From positions 14,814 through 78,813 of the forward strand of contig JADGDO010000006.1 of the NCBI GenBank assembly GCA_016744855.1: a stretch of 64,000 nucleotides of DNA. Direction: 5' to 3'. This DNA is from Candidatus Fermentibacteraceae bacterium. GTDB lineage: Bacteria; Fermentibacterota; Fermentibacteria; Fermentibacterales; JCC-6. How positions within the stretch are numbered: position 1 is the stretch's first letter; each line of letters starts with the position of its first letter. Below, piece after piece: positions 1 through 64,000 of the stretch. The position numbers and the translations under genes were made by a program. The notes under the pieces were generated by a model. The model was not told the origin of the DNA. It saw only the letters and a program-made list of their open reading frames with translations, and did no database searches.

Positions 1-8
1 CATCACCG

Positions 9-806
9 ATGTTGCACTTGAGAGCGGATACCGGTAAAATTAATAAGATAAATAGTGACTCGTTCATCGATCAGGACGGATCGGATTTCACAATACTTAG
101 TCCTAAACTTTCAGCTTGCTTTGGGAGAGATGAACATGATGGATTCTATATAGGAGATGTGCTACTAAGTGGATTTCCGTTTTACTCCTGGCATGGTGAC
201 GCATCACTCTCCTTTCGAGTACCCTTGGATTTCTTCTCGTTGGAGGCTATTGAACAAAACAGGGAATCAGACCTCACCATTACTATTTACGGTGATGTGA
301 CAATCGCTGTGATGGAAGAAGTTCGGGCTGAGAACTCATTTCTTGGGAAAATAACAGGATACACCAGAGGAGAACTTTCCTTATCATTTAAAATCCCTCA
401 GTCTATCTGGGTGAACAATGTTCTTGGGAGGATAGGGCACAGAAAGTTTCATTTGTTGGAGCTTGATCTGTCCCGGAGTTGTCAAATTCAGACAGCTCTC
501 GAGTACATTGGGAAAATGGAAGTTGCCTTGGATTCACATAATTATGAACAAGTGGCTGTACTCACTAGGGAATTGATTGATTTTCTTTCAAAAAAATATC
601 TTGCAGAGAAAGGTATTAGTAATAGTGAAAGGTGGAAGAGAGCTTCGGGTAGATTGAAACACCTAGCTGCACTTTTCATGCATAAGGAGGATATTGGAGA
701 CAGGAAAGGAATTGAAATTGTAATGCACAGAAATGATGCTGAATATCTCCTTTTGATGTCTCAGGCGATCATCCGATATGTTCAGGAGATTGTAAAAGAG
801 GGATAG
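9..806 (+). CDS. Hypothetical protein with Abi-C/HEPN-like C-terminus (5' end probably outside window)
   Basis: I do not recognise the N-terminal two thirds (about 190 residues, beta-rich, no signal peptide). The last 90 residues are helical: a stretch around 170-200 is followed by 'HRNDAEYLLLMSQAIIRYV'. This resembles the C-terminal helices of abortive-infection (Abi-C) and HEPN-type proteins, in which a conserved His/Arg region precedes a 'dA..ll..a..i..yl' helix. No clear Rx4-6H HEPN catalytic motif is visible, so the assignment is weak. The frame is open to the window edge and no ribosome-binding site precedes the ATG at 9, so the real start may lie upstream. It sits 33 bp before a PIN-domain gene on the same strand, which fits RNase-type defence or toxin cargo. 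Confidence 0.55.
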   Translation: MLHLRADTGKINKINSDSFIDQDGSDFTILSPKLSACFGRDEHDGFYIGDVLLSGFPFYSWHGDASLSFRVPLDFFSLEAIEQNRESDLTITIYGDVTIAVMEEVRAENSFLGKITGYTRGELSLSFKIPQSIWVNNVLGRIGHRKFHLLELDLSRSCQIQTALEYIGKMEVALDSHNYEQVAVLTRELIDFLSKKYLAEKGISNSERWKRASGRLKHLAALFMHKEDIGDRKGIEIVMHRNDAEYLLLMSQAIIRYVQEIVKEG

Positions 807-839
807 TTCTTTTCGTGAAAATAATTACTGGAGAGATTG

Positions 840-1733
840 ATGTACCACTTATTTATTGATACCTGTGTTTGGATTGATTTAGCAGTTACTCAAGATTCTC
901 TCATACCAAAACTCTTAAGGTTAATCGAGAGTGGTAAAGTCAAGATTGTTGTTCCTGAGCTAGTCAAGCGTGAATGGGATCGCAATCTAGGAAAAATCAT
1001 TTCCCAGATTACTAAGAAGGTTGTTGACTTACGACGTAGTTCTATTACTTATTTGTCTTTTATAGAAAAAAGTGAACATGAAGATTTTAGAGCCTATCTC
1101 ACGTCAGTGAACCCCCAGATAATGGGTAAAAATCTTGCAGAAAACCGCATACAAAAGATAGAGAGCATTCTCGATTCTGAAAGCAGTTTGCGAATTCCAA
1201 CATCCACCTTGAGCAAAGACATTGCAGTTGACTATGCCCTTCAAAAAAAGGCCCCTTTCCATATGAGGAATAGTATGGCAGATGCCTTAATATTTTTCAC
1301 AGTTGTTGAATGGGTGAACAATAACAATCCTGATAAATCAATTTTTGTTACGCACAATACAAAAGATTTTTCTGATGAGAGAGACAGTCCTTCAGATGAT
1401 TCGTTTTTAGAGAGACTAGCACCGGATTTACAGCAACACGTGAACGAAAATAAGTTTAAATTCGCTTCTATATTTGCCAAAGTGATTAACGAAATTGAAC
1501 AATCTTTGGTCACCGATGAAGAACTAAGAATAAGCGAATCAGTAGTTAAACGGATTCGAGAACAAGACGATTATCTTCAACTGCTTATATCGACCGACGG
1601 TATAAGAGATATTCTCAAGCAGCAAGAAAGCATAAAAGAATTGATGTCGAGTAGCGGTATGGAAAAATATCTCAAACAGCAAGATGAGATGAAAGAATTG
1701 ATGTCGAGCATCTTAATGACAAAAATGCATTGA
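840..1733 (+). CDS. PIN-domain ribonuclease-like protein (DUF4935 type)
   Basis: The N-terminal half has PIN-domain hallmarks. There is an early strand with Asp7 ('LFIDTCVWIDL'), a Glu in 'VPELVKREWD', an Asp in 'NSMADALIFF' and the terminal 'FVTHNTKDFSD' strand. Together they give the acidic metal-binding set of PIN nucleases, which cleave RNA with Mg/Mn. The C-terminal third is helical and contains an imperfect tandem repeat built on 'KQQ(E/D).(I/M)KELMSS'. I chose ATG 840 over the TTG at 837 because a GGAG lies 6-7 nt upstream. A neighbouring reading frame stays open beyond the stop (1720-1857), so the original protein may have been longer. The gene lies in the recombinase-linked island beside an Abi-C-like gene, so a defence or toxin role is inferred, not shown. 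Confidence 0.7.
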   Translation: MYHLFIDTCVWIDLAVTQDSLIPKLLRLIESGKVKIVVPELVKREWDRNLGKIISQITKKVVDLRRSSITYLSFIEKSEHEDFRAYLTSVNPQIMGKNLAENRIQKIESILDSESSLRIPTSTLSKDIAVDYALQKKAPFHMRNSMADALIFFTVVEWVNNNNPDKSIFVTHNTKDFSDERDSPSDDSFLERLAPDLQQHVNENKFKFASIFAKVINEIEQSLVTDEELRISESVVKRIREQDDYLQLLISTDGIRDILKQQESIKELMSSSGMEKYLKQQDEMKELMSSILMTKMH

Positions 1734-1857
1734 AAGCAATAATGTGTTTATTGGTAAAACTAGTTCAGTAGAATCCTCTTCCGTTATATCTGAATTGAGT
1801 AATATTGACCAGATCCAAGAGTCCATGCATACTCCGAATTCCTTGCTTAACAGTTGA
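1720..1857 (+). other. Possible frameshifted 3' continuation of the PIN gene
   Basis: This frame overlaps the last 14 bases of the PIN gene and stays open for about 45 codons. It has a plausible polar composition (Ser, Glu, Asn, Ile) including 'SNIDQIQESMHT', which loosely recalls the KQQxxIKELMS repeats of the upstream protein. It has no start or ribosome-binding site of its own. It may be the displaced tail of the PIN gene after an indel, or simply an open frame in AT-rich DNA. Confidence 0.25.
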
Positions 1858-1891
1858 TTGATGATTCCGGTTTAAATAGGAAGTGGAATTA

Positions 1892-2335
1892 ATGGGAAAA
1901 TCGAAAGATAGGGCATTACTCCCAGGCAGTTATGGTTTACCATCTCTTAGTGAAGAAACCGATTTTGATATTGAAATTGAGATTACTGAAACTGAGTCTA
2001 TAGAAAAGCGATTAGATGATTTTGCCTCAATTGCTGGGAAAGCAGTGTTCCGTTATACGTCAGCTGTAGATTCCTTATTAGGAGAGACTGAGAGCAGTAT
2101 CTTTTACAAGAAATATGCACTTTGGAAAAGGCTTCAAGTTCTTCAAAGTAATTATCAAACAACAAGTAGTGAACTGGTAGAGATCGAAAAAGAAGGTTCT
2201 GAGCTGAGCAAGGAAGAAGAAAATCTTTTACTTGATTTCGGAAGCCTTTATGAAGAATGCGATTCACATGAGAGAGGAGAGCTTTTAGAAAAATATGGCC
2301 ATCTTACGAAAATGTGGATTAATCGCCAGGGTTAG
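1892..2335 (+). CDS. Small acidic helical protein upstream of the recombinase
   Basis: A 147-residue protein starting 'MGKSKDRALL'. ATG 1892 has AGGAAG about 8 nt upstream, so it is preferred over the in-frame GTG at 1883. The protein is rich in Glu, Leu and Ser. The second half is predicted helical or coiled ('SSELVEIEKEGSELSKEEEN'). No domain is recognised and there is no signal peptide or membrane segment. Its 3' end overlaps the serine recombinase gene by 41 bases in another frame, so the two are probably co-transcribed and translationally linked. A role as a recombination accessory factor (directionality factor or regulator) is possible from position alone. Confidence 0.55.
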   Translation: MGKSKDRALLPGSYGLPSLSEETDFDIEIEITETESIEKRLDDFASIAGKAVFRYTSAVDSLLGETESSIFYKKYALWKRLQVLQSNYQTTSSELVEIEKEGSELSKEEENLLLDFGSLYEECDSHERGELLEKYGHLTKMWINRQG

Positions 2336-3953
2336 TACTCTTGATCAAGCAAGGATAAAAGAGGGATCTATTGCCACTCAGCTTGATTTGATGAGGAATC
2401 ACATCGAGTACAAGAATAATATCACGGATAGTGAATCTGCTAAATGGGAAGAAGTATCTAGTTATGTTCTTGAGGGAATCTCTGGGAGCAAATCTGTTAA
2501 GAGTGAAGAATTCGATCAGCTATACCGTGATATTGAAACCGGTGCAATTAACACAGTCCTCTGTTCCAGATTAGATAGAGTCAGTCGTTCAATTAAAGAT
2601 TTCGTTGATTTCTTCGATTTCCTGAAGAAACATAATATTGAGTTTGTCAGTGTTTTGCAGGAACTCGATACAACCTCTGTATATGGTCGCTTCATTACCT
2701 ATGTATTGATGGCTTTGGCTGAGCTTGAGAGAGAGCAGACATCTGAGAGGATGAAGGTTAGCAAGAGGGTTAGAGCTGAGAAGGGGAGATGGACTGGTGG
2801 ATTAACCCCCCTTGGATATGACCTTGGTGAGAATAAAGGTGAGCTTACTGTAAATGAGGACGAGGCAACGATTGTAAGACACATATTTTATTCATACCTG
2901 AAGCTTGGTTCAATCAGGAAAGTAGCAACTCTCTTGAACAGAGAAGGATACACTACCAAGATCAGGACATCTGAGCTGGGCAATAAATCGGGTGGTAGCA
3001 AATTCAATTCAGAGAATGTCCGAAGAACCTTGCACGATAAAAAATATATCGGAATTCAGCAGATCAACAAAAAGAATATATATAAGGAGCAGGAAGACCT
3101 TGAGGAGAATCAACGCTATGCTGAAGTGGATGCACTTTGGGAATCAATACTTGATGGGGATGTGTTTTATGATGTTCAGGATCTGCTCAATATTGGGAAG
3201 AGCTCTGGTCATAATGCTGTTGCTCGGGGGAAACATACTTACCTGCTCTCTGGGCTTTTGTATTGTGGAAAATGTTTGAGTAAGATGAAAGCCGAATCCA
3301 CGAAGAAATCTGAAGAAAAGAGATACTTCCGTTACGTCTGTCGGAATGAAGACTGTTTAGTTTCATCTACTCCTGCAGAGAAGATTGAGAAAGCTGTAAT
3401 TGAGAATGTTACTGAGCTAGCATTTAAACCGGAAATACTTTCTAAAATTATTACCGAGACGAATAAGAGGATAAGCTCTAACCTCCCCAGGTGGAGAAAA
3501 GAGATACAGGTATTGAACAGATCTGTGAAGAAAACATCTGGGCGAATAATAACTCTCATGTACAGTCACGGAGAGGTTGATGGGGATGCTCAGAGGGAGA
3601 TTGGCATGGAGCTTGATAAATTAAGCAAGAGTAAAGAAAAAGAAGTTAGATCCATTTCAAAGCTTGAGAATCAGATTAAGGAATGTAGCAGTAATAAGAT
3701 AATTACTGAAGCAGTGATGGTTGCTTTGGATCAATTCAACTCTTCAATAGGTACACTCAACTCCCACGACAGAAAGAAACTTATTGGGAAAGTGGTTAAC
3801 AAAGTGTATTGGGATGGGGCTAGGGGACTGAGGATAGCCATGTACGCGAACAGCGCACTTTATGACCCATCGGTGTTAACCGGGGAAACAAAGTGCGCTG
3901 AGCGACATGATTGGCGCCTCGAGGAGGACTTGAACCTCCGACCTAGTGGTTAA
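2295..3953 (+). CDS. Large serine recombinase (site-specific integrase)
   Basis: A 552-residue large serine recombinase. The catalytic resolvase domain (about 1-160) has the nucleophile Ser14 in 'IARVSTLDQ', the 'SRLDRVSRS' active-site arginines and the long helix 'ALAELEREQTSERMK'. A recombinase domain follows ('TGGLTPLGYDL', about 175-280). A zinc ribbon comes next (about 318-353: CGKC ... CRNEDC), then a coiled coil (about 380-460) typical of phage-integrase-type members, which integrate and excise circular DNA between attP and attB. The gene overlaps the upstream small gene by 41 bases. The 3' end is unusual: codons 540-552 (WRLEEDLNLRPSG) and the stop are the antisense strand of a tRNA-Asn gene, beginning exactly at its CCA. 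This suggests the host junction supplies the terminus of the protein. Confidence 0.93.
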   Translation: MAILRKCGLIARVSTLDQARIKEGSIATQLDLMRNHIEYKNNITDSESAKWEEVSSYVLEGISGSKSVKSEEFDQLYRDIETGAINTVLCSRLDRVSRSIKDFVDFFDFLKKHNIEFVSVLQELDTTSVYGRFITYVLMALAELEREQTSERMKVSKRVRAEKGRWTGGLTPLGYDLGENKGELTVNEDEATIVRHIFYSYLKLGSIRKVATLLNREGYTTKIRTSELGNKSGGSKFNSENVRRTLHDKKYIGIQQINKKNIYKEQEDLEENQRYAEVDALWESILDGDVFYDVQDLLNIGKSSGHNAVARGKHTYLLSGLLYCGKCLSKMKAESTKKSEEKRYFRYVCRNEDCLVSSTPAEKIEKAVIENVTELAFKPEILSKIITETNKRISSNLPRWRKEIQVLNRSVKKTSGRIITLMYSHGEVDGDAQREIGMELDKLSKSKEKEVRSISKLENQIKECSSNKIITEAVMVALDQFNSSIGTLNSHDRKKLIGKVVNKVYWDGARGLRIAMYANSALYDPSVLTGETKCAERHDWRLEEDLNLRPSG

Positions 3954-3987
3954 CAGCCACCCGCTCTGCCAACTGAGCTATCGAGGC
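3912..3987 (-). tRNA. tRNA-Asn (anticodon GUU), CCA encoded
   Basis: Read on the minus strand from 3987, the gene folds as a full cloverleaf. The acceptor GCCTCGA pairs perfectly with TCGAGGC. The D-stem is GCTC/GAGC, the anticodon stem GGTGG/CCACT with loop CTGTTAA (anticodon GTT), and the T-arm GGAGG-TTCAAGT-CCTCC. Discriminator G is followed by an encoded CCA at 3914-3912. The tRNA lies antisense to the end of the serine recombinase gene and marks the island boundary. A good promoter sits just upstream, so the gene should stay expressed after integration on its 3' side. Confidence 0.97.
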
Positions 3988-4003
3988 ACTGCGCCGAGGC
4001 GGT

Positions 4004-4032
4004 AATATTGGGGGCTTAACGCAGTTTGTCAA
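4004..4032 (-). promoter_or_regulatory. Promoter for tRNA-Asn
   Basis: On the minus strand a perfect TTGACA (4032-4027) is followed by a 17-bp spacer and AATATT (4009-4004). This puts transcription start about 10 bases before the tRNA 5' end at 3987. It lies on the chromosomal side of the tRNA, outside the presumed integrated element. Confidence 0.7.
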
Positions 4033-4067
4033 TAGAAAACCCGAGGCATTTGCCTCGGGTTTTCTAT
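4032..4067 (-). terminator. Rho-independent terminator of the 4082-5059 gene
   Basis: A perfect 17-bp inverted repeat with its two arms at 4032-4048 and 4051-4067. The GC core is CCCGAGGC/GCCTCGGG, flanked by AAAA and TTTT. It begins 14 bases after the stop codon of the minus-strand propeller gene and separates it from the tRNA-Asn promoter. The symmetry means it could also work on the plus strand. Confidence 0.88.
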
Positions 4068-4081
4068 AAGAGCTTAGATCT

Positions 4082-5059
4082 CTATATCTTCACTAATTCA
4101 AGAGTCTCTGTTGCTCCCTGATCATCTCTGATGACAAACACATATGTGCCTGAAGGTGCAGATGAATTCCATGTCCAGGATTCCTGGAAGTTATCGGATT
4201 CCACCTGACGACCATGCATATCAAAGACTGTAACAGAAGCATTAACTCCGGGTGCCTGGATTGTCATTGCACCACTGAAAGGATTTGATGAAGGAGTAAC
4301 TGTGAGACCTTGTACACCGTGGTTACCACCTTCAATACCATCTGTAAGATCAACTTTGTAGATCTTGTCTGCGTCGACGTCACTTACCCAGAGGAAGCCA
4401 TCCGGATCAAGAGCCATTCCTCTTGCATTGGGAATGAGGCTTATATCGATGTAATCGACCATAGTGTTGTCATTATCGTAGCATTTAATCGCAATGCTTG
4501 TGTTCTCAGAAGCAACCCAAACAACACTGTCTGCAGTATTTACAGCAATGTCACAGGTCTGGCTGTAGCCCATGAGGTATGTGAAGTTAGTTCTGGTAGT
4601 AATGCCTGGAAGAGTGTAATAGTAAACTCTGTTCTGATTTCTGGAACCGAGATAAAGATGGTTACCGCTCGCGCTGAGTCCCGTCACCGACGAGACAGGG
4701 TTTCCTCAACCACCACAGAGGTCGACCATACCCTGGTAAGAACCTTCCGGTGTGAACTTGTAAACGTATCCGTTGGTCAGGTACCAACCACCGCAGAGAA
4801 CCATGTTGTTGGTTTCTGAGTAGGCAAGACCGGTAGGAACGATTGTGGCCAGGTGATCGAAATAGAAACTGCTGATCACGTCACCTGTTGCTGGATCAAT
4901 TTCGTAGACATAGTCAGTTACGGCATCCTGAGCCCAAAGTGAACCGTCACCCCATGCAAGACCTGATATGTTTGTATCAGGAGCATCAAGAGTGGACACA
5001 ATTGCTTTAGCGGATGCAGCAGCCGCTATAATCAAAAGCAGACAGAGCATTTTACGCAT
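4082..5059 (-). CDS. Secreted beta-propeller with in-frame UGA: candidate selenoprotein with sorting domain
   Basis: One 326-codon gene interrupted by a single in-frame TGA at 4708-4706 (codon 118); the same frame continues to 4082. A signal peptide ('MRKMLCLLLIIAAAASAKA', start preceded by AAGGAG) leads into NHL-like propeller repeats ('GLAWGDGSLW', 'GLSASGNHLYLG', 'GMALDPDGFLWVSD'). A type IX-like sorting domain closes the protein ('NPFSGAMTI', 'VTVFDMHGRQV', 'SGTYVFVI'). The UGA context reads DLCGG-UGA-GNP, so recoding as selenocysteine would give a C-x-x-U redox motif. An 8-bp hairpin with a GGU loop follows 9 nt after the UGA (separate entry). Trp or Gly at the position would also fit the fold; UGA being a normal stop in this genome argues against general reassignment. 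A pseudogene with one nonsense change is the main alternative. Confidence 0.75.
4678..4696 (-). promoter_or_regulatory. SECIS-like hairpin downstream of in-frame UGA
   Basis: In the mRNA, nine nucleotides after the UGA at 4708-4706, GUCUCGUC (4696-4689) pairs with GACGGGAC (4685-4678) around a GGU triloop (4688-4686). That is eight pairs, one of them G-U. The loop starts 17 nt past the UGA. Bacterial SECIS elements are short stems inside the coding region, just after the UGA, with a G early in a small apical loop and the loop roughly 16-37 nt downstream. This hairpin meets those rules. Function is inferred. Confidence 0.5.
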
Positions 5060-5307
5060 AGCGTATCTCCTTGAAAAAGGTTAAGTATAGTACCAATAGC
5101 AAAAATACTAGGTTTCTAGAAACGAAACAAGACTACCCCCAAAGCCACTAAAATACCAAATACTCATAAAGCGATTAAAAATAAACTAGTAAACTAGTAG
5201 GAAAAACAAATACAATATTACCAATTCAAATTTCAAACACCTTGCACACTTTACTTGATAAACAAAAAGCTTTCTTATGAGTTCCTGGAAGAAGGAAACC
5301 GGTGGTT

Positions 5308-5976
5308 TCAGAGGTTGTTCAGAATCAGTGATACAGGCCAGTTCTTACCAGTGCAGTAAAGAACTCCATCATCGCCTGCGGCAATACCGTTGAGTACACC
5401 GCCTGTAGAAGGAATAACATTCTGGAGATTGATGAAGCTTTTAACATGACAGTTTGCAGGATCAATGAAGAGGATTCTTGTAGTGCGCCATTGATTGGCA
5501 AGTATTAAACCATTACGATACTCGAGTTCATTCAGGAAATACTGAGGTTCACCGTTAAGGGTGACCGACATTGAATCAGTGACAGAGAAGTCTTCAGGAT
5601 CTCTGAATCGCAATACAGATGTACCATCGCTCTGAACCAGAAAATCCCCTGTATTGCAAATACCCCAACCCTCGGTGTTTAAATAAAATTCATCAATAAT
5701 TGTCATTGTCCATGGATTAAGAAAGAAAGCGATATTCTCTCTCCAGGTGAGTAGACAAACTGTTGAATCATTTACGAAAGTAAAACCTTCCGCAAAGATT
5801 GAATCCGGAAGAGAAAGCAGTTCCAGTACTTCACCTGTCTGAGGATCTGTTTTTCTGAAAGATGATTGGCCGTAAATACCGGTGCTTTCCCAAATAAAAC
5901 CATCGTGGAATTCAAGGCCTTGAGTGAAAGCACCCGGGTCGTGGGGAATAATCCCCAAAACACCGGGTGCCATCAT
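5308..5976 (-). CDS. Glutaminyl-peptide cyclotransferase (glutamine cyclotransferase family)
   Basis: Matches the plant/bacterial-type glutaminyl cyclase family, a five-bladed propeller that converts N-terminal Gln to pyroglutamate on exported peptides. Recognisable motifs are 'GAFTQGLEFHDG', 'ESTGIYGQSSFRK', 'TGEVLELLSLPDSIFAEG', 'LTWRENIAFF' and the late 'LNELEYRNGLILANQW'. The first ATG (5976) falls inside a hydrophobic run. The same frame upstream reads 'RGKSIVFSLLFALMMAPGVLG', which is a good signal peptide but has no ATG, GTG or TTG; only ATA 6003 or CTG 5991 is available. The true start may therefore be non-canonical and further upstream. It follows the M48 protease and SH3 genes in one operon, consistent with envelope protein processing. 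Confidence 0.85.
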   Translation of the reverse strand: MMAPGVLGIIPHDPGAFTQGLEFHDGFIWESTGIYGQSSFRKTDPQTGEVLELLSLPDSIFAEGFTFVNDSTVCLLTWRENIAFFLNPWTMTIIDEFYLNTEGWGICNTGDFLVQSDGTSVLRFRDPEDFSVTDSMSVTLNGEPQYFLNELEYRNGLILANQWRTTRILFIDPANCHVKSFINLQNVIPSTGGVLNGIAAGDDGVLYCTGKNWPVSLILNNL

Positions 5977-5999
5977 AAGAGCAAATAGCAGGGAGAAAA

Positions 6000-6986
6000 C
6001 TATACTCTTCCCCCGGATCCACGATTTGTTGATGCCGGGTTGTCGTCTGCTGATGTTCTGTCATCTGATGAGCTTCTGTCTCCTGAGGATGTTCTTCCTC
6101 TGGACTCTGGCTGTGTTGTTCCTGCATTCAAATATCTGTCTGTGAACCTGGCTGTTCTTACTGCAATCTCCTCCGTAGAAGGTGAAGACAATGAGCTTGA
6201 TTCGATCTCTTCCATTACCCACTGAGCGCGGTCTGATGGGGCAGGATGGGTCTGCCAGAAACCGGGGCCGCTTGTGTCTGTATGCTCAGTCATTCTGGCT
6301 AGAACAACAGCGAGAGCGGCTGGGTCGTAACCTGATCGTGCAAGAATGTGTACAGCCAGACTGTCTGCCTGCTGTTCTGAATCGCGGCTGTAACCGCGTG
6401 TTACAAGATTCATTGTTACATCATCAACGATGTCTCCGTAGCTTTCTGAAAGCTCCTGCACGTCACTACTGCCCAGGTGTTGTGCACCCTCATGGCCGAG
6501 AGTTGTCCACGCTGAGGTGAGCTTTGCTTTTTCTACAGATTGAATTCCGTGCCTGAGGGCAATGTGAGCGGCCTCGTGTGCCAGTATTGCTGCAAGCTCG
6601 TCTTCATTTTGAGCTACATTACAAAGCCCTTTGTTAAGCAGAACAATTCCTCCTGGGCAGGAAAGGGCATTTATGTTCATGTCATCGAGTATCATGAAGT
6701 GCCAGCCACCATACGTGAATGGAAGGGGAGAGAAGCCTGCGATTACCGCTCCGATTTCATTTACATACTGAACTGCATCCCAGTTCATCATCGGGTTGGA
6801 TGTTGCAAGAATGTTTGCAGCAACTGCTCTTCCGATGTAATACTCTTCGGTTGCGGTTATCTCGCGATTGGCTTCATCAAAAGCCTCATAGACATTGACA
6901 GCGCTTGCAACTTCATCGCTTTCAACGAAGTCTGTGATGTCACCGAGACCGAAAGCAACCATTGCAATTATAAGAATTGTTGTCAT
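6000..6986 (-). CDS. M48-family zinc metalloprotease, exported
   Basis: Starts with a short signal-type hydrophobic segment ('MTTILIIAMVAFGLG'). The zincin motif HEAAH is at residues 137-141 and the third-ligand region is 'SEQQADSLAVHIL', as in M48 proteases of the BepA/Oma1/LoiP type that work on envelope proteins. 'SCPGGIVLLNKGL' before the HExxH and 'TSGPGFWQTHPAPSDRAQWV' after it are classic M48 signatures. The last 60 residues are a low-complexity Ser/Thr/Asp/Arg-rich tail. The start overlaps the SH3 gene stop by 4 bp (translational coupling) and the gene is followed closely by the glutaminyl cyclase. It probably trims or degrades periplasmic or outer-membrane proteins. Confidence 0.92.
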   Translation of the reverse strand: MTTILIIAMVAFGLGDITDFVESDEVASAVNVYEAFDEANREITATEEYYIGRAVAANILATSNPMMNWDAVQYVNEIGAVIAGFSPLPFTYGGWHFMILDDMNINALSCPGGIVLLNKGLCNVAQNEDELAAILAHEAAHIALRHGIQSVEKAKLTSAWTTLGHEGAQHLGSSDVQELSESYGDIVDDVTMNLVTRGYSRDSEQQADSLAVHILARSGYDPAALAVVLARMTEHTDTSGPGFWQTHPAPSDRAQWVMEEIESSSLSSPSTEEIAVRTARFTDRYLNAGTTQPESRGRTSSGDRSSSDDRTSADDNPASTNRGSGGRV

Positions 6987-7462
6987 TGTGAATCTCCTTC
7001 GAGAAGAAGACCTTCAACAAGAAAAAGCTCAAGAGATGCTGGATCTACAGTTATGTTTTCGATTGCATCGACTTCGGTCCAGGGAAGGTCTTTCCCGGAT
7101 GCATAAGAATTTTCAACATCACTGTTGAAACCACGTCCTGCAAGCATGATCATATCGCTGTCATCGGTTCCCTGAGAACCTTCTGACAGAATTGCACCGG
7201 TAAGAGCTGTTGAGTGAACCCAACCCTCAATAGCACCACTTGCTTCAATGCTGTACCAGTCTCCTCTTTCTTCAACAATTTCCACAACGGAACCGAAAAC
7301 AAGTTCCCCAACCGGAGCTGCATAAAAAACCGGTGCTGGAAAGATATGCTGCTCACGAATCATCACTGTAGCGCTTCCTCCAACTTCAATCTCTGAGTCT
7401 TCAGCAAAGGCACTTCCCGCAAGAAGAGCAATTACTGCTAGAAAAACAATTGAATTCTTCAT
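6983..7462 (-). CDS. Exported SH3-domain protein
   Basis: A Sec signal peptide ('MKNSIVFLAVIALLAGSAFA') is followed by one bacterial SH3-like domain, about residues 30-95 ('GSVVEIVEERGDWYSIEASG', then 'GWVHSTAL'). A roughly 60-residue tail contains 'MIMLAGRGFNSDVENSYASGK', a sequence seen after SH3 domains in proteins paired with M48 proteases. The 4-bp overlap with the metalloprotease start means the two are made together, so it is likely a periplasmic partner or targeting subunit of the protease. No catalytic residues are visible. Confidence 0.82.
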   Translation of the reverse strand: MKNSIVFLAVIALLAGSAFAEDSEIEVGGSATVMIREQHIFPAPVFYAAPVGELVFGSVVEIVEERGDWYSIEASGAIEGWVHSTALTGAILSEGSQGTDDSDMIMLAGRGFNSDVENSYASGKDLPWTEVDAIENITVDPASLELFLVEGLLLEGDSQ

Positions 7463-7521
7463 TTTCCCTCCTGTTCATTGAAAAACAATCAGTTTATCAA
7501 GTACAAAATATATGAAAGAAT

Positions 7522-9567
7522 CTATTTCGATGTGAGAATCCAGGTTCCATCCCAGTCAGATGGAGATCCGTCTTCCAGGAAGTGTTTGCACCTGAAAGCC
7601 ATGGTCTGTGATGGAGGGTCCGAGGGAATTTCATCGAAAAGCATCTTTGCAGGCTCAAAATCGCCCGTCCTGTAGAGTTTCAGAGCCCTGGAGTACTTTT
7701 CAGCAAATGGTGGTTCTGATAATACAGGCAGCCATATTTTGACAGGAGTTTTCTGCCCGACAACCATCACTGTATCGATCTCCCTACAGATAATACCTGA
7801 TGGAAGAAATTCTTTCGTAGTATTTGATATTAGAATAGGAGTTCCATACACTTTGTTAACACCCTCCAGACGGCTGGCCAGGTTTACATCGGTACCCATC
7901 ATCGTGTAATCGAATCGTTTACTGCTGCCCATGTTTCCAACAACCATCGAGCCACTTGCAAGACCCATTCTTGTAGTCAGTTCCGGGAAATTGAGTTCTT
8001 TCAGTCTTATGTTCAGTTCCCTATGAACTCTCTGGCATTCAAGGGCCGCAGTTACAGCCCTGGATGCGTGATCTTCAAATTCTACCGGTGCCCCCCAGAA
8101 GGCGATGATGGCATCTCCTTCGAACTTGTCTACTGTCCCTCCCGATTCCAGGATAATGTCGGTCATCTCAGTGAGATAAATATTGAGAAGTTTCACAAGA
8201 TCTTGAGGATCAAGCTGCTCACTTATAGTTGTGAAACCGGCAACATCACTGAAGAAGGCAGTCATTACTCTTTTCTCTCCGCCCAGCTTAAGTAATTCCG
8301 GGTTTTTAGCGACGAGAGAAACAATCGCAGGAGAAAGGTACTGGGAAAACGCAGCTTTGAGGAATTTCTTGTCTTTTGTTGCATACTGATAAGCCACCAC
8401 TGAGCCGCCCAGCAGGGTGAGTAAGGCAGAAGCCAGAGGAGGTACTGTAGCAAGCCAGAAATCCATGTACTTGAAAAGTGCCATAGATACTCCGGCATAA
8501 AACGAGATTAACAGAAAGCCTGTAAGAGAAGCTGGTATGACCCTCTGAATAAAAACAAGAGCTGAGGCAACACTAAGACTCAGTAAAAGAGTGAAAAACA
8601 GCGTTACAAGATTACCATGAGTTGACAGGTGTCTGCCTGAAAGGATGTTATCAACAGCATTTGCTATCACCTCAACACCAGGGCATCGGGCGGAATATGG
8701 GGTCGGTTTTAGGTCCATGAGGTCGGCCGCAGTGTAGCCTATCATTACAATTTTACCTTCGAGTGATGATGGCTCAAGGGCGGAAGTATCTCCAGTCATG
8801 GAAGAAAAAACATCAGCAACACTTATTGTATGGTAGCTTTCAGCCGGCCCGGCGAAGCGAACTTGCATTTCATAGTCATCAGTTAGAGCAATTTCATTGC
8901 TTCCCCAATGCAAAGATCCATCATCGTATTCGATCTGATCAGTGTCGCTGAATAGCATAGCAATAGCGAGAGCGGGGGAAGGAACAACACCATCAACTGT
9001 CTTGAAGAATAGAGGGAATTGTCTAAAAATACCATCTAGGTCCGGGTAGGCATAAGGAGAGGCAAGATAAGCAGCACCCTCTGCTATTTCCCTGACCGGA
9101 GGAGAAGCGAATCTGAAAGGGGGTGAGCTACTTTCCGGTAGCTGAAGATCAATGATTGCATTAGCCGGAATGGACTGGCCCTCTTGATGTCCTAGAGCGG
9201 TGATGAAGACGGAGTTGCCCGAGGCTGCAACTGCTCCGAAAACGCTATCCTCACTGGCAGAAAATGTAGAGCTTGTAGCAAAGGTAATATCAAAATAAAC
9301 AACTTTGGCGCCAGACTGGAAAAGAAACGCTGTCATGTCTGACCAGATTTGTCTTGGCCAAGGCCATCCAAGCCAGTTCATCGATTCCAGTGATGCGTCA
9401 TCTACGCTGATAATCAGAATACTATCATTTACAGATTTCACATCCGGGAAGAGATTGAACCTCAAATCCAGGGTGAGATGCTCAAGACCACTGTCGAAGG
9501 CACTGGTGGTAAGAGCCATTGAAATCAATGCTGAAATGACTGCAATTGCGTACATAAGTTTCTTCAT
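7522..9567 (-). CDS. CHASE2-domain adenylate/guanylate cyclase (class III)
   Basis: A membrane receptor cyclase of 681 residues. An N-terminal membrane segment leads into an extracytoplasmic CHASE2 sensor (about 30-310; 'ILIISVDDASLESMNWLGWPWPR', 'VVYFDITFA', 'GKIVMIGYTAADLMD'). Several transmembrane helices follow (about 320-400), then a class III cyclase domain (about 430-610). Catalytic features are the two metal Asp residues in 'FFSDVAGF' and 'FEGDAIIAF', the purine-selecting Lys in 'TVDKFEGD', and Asn/Arg in 'VNLASRL'. The Lys favours ATP, so cAMP is the likely product. It is transcribed divergently from der with about 90 bp between them. A second, soluble cyclase is encoded at 14626. 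Confidence 0.93.
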   Translation of the reverse strand: MKKLMYAIAVISALISMALTTSAFDSGLEHLTLDLRFNLFPDVKSVNDSILIISVDDASLESMNWLGWPWPRQIWSDMTAFLFQSGAKVVYFDITFATSSTFSASEDSVFGAVAASGNSVFITALGHQEGQSIPANAIIDLQLPESSSPPFRFASPPVREIAEGAAYLASPYAYPDLDGIFRQFPLFFKTVDGVVPSPALAIAMLFSDTDQIEYDDGSLHWGSNEIALTDDYEMQVRFAGPAESYHTISVADVFSSMTGDTSALEPSSLEGKIVMIGYTAADLMDLKPTPYSARCPGVEVIANAVDNILSGRHLSTHGNLVTLFFTLLLSLSVASALVFIQRVIPASLTGFLLISFYAGVSMALFKYMDFWLATVPPLASALLTLLGGSVVAYQYATKDKKFLKAAFSQYLSPAIVSLVAKNPELLKLGGEKRVMTAFFSDVAGFTTISEQLDPQDLVKLLNIYLTEMTDIILESGGTVDKFEGDAIIAFWGAPVEFEDHASRAVTAALECQRVHRELNIRLKELNFPELTTRMGLASGSMVVGNMGSSKRFDYTMMGTDVNLASRLEGVNKVYGTPILISNTTKEFLPSGIICREIDTVMVVGQKTPVKIWLPVLSEPPFAEKYSRALKLYRTGDFEPAKMLFDEIPSDPPSQTMAFRCKHFLEDGSPSDWDGTWILTSK

Positions 9568-9659
9568 GATTCACAAATATAGTTGAGAAGTTAACGCAGA
9601 ACAGGCTCCTGAAAGTATATTCCAGATCAATATTTTACAGAATCAGGAGGTGTTGCGAA

Positions 9660-10958
9660 ATGGAACTGCCAGTAGTGGCCATTATTGGCCGAGTGAACGT
9701 GGGCAAATCCTCGCTTTTCAATAGATTGGTCGGCGGAAGAACAGCTATTGTTGATAATGAAGCAGGTGTTACTCGTGACCGTAAGATCGGTTTCGGGGAA
9801 TGGTCAGGAGTTAATTTCATCGCAGTGGATACAGGTGGTCTCTCACCCGGTAGCGATGATCCATTTCAGGATGCAATTGTAAAGCAGGTGCATCTGGCTG
9901 TTCAGGAGGCACAGGTTATCATTTTGCTTGTGGATGGAACAGAGGGTATTCACCCGTTCGATGAGGCTGCAGTGGAACTTGTCAGGAAATGCGGTCTTCC
10001 TTCTTTGCTTGCTGTAAACAAAATCGACACCCACGGTAAACTGGGTTTAGAGCACGAATTTGCAGCACTAGGTCTTGGTACGCCTTGGCCTATAAGCGCA
10101 GCGCATGGCTTGGGAGTCGGAGATCTTCTTGATGAAGTTATCCGTGATCTTCCCGTTGTGGAGAATCCCGAATTTGAGGGTATTTCTGTTGCTGTAATCG
10201 GCAGACCCAATGTAGGAAAGAGCTCTCTTGTTAATCGTCTTCTGGATGATGATCGCAATATTGTAACTCCTGTGGCAGGAACTACTCGTGACTCAATAGA
10301 TTCTTATCTAACATGGAAAGATACAAATTTCCGTCTTATTGATACTGCCGGGCTACGCAGGAAATCAAAGAAAATGGAAGACATAGAATTTTACAGCACG
10401 CTTCGCTCCTGGAAGAGCGTTGGCAGTTCAGATATTGTTGTTGTTGTTCTTGATGGAAACGAGTATCCGACAACACAGGACTTGAGACTTGCCACAAGAG
10501 CATGGGAGATGGGCAAAGGTCTTCTGATTTGTGTCAACAAAGTTGACCTCGGGCTAGACAGACACCTGTGGATTCGAAGTGTTGTTCAGAGATTTCCGCT
10601 AGCCAAGTGGATTCCTATCTTCTTTACCAGTGCCCTTGAGGGGCAGGGTATGGGTAGACTTCTTCCCATGGTGAAATCTGTTGCAGATCGTCGCAAACTT
10701 GTCATTTCAACCAGCAAACTCAACAAGCTTATGAGAACAATAGTTAATAATATCCAGCCTCCTTCCCCAAAAGGAAAGATGCTTAAGTTTTTCTACATAA
10801 CTCAGGTGAAGGAAGCTCCACCGGTACTTGTTGTGTTTGTTTCAAGAGCTGACCTTATTCCGGAAAACTATAAAAGCTACTTTGAGAATAGAATGCATGA
10901 GGAACTGAACATGAACGGAGTTCCATTGAAAATTGTGTATAGAAAGCGCGAACACTAA
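9660..10958 (+). CDS. der: Ribosome biogenesis GTPase Der (EngA)
   Basis: Two consecutive GTPase domains followed by the KH-like domain unique to Der. The first P-loop is 'GRVNVGKSSLFNRL' (about residues 9-22) with switch motifs 'GVTRDR' and 'DTGG'. The second is 'GRPNVGKSSLVNRL' (about 180) with 'GTTRDSID', 'DTAG' and 'NKVD'. Length (432 aa) is normal. Der acts in 50S subunit maturation. The ATG follows a strong AGGAGGTG. The gene ends 1 base into plsY, a compact arrangement that starts an operon with plsY and the ABC exporter. Confidence 0.97.
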   Translation: MELPVVAIIGRVNVGKSSLFNRLVGGRTAIVDNEAGVTRDRKIGFGEWSGVNFIAVDTGGLSPGSDDPFQDAIVKQVHLAVQEAQVIILLVDGTEGIHPFDEAAVELVRKCGLPSLLAVNKIDTHGKLGLEHEFAALGLGTPWPISAAHGLGVGDLLDEVIRDLPVVENPEFEGISVAVIGRPNVGKSSLVNRLLDDDRNIVTPVAGTTRDSIDSYLTWKDTNFRLIDTAGLRRKSKKMEDIEFYSTLRSWKSVGSSDIVVVVLDGNEYPTTQDLRLATRAWEMGKGLLICVNKVDLGLDRHLWIRSVVQRFPLAKWIPIFFTSALEGQGMGRLLPMVKSVADRRKLVISTSKLNKLMRTIVNNIQPPSPKGKMLKFFYITQVKEAPPVLVVFVSRADLIPENYKSYFENRMHEELNMNGVPLKIVYRKREH

Positions 10959-11545
10959 TGGGAGCAGCTCTGTATATAGTTATCGGATTTCTTTGCGGAT
11001 CAATTCCCTTCTCCTGGTTTCTTGGCAGGTTGAAGGGTGTTGACCTCAGAGAACACGGATCCGGTAATCCTGGAGCTACCAACCTGCTCCGAACAAGCGG
11101 AACGGCAATGGGCGTTGCCGGTTTGTTGCTGGATGCTGCAAAAGGTGCGGTGCCGGTTCTGCTCGCATCTTCTTCCACTATGCAGGGTGGCTGGTTACCC
11201 AGTGCTGTCGTTATTTCTGCGGTATGCGGTCATGTTTTCATGCCATGGTTCGGGTTTAAAGGTGGCAAAGGTGTAGCTACCGCTCTCGGTGCACTTCTGG
11301 TGCTTTCTACAAACACTGTTCTTTGCGCTCTCGGGCTTTTCATTCTGTTGCTCGCTCTTTTTAAGATGGTTTCTCTGGGAAGCGTTATCAGTGGTATATC
11401 ACTTCCATTTTTCGGAATTCTTTTCAAGACGCATATTTATCCCGAAATCGTTCTTGGGATTATTGCCCTTGCTATACTCGTTACTCACAAAGAAAACATC
11501 AAGAGGATATTTAGTGGAACCGAGAGGAAGATCGGCGAAAAATGA
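10958..11545 (+). CDS. plsY: Glycerol-3-phosphate acyltransferase PlsY
   Basis: A 195-residue inner-membrane protein with about five helices and the PlsY signatures 'GSIPFSWFLGRLKGVDLR', 'HGSGNPGATNLLRTSG' (phosphate-binding) and 'GFKGGKGVATALG'. PlsY transfers the acyl group from acyl-phosphate to glycerol-3-phosphate, making lysophosphatidate in phospholipid synthesis. The start overlaps the der stop by 1 base and the end overlaps the ABC permease start by 4 bases, so all three are translationally coupled. The der-plsY pairing is common in bacteria. Confidence 0.97.
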   Translation: MGAALYIVIGFLCGSIPFSWFLGRLKGVDLREHGSGNPGATNLLRTSGTAMGVAGLLLDAAKGAVPVLLASSSTMQGGWLPSAVVISAVCGHVFMPWFGFKGGKGVATALGALLVLSTNTVLCALGLFILLLALFKMVSLGSVISGISLPFFGILFKTHIYPEIVLGIIALAILVTHKENIKRIFSGTERKIGEK

Positions 11546-12309
11546 CCGGTGATTTACTCCTGCTCAAGAGTCTTGTTGAGAAGGACCTGAAGGTCAGATA
11601 CAAGAGAAGCCTTCTTGGTTTCCTCTGGTTTCTTCTCAAACCTCTATTCAGCATGGTTGTTTACACCGTTGTGTTTACAAGGATACTTCGTTTCGGCGGA
11701 GCCATTGAACACTTTTCGCTTTTTCTTCTTACCGGTCTTCTTCCATGGAATTTTTTCGCTGCTTCACTTTCCGCTTCAACGAAAACCCTGCTTGATAACC
11801 AAAAACTCATACGTTCGATCTACTTCCCAAGAGTAGCACTCCCTATTTCAGCGGTTATTGCAAACGCAATTCACATGCTTATGGCTCTTGGTGTACTCGA
11901 GGTACTTCTTATCGCATTCGGACACACACCAGGGCTTTCAATAGTACTACTTCCGGTTGCTGTATTGCTCCTGGCGGCAATGACTTCCGGATTCAGCATG
12001 ATGATTTCAATTGGGAATGTTTATTACAGAGATGTTGCTCAGTTTCTTGAAGTAATTCTTCTTGCATGGTTCTATGCCAGCCCTGTGATTTACCCTCTTG
12101 GCGAGGGACTTATCCCGGTGAGGATGGAAGCCTTTATCAAATTCAATCCTGTTGCCGGAGCAATGGAAATATTTCATTCAACAATGTACTATGGAACTTG
12201 GCCGGATCTCTGGGCATGGGTGTCACTCGTTTCCTGGACACTGGTAATCCTGACAGTGGGCCTCTTGATCTTCAAGCGCATGGAACCCTCTGTCGTGAAG
12301 GAGTTGTAG
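11542..12309 (+). CDS. ABC-2 type polysaccharide/O-antigen export permease (Wzm-like)
   Basis: A 255-residue permease of the Wzm/TagG/KpsM group. The N-terminal amphipathic stretch is 'LVEKDLKVRYKRSLLGFLW', and six membrane helices follow. The typical 'LPWNFFAASLSASTKTLLDNQKLIRSIYFPR' region and 'FYASPVIYPL' before the last helices are present. With the ATPase encoded next (1-base gap), it should form the half-and-half transporter that moves undecaprenyl-linked polysaccharide across the inner membrane. The start overlaps the plsY stop. Confidence 0.93.
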   Translation: MTGDLLLLKSLVEKDLKVRYKRSLLGFLWFLLKPLFSMVVYTVVFTRILRFGGAIEHFSLFLLTGLLPWNFFAASLSASTKTLLDNQKLIRSIYFPRVALPISAVIANAIHMLMALGVLEVLLIAFGHTPGLSIVLLPVAVLLLAAMTSGFSMMISIGNVYYRDVAQFLEVILLAWFYASPVIYPLGEGLIPVRMEAFIKFNPVAGAMEIFHSTMYYGTWPDLWAWVSLVSWTLVILTVGLLIFKRMEPSVVKEL

Positions 12310-12310
12310 A

Positions 12311-13516
12311 ATGCAGAAGGGTCTGATTCAGTTCACAGATGTCTGCCTCGACTACAGACTTTACCGCGATAGATCTGTTAGCATTATGGAAACACTGATG
12401 AATGTTTTCGGCAGGAGAACAACTCGTGACTGGTTCAGAGCACTGGATCATGCCACTTTTCAGATTTCACCGGGGGAATCGGTTGCTCTTGTTGGATCTA
12501 ACGGGGCTGGTAAATCCACAACCCTGAAGCTTCTTGCCGGGATATATAGTTCTACCTCCGGAAAAGTTGAAACCTCAGGAAGAATTGCCTCCCTCCTTGA
12601 TCTCGGAGTCGGTTTTCATCCGGAGCTCACCGGAGCAGAAAATGTATTTCTCAACGGTGCTCTTCTCGGTTTCGATCAGAAAAAAATGATTGATCTTCTT
12701 CCCGGGATTGCAGAATTTGCAATGCTTGAGCGCTTTATGGATACACCTGTTAAGTACTATTCTTCAGGCATGTTCATGCGGCTTGGCTTCGCACTTGCAA
12801 CCAGCGTAAACCCTGATATTCTTCTTATTGATGAGGTTCTGGCTGTGGGGGATGCTGCTTTCCAGGCAAAGTGTTACGAAAGAATTTTCGGTTTCCGCGA
12901 AGCCGGGAAAACAATTGTGTTTGTCAGTCATGATCCCGAAGCCGTTCGCCGACTCTGCACCCGAGCTATTTGGCTCGATTCCGGTCGCGCCAGAATGGAC
13001 GGCCCTGTGGATGATGTTCTCGGTGCTTACCTTGATGCAAATGCCGGTCGGTTGCAAACATCTGCCTCCTCAGCTGCTCCCAGAGAATGGGGAAACCGTG
13101 AGGTATTCTTCAGCAAAGTCACCCTTACAGACGGGAACGGAGTACCTGCGAGATCATTCAGACAGGGAGATAGTCTTAGCACTAAGATTTTAATTGAAAC
13201 CCGCGAGGGAAAAAAAGTAGACAATATTATTCTGGGTTTTTCAATACATCGACCCGATGGCGAAACCGTTCTAGCTTCTAATAATCTCGAAAATGGTGAG
13301 CCTCTTCTCAGTATTGACGGTTCTGGTGAAGCCTCTATCTCAGTTACACCTGAGATACTTGAACCGGGTAACTACCTCCTTTCGATATCACTTACAGGTA
13401 ACAGTACCGATTACCATTGGCAGGACAACTTCTACCCGATCTCGCTGCTTGGGGATAAAAAAAGCCCTCCACTTAAAATCAGTAATCTCAGTGTATCCGG
13501 GTTGCCTCCAAAGTAA
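12311..13516 (+). CDS. ABC transporter ATPase with C-terminal glycan-binding domain (Wzt-like)
   Basis: The N-terminal ABC domain has Walker A 'GSNGAGKS' at 62-69, 'GVGFHPELTGAENVFLNG' typical of Wzt/TagH, the signature 'YYSSGMFMRLGFA', Walker B 'ILLIDEVLAVGD' and the H-loop 'VFVSHD'. About 150 extra residues after 245 form a Wzt-C-type beta-sandwich ('GDSLSTKILIETRE', 'GNYLLSISL'). In O-antigen exporters this domain reads the capped end of the polymer before export, so the system likely exports a terminally modified glycan. It pairs with the permease just upstream. Confidence 0.93.
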   Translation: MQKGLIQFTDVCLDYRLYRDRSVSIMETLMNVFGRRTTRDWFRALDHATFQISPGESVALVGSNGAGKSTTLKLLAGIYSSTSGKVETSGRIASLLDLGVGFHPELTGAENVFLNGALLGFDQKKMIDLLPGIAEFAMLERFMDTPVKYYSSGMFMRLGFALATSVNPDILLIDEVLAVGDAAFQAKCYERIFGFREAGKTIVFVSHDPEAVRRLCTRAIWLDSGRARMDGPVDDVLGAYLDANAGRLQTSASSAAPREWGNREVFFSKVTLTDGNGVPARSFRQGDSLSTKILIETREGKKVDNIILGFSIHRPDGETVLASNNLENGEPLLSIDGSGEASISVTPEILEPGNYLLSISLTGNSTDYHWQDNFYPISLLGDKKSPPLKISNLSVSGLPPK

Positions 13517-13530
13517 TACATATTCCACCC

Positions 13531-14016
13531 ATGATAACAATAAGAGAACTAACAGATCAGGATGCTGTTCAAATCTCGTACATGCTCTGTGAAGATGAGA
13601 TACTGAGAGCTGACTTGAATATTGGACCTGATTTTAAACCTGATTTCAAAAGAGTTCTGAAAGATTGTAGAAACTGGTGTAAAAGCAGAAATGCTACTAC
13701 TTTTGCAGTTGTACTAAGTAATAGAACAACCGTAGGTTCAATCTCTCTTAGCCATATAAACAACGAGGAAAAGACAGCGAGAATTGGTTATTGGATCGGC
13801 GGGAATTACCGTTCACAGGGATATTGTTCAGCTGCATTCAGGCTTGTTGTGGTTAAAGCAGCTGAGTTGGGAATCACAAAACTATTCTCGACAATAGCTG
13901 AAGACAATCTCAATTCAAAAGCTATCTGGGATAAACAGGGAGGATATGTAACAGGTAGTTCCAAAGGCAAAGCTACCTATGAACTCATTTGCTCTCATTC
14001 CCACTCTTTCCTATAA
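13531..14016 (+). CDS. GNAT-family N-acetyltransferase (RimJ/RimL-like)
   Basis: A 161-residue single GNAT domain. The central strands are 'ATTFAVVLSNRTTVGSISL' and 'TARIGYWIGGNYRSQGYCSAAFRLVV', where R/QGYCSAA is the acetyl-CoA pyrophosphate loop. The end, 'LFSTIAEDNLNSKAIWDKQG', is the usual RimL-type terminus (NxxSxxxxxKxG). It would acetylate an amine, perhaps a protein N-terminus or a small molecule; the substrate is not predictable. It lies 14 bp after the Wzt-like gene with no clear ribosome-binding site. Confidence 0.88.
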   Translation: MITIRELTDQDAVQISYMLCEDEILRADLNIGPDFKPDFKRVLKDCRNWCKSRNATTFAVVLSNRTTVGSISLSHINNEEKTARIGYWIGGNYRSQGYCSAAFRLVVVKAAELGITKLFSTIAEDNLNSKAIWDKQGGYVTGSSKGKATYELICSHSHSFL

Positions 14017-14089
14017 AGTTTTATCTTTACTCTATCTCAACAGTAGATGCCTTGAATAGACTGTACCATGAATTGCGTGGGGAGAAGCT

Positions 14090-14596
14090 ATGAATCTTAT
14101 TCTTAAAGAAGTTCCTATAGAAGACAAACAGCTACTGAGGAATCTTTTAGAGCTTTACCAGTATGACTTCAGTGAATTTGATCAGGCTGATCTAAACTCC
14201 CATGGGCTATACGGCTACAAGTATCTGGATCAGTACTGGACTGAAAAGGGCAGACATCCGTATTTCATAATACTAGACGGGAAACTTGCAGGTTTTGTTA
14301 TGGTAAATGATTTCTGTTATTTGTGTAAACCGGGTGAGGCGAAATCTATATCTGAATTCTTTGTTATGAAGAAGTATCGCCGGATGGGTGTCGGGGAGAG
14401 TGCTGCCCGAAAGGTTTTCGATTTGTTTCCGGGCAAATGGGAGATCCGGCAACACCCGGAGAACAAACCATCAATGCAGTTCTGGGAAAAAGTAGTTTCA
14501 GAAATTTCTCGAGAAGACTACAGAAAACTTGAAGCGGTAACAGAGGACTGGACTGGACAAGCTCTAATATTCACGCATCGGCTTTCTGCTTTATAG
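14090..14596 (+). CDS. Predicted GNAT acetyltransferase
   Basis: A 168-residue protein of the predicted-acetyltransferase GNAT subgroup. It begins 'MNLILKEVPIEDKQLLRNLL' and has 'KYLDQYWTEKGRHPYFI'. The acetyl-CoA-binding segment is 'FFVMKKYRRMGVGESAARKVF' and the end is 'WEIRQHPENKPSMQFWEKVV'. This pattern is common in enzymes annotated as aminoglycoside- or small-molecule-type acetyltransferases of unknown substrate. GGGGAG precedes the ATG. It is not related to the preceding GNAT beyond the fold. Confidence 0.88.
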   Translation: MNLILKEVPIEDKQLLRNLLELYQYDFSEFDQADLNSHGLYGYKYLDQYWTEKGRHPYFIILDGKLAGFVMVNDFCYLCKPGEAKSISEFFVMKKYRRMGVGESAARKVFDLFPGKWEIRQHPENKPSMQFWEKVVSEISREDYRKLEAVTEDWTGQALIFTHRLSAL

Positions 14597-14625
14597 ATGC
14601 AGGAGAAACCAGCAGGAGGTCAGCG

Positions 14626-17600
14626 TTGAACAGCACTAGACTTGTTTCCAAATTTATCTCGGACAATCTTGTTGGAGGCAATTCCAGCGGTTCATTTCCT
14701 GCTACCGTTCTGCTCGCCGACATGGCAGGTTTTACCCGTTTAACCGATGAAGCCATGCGCAGGGGAGACGGGGGTGCTGAATGGATATCAAACATTCTCA
14801 GCAGAACTTTTTCTCCTTTTATCGATTTTGTACAGCAAGAAGGAGGGTTTATAGCAGAGTTCGAGGGAGATGCTGCTCTGGCGGTATTCCCGGGAGAAAG
14901 ATTCGAACTCCTTGAACGTGTACAAGCTCTTCTTGAAGAAACATCAAGAAAAATAGGAGAACATGTTTCATTTTCTGTAGCATCAGGTTCGGGCATTCTT
15001 AATTGGGGAGTTGGAGGCTCGGACGGGATTTTGTACCAGCTCTTTCATGGTACTTCGATTGCAGATTTATTTAAACTTGATTGCAAAATCCCTAGCTCAG
15101 CAGTTTGGCAGAGCCCGACAGAAGAGAGGTTCGGCTTTTCTCCTGCCATTCTTGCAGAAAAGGAGTTCGGTGGAGAGTTTCGCAATGTCTTTTCAGCTTT
15201 TCTCTCTGTAAAGGTTTCTTCAGTTGAAGAAGCACAGTCTTTTTTTGAATCAGTTTGCAGTTTCACATCGACCTTGGACGGTTTCCTGAGTGGAACACAT
15301 CTCCGAAGTAATGAAGCAACCGCTCTTGTTGTTTTCGGGGCTCCCACGGCCCATGAAACTGATGCTAGGAGGTGCTGTGAACTGATCTTCGGTCTCCAAA
15401 AATATTTCCCTGCACTCAGTGCTGGAATTACAGGTGGTTCAGCGTATGCAGGTTTTGTTGGGTCAGGAGCAAGATGTGCTTACACAGTCCTGGGGAGTAC
15501 TGTCAATCTCTCTTCACGCTTGTGTGGAAAGGCGAAAGAGGGAGAAATTCTTGTAAATGATCATCTCAGCAATCGTATCGAACAGTACTTTTCTGTGGGG
15601 CAGAGCAGAACCATCCAGCTAAAAGGATTCACAGAACCTCAGATTTGTTACGGAATAACTGACTCAATAGCGGGTTCCAAAGATGATTTCTTTTCAGGCA
15701 TATTTGTCGGCAGGGAAAGAGAACTAAAAGAGCTACAGGAGCAATTCAGTGAGTGTTGCAAGAAAAGCAAACTTACCGTTGTGAATACAATGGGAGAGCC
15801 CGGAATCGGTAAGAGCAGACTTCTATGTGAGTTTTTTGCAGGGTACTCACCTCAAACATTTACACTGGTTCTTTCCGGTGATGAGCTTACTTCTACATTG
15901 AACCTGCACAGCTGGGAAAAAGCCCTTGAGTCTCTTCCTGAATACACCTTCAGCGATATTCTTCAGAACACAGAGCCCGGAGAGGAACGGCATGAGCTTC
16001 TCAGAGCAGAAAAGTATCTCACACCTGTTTTAAACAGTTCAGAGGATATTGTTTCGGATGAGAATCTAGCATACAGCGTCTCAGTTTTACTCGACTATCT
16101 TGCACAGACTGGAGAATTCCTCATTGGTGTGGAAAATCCACATCTAATAGCTCCAGAAAGTCTTAGTATTCTGGAATCATTTATAAACAGACAGATATCA
16201 ACAAGAGTTATGGTAATCTCAACATGCAGGAAAAAGGATCAGATCCCAGATTTCTTAAAAAGTGCCAATATGATAAATCTAGGCCCATTCAGTGTTGAGG
16301 AAACTATCGAAAAACTCTCCGTTGATATCGGCTTTCCCGTAAGGGGCTCGATTGCGGAAATTCTTCATCAGAGGTCATCAGGTAACCCTCTCTATCTTGA
16401 AGAGCTCAGTTGTATTGTTAACCAGAATCAAATGAACGGAACATGGAGCACCTGGCAGGATATGGAGCATCTTCTTCCTTATTCATTGAGTTCATTGCTC
16501 GAAAACAGAATTGACCAGCTATCCGAAGAAATGAGAGAAGCCGTTTCGTTTGCTGCTGTTCTTGGGGCTGATTTTGATTCCGAGATTCTCAGACACATGC
16601 TTCCTGTAAGGTCCACTTCTATAACCAGAGGTATGTCCCTTGGTATATGGAAGATATCAGGGCGCGGAAAACTTTCATTCCGTCACCACCTTCTTAGGGA
16701 AACAGCTTACAAAATGCTGCTCGTCAGCAAAAGAAAGAAAATACACCGACTTGTCGCAAAGGTCGTTCTCAGTTTGTATCCTGAACCTGAAGGAGAACAG
16801 CTCTTGTGTGTTGCCCTTAACGCTGCTGGGGCTGACGATGAAGAGATTGCACTCAGATACCTGGAAACTGCCGGTGATCATTGCAGACAAGCCCACAAGA
16901 ACCAGGTTGCAATTGATCTTTACACAGATCTGGAAAGATTGACCCCTGACCCCAATACAGGAATGAGAGCCAGGGGAAAGAAGGGGGCCGTTCTGGAAGT
17001 TGTCGGCAGATGGTACGAGGCACTCGAGCTATACAGAACATCCATCAGCATTGCTGACGCTGACTCTGCTATGGCTCAGGATAGTTGCAGAATGCGAATC
17101 TCTCTGGGCAGGCTTCTTATGCAGCAGGGGAGTTTCGATGATGCAATTGAGGTTCTGGAGAAAGCAAGAGAATTCGTTAAAGAACAGCAAGAATTGTTAC
17201 TCGGGTCCATTTACGCCAACCTTGGAGGCTCCTGGCTGCGGAAGAGAGAGTTTGGGAAAGCTGCCTCCTACCTCAATCAGTGGCGTGAGATCATTGAGCG
17301 TGCTGATGACAAACACTCACTTGCCATGGCAATGGGGCTTCTGGGTGTTCTTGCAGAGGAAACCGGAGAATTAGAAGAGGCAGAGAAGTATTACCTTTCT
17401 CAGGCTGAGCTTGCAGAGGAAACAGGTCAGGATTTTGTAGCAAGTATTTCTTTTCAAAACCTGGGTAGCCTGGCATTGCAATCCGGAGATCTTGATTTAG
17501 CAGAATCTTATTTTCAGAAAAAACTTGCAATTGCAGAAAAACTGGGGCATCGGTCCAGTGAAAGCCTTGCAATGGGTTCACTCAGCAGAGTTTACTGTTA

Positions 17601-18132
17601 TAAGGAAAACTACGATAAAGCTCTCGAATTTGCAAATTTCAATCTAAAGGTCTGTCAGGTACTCTCCAACAGATTCAGGGAAGTATCCGCTACAACAGAT
17701 GTTTTCACAGTGCAGCTATACTCCGGTAATTACAAAGCTGCAGAAAAAACTATTGATGATAGAAAATCAATGATTAAGGCCATGAAAATAGAAAACACCT
17801 CCAGCGAGACCTATTACATGTACGGTCTTCTTGAAATGTTCAGAGAAGACTTCAACAAGGCTATCCGGTCGATAGAACTGTCTATTAAAAGTGCAGAAAG
17901 TGATTCTGTAAAAATTGATGCGCTTTCTTTCAGTATACTTGGATTGCTCCACATGTTAATAGGTGACATCCCATCTGGGGTGAAGTTCCTTGGAAGGGCT
18001 GAAGAGGAATCCCCTGCGGAGGGAAATGGAGTAATTGATAAACTCTCTTCGCTCATTAACAACCGTGCCGACCCGATTCTAAGAAAAAGAGTTAACTGTC
18101 TCATTAGCAGCTACAGCAATTGTTCTAACTGA
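14626..18132 (+). CDS. Soluble-adenylate-cyclase-like protein: paired cyclase domains, AAA ATPase, TPRs
   Basis: A 1168-residue cytoplasmic protein starting at TTG 14626 with AGGAGG six bases upstream. Its architecture resembles mammalian soluble adenylate cyclase. Cyclase domain 1 (about 25-165) keeps both metal Asp residues (D32 in 'LADMAGF', D82 in 'FEGDAAL') but lacks the Asn/Arg pair. Domain 2 (about 188-345) lacks both Asp residues but keeps N294 and R298 in 'VNLSSRL'. Together they would make one composite active site. A P-loop ATPase follows (Walker A 'GEPGIGKS' at 390-397), then many TPR repeats (about 735-1150). The purine-selecting Lys is replaced in both halves (Glu; Arg227), so activity or substrate may differ. 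Likely a cAMP-related sensor scaffold. Confidence 0.92.
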   Translation: MNSTRLVSKFISDNLVGGNSSGSFPATVLLADMAGFTRLTDEAMRRGDGGAEWISNILSRTFSPFIDFVQQEGGFIAEFEGDAALAVFPGERFELLERVQALLEETSRKIGEHVSFSVASGSGILNWGVGGSDGILYQLFHGTSIADLFKLDCKIPSSAVWQSPTEERFGFSPAILAEKEFGGEFRNVFSAFLSVKVSSVEEAQSFFESVCSFTSTLDGFLSGTHLRSNEATALVVFGAPTAHETDARRCCELIFGLQKYFPALSAGITGGSAYAGFVGSGARCAYTVLGSTVNLSSRLCGKAKEGEILVNDHLSNRIEQYFSVGQSRTIQLKGFTEPQICYGITDSIAGSKDDFFSGIFVGRERELKELQEQFSECCKKSKLTVVNTMGEPGIGKSRLLCEFFAGYSPQTFTLVLSGDELTSTLNLHSWEKALESLPEYTFSDILQNTEPGEERHELLRAEKYLTPVLNSSEDIVSDENLAYSVSVLLDYLAQTGEFLIGVENPHLIAPESLSILESFINRQISTRVMVISTCRKKDQIPDFLKSANMINLGPFSVEETIEKLSVDIGFPVRGSIAEILHQRSSGNPLYLEELSCIVNQNQMNGTWSTWQDMEHLLPYSLSSLLENRIDQLSEEMREAVSFAAVLGADFDSEILRHMLPVRSTSITRGMSLGIWKISGRGKLSFRHHLLRETAYKMLLVSKRKKIHRLVAKVVLSLYPEPEGEQLLCVALNAAGADDEEIALRYLETAGDHCRQAHKNQVAIDLYTDLERLTPDPNTGMRARGKKGAVLEVVGRWYEALELYRTSISIADADSAMAQDSCRMRISLGRLLMQQGSFDDAIEVLEKAREFVKEQQELLLGSIYANLGGSWLRKREFGKAASYLNQWREIIERADDKHSLAMAMGLLGVLAEETGELEEAEKYYLSQAELAEETGQDFVASISFQNLGSLALQSGDLDLAESYFQKKLAIAEKLGHRSSESLAMGSLSRVYCYKENYDKALEFANFNLKVCQVLSNRFREVSATTDVFTVQLYSGNYKAAEKTIDDRKSMIKAMKIENTSSETYYMYGLLEMFREDFNKAIRSIELSIKSAESDSVKIDALSFSILGLLHMLIGDIPSGVKFLGRAEEESPAEGNGVIDKLSSLINNRADPILRKRVNCLISSYSNCSN

Positions 18133-18191
18133 TCAATTGACAATCCGGTGTTTTTTTCGCATTCTTTATTTCCTAGTGATTTCAGTCGTAA

Positions 18192-18214
18192 ATATGTACC
18201 AAACAGGTACATAT
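18192..18214 (+). promoter_or_regulatory. Perfect palindrome upstream of the peroxiredoxin gene (candidate operator)
   Basis: Arms ATATGTACC and GGTACATAT are exact reverse complements separated by AAACA (9-5-9). The site is 30 bases before the peroxiredoxin ATG at 18244 and about 50 bases downstream of a TTGACA at 18137-18142. It looks like a binding site for a dimeric repressor. The regulator is unknown. Confidence 0.55.
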
Positions 18215-18243
18215 ATAGATTGACCATTGAAGGGATAAGGGCG

Positions 18244-18888
18244 ATGGAAGAATTAAATATGCCGTTACTTGGAGACAAATTCCCAGAGCTGAAAGTTCAG
18301 ACAACCCATGGACCTATGAATATTCCAGCGGATCAGAAGGGAAGCTGGTTTGTTTTGTTTAGCCATCCCGCTGATTTTACACCTGTCTGCACAACAGAGT
18401 TCGTTGCTTTTCAGAAGAGATTTGATCAGTTTGAGAAGCTTGATTGCAAGTTGATAGGTATGTCTGTTGATCAGATATTCTCCCACATCAAGTGGGTCGA
18501 GTGGATCAAGGCTGAGCTGGGAGTTGAAATCAAGTTTCCAGTTGTAGCTGCTAATGATTCAGTTGCGATGAAGCTTGGTATGCTTCACCCAGGCAAGGGT
18601 ACAAACACAGTTCGTGCGGTTTTTATCGTTGATCCAGAGGGTAAAGTAAGATTGATCATGTACTACCCCCAGGAAATTGGCCGAAACATGGACGAAGTTG
18701 TTCGTGCGGTAAAGGCCCTTCAGATCTCCGATAAACAGGGAGCTATTCCCGCTGGGTGGCCAGAGAATGAACTGATTGGAGACAGGGTAATTGTTCCACC
18801 TGCAACAAATGAAGTCGATGCAAAGAAGCGTTGCGAGGAATATGAGTGCTTTGACTGGTGGTTCTGCCACAAACCTCTTGAATCGTAA
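18244..18888 (+). CDS. Peroxiredoxin, Prx6/archaeal type
   Basis: A 214-residue thiol peroxidase. The peroxidatic Cys is in '[13 protein letters not shown]'. The Prx6-group body ('[18 protein letters not shown]', '[17 protein letters not shown]') and the long C-terminal arm with three cysteines '[14 protein letters not shown]' match archaeal-type peroxiredoxins, in which the arm cysteines resolve the oxidised enzyme. I start at ATG 18244 (AAGGG upstream), because the 32 residues in front of it in the same frame read through the palindromic operator and have no counterpart in the family. The enzyme reduces H2O2 and alkyl hydroperoxides in the cytoplasm. A strong hairpin follows the stop. Confidence 0.95.
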
Positions 18889-18901
18889 GAAGTCTTCCTT
18901 T

Positions 18902-18934
18902 GGGCAGGAGTGCTGATTTCCAGCACTCCTGCCC
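18902..18934. terminator. Hairpin between convergent genes (probable bidirectional terminator)
   Basis: Perfect 14-bp stem GGGCAGGAGTGCTG/CAGCACTCCTGCCC with a 5-base loop, 13 bases after the peroxiredoxin stop and shortly before the end of the convergent lipoprotein gene. The following T-tract is weak (ATTGTAT). Confidence 0.7.
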
Positions 18935-18970
18935 ATTGTATCAATCTTTATGTCACTTTGGAAACATTGG

Positions 18971-20113
18971 TTACTGAAGGTTAAGAACAACTACTTTCGG
19001 ATATCCCAGTGGATCTGCGGAGAAACCAAGAATGCTGTTTTCGCCAACGACCATTGTCCAATCCTCTGAATCCGGATCCCCCTCTTCAACGGAAGCCGTG
19101 AAGAGAATATTACCATCAATATCAAAAACATCAAAATATGGCAGTGCTTCAGAACCTCTTCTAGCCCAGATTCTTTCCTCTTCATCAATCATAAGATCGG
19201 AGATGGCATAATGGTATGGATCCGGTTGGTAAATCAGTTCTTCTACAGGTATTTCAACACCCATGCTTTGCATGCGTCCACCACCCGAACTGGCTCTGTT
19301 TTCAAGGAATGTGTTGAAGTCATCTATCTCTACCTCGATCTCCAGTGCTGTTTTGGCGACTCGTTCATAGGGCCTTTCAATTGTCAGGAACTGCTCACCA
19401 TCTGGAAGAAAACCATTTATCAGGTAGCTGTCTGTTGACATTATACTGGTTAACACTCTTCCTGTCGGATCAGAGGCAAAAGCCACTGTTGTTTCTGTGT
19501 ATCCCGGACCAATCATAGTCGCTTCGAAATCCATCATTTCTTCTGCGTAGATGTAAGAGGGCTCGGCAGTTCCATCAAGCCTGGCCAGAGAATATCCTAT
19601 CTGATCATTCGGCGTGTCGAACTTCTTAATCAAACCAATGATTGCCTGCCCGTCAGCCCCGTCTATTGCCATTGGAGGTGCTGGAAAGAACCCAGAAATT
19701 TCACCCTCAACTGCATAAGATGAGTCGAACAGTGTGATTTTTCCTGACCAGGGGTCTGAAACAGCAAGCTGACCGTTACCCAGCATCGCCATTGCCATGG
19801 GCCTCAGGAACTCTCCCGGCCCACTGCCTTCTCTACCTACAGTACGGAGGAATTCACCATTGGATGAGAACACTGATATCTGCTTTTTTGAACCGTCAAG
19901 AACAATAATCTCACCAGCAGGACTGAAGAGAGCTGCATCTGTTTGAGCGAATACATAATTGCTGTCTCCGAGTTCAATACCGATTGTGTCAACTGCTGTG
20001 ATTGAGAAGTGCGGGGGGAAGGTGGTATCTGGTGCAGGAGCCTCCGCAATCTGTTCTTCCTGTGTACCACAGGCGACGAATACAAGTGCAAGAATCGATA
20101 GTGCTTTTTTCAT
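18971..20113 (-). CDS. 6-bladed beta-propeller lipoprotein
   Basis: Starting at ATG 20113 (AGGA just upstream), the protein has a lipoprotein signal with the lipid-anchored Cys at about residue 15 ('ILALVFVACG'). It then has NHL/6-bladed propeller repeats: 'GEIIVLDGSKKQISVFSSNG', 'FLRTVGREGSGPGEFLRP' and 'GQLAVSDPWSGKITLFDS'. The 'GREGSGPGEF' loop is the hallmark of the 6-bladed-propeller lipoproteins found widely in Bacteroidetes and related phyla. It probably sits in the outer or inner membrane and binds a ligand or protein; no catalytic site is seen. It lies downstream of the radical SAM operon in the same orientation, with about 145 bp between. Confidence 0.85.
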   Translation of the reverse strand: MKKALSILALVFVACGTQEEQIAEAPAPDTTFPPHFSITAVDTIGIELGDSNYVFAQTDAALFSPAGEIIVLDGSKKQISVFSSNGEFLRTVGREGSGPGEFLRPMAMAMLGNGQLAVSDPWSGKITLFDSSYAVEGEISGFFPAPPMAIDGADGQAIIGLIKKFDTPNDQIGYSLARLDGTAEPSYIYAEEMMDFEATMIGPGYTETTVAFASDPTGRVLTSIMSTDSYLINGFLPDGEQFLTIERPYERVAKTALEIEVEIDDFNTFLENRASSGGGRMQSMGVEIPVEELIYQPDPYHYAISDLMIDEEERIWARRGSEALPYFDVFDIDGNILFTASVEEGDPDSEDWTMVVGENSILGFSADPLGYPKVVVLNLQ

Positions 20114-20259
20114 CATGAGTCCTGTCAAAATAGAGTTGATTCAGTTTCCTTCATACGAACGGTTATAACTGAACTTATTTTCATTTCACATTCTTCCGGG
20201 AAACAATCGATAAGAGATTAAGTTCCCCCTCCAGTAAATGAGCCTGTTGACGAGGAATT

Positions 20260-21075
20260 CTACAGAGGGAAGGAGTTTTTTATTCCGGCCCATGTTGCCT
20301 GCTCAAGGCTTTCCACAGTCTGTAATTCCAGTTCAAGCAGGATTTCGTAAGAATTACTGCGAGCTCTGAGATAGAAGTAGCTTGTGAAGGGCCTATGCGA
20401 TATATCCCGCGAAAGCCTGTCCTCTGAAAATGCAACCGGAACAGGTATTTCATCATACAGTACAATCTCTGAAGCTGAAACATCAAAACAGTATATGTAG
20501 TCACCCTGAAGATCAGTAACAAAAACTAATGTGCCAGTTCCACCCGGAGTTGCAGTTATTCCATAGGGAGAGTCGATCGGAAGATCCCAACTATTTTCAG
20601 TAATAAGGAGCTCACCCTCAAGCCTCATCTTGTGAAGGGTTCCTCCGGAGTTGGGTATCTCATTGATTTCAATTTCCCAGATGAACCCGTTTCCATCAGA
20701 TGACATTCCAAGACCCATCGTACCCGCAGGGTTGCCCGGTGTCCAGACGACTGTACCCAAACTATCACATAATGCAAGATTACTGCTTGAACCTGTGTTC
20801 TGGCAGTAGAGATACCCGGTTGACTGGGGTAGCATGCATATACCGTGAGACATATCCACAGCATCTGCTATAAATGTACTTGTCCAGCTTGCATAGTCGT
20901 AGAAACAAACACCCTCTGATTCAGAGACTGTCAAAATGTGTTCAGTATCGCAACTGCCGTCCATACCATCGATGGTGGTATCCAGAAAGCATACCTCCAT
21001 AACCACGAATTCAAATTCGTAACCGGATGCTGTCAGAGGGATAAGGAGCAGTAATAGAAAAAACAAGGTTATCAT
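20260..21075 (-). CDS. Exported NHL/propeller-like protein downstream of the radical SAM gene
   Basis: A 271-residue protein with a strong signal peptide ('MITLFFLLLLLIPLTASG') and repeated beta-strand units: 'GFIWEIEINEIPNSGGTLHKM', 'GITATPGGTGTLVFVTDLQG' and 'DYIYCFDVSASEIVLYD'. These resemble blades of an NHL or 6-bladed propeller. Several cysteines occur in the first 70 residues. No sorting domain or lipobox. It begins 19 bases after the radical SAM/SPASM stop, so it is probably the last gene of that operon and may act with its products outside the membrane. Confidence 0.7.
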   Translation of the reverse strand: MITLFFLLLLLIPLTASGYEFEFVVMEVCFLDTTIDGMDGSCDTEHILTVSESEGVCFYDYASWTSTFIADAVDMSHGICMLPQSTGYLYCQNTGSSSNLALCDSLGTVVWTPGNPAGTMGLGMSSDGNGFIWEIEINEIPNSGGTLHKMRLEGELLITENSWDLPIDSPYGITATPGGTGTLVFVTDLQGDYIYCFDVSASEIVLYDEIPVPVAFSEDRLSRDISHRPFTSYFYLRARSNSYEILLELELQTVESLEQATWAGIKNSFPL

Positions 21076-21094
21076 ATGATCATCCCTCCTGCAG

Positions 21095-22204
21095 TTATAT
21101 CGGTTGCGATTTTTTTCTGTTCTCTGGAAGACGAATGTATGAATCCTCGCCTACAAGAACTGGGTCGACAGAATCAACAGAGCCGCCTGAGATGTGAGCG
21201 GCTTCCCTGCATCCCCCATCGCATATCAGCATGTGGTTACAACCTCCGCATTCGGAAGGTAGATATCTTTTCATTGTGAAGGTATTCCAATACTCATTCT
21301 TCTTCAGGTTTTTCCAATCATTTATGTGATTGAGGCGAATTTCGGAATGGTTACATACCCGAATAAAACCTGAAGGTCCTATGACAAAAAAGCCTTTAGC
21401 TGCTGAGCACCTGGTACCGACATGAAGAGTTTTCAGAGAAAGGTCATCAACAAGACAGAGTGGTATTTCTGTACCCAGGTTTCCCTGTCGGTTGGCTCTT
21501 GTAAGAACATCATCTGCAACAAGTAGCATCTCTTTAACCTGTGCAGCTGAAAGAACCATCTTTTCCGCATTGGTCAGCCCTCGTCCACCTGGAAGGAACC
21601 TGTTCATTAAAAGTTGTCCTGCACCCGCAAGAAGAGCAGCAGAGAGTGTCTTTCTCAGTTCATGGATGTTAAGCGCAGTAACCGTGCTATTAACAGTTGT
21701 TGGGATTCCTCTTCTGTGTGCTTCCCTGAATTTTTCAAGAACCATAGAAGCGTTGTCACAGCCCGTGTGCTCCTCGAATGTGGAAAGCCCGGGAAGACTC
21801 ATACTAAGGCTGATATGGAGTTTTTCAAGTACATCCATCACATCATCATCTACCAGAAGGCCGTTGGATAGAAGGTAAACATCGGGATGTACCGTGTGTG
21901 TAACCAGTTTCCCATCAATTGTTTCAGTTTTTTCTACAGAGAGGGAAGATGTATACTCTAGAAGTTCGAGGCAGTCCTCACGCATGAGGGCCTCTCCGCC
22001 GGTAAAAGCAAAACTGGCAATACCGAGCCCGGCGAGTTCCGCTATAGCAGTTTTCCACTCATTGGTTGTTAACTCCGGGAGCCTCGGAAATCTGTTATCT
22101 GCTGCGTCCCAGGGGCAAGAGCAAAAAATGCAGTTGTGATTACACTTATATGTCAGTTCGAGGACGACTGTGGAGGGTAGAAAAGAAGGCGAGCGAAGCC
22201 TCAC
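21095..22204 (-). CDS. Radical SAM/SPASM enzyme coupled to the tandem six-Cys proteins
   Basis: A 369-residue radical SAM enzyme. 'TYKCNHNCIFCSCPW' binds the SAM [4Fe-4S] cluster (C21, C25, C28, with a further C30). 'FTGGEALMRE' is the GGE SAM-binding motif. The C-terminal SPASM domain, with Cys in 'RCSAAKGFF', 'RVCNHSEI' and 'CGGCNHMLICDGGC', should hold auxiliary clusters. SPASM enzymes usually modify peptides or proteins (thioether, C-C or other crosslinks). Its ATG overlaps the stop of the third six-Cys paralog (22201-22824) by 4 bp, so it is translated with that gene. The tandem Cys proteins or the small secreted protein upstream are therefore plausible substrates. The target is not known. 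Confidence 0.9.
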   Translation of the reverse strand: MRLRSPSFLPSTVVLELTYKCNHNCIFCSCPWDAADNRFPRLPELTTNEWKTAIAELAGLGIASFAFTGGEALMREDCLELLEYTSSLSVEKTETIDGKLVTHTVHPDVYLLSNGLLVDDDVMDVLEKLHISLSMSLPGLSTFEEHTGCDNASMVLEKFREAHRRGIPTTVNSTVTALNIHELRKTLSAALLAGAGQLLMNRFLPGGRGLTNAEKMVLSAAQVKEMLLVADDVLTRANRQGNLGTEIPLCLVDDLSLKTLHVGTRCSAAKGFFVIGPSGFIRVCNHSEIRLNHINDWKNLKKNEYWNTFTMKRYLPSECGGCNHMLICDGGCREAAHISGGSVDSVDPVLVGEDSYIRLPENRKKSQPI

Positions 22205-22824
22205 AACTCTACCTCAAATCCGAGAAGAGTTCTTAATCTGTCGGCATGGTCTTTCAGGGGGTATTGCCCATCATTGGAAGTCAGATAAAACAGATTTCCC
22301 TGAAGAAATGAATCGAGCATTCCAAGGTCACTTATTGAGACACTGTTAACAATCTCATCACCATTATCGTAGACTACTCGAAGAAGAATAGTTCGGCTTT
22401 CATCATCATAGTCCGGAGAGCAGAAGTCGCAGAAGGGTCTCTCGTCAAGACTTACCTCGAAATCTGTGTTCATATTGATTGACTCTGCAAGCCTGCGGCA
22501 ACCAGCTAACTCCCAGTCAATGAATGCAGAATAAGAGTAATCATAGAGAGTTTTTTCGCCGCAAACAGGGCAGATGTATTCCGCAGAAGCTGGCTCCATC
22601 CTTGGGGAATAGCACATGGCTCCCATAACGCTTTCAGGTGGTTCTGTCTTTTCCAGTCTGGCTAGAAGCAGATTTGTTTCAGTTCTTGAAAGAGAACCCA
22701 TCGATGGGGAGTTCAGAGAGATACCAAGGAAACCTGATTTGCGAATCGGTGTATTTCGGCTTTTTACAATACCCGTAAAAACTGAAACAATCAGAAGCAG
22801 AGTGACACCTGCTATGTAGCCCAT
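22201..22824 (-). CDS. Membrane-anchored six-Cys protein, paralog 3 of 3
   Basis: A 207-residue protein with one N-terminal membrane helix ('GYIAGVTLLLIVSVFTGIV') and an extracytoplasmic body. Six cysteines are shared with both paralogs: C71 in 'MGAMCY', C85 and C88 in 'CPVCGEKT', C109 in 'GCRR', C132 and C135 in 'FCDFC'. The CxxC pairs look like a metal (zinc-ribbon or Fe-S) site or a disulfide set. The tail, 'LDSFLQGNLFYL ... PLKDHADRLRTLLG', is conserved in all three. No known domain recognised. It overlaps the radical SAM gene start by 4 bp. It is the shortest and most diverged copy. Confidence 0.82.
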   Translation of the reverse strand: MGYIAGVTLLLIVSVFTGIVKSRNTPIRKSGFLGISLNSPSMGSLSRTETNLLLARLEKTEPPESVMGAMCYSPRMEPASAEYICPVCGEKTLYDYSYSAFIDWELAGCRRLAESINMNTDFEVSLDERPFCDFCSPDYDDESRTILLRVVYDNGDEIVNSVSISDLGMLDSFLQGNLFYLTSNDGQYPLKDHADRLRTLLGFEVEL

Positions 22825-22869
22825 ATTTTCCCCTTAGATTAGTCTCCCGTTACTTCACGGGGATAAGTA

Positions 22870-23514
22870 TTACTCTTCCTCCAAGCCTAGCAGTTCTCTA
22901 ATTCTAACTGCAGAATCCATAAGAGGTATCTGACTATCCACAGAATCAAAATAGTAAAGGTTACCCTGAAGGAAAGAATCCAATTTCCGGAGGTCGGTTA
23001 CATATATCCTGTTAACTACCTCTTTTCCATCCTCATAAGTGACTCTGAGAAGCATTTCTGGTTCATCTTCACCGGCGTCGGGAGAGCAGAAATCGCAAAA
23101 GAGAGCCTCATCCAGAACAATCTCAAAGTCTGTATTTGCATTTATAGATTCTGCCATTCTGCGACAACCTTCCAACTCCCATTCAATAAATGCAGACTGT
23201 GAATAATTGTATATCGTCTTATCTCCACAGACAGGGCAGATGTATTCTGATACTTCTGGAGCTGCCATCATTTCGTAGCACATTGCTCCCATCATCTGTT
23301 CGGGAGGTTCTTCATTCTCAAGCCTTGTTAAAAGGATGTTAACCTGTGTTGCTGAGAGAGTCATTAATGCTTCCGGACTTATGTCCAGCATTGTAGCTGC
23401 GGTTATTGCATCGAGTGGGGTTATCGATTTCTCTACAGTTTCGGGTTTTACTTTTGATAATCCTGCAACTGCTGAAAGCAGAACAACTACACACGCACCT
23501 GCTACGTACCACAT
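22870..23514 (-). CDS. Membrane-anchored six-Cys protein, paralog 2 of 3
   Basis: A 214-residue homolog of its two neighbours. It has an N-terminal membrane helix ('WYVAGACVVVLLSAVAGL'), a linker with 'LSATQVNILLTRLENEEPPE', and the conserved core with C79 (MGAMCY), C93/C96 (CPVCG), C117 (GCRR) and C140/C143 (FCDFC). Two extracellular-type strands and the 'LDSFLQGNLYYF' helix follow. It lies 45 bp upstream of paralog 3 with no terminator between. The spacing of the six Cys is identical to paralog 1, which points to a conserved structural or cofactor role, not random Cys. Function unknown. Confidence 0.82.
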   Translation of the reverse strand: MWYVAGACVVVLLSAVAGLSKVKPETVEKSITPLDAITAATMLDISPEALMTLSATQVNILLTRLENEEPPEQMMGAMCYEMMAAPEVSEYICPVCGDKTIYNYSQSAFIEWELEGCRRMAESINANTDFEIVLDEALFCDFCSPDAGEDEPEMLLRVTYEDGKEVVNRIYVTDLRKLDSFLQGNLYYFDSVDSQIPLMDSAVRIRELLGLEEE

Positions 23515-23568
23515 AATTTCTCCTTAATCCAGTTTATCCTTAAAGAATGCATGATGTGTCCTCTAGAG

Positions 23569-24213
23569 TCAATCTGCCTTAACTCCAAGAAGATCTCTCA
23601 TTCTGACGGTGTATTCTTTTAAAGGGTACCTTGCTTCAGTGTCTGTCCAATAAGAGAGATTTCCCTGAAGAAATGAGTCCAGCATTCTAAGATCTGTAAC
23701 GGAAACCTCATTAAGTACTTGGAAGCCATTAGCGTGTATAACTCGGAGAATAAGAGTCGGATTTTCACCTTCAGCATCAGCTGAGCAGAAATCACAAAAA
23801 AGACCCTCATCCAGGGTAATCTCGAAATCAGTGTATTCGTTTATGGACTCGGCCATTCTCCGGCAACCCTCAAGTTCTCTGGTTATGAAGGAAGATTGGG
23901 AGATGTCATAAAGAGTTTTTTCACCACAAACAGGGCAGGTATACTCGGCAAGCTCAGGGGGGGATGCTATGTCATAGCACATGGCTCCCATAGTGATTCC
24001 GGGGGCTTCTTCTGCATCAAGACGAGCGAGGAGAACATTGATTTGAGTAGGTGACATGGCAAGTAATTTCTTAGGACTAAACTCCGCAATTACGCTTGAA
24101 ACAACGGGTTCAAGTGATTCGAAGCTCTTGCATTCTGTTTTAGCTCTGTTTCTATTCAATCCGGCTACCGCAGAAAGAACAACTAGAGTACAGACACCTG
24201 CTACGCACCACAT
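23569..24213 (-). CDS. Membrane-anchored six-Cys protein, paralog 1 of 3
   Basis: A 214-residue protein and the first of three tandem copies. It has an N-terminal membrane helix ('WCVAGVCTLVVLSAVAGL'), then 'MSPTQINVLLARLDAEEAPG' and the six-Cys core at C79, C93, C96, C117, C140 and C143. The motif 'EGCRRMAESIN.YTDFEI.LDE' is nearly invariant across the copies and separates the two CxxC pairs. The C-terminal 'LDSFLQGNLSYW' and 'MRDLLGVK' are shared. It is preceded by GGAGG and by a small secreted-protein gene. The array probably arose by tandem duplication and has been kept under selection, since the frames are intact and the core is conserved. Confidence 0.82.
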   Translation of the reverse strand: MWCVAGVCTLVVLSAVAGLNRNRAKTECKSFESLEPVVSSVIAEFSPKKLLAMSPTQINVLLARLDAEEAPGITMGAMCYDIASPPELAEYTCPVCGEKTLYDISQSSFITRELEGCRRMAESINEYTDFEITLDEGLFCDFCSADAEGENPTLILRVIHANGFQVLNEVSVTDLRMLDSFLQGNLSYWTDTEARYPLKEYTVRMRDLLGVKAD

Positions 24214-24322
24214 AAACCCTCCTTTAAGCGTGATACTTAAGATGCTTGAAAGTTATTCCAACGTCAATTTGCAGGATTTAAGCAATTCATTTCAATGGAG
24301 AAGGCTTTTAGAATTAGAGCAC

Positions 24323-24652
24323 TCAGTCTTTTGATCGAAAGAGCAGGAGGTGAGGTGGCTCAACACTGCAGATCATGTCATTTGAGTCTGGCATATCTGA
24401 TATTGATAGGAGCATTCCGGGAAGTGTCAGTGTTTCCTGCTGGGGTGCTACAGAATAAATTGATACTAATTCTTCACGCTGTTCTTCATTGCGATCCGGC
24501 GAGTCTGACAGTTCAGCAGGATTATCCTTTTCTAGTTTCTCCGGTTTGTCAGAGAGTTGTGACAAATCATCGGTGTTGTGTAATTCAGGAATATCAGAGC
24601 TGGCAAAGACAAATGAAGCAATACAGATCAGTGCAAAGATTGATTTAAACAT
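24323..24652 (-). CDS. Small secreted acidic protein at the head of the six-Cys/radical SAM locus
   Basis: A 109-residue protein with a clear Sec signal peptide ('MFKSIFALICIASFVFASS') and a hydrophilic acidic middle (Asp/Glu/Ser/Pro rich, probably disordered). It ends in a more hydrophobic C-terminus, 'MICSVEPPHLLLFRSKD'. AAGGAA is 6-7 bases before the ATG, which supports it as a real gene. It lies about 110 bp upstream of the first six-Cys paralog on the same strand. No family is recognised. A precursor peptide or chaperone for the radical SAM system is possible from position only. Confidence 0.55.
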   Translation of the reverse strand: MFKSIFALICIASFVFASSDIPELHNTDDLSQLSDKPEKLEKDNPAELSDSPDRNEEQREELVSIYSVAPQQETLTLPGMLLSISDMPDSNDMICSVEPPHLLLFRSKD

Positions 24653-24727
24653 TAGAAATTCCTTTCACAAGTGTATAGAGAAAATGGTTCATTCAGAGCT
24701 AGATGTCAATGTATATATATACGGCAC

Positions 24728-24754
24728 TTGACAAAAGTTAGATAGGACTAATAT
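24728..24754 (+). promoter_or_regulatory. Promoter and DtxR-like box for the feo operon
   Basis: TTGACA at 24728-24733 and TAATAT at 24749-24754 (15-bp spacer) precede the DtxR-family gene at 24777. Inside the promoter, TTAG-N6-CTAA (24738-24751) is an imperfect dyad of the form recognised by iron- or manganese-dependent DtxR/IdeR/MntR repressors. This suggests the first gene product represses its own iron-uptake operon when iron is plentiful. Confidence 0.55.
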
Positions 24755-24776
24755 TACCAATGAAGGGAGTGAAAAC

Positions 24777-25244
24777 ATGACAAGCAAACTTACTGCCAGT
24801 CTTGAAGATTACATTGAGGTAATTGCTTCACTTGCAGGAAGCTCCGGTCAAACCCGAGCTGCAGACATTGCCGACAACATGGGAGTCAGTCGCCCTTCAG
24901 TAACTGTGGCTCTTCGAGCTTTATCCTCTCGTAAACTGGTTAACTACAGACCCTACTCAACTGTTTCTCTTACAGATGAGGGGAGAATTCTTGCAGCAGC
25001 AGTTCTGAGAAAACACAGAATACTGAGCAGATTTTTCAATGAAATACTTGGAGCAAGTGAAGAATTAGCAGATCAGGCGGCCTGCCGTGTTGAGCATGCT
25101 ATCGGTGAAGAAATAACAGACAGGCTCGTTGAGTTCCTGGCGTTCATAGATAATTGCCCTCTCGCCGCGGAAAGTGGTTTCGAGTTTAACAGCGAGAGTC
25201 GTAAGATTTTTAGAGAGAAGGTATCAGAAGATGGAAAAAAATGA
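24777..25244 (+). CDS. Metal-dependent repressor, DtxR/MntR family
   Basis: A 155-residue regulator. The N-terminal winged helix has recognition region 'TRAADIADNMGVSRPSVTVALRALSSRKLVNYRPYSTVSLTDEG', a DtxR signature. It is followed by the dimerisation and metal-binding helices ('AAAVLRKHRILSRFF', 'ADQAACRVEHAIGEEITDRL'), where conserved His, Glu and Cys bind Fe2+ or Mn2+. There is no SH3 domain, as in MntR-size members. It is the first gene of the feo operon and overlaps feoA by 14 bases. It very likely controls ferrous iron import through the dyad in its own promoter. Confidence 0.93.
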   Translation: MTSKLTASLEDYIEVIASLAGSSGQTRAADIADNMGVSRPSVTVALRALSSRKLVNYRPYSTVSLTDEGRILAAAVLRKHRILSRFFNEILGASEELADQAACRVEHAIGEEITDRLVEFLAFIDNCPLAAESGFEFNSESRKIFREKVSEDGKK

Positions 25245-25500
25245 TCCTGAAGTAATTCAATTGCTGAATGCACCGAAAGATAAGCCAATGGAAATAGTTG
25301 CTCTTAATGGTGGTACCAATATGCTTCAGAAACTAACCGCAATGGGTCTTACTCACCATGCCGTTGTAAGAGTTATGCGCGGTGGCGGTTCAGGCCCAAT
25401 GGTCGTTGAAGTGCGTGGAAGCAGAGTAGGTCTCGGGCGGGGAATCAGTAGCAGAATTATGGTAAGACCTTTTTTTTCAGATAAAGTTAGAACGGCCTAA
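25231..25500 (+). CDS. feoA: Ferrous iron transport protein FeoA
   Basis: An 89-residue SH3-like FeoA. Characteristic segments are 'MEIVALNGGTNMLQKLTAMGL' and 'VVRVMRGGGSGPMVVEVRGSRVGLGRGISSRIMV'. I start at ATG 25231; the frame is open further upstream but that part lies inside the regulator gene. FeoA is a cytoplasmic partner of FeoB. Its start overlaps the regulator stop by 14 bases and it ends 2 bases before feoB, so the three are coupled. Confidence 0.93.
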   Translation: MEKNDPEVIQLLNAPKDKPMEIVALNGGTNMLQKLTAMGLTHHAVVRVMRGGGSGPMVVEVRGSRVGLGRGISSRIMVRPFFSDKVRTA

Positions 25501-25502
25501 TT

Positions 25503-27614
25503 ATGAATCAGCAAGTTCTTACAGTCGCACTAAGCGGTAATCCGAACGCAGGTAAAACATCAATTTTTAATAAGCTTACTGGTGCAAGGCAGTCTGTAGG
25601 AAACTATCCCGGAATTACAGTAGATAGGAAAGAGGGAACTTTCCACTGGAAAGGCAAAGAAATACGGGTGATTGATCTGCCCGGCACCTACAGTCTTACT
25701 GCTGGCTCTCCGGAAGAGTTGATTGCCAGAAATGTGATTCTTGAAGAAAAGCCTGATCTTGTAATTAATGTGATTGATGCATCGAATCTTGAGCGGAATC
25801 TTTACCTCACAATGCAACTCATGGAGCTTGGTGTTAACATGCTTCTTGCTATGAATATGTGGGATGCTGTTGAACGTCGAGGAGTAAAAACTGATCTAGA
25901 GAGCCTTGAAACTATTCTTGGGCTTCCTACAGTAAAGACCGTTGGCAGCCGGGGAAGAGGAATTACCGACTTAAAGGATGCAATCGTCGAGCACAGAGGA
26001 GCTGATACTTCCGCTCCCTGGGTACATGGTGCTCCGTCTCTGATTAAAAGAGCTGTAAGTATTCTTTGCGACGAGCTCGAAGGGCATAATGAACAGCATT
26101 GTGAGTGGAAGGCTATCAAACTGCTCGAGGGAGATTCCGAGGTTGGAAGCAGCGAGGATGAGACGATTACCGGATTTGTATACCAGTTATCATCCCGCCT
26201 GGAGGCAACAAGGGGCATATCAAGCGGAATGCTTGTAGCCAGAGCCCGTTACAAGTACATCGAGCAATTGATCAGGCAGGTAGTAGTAAGGCCGGTCTGC
26301 ACAAGCATGTCCCGCACCGATAGGATTGATGCGGTTGTTACTAACAAATACGCTGGAATTCCAATTTTTCTTATTATGATGTATCTGGTTTTTTCATTCA
26401 CTTTTACTGTGGGTGAGCCCTTGATGGGATACATGGAAATGCTTTTCGAATTTGCCGGTGATACTGTTTCAGGTTTCTGGCCTGCTGGTTCCGACAGTAT
26501 GCTGAGGGCACTGATCGTTGAAGGGGTTATCGGCGGCGTCGGGGGAGTTCTTGTTTTTCTCCCCAATATTTTCCTTCTGTTCCTTGCAATAGCTCTTCTT
26601 GAAGACAGTGGATACATGGCCAGGGTTGCCTTTATAATGGATGCCACTATGAAGAAGCTTGGACTGCACGGTAAGAGCTTCGTTCCGTTGCTTGTCGGGT
26701 TTGGATGCACCGTACCAGCCATACTTGCTACCCGTACCCTTGAAAACCGGAATGACCGTTTTACAACCCTCATGGTTGCGCCTCTCATGAGTTGCGGTGC
26801 AAGATTCCCGATCTACATGATGATTATTCCGGCCTTCTTCCCACAGGCATGGAGAGCCCCTCTTGTGTGGATTATTTATCTTGTTGGAATACTGCTTTCC
26901 ATCGGGGTAGCTAAATTCCTGCGTAAGAACGTATTCACTGGTGAAGAAACACCCTTTGTAATGGAATTGCCCTCTTACCATATCCCTACTCCTGTTTCAA
27001 TTCTTAGACACACTTGGGACAATGCGGGTGAGTATGTTAAAAAAGCAGGAACTGTAATACTTGCAATCTCAGTTGTTCTCTGGGTTCTTTCTTCTTTCCC
27101 GAAGAAAACTGAATTCTCGAAAGATTATGAAACCGAAATTGCAATGGTTTCAGCTTCCAGTATGTCTTCAGATGCTATTGCTGATTCCGTGGGTATTCTT
27201 GAAAATGCTCAACAAATGGAAGTATTCACCTATACAGTAACCGGCAGGCTTGGCAAGTTCTTCGAGCCAGCAATGCAACCGCTGGGGTTCGATTGGCGTG
27301 TAACCACAGCGCTTATGGGTGCAATTGCAGCAAAAGAGGTGTTTGTCTCTCAGATGGGTGTTGTATTTGCAGTGGGAGAAGCTGACGAAGACTCAAGTAC
27401 CCTCAGAGAAAAACTCCGGGAGAACTACACACCCCTACAAGGCCTGGCCATGATGTTGTTCGCACTGATAAGTGCGCCCTGTGTGGCAACCATAGTAGCC
27501 ACAAAGAAAGAAACTGAATCCTGGAAGTGGGCATTGATACAGCTCTTCGGGCTTACTGTTCTTGCCTACATAATTACACTGATTGTGTACCAGGTAGGAA
27601 TGCTGGTGGTGTAA
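25503..27614 (+). CDS. feoB: Ferrous iron transporter FeoB
   Basis: A 703-residue FeoB. The cytoplasmic G-domain has 'GNPNAGKTSIFNKL' (P-loop, about 10-23), 'GNYPGITVDRKEG', 'DLPGTYSL' and 'NVIDASNLERNLYL'. A helical insertion follows, then the membrane permease with two Gate regions ('GFGCTVPAILATRTL', 'MSCGARFPIYMMIIPAFF'). It imports Fe2+ across the inner membrane. Length is normal and no residue appears missing. It sits between feoA and the FeoB-associated small gene under the probable DtxR-type control of the operon. Confidence 0.97.
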   Translation: MNQQVLTVALSGNPNAGKTSIFNKLTGARQSVGNYPGITVDRKEGTFHWKGKEIRVIDLPGTYSLTAGSPEELIARNVILEEKPDLVINVIDASNLERNLYLTMQLMELGVNMLLAMNMWDAVERRGVKTDLESLETILGLPTVKTVGSRGRGITDLKDAIVEHRGADTSAPWVHGAPSLIKRAVSILCDELEGHNEQHCEWKAIKLLEGDSEVGSSEDETITGFVYQLSSRLEATRGISSGMLVARARYKYIEQLIRQVVVRPVCTSMSRTDRIDAVVTNKYAGIPIFLIMMYLVFSFTFTVGEPLMGYMEMLFEFAGDTVSGFWPAGSDSMLRALIVEGVIGGVGGVLVFLPNIFLLFLAIALLEDSGYMARVAFIMDATMKKLGLHGKSFVPLLVGFGCTVPAILATRTLENRNDRFTTLMVAPLMSCGARFPIYMMIIPAFFPQAWRAPLVWIIYLVGILLSIGVAKFLRKNVFTGEETPFVMELPSYHIPTPVSILRHTWDNAGEYVKKAGTVILAISVVLWVLSSFPKKTEFSKDYETEIAMVSASSMSSDAIADSVGILENAQQMEVFTYTVTGRLGKFFEPAMQPLGFDWRVTTALMGAIAAKEVFVSQMGVVFAVGEADEDSSTLREKLRENYTPLQGLAMMLFALISAPCVATIVATKKETESWKWALIQLFGLTVLAYIITLIVYQVGMLVV

Positions 27615-27616
27615 CA

Positions 27617-27784
27617 ATGGAAAATGCAGCAGTAGTAGTAATTGTGATAGCGGTACTTGTCTATCTGATTAGGCGGGGGATACAAAACCACAAAAAAGGA
27701 ACCGGCTGTTCAAGTTGTACTTCCTGCCCATGGAGCGGCGAGTGCGCCCAAACACCCGATACCGGTGGGGAACAGTCCAAATAG
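27617..27784 (+). CDS. FeoB-associated Cys-rich membrane protein
   Basis: A 55-residue protein starting 2 bases after the feoB stop. It has one membrane helix ('AAVVVIVIAVLVYLIRRGI') followed by a cytoplasmic 'GCSSCTSCPWSGECA' cluster. This is the layout of the small FeoB-associated proteins that replace FeoC in many phyla. The four cysteines may bind iron or an Fe-S cluster and tune FeoB. The in-frame open region upstream of this ATG is inside feoB. Confidence 0.88.
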   Translation: MENAAVVVIVIAVLVYLIRRGIQNHKKGTGCSSCTSCPWSGECAQTPDTGGEQSK

Positions 27785-27868
27785 CAAAGAAGAAGTCTTC
27801 TACAGAGTAGATACTGCTATAGCTCCTCTGTCATAATGCCTAACGATCCTGCCCAGTATTGATTCTCC

Positions 27869-30031
27869 TCAGTTATCCAGTATCACAAATCTGCAGAATG
27901 GGGACTTATCTTTGAGACCGGTGAAATAAACACCTGGTGCAAGGCCGTCAACGATAACATGTTGAACTGCTTCTGAAGCAGGAACAGATTCACTGTGTAC
28001 CATTCTTCCGGAGAGATCGAACACAGAAAGAGCACTTACGGTTGAAACGGGACCTACCGCAACTGTTACTGCATAAGAAACCGGGGTGGCAAGAACAGTA
28101 ATTGTGGAGGCTACCACAACATCGCAGTTCTCAATACTGAGTGGTTCCAGAGGATACCTGAAGATACCGTAGAACTGTGTTCCGGCATAGAGCCAGCTGT
28201 CACCTACGATCTCTACACATTCAACATTTATCGGCTCAATGTAAAGATCATCCATCGGAATCCAGGTCAGACCAGAGTCGTTTGATCTGTAAACACCGTT
28301 GTCAACACAGGCGGCATACATCTCACCGGGGCGACTTTCATCCTCATCCAGCATATGTGTTTCAATATCCAGGACCTGATTGAAAGTTTCACCGTCATCG
28401 CTAAGGTAAATACCATCTGAAGTGGCACAGAGAAATCTTCCCGGGACGGAGGTGGAGAAGAGAATGTCGTATCCTTTTCCACCGAGAGTGGGATAAGAAG
28501 AAATATCCCAGTTTTCACCGTGATCGAATGATTCGTGCAAAAAGGTGTTGGTTGTGCTGTACTGATAACTGCATTCCATGAGGTGCGCAGGATTAGCAGG
28601 ATCAACCTCAATGTCATTTGTTTGAAGGTTGTAACCACTCAGGGCATCAACCCAGGTCTCGCCATTGTCTGTTGATCTGAATATCTGTGATGAGATGGTT
28701 CTTCCACCCATTAAAACTGTACCCGGGAGATCCTGACAAAGAGCCAGTGCACAACCGTATTCATAGGTAAGTTCTTTAATTTTTGTCCAGACGGCACCGC
28801 CGTCTGTGCTCTTATAGAGCTGAGTGCTTCAACCGGCACCCCCGGCTGCAAACCACAAATCAGGATCAGAATTCGATCTTGCAATATGGCTTGCATTTAT
28901 AGACCAGTAGGAACTTACCTCTGTCCAAGAGTACTGCTCCTCTTCCAGGAAGAATCCATTTCCTGAGAACAGAGGGAAACCGTTTTCAGAATCTTCCAGA
29001 ATCGCGTAAACACTTCCTCCCGGAATGCCGTTGTTCGCAACAGACCAGGCGTATCCTCCATTGGTGGACACTGCTAGTCCGGAATTGCTTCCAATATGCA
29101 CACTAATTTCCGGATTGCTTGATACAGCCATAGATGTTAAATTCCAGAAATCGCAGGGATCCTCGGTCATCCACCAGCCCAACCCGCCATTTCCAGAGTG
29201 ATAGACATCATTACTCGTGAAGGCAAAAATGCTGTCTTGACTGGTCGGGTGAAAGACGATCCCAGAAATCTGCGAAGAAGTTTCAAGAGCTGTGGACCAG
29301 TTCTCACCACCATCTACAGTTCTGAATATCTCAGAATCTGCACCGATAAAAACCATATCGGGATCAAATGGTGAGATTGCCAGGGATCTTACATGTAACC
29401 CTACTGGAAAAGCCACCGGTGAAACATCGACCCATGTAAGACCACCATCGGTGCTCTTGAACACATTGAGGAAATAGTCATGAGAGGTTCCCTTACCCGC
29501 CATGTAAACTATGTCTGGATCAGAGGTGGAAAACTCTACCTGCTTAGCAAACATCACAGGAATACCAGGAACATGATCCCAGGTTGAACCTCCGTCAGTG
29601 GACACCAGAAGAGGAGAAGAATCATTTTCGTAATCTGCTGCAAAAAGACGCAGTTCATCAACGGGGTCAGAAGCAACATCCTGAATGTCATGCACCGGGT
29701 CCATTGTTATGGTTGACCAGCTTTCCCCCATGTCTGAAGAGAGTATTATGGTATTGTTGCGCCAACCGAGAAGTCTGCCCTGGGTATCGGAAATTATTTT
29801 ATCCAGATCAAGATCAATATTGGAAACAAACTCCCAATTTCCACTGCCATTAATTGATTTATAGTACTCGTAGCCTTCTGCCTCATTAGGTCTCTCCACA
29901 GCTGCAAACAGTGCGCCGGGAATGCTACTGAGGTGAGTGACTTTAGAGCCTCCAGGACCGCACACTTCCCAATCCCCACTGCCCAACGCCACACAAACTG
30001 TTAGAAGTAGCATGCCGACTGAATACATCAT
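27869..30031 (-). CDS. Secreted BNR/sortilin-like propeller with in-frame UGA: candidate selenoprotein with sorting domain
   Basis: One 721-codon gene from ATG 30031 (AAGGAG upstream) to 27869, broken by a single in-frame TGA at 28831-28829 (codon 401). A signal peptide ('MMYSVGMLLLTVCVALGSG') leads into many BNR/Asp-box units ('KSTDGGLTWVDV', 'RTVDGGENWSTA', 'STNGGYAWSV', and after the UGA 'KSTDGGAVWTKI', 'RSNDSGLTWIPM'). A type IX-like sorting domain closes it ('SALSVFDLSGRMVHSE', 'GLAPGVYFTGL'). The repeats continue across the UGA in the same frame (context FAAGGAG-UGA-STQLY). An 8-bp hairpin with a GGU loop lies 22 nt after the UGA (separate entry). Readings are selenocysteine, another residue by read-through, or a pseudogene with one nonsense codon. 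Confidence 0.75.
28788..28806 (-). promoter_or_regulatory. SECIS-like hairpin downstream of in-frame UGA
   Basis: In the mRNA, CAGACGGC (28806-28799) pairs perfectly with GCCGUCUG (28795-28788) around a GGU triloop (28798-28796). The loop starts 30 nt after the UGA at 28831-28829, inside the usual 16-37 nt range for bacterial SECIS. A smaller GCUCU-AUA-AGAGC hairpin lies between it and the UGA. The stem also encodes an Asp-box (DGGAV), so coding constraint alone could produce it. The same stem length and loop recur in the 4082-5059 gene. Confidence 0.5.
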
Positions 30032-30193
30032 GATTGCTCCTTTTCGTGAAACTTGATCAAGCATAATTAAATACCAAGTCTGTGGCAACTTGAACCAGAG
30101 ATCAAGCTTTGCTAACAGTAATCCATATCACAATAGCACTTTCTGATTCCAAACAGTATAGAGCTGTGGGTGTGAAAGTGTTGATAAGCTGTA

Positions 30194-32266
30194 TTACATC
30201 AAATTCTTCACAAGAAACAAGAATATCTCTGTTTGTTCATCAATATTCATCTGGGTTGTTCTACCGGTGCCATGGCCCACATTTGTCATTGTTCTGAGGA
30301 GGATAGGATTTTCGGATGCATTTGCAGCCTGCAGCTTCGCGGCCATCTTGAAGGCGTGTAGTGAATCTGTACCTCTGTCGTCGTGAAGTGATGTTTGAAG
30401 CAGAGTAGGAGGGAAGTGTGAATCCTGTTTAATGTTATGGTAAGGGGAGTAAGAAAGTAGCCATTCAAAGTCCTCGGGATTATCTGGATCTCCGTATTCT
30501 GAAATCCAGTATTTCCCGCCCTGGGTGAGATGGTACCTCAGCATGTCCAGTAGAGGTACGGTTGAGACAACTGCTGCCCACAGATCAGGCCGCTGTACAA
30601 GAACTGCTCCTGTTAGAAGCCCCCCATTGCTGCCACCCTTTATACCGAGACGAGAGCTGTCTGTGTATCTCCGCAGAACGAATTCATTACTATCTGAGGG
30701 CCGAACAGGTCTTATACCTGTCAGGGCTTCTCCTGCTGCGATAAAATCATCAAAAACATTCTGCTTGTTTTTCAGCATACCATCCTTGTGCCAGTTCTCT
30801 CCGTATTCTCCTCCGCCTCTTATGTTTGCCTTTGCATAGATTCCTCCCTGCTCCAACCAGAAGAGAGTGGATGGAGAGAAAAAGGAGAGCTCAGACCCAC
30901 CGAAGCCACCGTATCCTGAAAGAATTGCCGGATTTGAACCGTCAAATTGAGTACCTTTACTCATAGTAACAGACATTGGTACAACTGTACCATCAATGCT
31001 TCTGTAAAACACTTGCTCTGTGATGTAATCGTTTGTGTTTACTTTGAGAGGACTCTCGAAAAACAATGTTAACTTGTTTGTCTGGATGTTATAGCGGTAG
31101 GTTTCCGGGGCTTGATAGCTAGAGAAGTAGTTAACAAAGACTGCATCTGCTTCATATTCACCACGAGGAACTGTTCCCACACCGATTCCCGGGTAATCTA
31201 TCTTCCCGGTCACTTCACCCTTAAGAGAGTGTATGAAGGTATGGGTAAGTACATCGATCATTCTTGTAACGAATAGTTTTTTTCCTATTACGTTGAATGT
31301 AAGTAATGCTGTGTCGCTTTCTGGAACTATTGTTTCCCATTTGGCAATGTGCGGTAAGTCTTCATTGAGTTGAATTTTGCAGATTCTGTAGTTCGGCGCT
31401 TCGTTACTGGTTTTTATATAAAGCACATTGTCTGAAACCAGGCCTTGGTAACGACCTTTGTGACCAGCTGTTATTGATTTAGCACCAGGGTTCTCCGAAT
31501 GTAGGTCTGTGTAAAGGAGTTCGCTATCTGAAAGACCGTGCTTAACTTCCATAATCAGGTGGCGACCATCCCTGGAAATCGCTACAGGACTTGCCATATC
31601 AGTTTCTCCAAGACCATCTCCGAGGAGCATCTTATCAGTGCGCCAGTTTTCACCCAGTTTATGTATAAAAATGCAAAGACCGTTCTTTGTCAGATTATCA
31701 GGATCCGCAGAACGGGCATAAACGAAGCCGCTGTTGTCTGGAAGCCAGCATGTCCAGGTATACACCAGACGAGGAATCTCATCACTGACCTCTCCTGTGT
31801 TTAGATTCATAATGTACAGATGAGTCCAGTCACTGCCATTTTTTGAGAGTCTGTAGGATAGAAGACTGCCATCGCGAGTAGGAATACAATGACCAAGAGT
31901 GATATTGGAGTCTCCATCCGGATTATTCATGTCAATAAGAATCTCTTCTTCACCATCTGGTAGCATGCGCATGTAAAGAGAGGTATTCTTTTCACCACAT
32001 TTGATTTTTCTGTAGAAAATTCTTGAAAGAGATGTAACTGGATAACCAGATTGATCGATATTGAAAAGCTTGTCAAATCTTTTTTGGAAATTTTCTCGCT
32101 TCGGATCATTAAGAACAATTCTGTCAACAAGTTTATTTTGCTGATCTATCCAGTTTGTGCGTTCTTCACCGGCGGTTTCCAGCCACCTGTAGTCATCCAC
32201 CATTCTTCGGCCGTGGAGCTCTTCAACAAAAGGTCTGATTTCAGTCTCTGGGAATTGCGAATTCAT
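30194..32266 (-). CDS. Prolyl oligopeptidase (S9A family)
   Basis: A 690-residue cytosolic-type prolyl oligopeptidase without signal peptide. It has an N-terminal helix and seven-bladed propeller, then the alpha/beta-hydrolase domain. Ser546 is in 'GIKGGSNGGLLTG', the Asp is in 'SLHDDRGTDS' (about 629-630) and His665 is in 'NVGHGTGR'. 'YGGFGGSELSFFSPS' and 'GGIYAKANIRGGGEYGENWH' are classic POP motifs. It cleaves short peptides after proline. Length and triad spacing match the family. It lies on the minus strand between the UGA-containing propeller and the parvulin. Confidence 0.96.
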   Translation of the reverse strand: MNSQFPETEIRPFVEELHGRRMVDDYRWLETAGEERTNWIDQQNKLVDRIVLNDPKRENFQKRFDKLFNIDQSGYPVTSLSRIFYRKIKCGEKNTSLYMRMLPDGEEEILIDMNNPDGDSNITLGHCIPTRDGSLLSYRLSKNGSDWTHLYIMNLNTGEVSDEIPRLVYTWTCWLPDNSGFVYARSADPDNLTKNGLCIFIHKLGENWRTDKMLLGDGLGETDMASPVAISRDGRHLIMEVKHGLSDSELLYTDLHSENPGAKSITAGHKGRYQGLVSDNVLYIKTSNEAPNYRICKIQLNEDLPHIAKWETIVPESDTALLTFNVIGKKLFVTRMIDVLTHTFIHSLKGEVTGKIDYPGIGVGTVPRGEYEADAVFVNYFSSYQAPETYRYNIQTNKLTLFFESPLKVNTNDYITEQVFYRSIDGTVVPMSVTMSKGTQFDGSNPAILSGYGGFGGSELSFFSPSTLFWLEQGGIYAKANIRGGGEYGENWHKDGMLKNKQNVFDDFIAAGEALTGIRPVRPSDSNEFVLRRYTDSSRLGIKGGSNGGLLTGAVLVQRPDLWAAVVSTVPLLDMLRYHLTQGGKYWISEYGDPDNPEDFEWLLSYSPYHNIKQDSHFPPTLLQTSLHDDRGTDSLHAFKMAAKLQAANASENPILLRTMTNVGHGTGRTTQMNIDEQTEIFLFLVKNLM

Positions 32267-32298
32267 TTCTACTCCCCACAGTTTGTTGAATAGGCGGT

Positions 32299-32694
32299 TT
32301 ACTTCTCTCTCAGAATAATATGATATCCGAATCGTGTCTCAACGATTTCTGAGATTTCTCCCACTTGAAGGTTGAATGCTGCTTCTTCGAAAGGAGCAAC
32401 CATCTGACCTCTGGTGAACTCTCCCAGATCTCCGCCAGTCGAGCCGGATGGGCAGTCAGATAGATCAGCAGCTGCATCAGCAAATTCCATCTCACCTTCC
32501 TCAATCATTCTTCTTATTTCTTGGATTTTAACTAGAGCCTGCTCCTTTGTAAGGGTAAAAGAGCCTCTGGCAGCGCAGCCTTCGTAGCAGATAAGAATAT
32601 GTCTAGCTGAAACAGCAGTGACAGGTTCCTGAGCAATTGCATTGGCAGCAAAAAGTGATATTAAGAGGATGGTTACTGAAAGTAATTTCGACAT
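32299..32694 (-). CDS. Exported parvulin-type peptidyl-prolyl isomerase
   Basis: A 131-residue protein from ATG 32694 (GGAG 6 bases upstream; an earlier in-frame ATG lies 12 bases before it). A signal peptide ('[17 protein letters not shown]') is followed by a single rotamase domain: 'SARHILI', '[36 protein letters not shown]' and '[12 protein letters not shown]', all typical of PpiC/PrsA/SurA parvulins. It assists folding of exported proteins. It contains two cysteines near the start of the domain. The gene lies about 30 bp upstream of the oligopeptidase in the same orientation. Confidence 0.93.
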
Positions 32695-32796
32695 TCTGAT
32701 CTCCATTCTTTAGTGGAAGCTAATTAATTACACGATTCGGTTTCGATGAAGCTAAAATATTGAAGTAGCTGTGAGGGTGCAATGTTCACTCGGAAC

Positions 32797-32852
32797 TTGA
32801 CAGAATTGCTTACCTGCTTATGTTTAACCAAATGGTTTAACTAATTGGTTAA
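32797..32852 (+). promoter_or_regulatory. Promoter and TetR-type operator of the efflux cassette
   Basis: TTGACA (32797-32802), a 16-bp spacer and TATGTT (32819-32824) form a promoter. It is overlapped by an inverted repeat TTAACCAA-N13-TTGGTTAA (32824-32831 and 32845-32852). A nested dyad AACCA-AA-TGGTT lies inside. The operator covers the -10 element and start site, as expected for repression by the TetR protein encoded directly downstream. Confidence 0.7.
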
Positions 32853-32863
32853 TGGGAGGAACA

Positions 32864-33478
32864 ATGTCTCCAGTTAAAATAGAAGAACACGTTATTCTTG
32901 ATGCAGCTGCAGAAGAGTTTGCCAAACTTGGATATGACGGTGCCAGGGTGGATTCCATTGCGAGGATAGCAGGAGTTAATAAAGCTACTCTTTACTACAG
33001 GGTTGGAGATAAAGAAGAGCTATACCGAAGAGTTGTCCTGAGGGGTCAGGCAGTTTTTCACAATGCAGTGATTCAAGCAATAGAAAACTCTGAGACTGCA
33101 ACAGAAACTGTCACTAATATTTTGAAAGAGATAGCAAACAATGCTCTCGAGAACATACTTATACCTTCGATCATTCTCAGAGAGATAGCTGGAAATGCAA
33201 AAACTCTTCCTCAGGAAGGGCTTGATGGTCTAAAGAAATTTATGGATACAACAAGAGCGATTGTTACAATGGGTATTGAAGATGGTGTTTTCAGAGATGT
33301 TGATCCTACAGCCCTGCAATTTATGATTACCGGGGCAATATTCTCACTCTCACTTACTTCGCGTATGAGGGTACTCGTCAACTCTGATAACCCGGGTCCG
33401 ATAACACCTGATCAGATTGCTGTTTCAATTAGTGACATTCTTCTGAATGGGTTACTTAAGGAAGGAAATAGACAATGA
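32864..33478 (+). CDS. TetR-family repressor of the efflux cassette (CecR-like)
   Basis: A 204-residue TetR regulator. The helix-turn-helix is in 'ILDAAAEEFAKLGYDGARVDSIARIAGVNKATLYYRVGDKEELY', followed by a helical ligand-binding domain. I start at ATG 32864, with GGGAGG four bases upstream; the ATG at 32852 overlaps the Shine-Dalgarno and operator. The stop overlaps the start of the membrane-fusion gene by 4 bp, so repressor and pump are co-expressed. This matches the E. coli cecR-ybhGFSR layout. It probably senses the pump's substrate. Confidence 0.93.
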   Translation: MSPVKIEEHVILDAAAEEFAKLGYDGARVDSIARIAGVNKATLYYRVGDKEELYRRVVLRGQAVFHNAVIQAIENSETATETVTNILKEIANNALENILIPSIILREIAGNAKTLPQEGLDGLKKFMDTTRAIVTMGIEDGVFRDVDPTALQFMITGAIFSLSLTSRMRVLVNSDNPGPITPDQIAVSISDILLNGLLKEGNRQ

Positions 33479-34431
33479 AAAAGGAACTCTTATTCACTCT
33501 TCTTTTCATTACCATCGCCTGTAACAGTAATAGCCAGGAGATTTTCTCCGGTACCGTAGAAATAGATGAAGTGAGAATTTCTGCCAGAGTAAGCGGATCA
33601 ATTGAAGAATTGCAGGTTTCCCAAGGTGATCAGGTAGAGGAAGGGCAGCTTCTAATAAAGATTGACCCAACCGAGTACCAGCTGGCACTGACCCGGGCTG
33701 AAGCTGCTCTTACGATTGCAGAAGCAAATCTCGAGACACTTGCTGCAGGTACCAGAGAGCAACAGATTATTGCTGCTTCTTCAGCAGTTGCCGCATCAAG
33801 GGCCGCACAGAGCCAGGCATTTTCCGACAGGGAAAGAGCAATAGATCTTGCAGCCGCAGGAGCCATTTCAGATCAGCAGCTTCAATTGGCAGAAACAAAT
33901 GCAGCGCAGGCTCAAACACAGTACATCAGTGCGCAGCAGAACTATTCGCTAGCGGTTGAGGGTGCACGGGCTTCTGAATTGCAAGCTGCACAGGCTGCAG
34001 TGGAATCTGCATCTGCCGCAAGAGAGATAGCTCAAAACAGGCTGGAGTGGGCAAATATTACTTCACCTCTTAGTGGTGTAGTTACCGGAACCAACATTGA
34101 AGCCGGAGAGAACATAACTCCCGGAGTAACTCTGCTTACAGTTGCAGACATGGATACGGTAAAGGCAATTTTCTATGTATCACAACCATATCTTGCTACT
34201 ACTGATGTTGGTGCAGCTGTTACCGTCAGCACTAATTATTCGGAAGGTACTCAGGAATCAGCAGGAACAATCACACACATTGCAGATCAGGCTGAATTCA
34301 CCCCGTCTCAGGTTGAAACCCGCGAGGGAAGAACAAGCCTTGTCTACCGGGCTGAAGCTGAAATCCCAAACTCCCTCAACATCTTTAAAGCAGGAATGCC
34401 AGTTGATGTCGTGATAAACCGGATTCGTTAA
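33475..34431 (+). CDS. HlyD-type membrane fusion lipoprotein (YbhG-like)
   Basis: A 318-residue periplasmic adaptor. It has a lipoprotein signal (Cys16 in 'FITIAC'), a biotinyl-lipoyl-like half motif ('ISARVSGSIEELQVSQGDQVEEGQLLIKID') and an Ala/Gln-rich coiled-coil hairpin (about 65-180). The second lipoyl half is 'ANITSPLSGVVTGTNIEAGENI', followed by a beta-barrel domain. It would link the inner-membrane ABC pump to an outer-membrane channel; no TolC-like gene is in the window. It overlaps the repressor by 4 bp and the next ATPase by 1 bp. Confidence 0.93.
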   Translation: MKKELLFTLLFITIACNSNSQEIFSGTVEIDEVRISARVSGSIEELQVSQGDQVEEGQLLIKIDPTEYQLALTRAEAALTIAEANLETLAAGTREQQIIAASSAVAASRAAQSQAFSDRERAIDLAAAGAISDQQLQLAETNAAQAQTQYISAQQNYSLAVEGARASELQAAQAAVESASAAREIAQNRLEWANITSPLSGVVTGTNIEAGENITPGVTLLTVADMDTVKAIFYVSQPYLATTDVGAAVTVSTNYSEGTQESAGTITHIADQAEFTPSQVETREGRTSLVYRAEAEIPNSLNIFKAGMPVDVVINRIR

Positions 34432-35336
34432 TGAGTAGCCAAATTGTAGAAATTCAAAATCTTGTTAAGTCTTTCGGAGAGGTTCAGGCTGTTAAAGGCA
34501 TTTCTTTTAAGGTTGAAAGTGGAGAGGTTTTCGGTCTTGTGGGCCCAGACGGTGCCGGAAAGACCACTACCATGCGGATACTTGCAGCTATTCTCTCTCC
34601 TGACAAAGGCTCGGTAAAAATTCTCAATATGGATCCAGTCTCAAACAGAGAAAGAATTCATGATCAGATTGCCTATATGAGCCAGAGATTTGGTCTATAC
34701 CAGGACCTTACTGTAGAAGAAAATATGACATTCTACGCAGACATGTATGGAGTGAAAAAGAAGGATCTTAAGGCCAGTATGGAGAAGCTTCTTGATTGGA
34801 GCAGTCTGACACAATTCAGAAAACGACCTGCAGGAAAACTCTCCGGTGGAATGAAACAGAAACTTGGTCTTGCCTGTGCACTAATCCACACCCCACAGCT
34901 GCTTCTACTTGATGAGCCCACCAACGGAGTGGACCCTGTCTCAAGGAAAGAGTTCTGGAATCTCCTCTACAAACTCGTCGAGGACGGTCTTACAATAATA
35001 TTGACAACGGCTTATCTTGATGAAGCTGAAAAATGTCACAGACTTGCCTTTATTGATAAAGGGGAGATCACAGCGAGGGGGACACCTGAAGAAATCATTG
35101 ATCTGATTCCCAACGGGGTACTTAAATTCAAATCAGACAATCCATTCAGTGAATCCAATGCTATTTCCAAGAATACTGATGCGGTTTCAACTGTCTTTGG
35201 CTCGCAGGTACATGTTATGGGACCTGTTACAACAGAGGAAATTCAGAGTGTAGTTAATAGACCTGTACAGATAACAAAAGCAAAAGGATCTGTTGAAGAT
35301 GCCTTTGTATATCTATCGGAAACAAATCATGGCTGA
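34431..35336 (+). CDS. ABC transporter ATPase, first of two (YbhF N-half-like)
   Basis: A 301-residue ABC ATPase. Walker A is 'GPDGAGKTTTM' (Asp replaces the usual Asn, as in the first half of YbhF-type proteins). 'YMSQRFGLYQDLTVEENM' is the Q-loop region, the signature is 'KLSGGMKQKLGLA', and Walker B is 'LLLLDEPTNGVDP'. 'TTAYLDEAEKC' has Ala where the switch His usually sits, a degenerate site found in first halves of paired ATPases. In E. coli both ATPase domains are fused; here the second is a separate overlapping gene. The two probably form a heterodimer with one weak and one active site. Confidence 0.92.
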   Translation: MSSQIVEIQNLVKSFGEVQAVKGISFKVESGEVFGLVGPDGAGKTTTMRILAAILSPDKGSVKILNMDPVSNRERIHDQIAYMSQRFGLYQDLTVEENMTFYADMYGVKKKDLKASMEKLLDWSSLTQFRKRPAGKLSGGMKQKLGLACALIHTPQLLLLDEPTNGVDPVSRKEFWNLLYKLVEDGLTIILTTAYLDEAEKCHRLAFIDKGEITARGTPEEIIDLIPNGVLKFKSDNPFSESNAISKNTDAVSTVFGSQVHVMGPVTTEEIQSVVNRPVQITKAKGSVEDAFVYLSETNHG

Positions 35337-36057
35337 AGCGGCTGTAACACTCGAAAACCTTACAAAGAAGTTTGGAAGTTTTACCGCTGTCGACAACATC
35401 TCTTTTACTGTTAATAAGGGTGAGATTTTCGGCTTTTTGGGAGCTAACGGAGCCGGAAAATCGACAACAATCAGAATGCTTTGCGGTATTCTGAAACCCA
35501 CTTCCGGAAGGGGTATTGTTGGCGGGGTTGATATCACAAAGACCCCTGAGAAAGTAAAAACGTTCATAGGCTACATGAGTCAGAACTTCTCTCTTTATGA
35601 CGATCTTACAATAGAAGAAAATCTTAACTTCTACGCAGGCATCTATGAAGTGAAAGAGAGAAAGACTGCAGTGGAGAACGCTATCATAAGCGCAGGTCTT
35701 GCCGGTAAAGAAAAGAAGATCACCGGAAGCCTTCCAATTGGATGGAAGCAAAAGCTTTCTCTGGCCAGTGCTTTGATGCACGAGCCTGATATCATTTTTC
35801 TGGATGAACCAACATCCGGTGTTGACCCTGTAACCAGGCGCAAGTTCTGGGAGACCATAAGGGCTAAAGCAGATGAAGGCACAACTGTGTTTGTTACCAC
35901 ACACTACATGATGGAGGCAGAGTATTGTGATCGTCTCTCTATTATGAGAGCTGGCAAGGTTATAGCAATGGGATCTCCAGGAGAGCTGAAGCGACAGAAC
36001 AACAAGGACTCACTCGAAGAAGTTTTTATTTCTCTAGTTCAGGGGAAAGAAAAATGA
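35329..36057 (+). CDS. ABC transporter ATPase, second of two (YbhF C-half-like)
   Basis: A 242-residue ABC ATPase beginning at ATG 35329, eight bases before the end of the previous gene. Walker A is 'GANGAGKSTTIRML', the Q-loop region 'YMSQNFSLYDDLTIEENL', Walker B 'IIFLDEPTSGVDP' and the switch His is in 'VTTHYMMEAEYCD'. The signature is the altered 'GSLPIGWKQKLSLA' typical of YbhF second halves. Unlike its partner it keeps a canonical Walker A and switch His. It overlaps the first permease gene by 4 bp. Confidence 0.93.
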   Translation: MAEAAVTLENLTKKFGSFTAVDNISFTVNKGEIFGFLGANGAGKSTTIRMLCGILKPTSGRGIVGGVDITKTPEKVKTFIGYMSQNFSLYDDLTIEENLNFYAGIYEVKERKTAVENAIISAGLAGKEKKITGSLPIGWKQKLSLASALMHEPDIIFLDEPTSGVDPVTRRKFWETIRAKADEGTTVFVTTHYMMEAEYCDRLSIMRAGKVIAMGSPGELKRQNNKDSLEEVFISLVQGKEK

Positions 36058-37148
36058 ACCGACAACGCTTTAGAGCTATAGCAAAAAAAGAAATGACCCA
36101 TGTGATACGTGATCCGAGAAGTCTCGGGATGGGCATTGCCATTCCTGTTTTGCTGCTTATTCTATTCGGTTACGGACTTTCACTTAACGTAGATAATGTG
36201 CCACTGGCGGTTTGGGACCAGAGTAATACAGCATCATCAAGAAATCTTATCCGCGACTTTGTTAACTCGGAGGCCTTTCAAGCTGCAGGGGTGTGCCATT
36301 CAACAACTGAAACCGAGGCAATAATTCAATCGGGCCAGGCAACTGCTGTTCTTGTGATTCCGGAGAATTACGATGAGAAAACACAAGCAAATGAACCCGC
36401 CACCGTTCAACTCCTTGTTGATGGCAGCGATTCGAATACGGCAAGACTTTCCATAATGTATGCAGAGGGAATCGCAAAGAGAATAGTTCAAACGCAGACA
36501 TCCTCCATTAGCATAATTTCTGCCTACAATCCGGGAATGAACACCACCTGGTCTATCATCCCGGGGCTAATTGCCATCATTGTTAATGTGATCGCAGCCA
36601 TGCTCACCTCGCTCTGCATTGCCAGAGAGTGGGAGAACGGTACAATGGAGCAGCTAACCTCTACACCTATGCGAAAAACAGAGTTTATTCTCGGCAAGCT
36701 TGTCCCATACTACATGATTGGTGTGATCGACATTATTGTTGCTGTGTTGATGGCTCTGGTTCTTTTCAATGTTCCTCTTAACGGCAGCTTGATTGCTCTG
36801 GCAGGGGTTAGCTCCGTTTTCCTTCTAACAACACTCTCGGTTGGTATTCTTATCAGCACTGCTGCAAAAAGTCAGGTTCTTGCAAGTCAGCTTTCTCTGA
36901 TTATCACCTTCCTCCCCGGATTTATACTGTCAGGTTTTGTATACGATATAAAAGCTATGCCATCTTTTGTTCAGGTAATAACAAAACTCATCCCAGCCAC
37001 ATATTTTGTATCTCTTCTCAGAAGTATTTTTCTGAAAGGTTCATGGGGGATGGCTCAGACAGAGGAACTGGCTTTTCTAACATTCATTACCCTGGTTATT
37101 CTGGTTGTAACAATGAAGAAACTCAAGCTGAATCTGGATGGTAGATAA
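36054..37148 (+). CDS. ABC-2 type permease (YbhS-like)
   Basis: A 364-residue permease. One N-terminal helix follows 'KKEMTHVIRDPRSLGMGIAIPV' and a large extracytoplasmic loop (about 45-165) comes next. Five C-terminal helices include the diagnostic 'AREWENGTMEQLTSTPMRKTEFILGKLVPY' cytoplasmic motif and 'PATYFVSLLRSIFLKG'. This is the ABC2_membrane_3 topology of YbhS/YbhR drug exporters. It overlaps the ATPase stop by 4 bp and the second permease by 1 bp. Confidence 0.94.
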   Translation: MNRQRFRAIAKKEMTHVIRDPRSLGMGIAIPVLLLILFGYGLSLNVDNVPLAVWDQSNTASSRNLIRDFVNSEAFQAAGVCHSTTETEAIIQSGQATAVLVIPENYDEKTQANEPATVQLLVDGSDSNTARLSIMYAEGIAKRIVQTQTSSISIISAYNPGMNTTWSIIPGLIAIIVNVIAAMLTSLCIAREWENGTMEQLTSTPMRKTEFILGKLVPYYMIGVIDIIVAVLMALVLFNVPLNGSLIALAGVSSVFLLTTLSVGILISTAAKSQVLASQLSLIITFLPGFILSGFVYDIKAMPSFVQVITKLIPATYFVSLLRSIFLKGSWGMAQTEELAFLTFITLVILVVTMKKLKLNLDGR

Positions 37149-38194
37149 TGAGCAATAGATTGAGATTCATGCTTAAGAAGGAGTTGCTCCAGACTCTCCG
37201 GGATCCAAGAATGAGATTTGTACTTCTTATAGTTCCGATATTCCAAACACTGGTCTTCGGATATGCAGTTACTACCGATGTGAAGAAGGTAGATACAGCC
37301 GTTGTTGATCTGGCGAATACAACACATACAAGAGCTATCACCCAGCAGTTTATTTCTTCGGGAATATTCATACAGAAAGATCTTCCGAATAACTACGCAG
37401 CTGCATGGGATGCAATGGATCAGAGCAGTATACAGGCTATGATACTTTTCAATGAAGAAGGGGAGATTCAGTTCGTTACAGATGGTTCAAGAGGGATGTC
37501 TGCAGGTGTTACTGCAGGATACGCTGCAGCAATTCTCACAAGGAACCAGCAGTTGCCATTAACAATTGAATCAAGAGCCTGGTACAACCCTCTTCTGGAG
37601 AGCAGAAACTTCTACGTTCCCGGCGTTATTGCAATGATGGTCATGGTAATCACCCTCATTCTCAGCAGTATGGCAGTTGTCAGAGAGAAGGAAATCGGTA
37701 CCATGGAGCAGATCATGGTTACACCTATGAAAAGGTGGGAATTCATTGTAGGCAAGCTACTACCATTCGGTATGATAGGGTTGGTTAATGTACTTGTAGT
37801 TACTGCTGTTGCAGTGTTCTGGTTTAAAATACCCCTACAGGGCAGCATTTTACTGCTAATGCTGGCTTCAATTCTCTACCTTATGAACACTCTTGGAATG
37901 GGGCTTCTAATCTCTACAATAAGCCGAACTCAGCAGCAGGCTATGTTGAGCTCTTTCTTCTTCATCTTTCCAGCAACACTCTTGTCTGGCTTTGCCTTTC
38001 CCATTGCAAACATGCCGTCTATCATTAGAGCCATCACCCTTATCAATCCTGTTCGGTACATGATGACCATCCTCCGGGACTTGTTCCTTAAAGGCAATGG
38101 TTTGCAGATTCTCTGGCCCCAATACCTTGCTATGTTCATTCTTGGTACAGCTCTTCTCAGCGCAGCAACAATGAGATTCAAAAAAACCGGTTAG
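37148..38194 (+). CDS. ABC-2 type permease (YbhR-like)
   Basis: A 348-residue partner of the preceding permease with the same topology: 'KKELLQTLRDPRMRFVLLIVPIFQTLVFGYA' at the N-terminus, a loop domain, then 'VREKEIGTMEQIMVTPMKRWEFIVGKLLPFG' and 'NPVRYMMTILRDLFLKGNGL'. It is the last gene of the repressor, fusion protein, two-ATPase, two-permease cassette, which together should export drugs or other amphiphiles from the inner membrane through a periplasmic adaptor. Confidence 0.94.
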   Translation: MSNRLRFMLKKELLQTLRDPRMRFVLLIVPIFQTLVFGYAVTTDVKKVDTAVVDLANTTHTRAITQQFISSGIFIQKDLPNNYAAAWDAMDQSSIQAMILFNEEGEIQFVTDGSRGMSAGVTAGYAAAILTRNQQLPLTIESRAWYNPLLESRNFYVPGVIAMMVMVITLILSSMAVVREKEIGTMEQIMVTPMKRWEFIVGKLLPFGMIGLVNVLVVTAVAVFWFKIPLQGSILLLMLASILYLMNTLGMGLLISTISRTQQQAMLSSFFFIFPATLLSGFAFPIANMPSIIRAITLINPVRYMMTILRDLFLKGNGLQILWPQYLAMFILGTALLSAATMRFKKTG

Positions 38195-38510
38195 AAAAGA
38201 AGTTCGAATTCGCTTTGGGGTGCCACGTAGAACAACTTCTACTGAGCAATAGAACATTTTCTACAGAAGCCAAGAAGTGCTCATTTTAAGGTGAAAAGCC
38301 AAATCCAGCAGAATTTCTTCCACTATTTAGTAGTGTATACTCTTCAATAATATTCGATAAGCATACACTATGGGGTGTCAAACTGTAAGTTTTTCCACTC
38401 ACTGTAACTCATTCAAGTGCAGCTTGAAACATATCCACTACGGTGTATGTTGTTCTGTTCTATTGCGTTTAATGTGAATATGTGATAATTTCAGGTGAGA
38501 GGAGCAGCCT
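38195..38510 (+). promoter_or_regulatory. Intergenic region with long inverted repeat and probable promoter
   Basis: A 316-bp gap without a gene. It holds a 48-bp repeat element (38217-38265, separate entry). It also holds an inverted repeat with arms TAGTGTATAC (38331-38340) and GCATACACTA (38361-38370), 9 of 10 bases matching across a 20-bp spacer. A likely promoter, TTGCGT (38463-38468) and GATAAT (38484-38489), serves the secreted-protein gene at 38511. The inverted repeat could bind a regulator of that gene. No RNA gene is recognised. Confidence 0.45.
38217..38265. repeat. Intergenic repeat copy A
   Basis: Starts GGGGTGCCACGTAGAACAAC and contains a small perfect hairpin GTAGAA-CAAC-TTCTAC. 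About 34 of 48 bases match copy B (41243-41290), which also lies shortly after a stop codon. Possibly a dispersed 3'-end element. Confidence 0.4.
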
Positions 38511-39137
38511 ATGAAAACCATTGTCAGCTTTGCCATGGTTGTTGCCAGCGCTTTCAGCCTCACTTTCGCTTCTGATGGGGATTTCTTTGTGAGAGCAGAA
38601 GTGCAGAAATCTACTGTACCACCGCCTCCTCCGCTTCCAATGGTCTATGATGATGGGACTCCAGCTTGGTTTACCTGGTCAAGCAGCTACAGATCAGTAT
38701 GGTTTGATCTAAATGATTTTGTGATGGAGCCACCGATTAACTACTATCTTACTTGTATTGAAATGTGGTTTTATCATGACTCAAGCTACCCTTGGGATAC
38801 AAGTTCTTTCTCATGTGAAATATGGACTGGTGATCATATTTGCCCATGGGAGTTGTTTGAAAGCCAGAATTGTACTGCACAACATTATTCACCTGTGATC
38901 TTTATGCCTGAGAATCTTTTTTATGTTGATAGCTACTTCTGGACGGTTCTGGATTTCACACAATCAGTTGGGGGATGGCCGTCGCTCATTTGCGACGAAA
39001 CTCCTTGTTCCAGTATATCTCACTCTTATGTTTCTGATGACTTCATTGTTTGGGAGCCATGGACAGCTGAGCAATCCAGCTCTTATTCACTGGATTTACC
39101 CATCTTATCCTGGGGTACTCTGAAAGCACTGTTCTAG
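38511..39137 (+). CDS. Secreted aromatic-rich protein of unknown function
   Basis: A 208-residue protein with a Sec signal peptide ('MKTIVSFAMVVASAFSLTFA'). A polyproline stretch ('STVPPPPPLPMVYDDG') is followed by a Trp/Tyr/Ser-rich beta-type domain ('TPAWFTWSSSYRSVWFDLND', 'CIEMWFYHDSSYPWDTSS') resembling the jelly-roll carbohydrate-binding or lectin-like modules of secreted proteins. Six cysteines could form disulfides. GGAG precedes the ATG. It lacks the sorting domain of its downstream neighbours, so it may be released by another route or be a truncated relative. No confident family. Confidence 0.7.
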   Translation: MKTIVSFAMVVASAFSLTFASDGDFFVRAEVQKSTVPPPPPLPMVYDDGTPAWFTWSSSYRSVWFDLNDFVMEPPINYYLTCIEMWFYHDSSYPWDTSSFSCEIWTGDHICPWELFESQNCTAQHYSPVIFMPENLFYVDSYFWTVLDFTQSVGGWPSLICDETPCSSISHSYVSDDFIVWEPWTAEQSSSYSLDLPILSWGTLKALF

Positions 39138-39393
39138 ATTCGCTGACTCTATGCTTTCCATAGTAAACTCAGATGCTAATCCCGATTCTAAGAGTGTCCA
39201 CTACTGGGTGCCTATTCCTTCTTATAGAACCTTTCGAAAAGTGTCTAAAATTGTCTACTACCGTTGATTGCTCCTGATTGACCCTAGCTATACAATTAAT
39301 AATATCTATAGAGAAGATGACTGAATGCATACATAGTGTAAATTCCTTGGGAAAAGCTCACAGAATAAACTAAGGAAAGGGAGCAAACTGGAA

Positions 39394-41223
39394 ATGAAAC
39401 ATTTACTAGTCCTTTTACTTCTAATTACAACTTCTATTTGCCTTGCTGAATCTGCTACACAGACCGATTGGTCCGGAGGGCCAGAAGTATGGGGGCCAGT
39501 CATTGATCTGCAGACTGAGTTTCTACTTGATACCGATGTCAATTGGACAATAGCTCCAGGATCTCTTCAGCTGGGATTGGTGAACTACACGGTAACCGAT
39601 GAGTTTGAAGGAGTAATCTCTGTTTACTCGACGGATATTGATGGTGACGGGGACAAGGATATCCTTGGTGCGAAACATTTAGCGGGTGCTGTCATTTGGT
39701 GGGAGAACAGCGATGGTTCCGGCAGCTCTTGGGAAGAGCATCTAGTGGCTAGTGGCTTTTATGGGGCCTACTCGGTCTGCTCGGGAGATATCAATGGAGA
39801 TGGAAACTCTGATATTATTGGTGCGGCTGATGATAGCGATGAAATTTGGTGGTGGGAGAATATCGACGGCTCCGGAGAAGTATGGATAAAGAGATTTGTT
39901 ACAGATAGTTTTCAGGGCGCAAGGTCTGTTTGCTCGATCGATATTGATGGAGATGGAGACCTGGATATTGCTGGTGCTGCATACGACGCGTCTGAAATTT
40001 GTTGGTGGGAGAATACCGATGGCTCTGGATTCTATTGGTCTTGCCACATTGTGGACTCCTACTGCAATGGAGCGAGAGCTGTTTGTTCACAGGACATTGA
40101 TGGAGATGGGGATGTCGATCTAATCGGTGCTGCTTTCTACGCAGGTGATGTTTTCTGGTATGAGAACACTGACGGATACGGTGGCATCTGGGTAAAGAAG
40201 TTAGTTAATGATAACTGTCGAGATGTGAGTTCGGTTTCCTCGGAAGACATTGACGGAGACGGGGACATGGATATTGCTGGAGCTTCCAGATTTGATGATG
40301 AAATCGTTTGGTGGGAGAATCTTGATGGTTCAGGAGATTCCTGGTCAGACCATGTTATAGCCAGCGAGTTTGCCAGTCCCAGAATGGTAACTCTGAAAGA
40401 CATCGATGGAGATGGGGATATAGATGCTGCTGGAGTTGCGTATCAGGATGATGAGATAACCTGGTGGGAGAACCTTGATGGTTCAGGAGTTTTTTGGTCA
40501 GACCATGTTATACACAGTGACTTCGATGCAGCAAGAGCCATTTTCGCAGAGGATATTGATAGTGACGGAAACATGGACATTGTCGGTGGGGCATATGGGG
40601 ATAGTGAAATCACCTGGTGGAGCGTGAACGAATACAGCTTCACAGGATCTCTGGAGTCCACTCTCTTTAACACTCGGGATAATCCTGAATGGGATTACAT
40701 TGATTGGAATAGTGTTGTTCCTGGAGATACAGAAGTGGGTTTCCAGGTCAGGGCAACCCAGACAGGCTGGGAAGCAACCATGCCGCCTTGGTCGGATACC
40801 CTCTGGACTCCGAGCAGTCTTGAAGGGCTTCTCCCTGACGGATGCCCATATGTTCAGTATAGGGTGGTGATGGAAACCTCCAATACTGATGCTACGCCTA
40901 TTCTATCCGATGTTACCATATCATGGTCTTCAACAGGAATAGAGCAGGAGACTTCTCCGGTTCTCCACGACTCTCAACTTCTCCCGTTCTCACCCAATCC
41001 AGCTAGCGGACAGGCGATGATACGTTTTTCCCTGAGGGAGCCTGCGGATGCTGAGTTCTCAGTCATCAACCTCACCGGTCGTGTGGTGAGTTCCACGGAT
41101 CTAAGCACTCTTCCCGGGGGTTATGGTTCTCTTGTTCTTGATGAGCTACCGCCTGGTGTTTACTTCTGCCTAATGAGTACCGGTGACTTTACAGGTATGC
41201 GCCGTTTCGTTGTTGTCGAGTGA
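39394..41223 (+). CDS. Secreted seven-repeat FG-GAP/VCBS propeller, copy 1, with sorting domain
   Basis: A 609-residue exported protein. A signal peptide ('MKHLLVLLLLITTSICLA') is followed by a conserved 'TQTDWSGGPEVWGPV' cap and seven repeats of about 51 residues. Each repeat has an EF-hand-like calcium loop (DIDGDGDKD, DINGDGNSD and so on) and 'WWEN.DGSG'; seven units fit a seven-bladed integrin-alpha-type propeller. A beta-sandwich region (about 420-515) is followed by a type IX-like sorting domain ('LPFSPNPASGQAMIRFSLRE', 'VINLTGRVVSS', 'PPGVYFCLMSTGDF'). This copy is the most diverged. Likely a Ca-stabilised cell-surface adhesin or binding protein. No catalytic residues are seen. Confidence 0.9.
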   Translation: MKHLLVLLLLITTSICLAESATQTDWSGGPEVWGPVIDLQTEFLLDTDVNWTIAPGSLQLGLVNYTVTDEFEGVISVYSTDIDGDGDKDILGAKHLAGAVIWWENSDGSGSSWEEHLVASGFYGAYSVCSGDINGDGNSDIIGAADDSDEIWWWENIDGSGEVWIKRFVTDSFQGARSVCSIDIDGDGDLDIAGAAYDASEICWWENTDGSGFYWSCHIVDSYCNGARAVCSQDIDGDGDVDLIGAAFYAGDVFWYENTDGYGGIWVKKLVNDNCRDVSSVSSEDIDGDGDMDIAGASRFDDEIVWWENLDGSGDSWSDHVIASEFASPRMVTLKDIDGDGDIDAAGVAYQDDEITWWENLDGSGVFWSDHVIHSDFDAARAIFAEDIDSDGNMDIVGGAYGDSEITWWSVNEYSFTGSLESTLFNTRDNPEWDYIDWNSVVPGDTEVGFQVRATQTGWEATMPPWSDTLWTPSSLEGLLPDGCPYVQYRVVMETSNTDATPILSDVTISWSSTGIEQETSPVLHDSQLLPFSPNPASGQAMIRFSLREPADAEFSVINLTGRVVSSTDLSTLPGGYGSLVLDELPPGVYFCLMSTGDFTGMRRFVVVE

Positions 41224-41242
41224 GGGTTCGATAAGAGTCCTC

Positions 41243-41290
41243 GGGTGCCAGGTAGAGCAACTTCTTCAGGGCAGTAGAACTCCGTCTGCG
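41243..41290. repeat. Intergenic repeat copy B
   Basis: Starts GGGTGCCAGGTAGAGCAAC, 20 bases after the stop of the first seven-repeat gene. It aligns without gaps to copy A (38217-38265) with about 34 of 48 identities; both occur within roughly 70 bases downstream of a stop codon. Confidence 0.4.
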
Positions 41291-41413
41291 TATTATTTTA
41301 TTATTCTTTTTCCGACTAACTCTATGAATATCACCTTGCTTGGGTAATTTATGTAAGCTATACTCAATTGAATAATTTAATTCTACTTTAGGATTACTAC
41401 TCAGGAGATTATC

Positions 41414-43240
41414 ATGCGTACTGTTTTTCTTTCAGTATTGTTTGCTTCTATGGTTTTTGCCGGCACCGTAACGCAGTCCGATTGGTCAGGCGGACCAGAT
41501 GTACAAGGACCAGTATCAGCCTGGGGAGATTTTTTTTGGGTCTCTAATAACACTGAATTCAATGATGGTAAACTTGAACTGTCTTCTGTTCAGATCACAC
41601 CAGTTGAACATGCCGTAAGTGGAGTTTTTGATGGAGCCATCTCAGTTTACTCCAGCGATTTGGATGGTGACGGTGATGTCGATATTATGGGAGCAGGAAG
41701 CCTGTGTGACAAGATCACATGGTGGGAAAATACAGAAGGTACCGGGACAGTTTGGACAGAACATACAGTGGATGGAGACTTCGATTACGCTGCTTCCATT
41801 TTCTCTGCTGATGTAGACGGTGACGGGGATGCCGATATTCTGGGAGCGGGAAGCCACTGTGACGATATCACATGGTGGGAGAACACAGATGGAACCGGGA
41901 TGGTATGGGAAGAGCATATCGTTGATGGAGACTATGATGGAGCTATCTCAGTTTATTCCAATGATTTAGATGGTGACGGTGATCTCGATATTCTGGGAGC
42001 AGGAAGCCACTGTGACGATATCACATGGTGGGAGAACACAGATGGTGCCGGAACAGTTTGGATAGAACATACCGTCGATGGTGACTTTGATTTCGGAGTT
42101 TCAGTTTTCTCCGCTGATGTAGACGGTGATGGAGATGCTGATGTTCTGGGAGCAGGATGGTACTGTAGCGATATCACATGGTGGGAGAACACCGATGGAA
42201 CTGGAACAGTCTGGTCGGAGCATACCATTGACGAGGATTTTGATCATGCTTGTTCCGTTTACTGTACAGATGTAGACGGTGATGGGGATGCTGATGTTCT
42301 TGGTGCTGGTGCTTATGAAAATGAAGTTACCTGGTGGGAAAACAATGATGGTGTCGGCACAGTTTGGACTGAACATACCATTAAGGAAGAATATTATGGA
42401 GCTCGTTCTGTTTACTCTACAGATATAGACTGTGATGGTGATGCTGATGTTCTCGGAGCAGGATACATTTGTTCCAGCATCACATGGTGGGAGAACATTG
42501 ATGGAAACGGAGAAACCTGGACAGAACACACCGTTGATGGAGATGTATATGGAGCAGTCTCAGTTTACTCCATGGATGTGGACGGTGACGGTAACATGGA
42601 TATTCTCGGAGCAGTATTTGATGAAGGTGATGTCACCTGGTGGGAAGTTCTAAGCTGTTCTCCTGTGGGATCTCTTGAATCATCGATTCTTGATGCGGTT
42701 GATGTTAGTGATTGGGGTATCTTTCTATCAAATTCACAAGAACCTGCAGGTACATCAGTGAGCTTTCAATTCAGGAGTTCCGATGATTACTCCAGTATGG
42801 GAGCCTGGTCAGATACAGTGTTTTCACCTGATACTCCATTAAGTGGAATTCTTACTGACTCAACAAGGTATTTACAATACAAGGTTATTCTGAAAACCTC
42901 TGGTATAGGACTCTCACCTGAACTTGCCGAAGTAGCTTTTAGTTACACTTCTCAGGTGAGTGTAGGGGAGACTGGATCAGATGAAGTACCTTCATGGTCA
43001 TTGAATACAGCAGAGAATCCTTCTCACGGTTTCTTCTCAGCTTTAGTGTCTGTTCCAATGAATGGATTAGTTGAGCTTTCTCTGTATGATGTTTCCGGAA
43101 GGGTAGTGGCAGAAGTTTCACAAGAGTTACCAGCAGGTACCCATTCGGTGAATTTTACTGGACTTGCTCAGGGGGTTTATTTCTGCACAATGCGTGCTGG
43201 AGCGTTTTCTGCGACGGAAAGAATTGTTGTGCTCAAATAG
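41414..43240 (+). CDS. Secreted seven-repeat FG-GAP/VCBS propeller, copy 2, with sorting domain
   Basis: A 608-residue paralog. A signal peptide ('MRTVFLSVLFASMVFA') and cap 'TQSDWSGGPDVQGPV' lead into seven highly regular units 'H(T/I)VDGDFD.A.SVYS.DVDGDGDADVLGAG'. Units 1-4 and 6 have a Cys just after the LGAG element, a feature absent from copy 3. One calcium loop is altered (DIDCDGDAD in unit 6). The sandwich domain ('GSLESSILDAVDVSDWG') and sorting domain ('LSLYDVSGRVVAEVSQEL', 'GVYFCTMRAGAFSATERIVV') follow. Unit similarity at DNA level suggests recent repeat exchange. Confidence 0.9.
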   Translation: MRTVFLSVLFASMVFAGTVTQSDWSGGPDVQGPVSAWGDFFWVSNNTEFNDGKLELSSVQITPVEHAVSGVFDGAISVYSSDLDGDGDVDIMGAGSLCDKITWWENTEGTGTVWTEHTVDGDFDYAASIFSADVDGDGDADILGAGSHCDDITWWENTDGTGMVWEEHIVDGDYDGAISVYSNDLDGDGDLDILGAGSHCDDITWWENTDGAGTVWIEHTVDGDFDFGVSVFSADVDGDGDADVLGAGWYCSDITWWENTDGTGTVWSEHTIDEDFDHACSVYCTDVDGDGDADVLGAGAYENEVTWWENNDGVGTVWTEHTIKEEYYGARSVYSTDIDCDGDADVLGAGYICSSITWWENIDGNGETWTEHTVDGDVYGAVSVYSMDVDGDGNMDILGAVFDEGDVTWWEVLSCSPVGSLESSILDAVDVSDWGIFLSNSQEPAGTSVSFQFRSSDDYSSMGAWSDTVFSPDTPLSGILTDSTRYLQYKVILKTSGIGLSPELAEVAFSYTSQVSVGETGSDEVPSWSLNTAENPSHGFFSALVSVPMNGLVELSLYDVSGRVVAEVSQELPAGTHSVNFTGLAQGVYFCTMRAGAFSATERIVVLK

Positions 43241-43480
43241 CACCTTCTCTTTTGCTGTTTATGTGGTCCAACCATATCCTTTTCAAGGAGACCCTGAAAC
43301 TGTACGGTTCGTGCGCTGACATGCTTATTCTGCTGAGTGCAGAACTTTTCTATAGATAAATGTGATAAGTTTTTCAAATAATTATTTCGATGAGTCGCCC
43401 GTTTGCATTGGTTATTGGTCTGGGCTATACTTAGTTACATGAGGTTATCGTGCTTTTAGAGTGTTACTCTGGAGGATATC

Positions 43481-45313
43481 ATGCGCTTTGTCTTTCTACT
43501 TGTATTGTTTGTTTCCATTGTATTTGCGGAAACAGTGTCTCAAACCGACTGGTCAGGCGGTGGGGGTGTACAAGGACCGGTTTCTGAGTGGAATGAATCA
43601 TTCTGGAGCTCAGATGCCGGTGTTTTTTTCACTGGCGGCAAACTGAAGTTACTACCTATCCCAATGTCACCAATAGAGCATAATGTTGATGGGTACGTTG
43701 TCGGAGCTACTTCTGTTTACTCTGTCGATATAGATGGTGATGGCGATTCTGATGTTTTGGGGTCAGCTAGTTCTTCTTCTGATGATATCATCTGGTGGGA
43801 GAACATTGATGGCCTTGGAACAAGCTGGACAAAGCATACAATTGATGGAAACTTTCAGGGAGCAGTATCCGTTTACTCCACCGATGTGGATGGAGACGGA
43901 GACTACGATGTACTTGGGGCAGCATTCTATGACGATGAGATCACTTGGTGGGAAAATGAAGATGGCACCGGTGCTAGTTGGACAGAGCATATCATTGTCG
44001 AGGGCTACCTTCATGCGGCATCTGTTTACTCTGACGATGTAGATGGAGATGGAGACGCTGATGTGCTCGGAGCTGCTGCAAGTAGTGATGAAATCGCCTG
44101 GTGGGAGAACCTTGATGGCACAGGAGCAAGTTGGACAAAGCATATAGTTGCCGGAGACTTTGATGGCACAAGATCTGTTTACTCCACTGATGTAGATGGA
44201 GATGGAGATGTTGATATTCTTGGCGCTGCCAGCGTTGCTGATGAAATAACCTGGTGGGAGAATACAGATGGAGCCGGTACTGTCTGGACTGAACATATCG
44301 TTGATGGCGATTTTGATGGCGCTATGTCAGTTTCCGCAAATGATGTGGACGGAGACGGAGACGCTGATTTACTGGGGGCAGCGTACTATGGCAATGACAT
44401 TACATGGTGGGAAAATACAGATGGAACCGGTACAAGTTGGACAGAGCATACTGTTGCCGGTAACTTTGCTCAGGCCTGGTCCGTTTACTCAACTGATGTA
44501 GATGGTGATGGAGATGCCGATATTCTCGGGGCAGGTAGCGGCAATGTTAATGTGACCTGGTGGGAGAACACTTATGGTACAGGAGTATCCTGGTCAGGGC
44601 ATATTGTTAGTGGAGACTTTAATGGAGCTATGTCAGTTTACGCAACTGATGTAGATGGTGATGGTAATACGGATGTACTGGCTGCAGCGTCCGATGCAGA
44701 CAAAATTGTCTGGTGGGATGTTATGGGATTCCCTTCTGAGGGAACTCTGGAATCATCAATTCTCGACGTAGGTGATGTCGCAGAGTGGAATGCTTTTCTA
44801 GCAGGTTCACAGGAACCTGCAGGTACATCTCTGAGTCTTCAGCTTAGAAGTTCAGATAACCCTTCCGCTATGGGGGCGTGGTCTGATACGGTGTATTCTT
44901 CCAGTGGTCAGTTGGAAGGTATTCTTACTGATTTCACAAGATTCTTACAGTACAAGGTTATTCTGGAAACGTTCGATCCTGAAGTTTCTCCTGAACTCGC
45001 ATTTGTAACTCTCAGTTACACTGTTCAGGTCGGTGTTTCGGAAAGTGAATCCAGTGAAGTACCTTCATTGTCATTGAGTGTATCGGAGAACCCATCTACA
45101 GGATTCTTTTCTGCTGTGGTTTCGGTTCCAGAGGATGCTTTGGTTGAGCTTTCTCTGTATGATGTTTCCGGTAGAGTTGTCACTGAAGTTTCAGAGGAGT
45201 TACCAGCAGGTACCCATTCTGTGAATTTTGCTGGGCTTGCTCACGGTGTTTACTTCTGCACAATGCGTACTGGAAGCTTTACTGCTACTGAAAGAGTGGT
45301 TGTTCTAAGGTGA
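43481..45313 (+). CDS. Secreted seven-repeat FG-GAP/VCBS propeller, copy 3, with sorting domain
   Basis: A 610-residue paralog closest to copy 2. It has a signal peptide ('MRFVFLLVLFVSIVFA'), cap 'SQTDWSGGGGVQGPV', and seven units with canonical DVDGDGDxD loops and 'ITWWENTDGTGTSWTEH'. A sandwich domain ('GTLESSILDVGDVAEWN') and a sorting domain ('LSLYDVSGRVVTEVSEEL', 'GVYFCTMRTGSFTATERVVV') follow. It lacks the repeat-borne cysteines of copy 2. All three copies keep full-length frames, so each is probably expressed and exported; the differing surface residues may give different ligands. Confidence 0.9.
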   Translation: MRFVFLLVLFVSIVFAETVSQTDWSGGGGVQGPVSEWNESFWSSDAGVFFTGGKLKLLPIPMSPIEHNVDGYVVGATSVYSVDIDGDGDSDVLGSASSSSDDIIWWENIDGLGTSWTKHTIDGNFQGAVSVYSTDVDGDGDYDVLGAAFYDDEITWWENEDGTGASWTEHIIVEGYLHAASVYSDDVDGDGDADVLGAAASSDEIAWWENLDGTGASWTKHIVAGDFDGTRSVYSTDVDGDGDVDILGAASVADEITWWENTDGAGTVWTEHIVDGDFDGAMSVSANDVDGDGDADLLGAAYYGNDITWWENTDGTGTSWTEHTVAGNFAQAWSVYSTDVDGDGDADILGAGSGNVNVTWWENTYGTGVSWSGHIVSGDFNGAMSVYATDVDGDGNTDVLAAASDADKIVWWDVMGFPSEGTLESSILDVGDVAEWNAFLAGSQEPAGTSLSLQLRSSDNPSAMGAWSDTVYSSSGQLEGILTDFTRFLQYKVILETFDPEVSPELAFVTLSYTVQVGVSESESSEVPSLSLSVSENPSTGFFSAVVSVPEDALVELSLYDVSGRVVTEVSEELPAGTHSVNFAGLAHGVYFCTMRTGSFTATERVVVLR

Positions 45314-45587
45314 CACTTCCGGTGTTGGGTTTTGAATCCCGATTTTCTAATCCATAGATTCTTCTTTTAATTGCTTGTCTTCTTTTTTCAAATCGCAGAG
45401 GATAGCTTTTACGATTTACGAATAGAAAATTGAATACCGCTAGAGATTAGTTACAACTCCGAGGGTGTTAATACTGGCGTTAAAGCACTATTGGAAGTCT
45501 GCAATATGATTTTTTAATGGACTACAGGGGTTGCTGGTGCATCATATATTGCCCAGACACCCTGAGATTATCAGTCTGGAGAGCAAA

Positions 45588-46481
45588 ATGAGGGATGTTA
45601 GAATCCAATCCGGTTCTATTGGAATTCAGGTCAGAGACTATGAGGGAGAGGGAGAACCACTGATTCTTCTTCACTTTGGTGGTGGCAACCTAATGATGTG
45701 GCAGCGCGCTGTACCTTTCTTTCAAGAGGAGTTCAGAGTGATTGTTCCAGATCTTCGGGGGCACGGGAAATCTGACAAGCCTGAATCTGGGAATGATATA
45801 GACGCAATGGCGCAGGATGTTTTGATTGTTATGGATCAACTTGGTGTTAAACAAGCCCATCTTGTAGGTAGTTCTCTGGGTGCTGAAGTGGGGCTTGCTC
45901 TCGCGGCTTCTTTTCCAGACAGAGTTCGGTCTCTGGTCTGTGAGGGAGCATTGCACAGTGAATTTGGTCCCTATGGTACATGGGAGGGAACTGAATCAGA
46001 ATTTCTGCTGTTTGTCGAGAAACAGATGAAACATGCACTCGATACCCCAGAAGAGGTCTTCGCATCTGCCGACGCTTATGTAGCTGAAAAACGACGAATC
46101 TATCAGAAGTACGGCTGGTGGAATGAATATGTGAAAACTGTTGAGGAATATGATGCATACAGATTGCCCACAGGAGAATTTGCATCCGCATGGAGAAAAC
46201 ACTCCAGGGTTGCTTATCAGAAGAGATATTTTGGGTACAGATTTGAAGATTATTACAGCCGACTAAACACCTCAGTTCTTATGCTACCCGGTGCACATGA
46301 AATGAAAAATTCCAGATTCAGAGAGATTGCTGAAGGTTTGAGGAAATTGACTGCTGGTGCTGAACTTGTTGAAGTTCCAGGATGGATACACCCTTACGGG
46401 TGGATGCTTGACTGCGATGAAATGTGCAACACTGTTCTGAGTTTTCTTTACAGGAACACTATCGTTGCCAGGGATTCATAG
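45588..46481 (+). CDS. Alpha/beta-hydrolase
   Basis: A 297-residue alpha/beta-hydrolase. 'LLHFGGGNLMMWQRAV' is the oxyanion-type loop and 'VIVPDLRGHGKSDKP' the typical strand. Nucleophile Ser96 is in 'HLVGSSLGAEVGL' and the catalytic His is near the end in 'VEVPGWIHPYGW'. The acid is probably the Glu/Asp near 'LMLPGAHEMKN'. I start at ATG 45588 (GGAG six bases upstream) instead of the TTG at 45531, which has no ribosome-binding site. Substrate is unknown (ester, lactone or epoxide). No signal peptide. It converges on the membrane-protein gene at 46490. Confidence 0.88.
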   Translation: MRDVRIQSGSIGIQVRDYEGEGEPLILLHFGGGNLMMWQRAVPFFQEEFRVIVPDLRGHGKSDKPESGNDIDAMAQDVLIVMDQLGVKQAHLVGSSLGAEVGLALAASFPDRVRSLVCEGALHSEFGPYGTWEGTESEFLLFVEKQMKHALDTPEEVFASADAYVAEKRRIYQKYGWWNEYVKTVEEYDAYRLPTGEFASAWRKHSRVAYQKRYFGYRFEDYYSRLNTSVLMLPGAHEMKNSRFREIAEGLRKLTAGAELVEVPGWIHPYGWMLDCDEMCNTVLSFLYRNTIVARDS

Positions 46482-46489
46482 CCCGGGTA

Positions 46490-46927
46490 TCATTCGTTGC
46501 TTTCTGGAATTCCCTGTTTCCATGCTATCAAGGTTCCCGGAAGGGTATGAGAGAAATAAATCATGCTTGCGACGAGGGGTAATGATATTGTGTACTTGGG
46601 GCAGATATTCATACGGCTGATAAGCGAAAATGCAAGCATTATTACAAGACAGATAACAGCAAACCATCCGTAAGACTCACTGATAGCCCAATGTGTAAGG
46701 GTGAGTTCACGTTCATCAAGATTTTCTGATTTGGTGTGAGTCAGTTTCCAGATCCCGGACTTTTTATACAGAGGAATAAATGTCAGCGCTACCGTGATTA
46801 GGCTAGCTATGCCGATTGCATCATAGATGTGTGAAGCAGCGCTACCTCTGTATACGAAGTAAAAAGCTACATTCATGGCAAGCAGGGCGGTGTAGTTCAA
46901 TGCTGCCAACAGTTTTAGATTTTTCAT
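46490..46927 (-). CDS. Four-helix membrane protein, unknown function
   Basis: A 145-residue protein from ATG 46927, which has AGGAGG 7 bases upstream. It has four predicted membrane helices ('LLAALNYTALLAMNVAFYFVY', 'AIGIASLITVALTFIPLY', 'WFAVICLVIMLAFSLI', 'LPLVASMIYFSHTLPGTLIAW'). A central cytoplasmic 'ENLDERELTLTHWAISESYGW' recalls small DUF2178-type membrane proteins, in which a 'DERE..i...A...sy' motif follows the second helix. Those often accompany regulators, but none lies beside it here. Function unknown. Confidence 0.75.
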   Translation of the reverse strand: MKNLKLLAALNYTALLAMNVAFYFVYRGSAASHIYDAIGIASLITVALTFIPLYKKSGIWKLTHTKSENLDERELTLTHWAISESYGWFAVICLVIMLAFSLISRMNICPKYTISLPLVASMIYFSHTLPGTLIAWKQGIPESNE

Positions 46928-47014
46928 TTTCAGCCTCCTTGCGTATTTAGTTAACATTACGTTGTGAAATTACGCAAAGAGTTGGGTAGATACAAGAAGA
47001 GGAAATGCTCTTTT

Positions 47015-47536
47015 TTAGAGGTTTATCAGATGGGTAAGATGCCAGATATCGTTTGTATCCGGTTTGCATATCAGTGAGTAGTCACCTGTCGTTATGAGCA
47101 CTGAATCCGGGTAAGAGGAGTACGCTTTCATCTGGTAAGCTCGTAAATAGTTAATGGATTCGCCTGATGGATCCCCATACCACTGGCTTGATGATTCCCC
47201 ATCAAGAAGAAACTCAATTACTTCGCAGCGTGAGAAAAGTATTTGCGCGCTGTACATTTCATATTCGTAATTCCATGTGCTGTCTATTGTTCCGTCTCCA
47301 TTGTAATCATCCCAGTCTTCCGGAAGAAGGTGGTGCAGGAACTGGGTGTCAAGAGTAGTTGAGAGAAGTTCTTCATCCCTGGTGTTGTATGCATATTCAT
47401 AGTTTGCAAGAACTTTCCAACCCTCGTCAACCGGGTTGTATGGCAGTACCGGTGTAATTATCCCAGTAGCCTCACTACCGCATCCCGCCAACAGTAGAGT
47501 TGTCAGAAGTGCCGCAATCTTGGTTTTTTGTAACAT
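47015..47536 (-). CDS. Lipoprotein, NTF2/SnoaL-like size, unknown function
   Basis: A 173-residue lipoprotein with lipobox 'LLAGC' (Cys19). The body, 'VLANYEYAYNTRDEELLSTTLDTQFLHHLLPEDWDDYNGDGTIDSTWNYEYE', has the length and 'N..y.aynt.d...l...l...f.h.l' pattern of NTF2-like outer-surface lipoproteins. A DYNGDGTID segment looks like a calcium loop. The start of the gene overlaps the end of the CPBP-protease gene by 62 bases in another frame. Both frames look genuinely coding, so the overlap is probably real. Confidence 0.75.
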   Translation of the reverse strand: MLQKTKIAALLTTLLLAGCGSEATGIITPVLPYNPVDEGWKVLANYEYAYNTRDEELLSTTLDTQFLHHLLPEDWDDYNGDGTIDSTWNYEYEMYSAQILFSRCEVIEFLLDGESSSQWYGDPSGESINYLRAYQMKAYSSYPDSVLITTGDYSLICKPDTNDIWHLTHLINL

Positions 47537-48377
47537 TTTTACTCCAGCTTGGTGGCTTGAAGCCGTTGTTTTTGATTAAATGTCGCACAATGATCGCACT
47601 TGAGACTATAGTGACAACAATCGCTGGAGTTCCAGCCTCTATACCGAAGGCACCTCCTGTTAGATATGCAGGGCCGTCGAGTGTGGCTCCAAATAGGCTT
47701 TGAGGGTCGGTACCGGAAACAGCAATATTGAATATCCCACCCATTGTGAAGTTCCAGGCAAAATGCAGGGCTGAAACTACCCACAGGTTTCTGGTTGCCA
47801 TGTATACAAGAGTCATAAGAATACCAAATTCAAGGCCCACAGCTACGCTTGACCACAGTGTTGCATTTGGGTTTGTTGCATGAGTGATGCCCCCTTCAAC
47901 AGCGACTACCAGTAGAGCAATCAAACTTCCGGCCCACTTCTCGACCAGCCGGAATATTACTCCGCGGGTAAAAAGCTCTTCCAGAAAACCGACAATTATC
48001 ATTAAGAAGATGTATCTGACAATATCCGGAGATGGCTGAAAGGCTGTGATGTGGTAGTGACCTGTGAGAGCAAGAAATGCAACCTGAATCACTATAAGAC
48101 CGGAGCCGATGGCCAATCCAAGAAGAACTTTCCGGAACCAGTGGTGTGTTGGGTACTCCCAGAGGCCTGTGTGCTCAAACTTTTTGAGATAAAATCTGTA
48201 CATAAGCACTGTGGAGAGTATGAAGAAAGAAACTTGAAATCCCCTTCCAGGGAGTGTATCAAGAAGACCAATTGATCTGAGCAACAACTTCATTCCTATG
48301 CCGGCTAGGCACCCTGCGCCCACAAATGCAAGGGCAATTAGAAGGAGAAGCAGAGGGTGGAGGTTTTTTCTACTCAT
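47475..48377 (-). CDS. CPBP-family intramembrane metalloprotease (CAAX protease-like)
   Basis: A 300-residue polytopic membrane protein with the Abi/CPBP motifs: EExxxR as E133-E134-L-F-T-R138 in 'GFLEELFTRGVIFR', a His in 'GGITHATNPN', and HxxxN in 'SALHFAWNFTMG'. These glutamates and histidines form the catalytic site of Rce1-type proteases. The bacterial role is uncertain (peptide maturation or immunity to bacteriocins). The last 20 residues are coded in the overlap with the lipoprotein gene and are polar, so the C-terminus may be a later extension. Confidence 0.9.
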   Translation of the reverse strand: MSRKNLHPLLLLLIALAFVGAGCLAGIGMKLLLRSIGLLDTLPGRGFQVSFFILSTVLMYRFYLKKFEHTGLWEYPTHHWFRKVLLGLAIGSGLIVIQVAFLALTGHYHITAFQPSPDIVRYIFLMIIVGFLEELFTRGVIFRLVEKWAGSLIALLVVAVEGGITHATNPNATLWSSVAVGLEFGILMTLVYMATRNLWVVSALHFAWNFTMGGIFNIAVSGTDPQSLFGATLDGPAYLTGGAFGIEAGTPAIVVTIVSSAIIVRHLIKNNGFKPPSWSKNVTKNQDCGTSDNSTVGGMR

Positions 48378-48513
48378 TTTATCCTCTCTCGAATAACAGG
48401 CGGGTGTGCACTGTGTTTACCCAAAGGACATTGATAACACGGTACCTGTTACATTTTGATATACTAACACATAAGCTCTTCAAACAGAATTACCTTTAGA
48501 GAAAGGACAAATT

Positions 48514-49371
48514 GTGTCTACCTCAGTGATAGATGTGAGAAATTTGTCTTTCTCATACGGTAAGGTGGAAGCGGTAAAGGGGATATCGTTTTCTGTTAAG
48601 AAGGGTGAAATACTCGGTTTTCTGGGTCCCAACGGAGCGGGAAAGTCAACCACTATAAAGATATTGACTGGGCAACTGTCACCGAAGTCCGGCTCAGTTT
48701 CTCTTCTCGGACGGAAGCTTGTTCGGGATAATTCGGAAATACAGGGCAGAATAGGTGTTTGCTTCGAAGAAAAAAATCTCTATCTGGATATGTCCGCCAG
48801 AGAAAACCTTGTGTTTTTTGCAGGGCTCTTCGGTATAAAGAAATTTAATCCAGACGACCTTCTCAGTAGAGTTTCCCTTTATGAGAGAGCCGACGACAGG
48901 GTAAGCAGTTACTCGAAAGGGATGCGCCAGAGACTTATGGTTGCACGATCAATTGTTAACGATCCTGAGATTCTCTTTCTTGATGAACCGACAGATGGCC
49001 TTGATCCTGTTTCAAGTAAAGCCATACGGGAGCTGATTCAGGAGCAGGCTAAAAAGGGAACTGCTGTTCTTCTTACAACCCATGATATGTGGGAGGCTGA
49101 CGAGCTTTCTGACAGGGTTGTGTTTTTATCTTCGGGGGAAATTCATGCCATGGATACTCCTGATAATCTAAAAATGAAGTACGGTCACAGAATAGTTTCT
49201 GTTAAACTGAGGGATGGTGATTCTGTGCGTATCGAATCTATTTCTCTTAACTCTCCGGACGCCGGGGAAAAACTGAAGACCATTGTTGATGGGGAAGGTC
49301 TGTTGACCATTCACACAGAAGAAGCCAGCCTGGAAGACATTTTTCTGAAAGTAACCGGTAGGGGGCTCTGA
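48514..49371 (+). CDS. ABC transporter ATPase
   Basis: A 285-residue ABC ATPase starting at GTG 48514 (AGGA upstream). Walker A is 'GPNGAGKSTTIKIL', the signature 'SYSKGMRQRLMVA', Walker B 'ILFLDEPTDGLDP' and the switch His is in 'LLTTHDMWEADEL'. A short C-terminal regulatory tail follows ('SLEDIFLKVTGRGL'). It belongs to the ABC-2 exporter type (Nat/CcmA-like). It is followed by two permease genes in the same orientation, making a complete exporter; the substrate is not predictable. Confidence 0.95.
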   Translation: MSTSVIDVRNLSFSYGKVEAVKGISFSVKKGEILGFLGPNGAGKSTTIKILTGQLSPKSGSVSLLGRKLVRDNSEIQGRIGVCFEEKNLYLDMSARENLVFFAGLFGIKKFNPDDLLSRVSLYERADDRVSSYSKGMRQRLMVARSIVNDPEILFLDEPTDGLDPVSSKAIRELIQEQAKKGTAVLLTTHDMWEADELSDRVVFLSSGEIHAMDTPDNLKMKYGHRIVSVKLRDGDSVRIESISLNSPDAGEKLKTIVDGEGLLTIHTEEASLEDIFLKVTGRGL

Positions 49372-49397
49372 TTATAGCAAGGATCAGTTTTAGTCGG

Positions 49398-50429
49398 GTG
49401 TTTCTGATAATCAAGAAGGACCTAAAAGAATTCTCGCGTGACACGGTCTGGATGATTCTTTCACCGGTCTCGTTGCTTATGTTCACAGGTCTTCTATTAC
49501 TACTCCCCGATAACCCCGCAGAACTTGTGTCGATAGCTGTATATCCAGCATCTTTCGCTGATTACGCAGGAGACAATTCAGATGTCGGAATAACGGGGTT
49601 TACCACCTTGGAAGCTCTTTCAGAAGCCGTTTTGGAAGAGCACGAGTTCCTTTTCGGAGTAGGTTTTTCAGATTCATCAACAGAATTGTTTCTATCATCT
49701 TCAATTACACCCCTGCAGAGAAGAGCTGCTGAAAGTGCAGTTCGTGAATTCTGTTACGCTACCAGTGTGATTCAATCCGGTGGAAATCCTCTTAACTCCC
49801 TGCCTGTACGATTTACCGGATTCCAGCAAATACTCCCTGATACGAACAGGATGCCTCTGAAAGAGAGGCTAAAACCAATTCTTTTTGTTGTTATTCTGCT
49901 TATTGAATCGCTTGCTCTTGCCGGGTTGATTTCTGTGGAGATTGAGAAGCGAACAGTCTCTGCTCTTCTAATCACCTCCACAACCACAAATGATTTTTTA
50001 ACGGCAAAAATACTAACCGGAATTCTTCTGGCCTTTGTTCAGGCATTCTTGTTTCTTGGAATTACCGGCAGTTTCTCCCTCGGATTTTTCCCTCTCTTTC
50101 TTATCACAATGCTTGGAGCGTGGATGGTGTCTTCCATTGGAATGATATCCGGAGCTGCCGGTAAAGATTTCATGGGAACTTTGCTGCTTGGTGTAGCCTT
50201 TTTTGTTCCACTCCTGATACCCTCGTTTGCATTGCTTTTCAGAGACATTTCAGGTGGACTGCTAAGGCTAATTCCCTCCTACGGGCTTACAATGTCAGCT
50301 GTAGAGCTGTTAAGCAATAAATCAGGCATTGAGAGCATCATACAGTTTCTACCGGAGCTTGTTCTCTGGAACTGCATACTATCGTTAACGGGTTTATACG
50401 TGCTGAGAAGAAAGGTAGAGTCACTTTGA
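49398..50429 (+). CDS. ABC-2 permease, first of two
   Basis: A 343-residue permease with N-terminal 'IIKKDLKEFSRDTVWMILSP' and first helix, a soluble loop (about 40-160), then five helices. 'VEIEKRTVSALLITSTTTNDFLTAKILTG' is the coupling motif. The GTG at 49398 is the first recognised start; the same frame is open back to 49371 without ATG. It is similar to its downstream neighbour, with which it should form a heterodimeric channel. It overlaps that gene by 4 bases. Confidence 0.88.
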   Translation: MFLIIKKDLKEFSRDTVWMILSPVSLLMFTGLLLLLPDNPAELVSIAVYPASFADYAGDNSDVGITGFTTLEALSEAVLEEHEFLFGVGFSDSSTELFLSSSITPLQRRAAESAVREFCYATSVIQSGGNPLNSLPVRFTGFQQILPDTNRMPLKERLKPILFVVILLIESLALAGLISVEIEKRTVSALLITSTTTNDFLTAKILTGILLAFVQAFLFLGITGSFSLGFFPLFLITMLGAWMVSSIGMISGAAGKDFMGTLLLGVAFFVPLLIPSFALLFRDISGGLLRLIPSYGLTMSAVELLSNKSGIESIIQFLPELVLWNCILSLTGLYVLRRKVESL

Positions 50430-51490
50430 GTTTTTCAAGACTTCTTCTTCTTACAAAAAAGGATTTAAAAGCCTGCCCCAGGTCACCAGTTGCTCTATGG
50501 ATTCTTTTGATGCCTCTTCTGGTTACATTTTTTATTCAAGTTGTTTTCCCATCTATTTTCCAACCGGAACCGGTTCTCGGTATCTACACTGCCTCTGAAT
50601 CCGTAATTGCTGCAAATCTCGCATCCATCGAAGAAATCAAGGTTGTTTTTGAAGATGAAGCTCGTCTTGTAGATATGGTGCAAAGCGGGTCAGTAGATGC
50701 TGCTTTGTTTATCTCTGATACATTTGAGGATTCCGTGCTATCGGGTGAAAGACCAGAGCTTCGTTTTATGGCTTCTGAAAAGGGAGTTCAGATTAACAGT
50801 GGTATTCTGCTTCTTGTTGTTATGGATGAGTTAAGAATTCTTGAAGGTAGCGATCTCCCTGTTACAGTAACTGTCACAACACCGGATTATTTGGAACAGG
50901 CTCCTCTTGCAGAGAGAATAGTACCATCAATGATTCTTATCGTGATGATGGTTAGCGGAATTTTCATTCCGGCATTCATGCTGGTTCAGGAAAAAGAACA
51001 GGGAACTCTGAGTGCACTTCTTTCAACTCCTGCATCCCTGAAGGAAGTTCTTTTTGCGAAAGGGCTTCTTGGATTTTGCCTGACTATCCCAATAACTTTT
51101 ATCACTCTTGCTTTAAATGGAATAAGAGGATTTGATGTTTTCGCTCTTCTTATCTGTTTCGCAGTTGGCACGGTTGTATGCAACAGCGTGGGTCTGATTT
51201 ATGGCACACTGGCCCGTGACACAAAATCTCTTTACACCATGGTTAAGAGTCTGAACATTATTCTCGCTGCGCCGGTTTTGTTCTACATTTTCCCCAGTTG
51301 GCCCGGGTGGGTTGCAAAGATTTTTCCTACCTACTGGTTTATGGAGCCAATATACAGAGTGGCTATGAATGGTGCTTCATTGCCCGATGTAGCAGCTCAG
51401 CTTTCTCTTGCGGTGATTTTTTCTCTATTGCTTGTGTTTTTAGCTGTTCATCTGGGTAAGAGAATGCAGCGATGTCTTGCTGAAGAGTGA
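50426..51490 (+). CDS. ABC-2 permease, second of two
   Basis: A 354-residue permease beginning at TTG 50426, which overlaps the upstream stop (TTGA). It has N-terminal 'LTKKDLKACPRSPVALWILLMPLLV', an extracytoplasmic domain (about 45-165), then 'VQEKEQGTLSALLSTPASLKEVLFAKGLLG' and five membrane helices ending 'FPTYWFMEPIYRVAM'. It is the last gene of the ATPase-permease-permease exporter. The convergent TetR gene follows after about 36 bp. Confidence 0.9.
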   Translation: MSFSRLLLLTKKDLKACPRSPVALWILLMPLLVTFFIQVVFPSIFQPEPVLGIYTASESVIAANLASIEEIKVVFEDEARLVDMVQSGSVDAALFISDTFEDSVLSGERPELRFMASEKGVQINSGILLLVVMDELRILEGSDLPVTVTVTTPDYLEQAPLAERIVPSMILIVMMVSGIFIPAFMLVQEKEQGTLSALLSTPASLKEVLFAKGLLGFCLTIPITFITLALNGIRGFDVFALLICFAVGTVVCNSVGLIYGTLARDTKSLYTMVKSLNIILAAPVLFYIFPSWPGWVAKIFPTYWFMEPIYRVAMNGASLPDVAAQLSLAVIFSLLLVFLAVHLGKRMQRCLAEE

Positions 51491-51526
51491 TCGGTTGTTA
51501 GAAATGGATTTACTTTGATCAGCTAT

Positions 51527-52186
51527 CTAGCACTCCCTGAGCAGCCCTTCAAGCAGGTACTTAGCAGACTTTCTGCATGACTCACTGAAGTCGGTCCTGA
51601 ATGATGCGAATGCTTCGTTGCGCATGACGATTCTCTGGGTTTCGGTGTGGTCCGTCATCTGGAAGAGCCCAATTGCTGAGACAATGTGCATGTTGAAGAA
51701 GGATGAAACATCTTCCGGACTCAGTTCCGGGTAAATGGATTGGATAACTTCGCCCATAGAGACTGAACCATCGAGAAGGAACCACTTGAAGCTCGTAAGA
51801 GATTCCACGGAAAGGTTCTTCTCAATCCTGGTAAAGAGTATGGAAAATAGCTTTATCAGTCTGAGATGCTTCAACAGAAGCCCTGTCCATATTTTAGCGA
51901 AGTCATCGGTAGAGTATCTTTCTACCGGTGTGAGGGTACTCAAGAGCTCCTTTATCCAGATGCCGTAATCATGCTTCAGCATTTCCAGGAAGAGTTCTTC
52001 CTTTGAACTGAAGTACTTATAGGTGTTTGATCTTGTGAATCCTGCTTCCCTGGCAATAGCCGCTATGGTTATATCATCATAACGGAACCTGTCGAAGAGT
52101 ACTTCAGCAGCTTCTATAAGAGTGTCGATACGGTTTTGCTTCTGCTTAAGGGTTCTGGCTCTCTGCCATGTCTCTTCAGATGTCAT
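51527..52186 (-). CDS. TetR-family transcriptional regulator
   Basis: A 219-residue TetR protein. The helix-turn-helix is 'LIEAAEVLFDRFRYDDITIAAIAREAGFTRSNTYKYFSSKEELF', with a C-terminal helical domain resembling the YcdC/AefR-type 'TetR_C' group. It lies downstream of an SDR gene on the same strand with about 55 bp between. A short dyad (53093-53103) upstream of the SDR is a candidate binding site, so it may control its own transcription unit. Its ligand is unknown. Confidence 0.92.
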   Translation of the reverse strand: MTSEETWQRARTLKQKQNRIDTLIEAAEVLFDRFRYDDITIAAIAREAGFTRSNTYKYFSSKEELFLEMLKHDYGIWIKELLSTLTPVERYSTDDFAKIWTGLLLKHLRLIKLFSILFTRIEKNLSVESLTSFKWFLLDGSVSMGEVIQSIYPELSPEDVSSFFNMHIVSAIGLFQMTDHTETQRIVMRNEAFASFRTDFSESCRKSAKYLLEGLLREC

Positions 52187-52240
52187 TCATCTCCAATCAT
52201 GCTCGTTGGAAGAATTAGCCACAGTATCGCCTTTGACAAC

Positions 52241-53062
52241 TTACTTCACTCCCATCTGCTGCTTCATGATGGAGTCGAGTGATCTGTCTGAGAGAAGAGG
52301 TTTCACCATGTAGAGCATTTTGCTGTCGGTGCCTACCCGGTATCTCGTCTTCGGTCTGGAGGCTGTTGCAGCATGATTTATAGCCTTCACCACGGGATCA
52401 GGTGAGGGGGCAGACGAGTACATCTTTCTGAAGCTATTTATAAAACCCTCAGCAATAATTTTATAAGCCTTAACATCTGGAATGGCTGAGAGACTGGCAT
52501 TTGCTGCCTTTTCGAAACCGGTATCGAATACACCTGGCTCTACGATTGATACATCAATTCCGAAACTCTTCACTTCCTGTCTCAGTGAATCTGAAATAGC
52601 CTCCACGGCGTGCTTTGTACCCGCATACCAGCCACCCAGTGGCATGCTGACTTTTCCAACGACAGAACTGATGTTTATGATCCTTCCTGAACCTCGGCTT
52701 CGCATGTGGGGGAGAACAGCCTGGGTAACACTGGTAAGACCGAACACGTTAACATCGAACTGTTTTTTTATGGCCTCTACAGGTGTGGTTTCTATAAAAC
52801 CATACTCTGCATAACCCGCATTATTTACAAGAACATCTATCTGCCCCTGCTCTTCAATTATCCTCTGTACACCTTCGGCAACGGAATCAGCATCTGTTAC
52901 ATCCATCCTGATAGCATGACCGCCCTTTGTCTCAAGGTCTTTCATTTTATCTACCCGCCTGGCGGCTCCGTAAACGATGTGACCATCTGAAATCATCTTC
53001 TCGGCTGTCAGTTTTCCAAATCCCGAGGAGGCTCCTGTTATCAGTACAGTAAGCTTCTTCAT
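52241..53062 (-). CDS. Short-chain dehydrogenase/reductase
   Basis: A 273-residue classical SDR from ATG 53062 (AAGGA upstream; an earlier in-frame ATG lacks a site). The cofactor motif TGASSGFG is at 9-16, 'NNAG' at about 80, catalytic Ser132/133 in 'INISSVVG', and Y146/K150 in 'YAGTKHAV'. An Arg after the glycine motif ('GAARRVDKM') suggests NADP(H). The C-terminal extension is of the DHRS or retinol-dehydrogenase-like kind that acts on lipophilic alcohols or ketones. Substrate unknown. Probably co-transcribed with the TetR regulator. Confidence 0.93.
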   Translation of the reverse strand: MKKLTVLITGASSGFGKLTAEKMISDGHIVYGAARRVDKMKDLETKGGHAIRMDVTDADSVAEGVQRIIEEQGQIDVLVNNAGYAEYGFIETTPVEAIKKQFDVNVFGLTSVTQAVLPHMRSRGSGRIINISSVVGKVSMPLGGWYAGTKHAVEAISDSLRQEVKSFGIDVSIVEPGVFDTGFEKAANASLSAIPDVKAYKIIAEGFINSFRKMYSSAPSPDPVVKAINHAATASRPKTRYRVGTDSKMLYMVKPLLSDRSLDSIMKQQMGVK

Positions 53063-53092
53063 CTTCTTAATTCCTTTCAATGAAGTATACAA

Positions 53093-53103
53093 GACATAGT
53101 GTC
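53093..53103. promoter_or_regulatory. Short dyad upstream of the SDR-TetR unit
   Basis: GACA-TAG-TGTC lies about 30 bases before the SDR start, close to a minus-strand TTGACA further upstream. Such a dyad just downstream of a promoter could be the operator for the adjacent TetR protein. It is short and may be chance. Confidence 0.3.
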
Positions 53104-53283
53104 ACTTATATGTAGTACTGATACTGAATTGTCAATAACTGACTGCAAGATAGAATTATAGATGCGATTATGGAAGTGTTATAATTCAGTCAAACATAGT
53201 GCAAGGACTTGCTATTCAAGGATAGGAGACGGGGCGTCAGCTAGTAATTGGATAGGTAAGATCGGAGAAGTTTTTTTTAAAAA

Positions 53284-53796
53284 TTAGTTGATAGAGATCC
53301 CTTCAGTTTGAATCCACCCTCTTATGTTCTCTCCAGAAGGACTGTCGTAGAGATCAACTTTGTACCATTCTGCGGTTAAACCCTCAATTGAAGCTGCTGA
53401 ATTCGCAGGGATAATGGTAAGCGGGGTTGAGGTAGTATCCTGATCAGGATAGACCGGTGTATCCATCTCTGTCATAGCATAGGAAACATCAGGCTTTGGA
53501 GCCCAGACTACCGGAAGAGAATCTGATTCTATGTTCTCATCAGGAGGTAACCACCGGTACCTGAAGCTGCAGGTATTGGCGGCTTGAGCTACTCCCGGAT
53601 CGAAACCAAGCCATCCGGCCTGAGTTCGTACTTCAACTATTAGAGAGTCACCCGGGATGATGGTTGACCAGATTGTAGAGTTAAGGTGCGGGCGGTAATA
53701 GACTTCCAGTGAATCAACGGCTGTGAACGCGATACCCGCGGCATTTACTGTGGGAATTGCGATAATCAGAAGCAATATTCCAAACAAATATTTCAT
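53284..53796 (-). CDS. Exported protein with two SH3-like segments
   Basis: A 170-residue protein with a signal peptide ('MKYLFGILLLIIAIPTVNAAG'). The first segment, 'VDSLEVYYRPHLNSTIWSTIIPGDSLIVEVRTQAGWLGFDPG', and the second, 'DTPVYPDQDTTSTPLTIIPANSAASIEGLTAEWYKVDL ... GWIQTEGISIN', both have the bacterial SH3 pattern of a strand, 'G', 'W.kv' and 'GWi'. Between them 'FRYRWLPPDE' is unrelated. Probably a periplasmic binding or cell-wall-associated protein. It is transcribed divergently from the glycan operon starting at 53924. No close family is recognised. Confidence 0.75.
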   Translation of the reverse strand: MKYLFGILLLIIAIPTVNAAGIAFTAVDSLEVYYRPHLNSTIWSTIIPGDSLIVEVRTQAGWLGFDPGVAQAANTCSFRYRWLPPDENIESDSLPVVWAPKPDVSYAMTEMDTPVYPDQDTTSTPLTIIPANSAASIEGLTAEWYKVDLYDSPSGENIRGWIQTEGISIN

Positions 53797-53923
53797 GGGA
53801 ATCCCCCTTTCCTATTGCTATATAATTTAAGAACTTTATATGCCTTGGTAAAGAAGCCTTTACCTGACCAGAAAAATATGAGATTATTGCGGAATACTTC
53901 AAACGCTTTCGGGATGGGGAAAA

Positions 53924-55336
53924 ATGAGAGTTACGCTTGTGTATCCCAGCTACGGGACTGAGCAGCATTCGCTGTATTTCCCTTTCGGACTGGCATATAT
54001 AGCATCGTCGCTGTTGAATGCAGGGCATGATGTTACCGTGGTTGACATGGAGGGTGATCACCTTTCTCAGCCTGAAGCTGTTCTGCGAACTGTTAATTCT
54101 TCTCCAGATGTGGTTGCGTTTGGTGGAATGGTGACCAGATTCAGGTTTGTCAAAGAACTTGCAATAGCTATTCGCAAAGAGATACCGAATGCGTTTATGA
54201 CAGCCGGCAACAGCGGTGTAACAACAGTTCCCGAAATTTACCTTCGGTCTTGCCAGCTTGATTGTGTTGTGCTCGGTGAGGGAGAGGTAACATCAGTTGA
54301 ACTTCTGGATTCCTTGCAGAAGAAAACCGACTGGCATGATGTGCCGGGAATTGCCTGGCTCGATACAGACGGGGTTTTAAAGAAGTCACCTCCTCGGGAA
54401 CCTGTCGCAGAACTTGACACACTGCCCTGGCCAGCATGGGATCTTTTTCCCATCGAGAACTATGTGTTCAGCATGGATCACAGGCAGAAGAAGGTCAGGC
54501 ATCTGGAGACTCTTGCAAGCAGAGGTTGCCCCTTTAACTGCGTCTATTGTTACAGAATCTATGGTCGCAGTGTCCGGAGAAGATCACCCGAGGCAATTGT
54601 GAATGAACTGGTTGAACTCGTCAAACGGTATGATATAAAATACACAGGTTTTCCCGATGACCTTTTTACAAGCGATAGAAAGTTTGTTATGGAAACCTGC
54701 TCTCTGATGAAAGAGAAGCTTCCCGGCATTAAGTGGTCCTGTCTCGGAAGAGTAAACACTGTAGACCGGGAAATGCTTGAAACAATGAAAGATGCCGGAT
54801 GCGACTGGATTTCCTACGGAATTGAATCCGGTTGCGACACAATGCTTGAGAAAATGCAACGCGGGGTCACTGCAAAGCAGTGCCTCGACGCAATAAAGCT
54901 TACTGAATCTGCTGGTATCCATGTCGAGGGCAGTTTTGTAATTGGAATGTTCGGTGAGACCCGTGATTCTGTAATGAAAACTGTTGAGTTCTGCCGACAG
55001 GCGGACATAACCGCACCTATGTTATTTGTTACACCATATCCTGGTACGGCAATATTCAATATGGCGATTGAAAAAGGACTAATAGGGGATGTCGAAGAAT
55101 TTCTCATGAAAATGAATGCTGCAGATGAACTGCTGGTGAATCTTACAGATTTTTCAGACAGAGAGTTGATTGAACTTCGTGATTGGGCACAGGGCACAAT
55201 CGGAAGAAGTTATCTCTTTAAGAAACCCTTTACCAGGATTCCTGCTCTATTGTGGAAGCACTTTAAATTGCATGGAGTCAAGGGCGTTCTTCACGATGTA
55301 AGAGCTTTTCTAACATCAATTCTTTCAAGAAACTGA
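53924..55336 (+). CDS. B12-binding-domain radical SAM enzyme, first of three
   Basis: A 470-residue protein. The N-terminal cobalamin-binding Rossmann domain ('VTLVYPSYGTEQHSLYFPFGLAYIASSLLNAGHDV', 'AFGGMVTRFR', 'VVLGEGE') is followed by a radical SAM domain with CxxxCxxC in 'RGCPFNCVYCYRIYG', 'FPDDLFTSDRKF' and 'SYGIESGCD'. Typical B12-type enzymes methylate unreactive carbons or rearrange rings on lipids, sugars and natural products. It opens the tight nine-gene glycan or glycolipid operon, 2 bases before the first GT39-like gene. No SPASM domain. Substrate unknown. Confidence 0.93.
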   Translation: MRVTLVYPSYGTEQHSLYFPFGLAYIASSLLNAGHDVTVVDMEGDHLSQPEAVLRTVNSSPDVVAFGGMVTRFRFVKELAIAIRKEIPNAFMTAGNSGVTTVPEIYLRSCQLDCVVLGEGEVTSVELLDSLQKKTDWHDVPGIAWLDTDGVLKKSPPREPVAELDTLPWPAWDLFPIENYVFSMDHRQKKVRHLETLASRGCPFNCVYCYRIYGRSVRRRSPEAIVNELVELVKRYDIKYTGFPDDLFTSDRKFVMETCSLMKEKLPGIKWSCLGRVNTVDREMLETMKDAGCDWISYGIESGCDTMLEKMQRGVTAKQCLDAIKLTESAGIHVEGSFVIGMFGETRDSVMKTVEFCRQADITAPMLFVTPYPGTAIFNMAIEKGLIGDVEEFLMKMNAADELLVNLTDFSDRELIELRDWAQGTIGRSYLFKKPFTRIPALLWKHFKLHGVKGVLHDVRAFLTSILSRN

Positions 55337-55338
55337 TT

Positions 55339-56661
55339 ATGACAAAAAGTGATGCTAATGTATGCGGAGTTAACCGAATTCTTACGCCATTGCTTCCCCG
55401 GGCAGCTCTCATTCTTTTCGCTGCTGTTATTCTTCCGAGAATGCTTCTGTTTTTTTACCTGGGTGGAGAATTACCTTCTCCTCCACGTGATCAGCCTCTC
55501 TATATTCGTATAGCAGGTCGATTAGCTGATGGTGAGGGATTTTCATTTTCAGCAGATCCAGGTCTGCTGAAAAACCTCTACACTACACTTGAAGACGATG
55601 GCCCCCTCTGGACGTCCAGAAGTGATTACGTTTTCGGATTGGCTCCTGTTGAAACACCAACGGCTGTTATGGAGCCCGGATACCCTGTTCTTCTCGGTAC
55701 ATTTTTTCGTTTATTCGGAGCGACCAGTGGAGCGGTTTTTTCTTTAAATCTTTTGCTTGCTCTGATCGGAGCATTTGCGGCACGGAAACTAATTATGGAT
55801 GTATGGGGAGCTCAGGCGGGTCTAATGGCTGCGCTATTCTGGGCCCTCTATCCACCCTACATCTACTACACCGCTTTTGCCATGGGTGAAACAGCTCATT
55901 TTACTATGCTCATGCTATCAACGCTTACAATTCTGTCAGCTGGCAGGGGGGATAGCCGTGGATTTCTTGCAGGAATCTCAATAGGTGTCTTTTTCCTTAT
56001 CCGTGCAACTGCTTTCTTCCTGATTCCACTGCAGCTGCTTTATCTTATCTGGAGAAAGAGATGGAAGGCTCTTGTTTACTATTCAGCGGGGTTCCTTATT
56101 GCTGTTTCTCCCTGGGTTGTACGAAACTGGATATCTCTGGGAGAACCTGTTCTAATGCCCACAAAAGGAGCTCTTAATCTTCTCAGCAGGAATGACCCTG
56201 AAATTCTAGCTGTTGAGGGGGTTAATGTTCCTGAAGATATCATAATTAATAACCCGGACCTGCTTCAATATCCTTCTATTGATTCCATCCCTGGGGAACT
56301 TGCCAGGAACAGGGCTCTCAGCGAAGCTGGTAGAAAATTTGTTCTCAGTAATCCTGAACTAATGTTCTGGCTTATGAAAAACAGGGCTGCCGGTTTCCTT
56401 GCCCCGGGGGGTAGCACATTAGGCTCTAGAGGATTGCTTGCGGGTCTTATCATATACCCGATAATGCTTTATGGTTTTATCGGCCTCTGGCGTAACCGAT
56501 ATCATCCCGAGTCTGTATTTCTCTTCGCGCTGTTTGTTTTGTATCTTCTGGTGCATATTTTGGCACACGGTGGTGTTAGGTACCGGTTGCCGGTGGATTC
56601 AGTATTTCTTTTAGGGGCTGCTATGGGAACTTGGGGAACTTGTTGCGGGGGGCGTAAATAG
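55339..56661 (+). CDS. Polytopic GT-C glycosyltransferase (GT39/ArnT-like), first of two
   Basis: A 440-residue membrane protein with about 10 helices. The first extracytoplasmic loop carries an acidic pair region ('GGELPSPPRDQPLYIRIAGRLADGEGFSF'), and 'METPTAVMEPGYPVLLGTFFRLFG'-type sequence follows, as in dolichyl- or undecaprenyl-phosphate-sugar transferases. 'LSAGRGDSRGFLAGISIGVFFLIRATAF' and 'WVVRNWISLGEPVLMPTKGALNLL' are characteristic of this superfamily. It would move a sugar from a polyprenyl carrier to a lipid or protein on the outer face of the inner membrane. The acceptor is unknown. Confidence 0.87.
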   Translation: MTKSDANVCGVNRILTPLLPRAALILFAAVILPRMLLFFYLGGELPSPPRDQPLYIRIAGRLADGEGFSFSADPGLLKNLYTTLEDDGPLWTSRSDYVFGLAPVETPTAVMEPGYPVLLGTFFRLFGATSGAVFSLNLLLALIGAFAARKLIMDVWGAQAGLMAALFWALYPPYIYYTAFAMGETAHFTMLMLSTLTILSAGRGDSRGFLAGISIGVFFLIRATAFFLIPLQLLYLIWRKRWKALVYYSAGFLIAVSPWVVRNWISLGEPVLMPTKGALNLLSRNDPEILAVEGVNVPEDIIINNPDLLQYPSIDSIPGELARNRALSEAGRKFVLSNPELMFWLMKNRAAGFLAPGGSTLGSRGLLAGLIIYPIMLYGFIGLWRNRYHPESVFLFALFVLYLLVHILAHGGVRYRLPVDSVFLLGAAMGTWGTCCGGRK

Positions 56662-58034
56662 TGAGAAAATACAAACGAATTCTGTTCGTTTTTCCAGAGA
56701 CCAGATATCCTTCAGGACAGCCTTCTCTAGGCATTGCAATGCTATCAGCCATAGCAAAAGAATGCAGTGCTGAAACTGCTCTTTGTGATATGTCTTTTCA
56801 GAAAAAACCATTTGAACATCTTGCAGAACTGCTTGAAGAATTTAAACCGGATGCTGTTTCAATCACCGTTGTGACTCCCCAGATAAAAGACACTCTCCAA
56901 GCATGTGAAGTTATCAGAAAGTATGCCGGAGATGTATATCTGATGATAGGCGGGCCTCATCCTACTGTGCTTCCTGTTGAAACACTCGAAACTACCGGTG
57001 CTGATCTTGTTTATTCAGGCGAAGGTGAGATTGCCTTCAAGAGAATTATTGAAGGAACTGATCCAGCTGAAATACCCGGGGCTTGCTTTATGAAAGATGG
57101 CAGTGCCATTCTGGTTCCAGGAAAGCTGCTTGTTAACGATCTCGATTCTCTGCCACTCCCTGACAGGGATATTTTCGACATGAATAGATATTTTGAGACA
57201 TGGTATTCCATGGATAGGGTTGATCCCTCTTTAAAGGGCACCACCATCATGGGAACACGCGGATGTCCCTATACCTGCACATTTTGTCAGCCTACCTTGT
57301 CAGAAATATTCGGAAAAAAAATGCGGAAGCGTTCTCCCGAATCGATAATTCAGGAGCTGAAACAGCTTGTAGAGGATTACTCAATAGATGCTTTCATGTT
57401 TGAGGATTCCACATTTATTATCGATCATAAGTGGGTTACCGATATCTGTTCACTCATGATAAGTGAAGGTCTTAAGTTGCGCTGGTGTTGCAATGTGAGG
57501 GCTGATCTGCTTACAGAAGATCTTCTTGAAAGCATGGTTAACGCAGGTCTTTCCAAGGTTAACATGGGAGTTGAATCAGCTTCTCAGAGAGTTCTGGATG
57601 ACATATACAGAAAAGGTATCACTGTTGAGGGTGTCCAAAGAGCTCTCAGAATGTGTCACTCAAAGGGACTTTTTGTTCAAGGTTATTTTATGCTTGGAGC
57701 ACCTGGTGAGACAATTGAAGAAATGAAGCTGACAATTGATTTTGCAGCAAAAGAGCCATTTGATGATGCACTTTTCGACATTACAACACCATTCCCGCAC
57801 ACCGAGCTCTGGGAAATGTCAAAAGAATTGATTGATTCTGATTATTCAGATTTTGATTGCTTCCATAAAAGTGTATACACCCTGAATGGAATTACACCGG
57901 AACAGATCGAGAAACTCAAGAAGAACGCTTTCTGGAAATTCTATGCCCATCCCGCAAGGATACTTAAGACCATTCGCACGGTTCTGGGACCCAGGAACTT
58001 CAAGCGGACCATGCTGAAGGTGAGGAGAGTATGA
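56661..58034 (+). CDS. B12-binding-domain radical SAM enzyme, second of three
   Basis: A 457-residue enzyme starting at GTG 56661, overlapping the upstream stop by 1 base. The cobalamin domain ('SLGIAMLSAIAKECSAETALCDM', 'MIGGPHPTVLPVETLE', 'LVYSGEGE') precedes CxxxCxxC in 'TRGCPYTCTFCQPTLSEIFG'. The radical SAM core continues with 'FEDSTFIIDHKWV' and 'NMGVESASQRVL'. It is similar to, but clearly distinct from, the other two in the operon. Its direct 4-bp overlap with the HpnK-like deacetylase resembles the HpnJ/HpnK pairing of hopanoid clusters, where a radical SAM enzyme reworks a sugar after deacetylation. Confidence 0.93.
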   Translation: MRKYKRILFVFPETRYPSGQPSLGIAMLSAIAKECSAETALCDMSFQKKPFEHLAELLEEFKPDAVSITVVTPQIKDTLQACEVIRKYAGDVYLMIGGPHPTVLPVETLETTGADLVYSGEGEIAFKRIIEGTDPAEIPGACFMKDGSAILVPGKLLVNDLDSLPLPDRDIFDMNRYFETWYSMDRVDPSLKGTTIMGTRGCPYTCTFCQPTLSEIFGKKMRKRSPESIIQELKQLVEDYSIDAFMFEDSTFIIDHKWVTDICSLMISEGLKLRWCCNVRADLLTEDLLESMVNAGLSKVNMGVESASQRVLDDIYRKGITVEGVQRALRMCHSKGLFVQGYFMLGAPGETIEEMKLTIDFAAKEPFDDALFDITTPFPHTELWEMSKELIDSDYSDFDCFHKSVYTLNGITPEQIEKLKKNAFWKFYAHPARILKTIRTVLGPRNFKRTMLKVRRV

Positions 58035-58762
58035 GAGAAATTATTGTAACCATTGATGATGGAGGGATGCATTCATCTGTTAATGCGGCTATTCAGAAGT
58101 GTATTGACTCAGGCAATGTGTCCAGAATCAGTATTATGGCTACCGGTGAAATGTTTACAGAAGCCAGCATGATGGCAATGATGAGCGGTGTACGCGTAGC
58201 CGCGCATCTTGATTGCTGCCAGGGACCGTTTCTTCTGGAGAAGAGTAATTTTCCTGATTCATTTTCCGGTTGGTTAAAGTCTGCAAATTCCCTTGCGGAA
58301 TCGGTCAGGGAAGAGTGGTCTGCCCAGATTGTTAGAATTCTCTCAACCGGTGGTGTTATTACTGCACTGGATAGTCACAAGCACCTTCATCACATACCCG
58401 CGTTACAGGACGTGATTGTTTCTCTTGCAAAAGAGTATGGGATACGAACCGTCAGAACTGCTCTTCTGCCCGATAAATACATGAGATTTCCAGCAGGGCT
58501 AAAATTGAATTCATTGGGTTGCGAACTCAAGGAGAAGCTTGATGCTCAGAATCTGGTCACATCTGACAGGATGCTTGGTTTCGGTAAGGCCGGAAAAATT
58601 TCTAAGAAGTACTTAAGCAAGTATACTTCGCTCTGCTCTGACGGCTCAACTGAGATTGTTATGCATCCGGCTACAGAGAATGTGTGGTCGTCCGGCCAGC
58701 AGGGAGAACTTGAACTGATAACCTCTGAATGGTTTGGTGACTGGTGCAGAGGAAAAGACTAG
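58031..58762 (+). CDS. ChbG/HpnK-family (YdjC-like) carbohydrate deacetylase
   Basis: A 243-residue deacetylase. The N-terminal metal motif is 'VTIDDGGMHSSVNAAI' (TxDD, with Gly where many members have Phe). 'VAAHLDCCQGP' contains the second-site His, and 'ALDSHKHLHHIPALQDVIV' is the family's DxHxHxH-type metal site. Members remove N-acetyl groups from GlcNAc-containing oligosaccharides or hopanoid glycolipids. It overlaps the radical SAM gene by 4 bp and the next membrane transferase by 19 bp, so it likely acts on the same glycoconjugate. Confidence 0.92.
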   Translation: MREIIVTIDDGGMHSSVNAAIQKCIDSGNVSRISIMATGEMFTEASMMAMMSGVRVAAHLDCCQGPFLLEKSNFPDSFSGWLKSANSLAESVREEWSAQIVRILSTGGVITALDSHKHLHHIPALQDVIVSLAKEYGIRTVRTALLPDKYMRFPAGLKLNSLGCELKEKLDAQNLVTSDRMLGFGKAGKISKKYLSKYTSLCSDGSTEIVMHPATENVWSSGQQGELELITSEWFGDWCRGKD

Positions 58763-60090
58763 AGTTTTACATTCTTCTCCTGGCTCTTCTTGCCAGGCTT
58801 GCAGTATTCGGGTTGGTAGCTTCCAGGGGATTCTTCATTATTGGTGAAGGCCAAGTTCAGGCTGATATTGCAGGAAACATTCTCTCCGGAAGAGGCTTGA
58901 TGCTCTCCGAGTCTATGTTTCATGATTCTGACCCCCGTAGGGATGCCAGACTTGCATTTTTCCGTGAAACAGGTGGTTTTTACGGCGTGATGCTTCCAGA
59001 GCAGCCTTCTTCTTTTCTAGTACCGGGATTCGCACTTTTTGAAGCCTTTATTTTCATGATTACCTCTCCCGGGAATCTTCTGGCTGTCGTCGGGATTCAG
59101 CTTCTGTTAGGTGTTCTAACCGTTTTTTGGGGTCTTCGCCTCGCCTCACGTTTTCTTTCAGGTCACTGGCTTACGGCTGCAGGTGTTTTCATGGCCCTTG
59201 ATCCATTCGAGCTTTACTACCAGACTGTTCCTGTAACACAAGCACTTTTTTCTCTGTTGTTTATCGGAGGATTGCTCTTATCCATTCGTTTCCTGGAGAA
59301 ACCGAAATTATCAAGAGGTCTCTACACAGGTTTGTTGTGGGGAGCTACATTCATGGTTCGCCCGGCAGCGCTTCCAATGATTGCCTGGCTGATTGTGGTA
59401 TCAGTTGCATTATGGAAATTCAGAAACAAAGTCATACCCGCCCTTCTACTGATGCTGCTTGCGTTTGGAGCTGTTTTAACTCCGTGGGTGCTTCGAAACA
59501 AAAGAACTATGGATCGTTATCAGCTTCTTCCACTTCAAGGTGGAGTTCAGATGTGGGAGTATAACGGCCGAGTATTTACCGATGCATTTCTGGATGAAGC
59601 CCCCGGTGCTAAAATGCTCTACGGCCCTGTTAGAAGCACTTGGCTTTCCCGGTTGAATAATCCTGAGTTATGTGAATTCCCAGAGTTCACAACAGAAAAT
59701 GAGTTTGAGAGAGACAGCGTGCTGAATGCCCGTCAATTCGAATTTATAAAAACAAATCCCGCAGTCTTTCTGCACCTATCTGCGTGCCGATTTGTTGAAT
59801 TCTTCAAACCCTTTCCCTTGAATCAATTTTCACCTTTTCATACTCTCGCGGGATTAGTTTCATTCTTCTGGATAGGTGTATTCTTCTTTAGCGGAATAGT
59901 ATTGCTTCTCGGCAGGGGATGGAAAGGTATTTTCATGGCTGGGGTGATAGCGGGATACATTTTTATGCATCTTCTTACAGCGTCAGGAACACCACACAGG
60001 GTTGCTCTTGATATTCCCCTGATGATTGCTTCACTTATCTCTGTGCGCTATTCCTTCATGAGATTCCAGAAAACGAAAGAATCAAAATGA
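58744..60090 (+). CDS. Polytopic GT-C glycosyltransferase (GT39/ArnT-like), second of two
   Basis: A 448-residue membrane protein with about ten helices. It shares with the first the order of features: a long first loop ('SRGFFIIGEGQVQADIAGNILSGRGLMLSESM'), 'LVPGFALFEAFIF', 'RGLYTGLLWGATFMVRPAALPM' and 'LTPWVLRNKRTMDRYQLLPLQGG'. Start is GTG 58744 inside the deacetylase gene; no strong ribosome-binding site is seen, which fits coupling to the upstream gene. It probably adds a second sugar from a polyprenyl-phosphate donor on the periplasmic side. Confidence 0.85.
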   Translation: MQRKRLEFYILLLALLARLAVFGLVASRGFFIIGEGQVQADIAGNILSGRGLMLSESMFHDSDPRRDARLAFFRETGGFYGVMLPEQPSSFLVPGFALFEAFIFMITSPGNLLAVVGIQLLLGVLTVFWGLRLASRFLSGHWLTAAGVFMALDPFELYYQTVPVTQALFSLLFIGGLLLSIRFLEKPKLSRGLYTGLLWGATFMVRPAALPMIAWLIVVSVALWKFRNKVIPALLLMLLAFGAVLTPWVLRNKRTMDRYQLLPLQGGVQMWEYNGRVFTDAFLDEAPGAKMLYGPVRSTWLSRLNNPELCEFPEFTTENEFERDSVLNARQFEFIKTNPAVFLHLSACRFVEFFKPFPLNQFSPFHTLAGLVSFFWIGVFFFSGIVLLLGRGWKGIFMAGVIAGYIFMHLLTASGTPHRVALDIPLMIASLISVRYSFMRFQKTKESK

Positions 60091-61025
60091 AGATTCTGGT
60101 GGTGAAGACTCATGCTTTCGGAGATACACTTATGGCTACGCCGGCTGTAGCTGCCCTTATTGCAGCTGGAAACAGGGTTACTGCTCTCTCCGGTCCTTCT
60201 TCTTTTCCAGTTTTGGAAAGACTACCGGGGATACACAGTGTGCTGCAGTCTCCAGCTCCATGCTCTCTCTTTAAACTGCTCTGGTGGTCTCTTCGGAATA
60301 GACAGAAGAATTTCGATAAGGTTATTCATCTTGGCTCATCAACAGCTGCGTGGCGCTGGCTTAAATTTCTCACAGGTGGAGAAGTAACAAGTGGCGGCGA
60401 CGGTGAGACCGGATTTGGTATTCACAGACCTGCAGCTGCAGACTTCTGCAGAATTGCCGGGGTTGATTGCTCTAGCTATAAGCCTCTTTTCCCTGTTACT
60501 TCAGCTGAAAAAGTGGTTGCTAAAAAATATACAGATGAAAAACAGTATGTTGTGCTGGCACCTGGTGGAGCTCGCAATGTACGAGATTTTGTACCCTGGA
60601 AAAGATGGCCCATATCCCGCTGGGCAGAAGTATCAATCAATTTGCAGAAAAAGGGATACCGGGTTTTTCTTGTCGGGGGACTTGCGGACAGGTCGGAGAT
60701 AGCTTCTGTTGATGGTATTAATCTTGCAGGTGAGCTTTCCTGGGGCGAAACTGCTGCTTTAATTTCCGGTGCTACTTTGTTTGCAGGGAATGACAGTGGA
60801 CCGGCGCATCTTGCCGTGGCTGTGGACACACCAGCACTTGTTCTGTTTGGTCCTACAGATCCCGATTCTCTTTACGAGAAGAACAGCATTGTTTCAATTT
60901 GTGGAACTGTGTCATGTTCACCATGTTATGCCAACAGTGTTTTCCCCGGTTGTGACGGAGAAGAAGACTGCATGAAATCAATAGACACTGAAAGGGTGCT
61001 TAACGCCCTTGAGGGGATGCTTTAA
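60087..61025 (+). CDS. Glycosyltransferase family 9 (heptosyltransferase-like)
   Basis: A 312-residue GT-B enzyme of the ADP-heptose:LPS heptosyltransferase family. It begins 'MKILVVKTHAFGDTLMATPAVAAL' (acceptor-side loop with the catalytic Asp13). The donor-binding half has 'VVLAPGGARN', 'PISRWAEVSINLQKKGYRVFLVGG' and 'LFAGNDSGPAHLAVAVDTPALVLFGPTDP'. The C-terminus has three Cys ('CGTVSCSPCY'), common in this group. It overlaps the membrane transferase by 4 bp. It supports a lipid-anchored heteropolysaccharide or LPS-core-like product. Confidence 0.94.
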   Translation: MKILVVKTHAFGDTLMATPAVAALIAAGNRVTALSGPSSFPVLERLPGIHSVLQSPAPCSLFKLLWWSLRNRQKNFDKVIHLGSSTAAWRWLKFLTGGEVTSGGDGETGFGIHRPAAADFCRIAGVDCSSYKPLFPVTSAEKVVAKKYTDEKQYVVLAPGGARNVRDFVPWKRWPISRWAEVSINLQKKGYRVFLVGGLADRSEIASVDGINLAGELSWGETAALISGATLFAGNDSGPAHLAVAVDTPALVLFGPTDPDSLYEKNSIVSICGTVSCSPCYANSVFPGCDGEEDCMKSIDTERVLNALEGML

Positions 61026-61027
61026 AG

Positions 61028-62476
61028 ATGAAAATAACGGCTCTCAACCCACCATTCATAGCACATTTCAGCCGCGGCCAGAGAAGTCCTGCTGTGACAA
61101 GAAGCGGAACACTTTACTATCCCATATGGTTATCCTACGCAGTAGGAGCACTCGAACAGGCAGGGCACAAGGTTCAATTTATCGATTCCCCAGCTATGGA
61201 TCTTGATTCAGCGGAAACCCTTAAACAGATAACTGACTTTTCCCCTGATTTGATTCTGATTGAAACATCGACACCCTCCATTATTTCTGATACACAAATA
61301 GCAGATATGCTAACCGGTAACAACGCAGCAGTTTTCCTGCTCGGTACTCATCCCTCAGCACTTCCCGAGGAGACAGTTTTACTTGGAGAGAAGTTTCACG
61401 GAGCAATCCTCGGGGAATATGAGAAACCACTGCTTGCTATTGTGAATGCAATTGAAAGTAAGCTTCCACTGGAAGGCATACCCGGAACAGCTATTAGAAA
61501 ACCGGATAACACCGGAGTTGCGGTTATACCGCCTGATGGATACTTGGTCGATCTTGATTCATTGCCATTTGTAAGCTCTGTTTATGCTGCGCACCTGCCG
61601 GTTACGAAATACAATAATCCCAATGCCCTTCATCCCCAGGTAATGATCATCGGGGGAAGGGGTTGTCCTAATCAGTGCAGTTTCTGTGTTTTCCCTCAGA
61701 CACTTACAGGTCGCCACTACAGGAGCAGATCTGTTAAGAATGTTGTAGCTGAAATGAAATGGGTGCAGGAAAACATGCCTGAGATTCAGGCAATATTCTT
61801 TGAAGATGATACTATTGCAGCAGATATGGATAGACTGAGATTACTCTCGTCTGAGATAATAAAAGCAGGGGTTACTATTTCCTGGACCTGTAACATGAGA
61901 GCAACCGCAGATTATGAAACTCTAAGGCAATGTCGCGCTGCCGGTTTGCGCTCTGTTTGTGTTGGGTTTGAAAGCGGATGTAATGAAATATTGGCGTCAA
62001 TGCGAAAAGGTCTCAGGGTGGAACAGACGGTAGGTTTCATGGAGAATGCAAGAAAAGCAGGCATTCTTGTGCACGGGTGTTTTCTCTTTGGTATTCCAGG
62101 AGAAAGCAGAGAGACTGCAGAGCGAACTCTTGATTTTGCTCTGAAACTGAACCCGGACACTGCTCAGTTCTATCCTCTTATGGTTTACCCCGGTACCGAC
62201 GCATACCGAGATGTTCAAGACGCCGGTCTACTGGTCACTTCAAGCTGGAGAGATTGGTTAAAGGAGGACGGCACACACGCATGTGTTGTGAAAACTCCCG
62301 ATATGACTCCAGAGCAGCTTGTTGAATTCTGTAATGAAGCCAGAAGGAAATTTTATCTGAGACCGGGCTACATCATTAAAAAAGCATGGCGCAGTCTTTT
62401 TGACAAGGGAGAAAGGCACAGAACATTTCTTGCTTTCCGAACTTTCCGCAAATACATCCTCAGGCGGAACAAGTGA
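61028..62476 (+). CDS. B12-binding-domain radical SAM enzyme, third of three
   Basis: A 482-residue enzyme. The cobalamin domain starts with 'MKITALNPPFIAHFSRGQRSP' and 'SYAVGALEQAGHKVQFID', and has 'FLLGTHPSALPEETV' and 'AILGEYE'. The radical SAM motif CxxxCxxC is in 'GGRGCPNQCSFCVFPQTLTG', followed by 'FFEDDTIAADMDRLRLL' and 'VGFESGCNEIL'. 'HYRSRSVKNVVAEM' is shared with anaerobic-type B12 radical SAM enzymes of lipid and sugar pathways. It starts 2 bases after the GT9 gene and overlaps the GT2 gene by 4 bases. Confidence 0.93.
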   Translation: MKITALNPPFIAHFSRGQRSPAVTRSGTLYYPIWLSYAVGALEQAGHKVQFIDSPAMDLDSAETLKQITDFSPDLILIETSTPSIISDTQIADMLTGNNAAVFLLGTHPSALPEETVLLGEKFHGAILGEYEKPLLAIVNAIESKLPLEGIPGTAIRKPDNTGVAVIPPDGYLVDLDSLPFVSSVYAAHLPVTKYNNPNALHPQVMIIGGRGCPNQCSFCVFPQTLTGRHYRSRSVKNVVAEMKWVQENMPEIQAIFFEDDTIAADMDRLRLLSSEIIKAGVTISWTCNMRATADYETLRQCRAAGLRSVCVGFESGCNEILASMRKGLRVEQTVGFMENARKAGILVHGCFLFGIPGESRETAERTLDFALKLNPDTAQFYPLMVYPGTDAYRDVQDAGLLVTSSWRDWLKEDGTHACVVKTPDMTPEQLVEFCNEARRKFYLRPGYIIKKAWRSLFDKGERHRTFLAFRTFRKYILRRNK

Positions 62477-63435
62477 CAGAAATTGCGGTCGTTGTTCCTT
62501 TTAAGGGCTCCTGGGGCGCTCTTCTTCCTACACTGGAAGCTCTTAGCGCGCAGACTGTGAAAGCCGAGTTAACTGTTGTCTTAAGTGTCGACGGTCTTGA
62601 TACAGCTCCACCTGAGATAACAGAACTGACAGATGTTTGTCTTTACGGTGATCAGAACGGTCCAGCTTCCGCCAGAAATCGTGGCTGGAGGGCTGTCTCC
62701 TGTCCCTTAATTTTGTTTACTGATTCTGACTGTATTCCTGAACCGACCTGGGCGGAAAGAATGTCAGACAAACTCAAGGCTGAGTATCAGGCGGTAAAAG
62801 GCGTATATTCCTCTGGTGGCAGCAAGCTTATTCAAAGGCTTTCTCAGGTGGAATTCGAAGAGAGATACAGGCTCATGCTGAAGGCCCGTACTCTTCATCT
62901 TGCAGATACTTATGCAGCTGGTTTCAGCAGGGTTTGGCTGGAGAAACTCGGTGGTTTTGATGAGAGTTTTCCATTGCCGGAGCATGAGGATGTCGATCTT
63001 TCCTGGCGATTGACTTCTGCAGGGGGAAAAATCGGATTTGTTCCTGATGCCAGAGTGACCCATGTTCACCGGAAGAGCTGGAAAGCCTATTTCAAAATGA
63101 AGTATCGCCGCGGAAAATGGAGGATTATGCTGGTCAGAAAGTTCCCTGCAAGGGCTGTTGATGACGGGTATACACCGCAAACTCTGAAATTCCAGATGTT
63201 GCTTTCCGTTCCGGTTATACTCTCTGTTGCCCTTCTTCCTTTCTTCCCTCTTGTAACTCTTCTTTTCTCTCTTCTCTTTCTACTGCTCACAGCACCACTA
63301 CTGCTTACTGCGATAGCTACAGACTCTTTCACTGTGTTTTTTGTTCCATTTTTTGCACTATGGCGGGGTGTCGCCCTTTTTACCGGAGCTTTGCGAGGGA
63401 TTACGGGTAGAGGTGGGCGATGTTTGCACCGATAA
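62473..63435 (+). CDS. Glycosyltransferase family 2 with C-terminal membrane helices
   Basis: A 320-residue GT-A transferase starting at GTG 62473. Nucleotide-sugar binding is 'VVPFKGSWGALLPTLEALSAQTV'. 'GPASARNRGWRAV' and the metal motif DSD in 'ILFTDSDCIPEPTWAERM' are present. 'AAGFSRVWLEKLGGFDESFPLPEHEDVDLSWRL' contains the ED catalytic region. Two C-terminal hydrophobic segments (about 240-310) anchor it. It works on the cytoplasmic face, extending a lipid-linked sugar. It overlaps the next gene, a sugar-phosphate transferase, by 16 bases. Confidence 0.93.
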   Translation: MTEIAVVVPFKGSWGALLPTLEALSAQTVKAELTVVLSVDGLDTAPPEITELTDVCLYGDQNGPASARNRGWRAVSCPLILFTDSDCIPEPTWAERMSDKLKAEYQAVKGVYSSGGSKLIQRLSQVEFEERYRLMLKARTLHLADTYAAGFSRVWLEKLGGFDESFPLPEHEDVDLSWRLTSAGGKIGFVPDARVTHVHRKSWKAYFKMKYRRGKWRIMLVRKFPARAVDDGYTPQTLKFQMLLSVPVILSVALLPFFPLVTLLFSLLFLLLTAPLLLTAIATDSFTVFFVPFFALWRGVALFTGALRGITGRGGRCLHR

Positions 63436-64000
63436 GAAGACAACAGAGAATACACATCTTGTTTCTTGTTGTTGCTGATCTTGTTACAGTTCCGCTTTCT
63501 CTTATGGCTACTTGGTACATCAGAACAGTCTGGATGTCTGAACTTTTACCCGGATTTATGCACACAATTGGCACTTACCTGATGACAATTCCTGTTCTTA
63601 CATTTCTCTGGATTATTTCCTGGTGGTCAACCGGTATGTACGTGCAGTCTCCTCAAAAGGGAGCATTCTCGGGGCTTGCAAGACGTATACGTGCAGTCTT
63701 TTATCTAGCTGTGTCAATAATGGCAGCAAGCTATCTGGTTAAAATGGATTATTCCCGGATTATGCTTCTGATTTTTCTTGTGATTTCACAACCGGTAAAT
63801 CTTCTTTTCAGGAAGCTACTCACTTCGCTTGCCGATAGGGTCGCTCCTTTCAAGGAATCACCTGCAACCATTGTAATCGGTTCAGGTGAATTTGCAGAAA
63901 GGGTAATTACCTCTTTGAGGAAGTTCCCCGAGCCAAGACACAGAATAAAAGGTGTTCTTGTTGAGAATGCCGGTATCGCTGAAGAAATCTGTGGCATCAA
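63420..64000 (+). CDS. Polyprenyl-phosphate sugar phosphotransferase, N-terminal part (cut by window end)
   Basis: Begins at ATG 63420 inside the end of the GT2 gene and is open to the window edge (193 codons seen). Four or five membrane helices ('HILFLVVADLVTVPLSLMATW', 'LMTIPVLTFLWIISWW', 'AVFYLAVSIMAASYLV', 'IMLLIFLVISQPVNLLF') are followed by a CoA-binding-like Rossmann strand 'ATIVIGSGEFAERVITSL'. This is the N-terminal architecture of WcaJ/WbaP-type enzymes that start lipid-linked glycan synthesis by loading a sugar-1-phosphate on undecaprenyl phosphate. The catalytic C-terminal domain would lie outside the window, so the call rests on topology and context. Confidence 0.75.
   Translation, partial: MFAPIRRQQRIHILFLVVADLVTVPLSLMATWYIRTVWMSELLPGFMHTIGTYLMTIPVLTFLWIISWWSTGMYVQSPQKGAFSGLARRIRAVFYLAVSIMAASYLVKMDYSRIMLLIFLVISQPVNLLFRKLLTSLADRVAPFKESPATIVIGSGEFAERVITSLRKFPEPRHRIKGVLVENAGIAEEICGI

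Follow-up and report, generated by a model that had tools for sequence, protein, structure and literature searches.

A probable selenocysteine codon in a predicted exported five-bladed propeller protein of the phylum Fermentibacterota

Introduction

Does the single UGA codon that interrupts a secreted propeller gene in Fermentibacterota end translation, or is it decoded as selenocysteine (Sec)? The question is raised by a 64-kb stretch of DNA (G000:C74:14814-78813, hereafter the window), which belongs to a Candidatus Sabulitectum genome (Fermentibacterota), the name carried by its close homologs. A sequence-only reading of the window had proposed that the UGA codes for Sec in a propeller unlike any selenoprotein family known to it. 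Catalogued prokaryotic selenoproteins are for the most part redox proteins whose scaffold is thioredoxin-like or binds a cofactor, and almost every one has a counterpart with cysteine (Cys). Multi-copy exported propellers with an obligatory Sec throughout a phylum would add both a new scaffold and a new cellular location.

A propeller gene with one in-frame UGA

The gene and the codons under discussion are the following.

4082..5059, minus strand: candidate selenoprotein gene, 325 codons plus stop with one in-frame UGA proposed to be read through; orthologs within the genus are 75-80% identical over the full length
4706..4708, minus strand: proposed selenocysteine UGA, codon 118; the aligned column is TGA in all loop-bearing homologs
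4715..4717, minus strand: codon of Cys115, the proposed partner of Sec118 (CGGU); Cys stands at -3, -1 or -4 in every aligned TGA homolog
5009..5059, minus strand: predicted N-terminal signal peptide, residues 1-17; a hydrophobic segment in the sequence and a helix (2-14) in the model
4340..5005, minus strand: predicted five-bladed beta-propeller, approximately residues 19-240; AlphaFold2 model, TM 0.73 of target to 3mbr
4550..4552, minus strand: codon of Asp170, unchanged throughout alignments A4 and A5, G099 proteins included; candidate active-site partner
4088..4285, minus strand: C-terminal sorting domain of T9SS type A, spanning residues 259-324; TIGR04183, 27.1 bits against a cut-off of 23; downstream of the UGA

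Across the 326 codons the TGA at codon 118 is the sole in-frame stop before the end, with neither TAA nor TAG, and its residue context is Leu-Cys-Gly-Gly-UGA-Gly-Asn. Translation confirmed the earlier observation of one TGA at 4708-4706 followed by a frame that stays open to the gene end. That this frame runs through repeats to a sorting domain was likewise borne out, as leader, repeats and the TIGR04183 domain were all found; the Pfam sorting-domain model PF18962 scores 22.7, under its cut-off of 27. A list of open reading frames made with the standard code breaks the gene in two (4706-5059 and 4082-4687), as would be the case if the UGA were a true stop that ends a 117-residue protein and is followed by a separate or decayed frame, that is, a pseudogene or two cistrons. 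Such a stop would leave each side with half a propeller, and would place the sorting domain behind the end of the protein.

Next to the gene, a serine-recombinase-like frame can be read at 2295-3953, the 3' end of which overlaps a tRNA-Asn gene (3912-3987, minus strand). This arrangement suggests that an integrated element (window 2295-3987) borders the selenoprotein gene.

Conservation of the UGA across genomes

More than 100 homologs with TGA at the position of codon 118, usually as their sole stop, are present in 41 of the 42 Fermentibacterota genomes; the lone exception, G032, is 73% complete. With the read-through protein as query, each of the 13 genomes in the genus gave a match, as did almost the whole phylum; the orthologs within the genus carry one TGA each. 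Many Fermentibacterota genomes hold several copies of the UGA propeller, and the TGA occupies a single alignment column that is kept even where clades are no more than about 30% identical. Because the same TGA recurs in dozens of independently assembled genomes, a sequencing error is excluded. One propeller copy (L076:2252-3262, plus strand) contains two in-frame UGAs, has Arg at several conserved Trp positions, and is possibly decaying.

A Cys accompanies the proposed Sec at -3 (CGGU in the window clade, CSGU in two paralogs), at -1 (CU in most paralogs) or at -4 (CPGGU). As the spacing varies, the CxxU motif that had been put forward describes CGGU and CSGU correctly and is just one of several versions, CU and CPGGU being others.

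Outside the phylum, a profile search of 385 genomes found the family in one genome, G099 (a complete 5.0-Mb contig), which encodes three propellers with HCPGGU, TGA in the shared column and a hairpin after each UGA. The same genome encodes, a few kb from one of these propellers, a redoxin (AhpC/TSA) with U-G-F-C (UxxC) fused to dockerin repeats (L122:12830-13630, plus strand). Redoxins with UxxC are a known type of selenoprotein, and the presence of this one supports the use of Sec in G099.

Alignment of homologs had been suggested as a check, with Cys in place of the UGA as the expected sign of Sec. None was found, either by the profile search of the 385 genomes or in phages and plasmids queried with the single protein, where the sole match was a weak glutamine cyclotransferase. 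Neither was any homolog seen with another residue, such as Gly or Trp, at this position; the most distant propellers without TGA lack the entire Sec loop. A selenoprotein without Cys-containing homologs is unusual (PMC12013277), although such homologs are a frequent rather than a defining feature of selenoproteins. Their absence takes away the evidence by which the identity of the residue is normally proved.

The hairpin downstream of the UGA

4678..4696, minus strand: proposed SECIS hairpin; 5' arm 4696-4689, apical GGU 4688-4686, 3' arm 4685-4678

The UGA is followed by the hairpin GUCUCGUC-GGU-GACGGGAC, whose 8-bp stem starts 9 nt past the codon and whose loop begins after 17 nt, exactly as first described. 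Published rules for bacterial SECIS elements specify a loop of 3-9 nt, a G in the first two loop positions, a stem of 4-16 bp, a spacing of 16-37 nt and a minimum free energy of at most -7.5 (PMC13188914). The window hairpin (3-nt GGU loop, 8 bp, 17 nt, -14.5 kcal/mol over 48 nt) agrees with all of them. Taken alone, it is weak evidence and only modestly unusual: of the 2710 TGAs that the window contains, 62 (2.3%) precede a comparable hairpin, and the folding energy of the one at codon 118 is unremarkable (z = -0.35).

What raises the hairpin above chance is its combination with the invariant UGA column, covariation in the stem and a complete lack of synonymous variation. When 23 distinct stems are compared, standard pairs fill 94.0% of the pair cells, against 66.9 +/- 2.3 after shuffling; the covariation score is 0.650, a value reached by 0 of 500 shuffles, compared with 0.183 for shuffled stems, and slid controls score at most 0.152. 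A second alignment agrees on the covariation. Homologs have GGU or GGC loops, 17 or 20 nt past the UGA. Across 31 homologs from the CGGU clade, the hairpin codons (Val-Ser-Ser-Val-Thr-Gly) are free of synonymous variation, whereas codon heterozygosity is typically 0.5-0.7 at other degenerate residues of equal conservation; such uniformity exceeds what protein constraint alone would impose and therefore points to selection at the RNA level. Two weak matches of the SECIS model elsewhere in the genome (L109, L110) were set aside, as no convincing UGA-interrupted reading frame was seen there.

These data also bear on the reading of the UGA as a true stop. Beyond the split list of frames that favours it, it would have to accommodate protein-level constraint on both halves of the gene, a frame, stop type and stop position that are constant across the phylum, and a hairpin free of synonymous change; we regard it as exceedingly improbable.

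Selenocysteine machinery and the meaning of UGA

The host genome contains a tRNA-Sec (anticodon UCA, 68 bits), adjoining selA and selB genes, and two selD genes, so that the Sec machinery, for which a search had been proposed, is all present. Both selD genes carry an in-frame UGA of their own (CAGU-AGK) and a hairpin with a GGU or GGC triloop, and thus serve as an internal positive control. SelB scores above cut-off in 35 of 42 Fermentibacterota genomes. UGA remains a stop codon in this host: an own-genome gene on L178 that is interrupted by a UGA also ends in TGA, and several relatives among L042-L051 end the same propeller gene with TGA.

Hairpins located 3' of a stop codon are able to promote read-through. 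The one at codon 118 might be a signal for read-through in general, with a near-cognate tRNA, or a partly reassigned UGA, placing some other amino acid at the codon; residue identity is, after all, not fixed by any Cys homolog. We consider this improbable in view of the complete Sec machinery, a hairpin that obeys every bacterial SECIS rule and shares its triloop with the genome's own selD genes, the Cys within four residues of the UGA in every TGA homolog, and the continued use of UGA as a normal stop; nor was TAA or TAG with a hairpin ever found in a coding-flanked setting within the 864 kb surveyed.

The conserved TGA, the covarying hairpin and the Sec machinery together support the original proposal that the UGA codes for Sec. 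Sec is very likely inserted at codon 118, from which we infer the incorporation of selenium, and for the reading as a whole, a codon 118 UGA decoded as Sec in an exported five-bladed propeller, we estimate a probability of about 93%.

Predicted structure and possible chemistry

The AlphaFold2 model of the protein has a mean pLDDT of 74.8 and a pTM of 0.69. Its input was ten close sequences, and its confidence drops within the Sec loop (residues 116-119, pLDDT <50), so that the geometry and the role of Asp170 are tentative. Our reading of the strand list is consistent with five four-stranded blades, the last of which would be closed by the N-terminal strand. In the model, the Sec loop (residues 114-124) leads from the final strand of blade 2 into the opening strand of blade 3, and blade 4 begins with Asp170, a place taken by Gly in the other blades.

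Judging from the conserved parts, a ribosome reaching the UGA would meet a hairpin 17 nt downstream bound by SelB with Sec-tRNA-Sec, and translation would go on past the remaining blades and into the T9SS sorting domain. The product would then be exported by means of its signal peptide and C-terminal tail and fold into a five-bladed propeller, with Cys115-Gly-Gly-Sec118 in the loop between blades 2 and 3 and the invariant Asp170 where blade 4 begins. The model leads us to infer an active site made up of the Cys/Sec pair and Asp170. The most likely chemistry, to which we give an even chance, would be that of a redox centre, a selenenylsulfide that forms and opens reversibly on the cell surface or beyond it.

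The main alternative to redox chemistry, rather less likely in our estimate, accepts the insertion of Sec and regards the Cys/Sec pair as a ligand for a metal or metalloid (Hg, As, Cu). Metal-related proteins are found among the catalogued CU-type motifs (MerB-like SaoL, SaoC, SaoB, HgcA, MbdU), the variable Cys-Sec spacing (-1, -3, -4) suits a chelate or a simple selenenylsulfide better than a thioredoxin-type site, and Asp170 could be a third ligand. Against a metal ligand stands the lack of a nearby metal-resistance gene, the upstream neighbours in the genus being a glutaminyl cyclase, an M48 peptidase, an SH3 protein and a CHASE2 cyclase. Neither a substrate nor a conserved operon partner hints at the reaction. 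The glutaminyl cyclase (PF05096; window 5308-6060, minus strand) lies directly upstream in 12 of 20 loci compared, other genera included.

Other UGA-interrupted proteins in the genome

A further gene in the window has a similar organization.

27869..30031, minus strand: second candidate exported-propeller selenoprotein (BNR/sortilin-Vps10 type, 720 codons); its UGA is common to a 24%-identical homolog
28829..28831, minus strand: in-frame UGA of the second candidate, with the hairpin CAGACGGC-GGU-GCCGUCUG 30 nt later

The motif of this protein is GAG-U, with no adjacent Cys. Its homolog, the only one found in upstream regions of seven related genomes, is encoded in another Sabulitectum genome (L141:13676-15940, minus strand); there the only in-frame stop is a TGA at the same aligned position, and the hairpin differs from that of the second candidate by a compensatory pair. 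For two other TGAs in the window (18130, plus strand, and 15047, minus strand), read-through was rejected on account of neighbouring genes or antisense location and the lack of a hairpin.

A census of stops with coding sequence on both flanks covered 864 kb, approximately 27% of the genome, and returned 15 TGA, 22 TAA and 25 TAG. SECIS-type hairpins with a GG or GT loop follow 7 of the 15 TGA and none of the 47 TAA/TAG; the thresholds were set after seeing examples, some of which are among the matches, so that the Fisher p-value (1.3e-5) is a guide only. The window gene 4082-5059 is missed by the census, having failed the codon-usage cut. Six of the seven positives are propeller-type proteins with export features, namely four FG-GAP proteins, one paralog of the window gene and the BNR protein. 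The four FG-GAP proteins are 30-76% identical and have their UGA in the same column. FG-GAP propellers with T9SS-type tails and the conserved UGA are encoded at the following loci.

L156:7974-9182, plus strand
L156:9300-10508, plus strand
L178:14103-15338, minus strand
L182:6193-7449, plus strand
L069:9704-10939, plus strand

Their UGA context is G-U-CTGATNPQ or HC-U-PKTGARNPQ, and hairpins of the form AATCC-R-CA-GGY-TG-Y-GGATT, with compensatory changes, follow the UGA. On these grounds the FG-GAP propellers are a candidate third selenoprotein family. The seventh positive (L169:2023-2640, minus strand; UGA at 2535) is a small putative secreted protein with the context GYPFGC-U-STTKLNH (FGCU) and a 6-bp hairpin; it has no Pfam or NCBIfam match and is a weak candidate selenoprotein.

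Fermentibacterota have probably turned several unrelated exported propeller families (five-bladed NHL-like, BNR/sortilin-like and FG-GAP, with no Cys counterpart found so far) into selenoproteins, giving a largely extracellular selenoproteome in which Sec would be obligatory for some shared surface chemistry. The usual discovery method, which relies on Cys/TGA pairs, misses the propeller family, and standard gene calling would split such genes. The family makes the role of selenium outside the cell in this uncultured phylum directly testable.

Comparison with known systems

A review of May 2026 lists 119 prokaryotic selenoprotein families and subfamilies, none annotated as a propeller or as T9SS cargo, and the words propeller and Fermentibacter are absent from it (PMC13188914). 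This agrees with the earlier impression that no selenoprotein family has such an architecture. Among the models of NCBIfam 20.0 (June 2026), no selenoprotein model matches these propellers. A full-text literature search, with subscription papers and preprints mostly outside its scope, returned nothing relevant on selenium in Fermentibacterota, so that an earlier description of propeller selenoproteins may exist.

In fold, the model of the window protein resembles glutaminyl cyclases of the plant/bacterial type (PF05096; 3mbr, 3nok, 2iwa), which are likewise five-bladed (TM 0.64-0.73 of target). The protein differs from them in scoring 14.7 bits against a PF05096 cut-off of 22.3 and in its Sec loop, for which no counterpart was recognised. 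The modelled fold is also similar to that of NHL propellers, and a repeat signature is shared with NHL, DUF6923 and virginiamycin-B-lyase-like propellers: DUF6923 passes the Pfam cut-off at residues 14-64, and Pizza/NHL structures give profile matches. The catalogue assigns no selenocysteine to these propellers (PMC13188914), and the likeness does not imply a function.

Among selenoproteins, the closest parallels in mechanism are those with CxxU or CU motifs (GrdA, AhpD-like, SaoC, MbdU; PMC13188914), which have the same UGA-encoded Sec with a nearby Cys, a downstream SECIS and dependence on SelA/B/C/D. Those catalogued proteins are thioredoxin-fold, cofactor, metal-binding or transport proteins, whereas the window protein is a predicted propeller for which no Cys homologs were found. 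The Sec-containing SelD proteins of the same genome share the UGA and the GGU/GGC triloop hairpin, but are cytosolic, have an unrelated fold and form a selenoprotein family already known. The selenoprotein as a kind is therefore known; what appears to be new is that it is built on a propeller, is exported, seems to have no Cys forms and occurs in more than one family.
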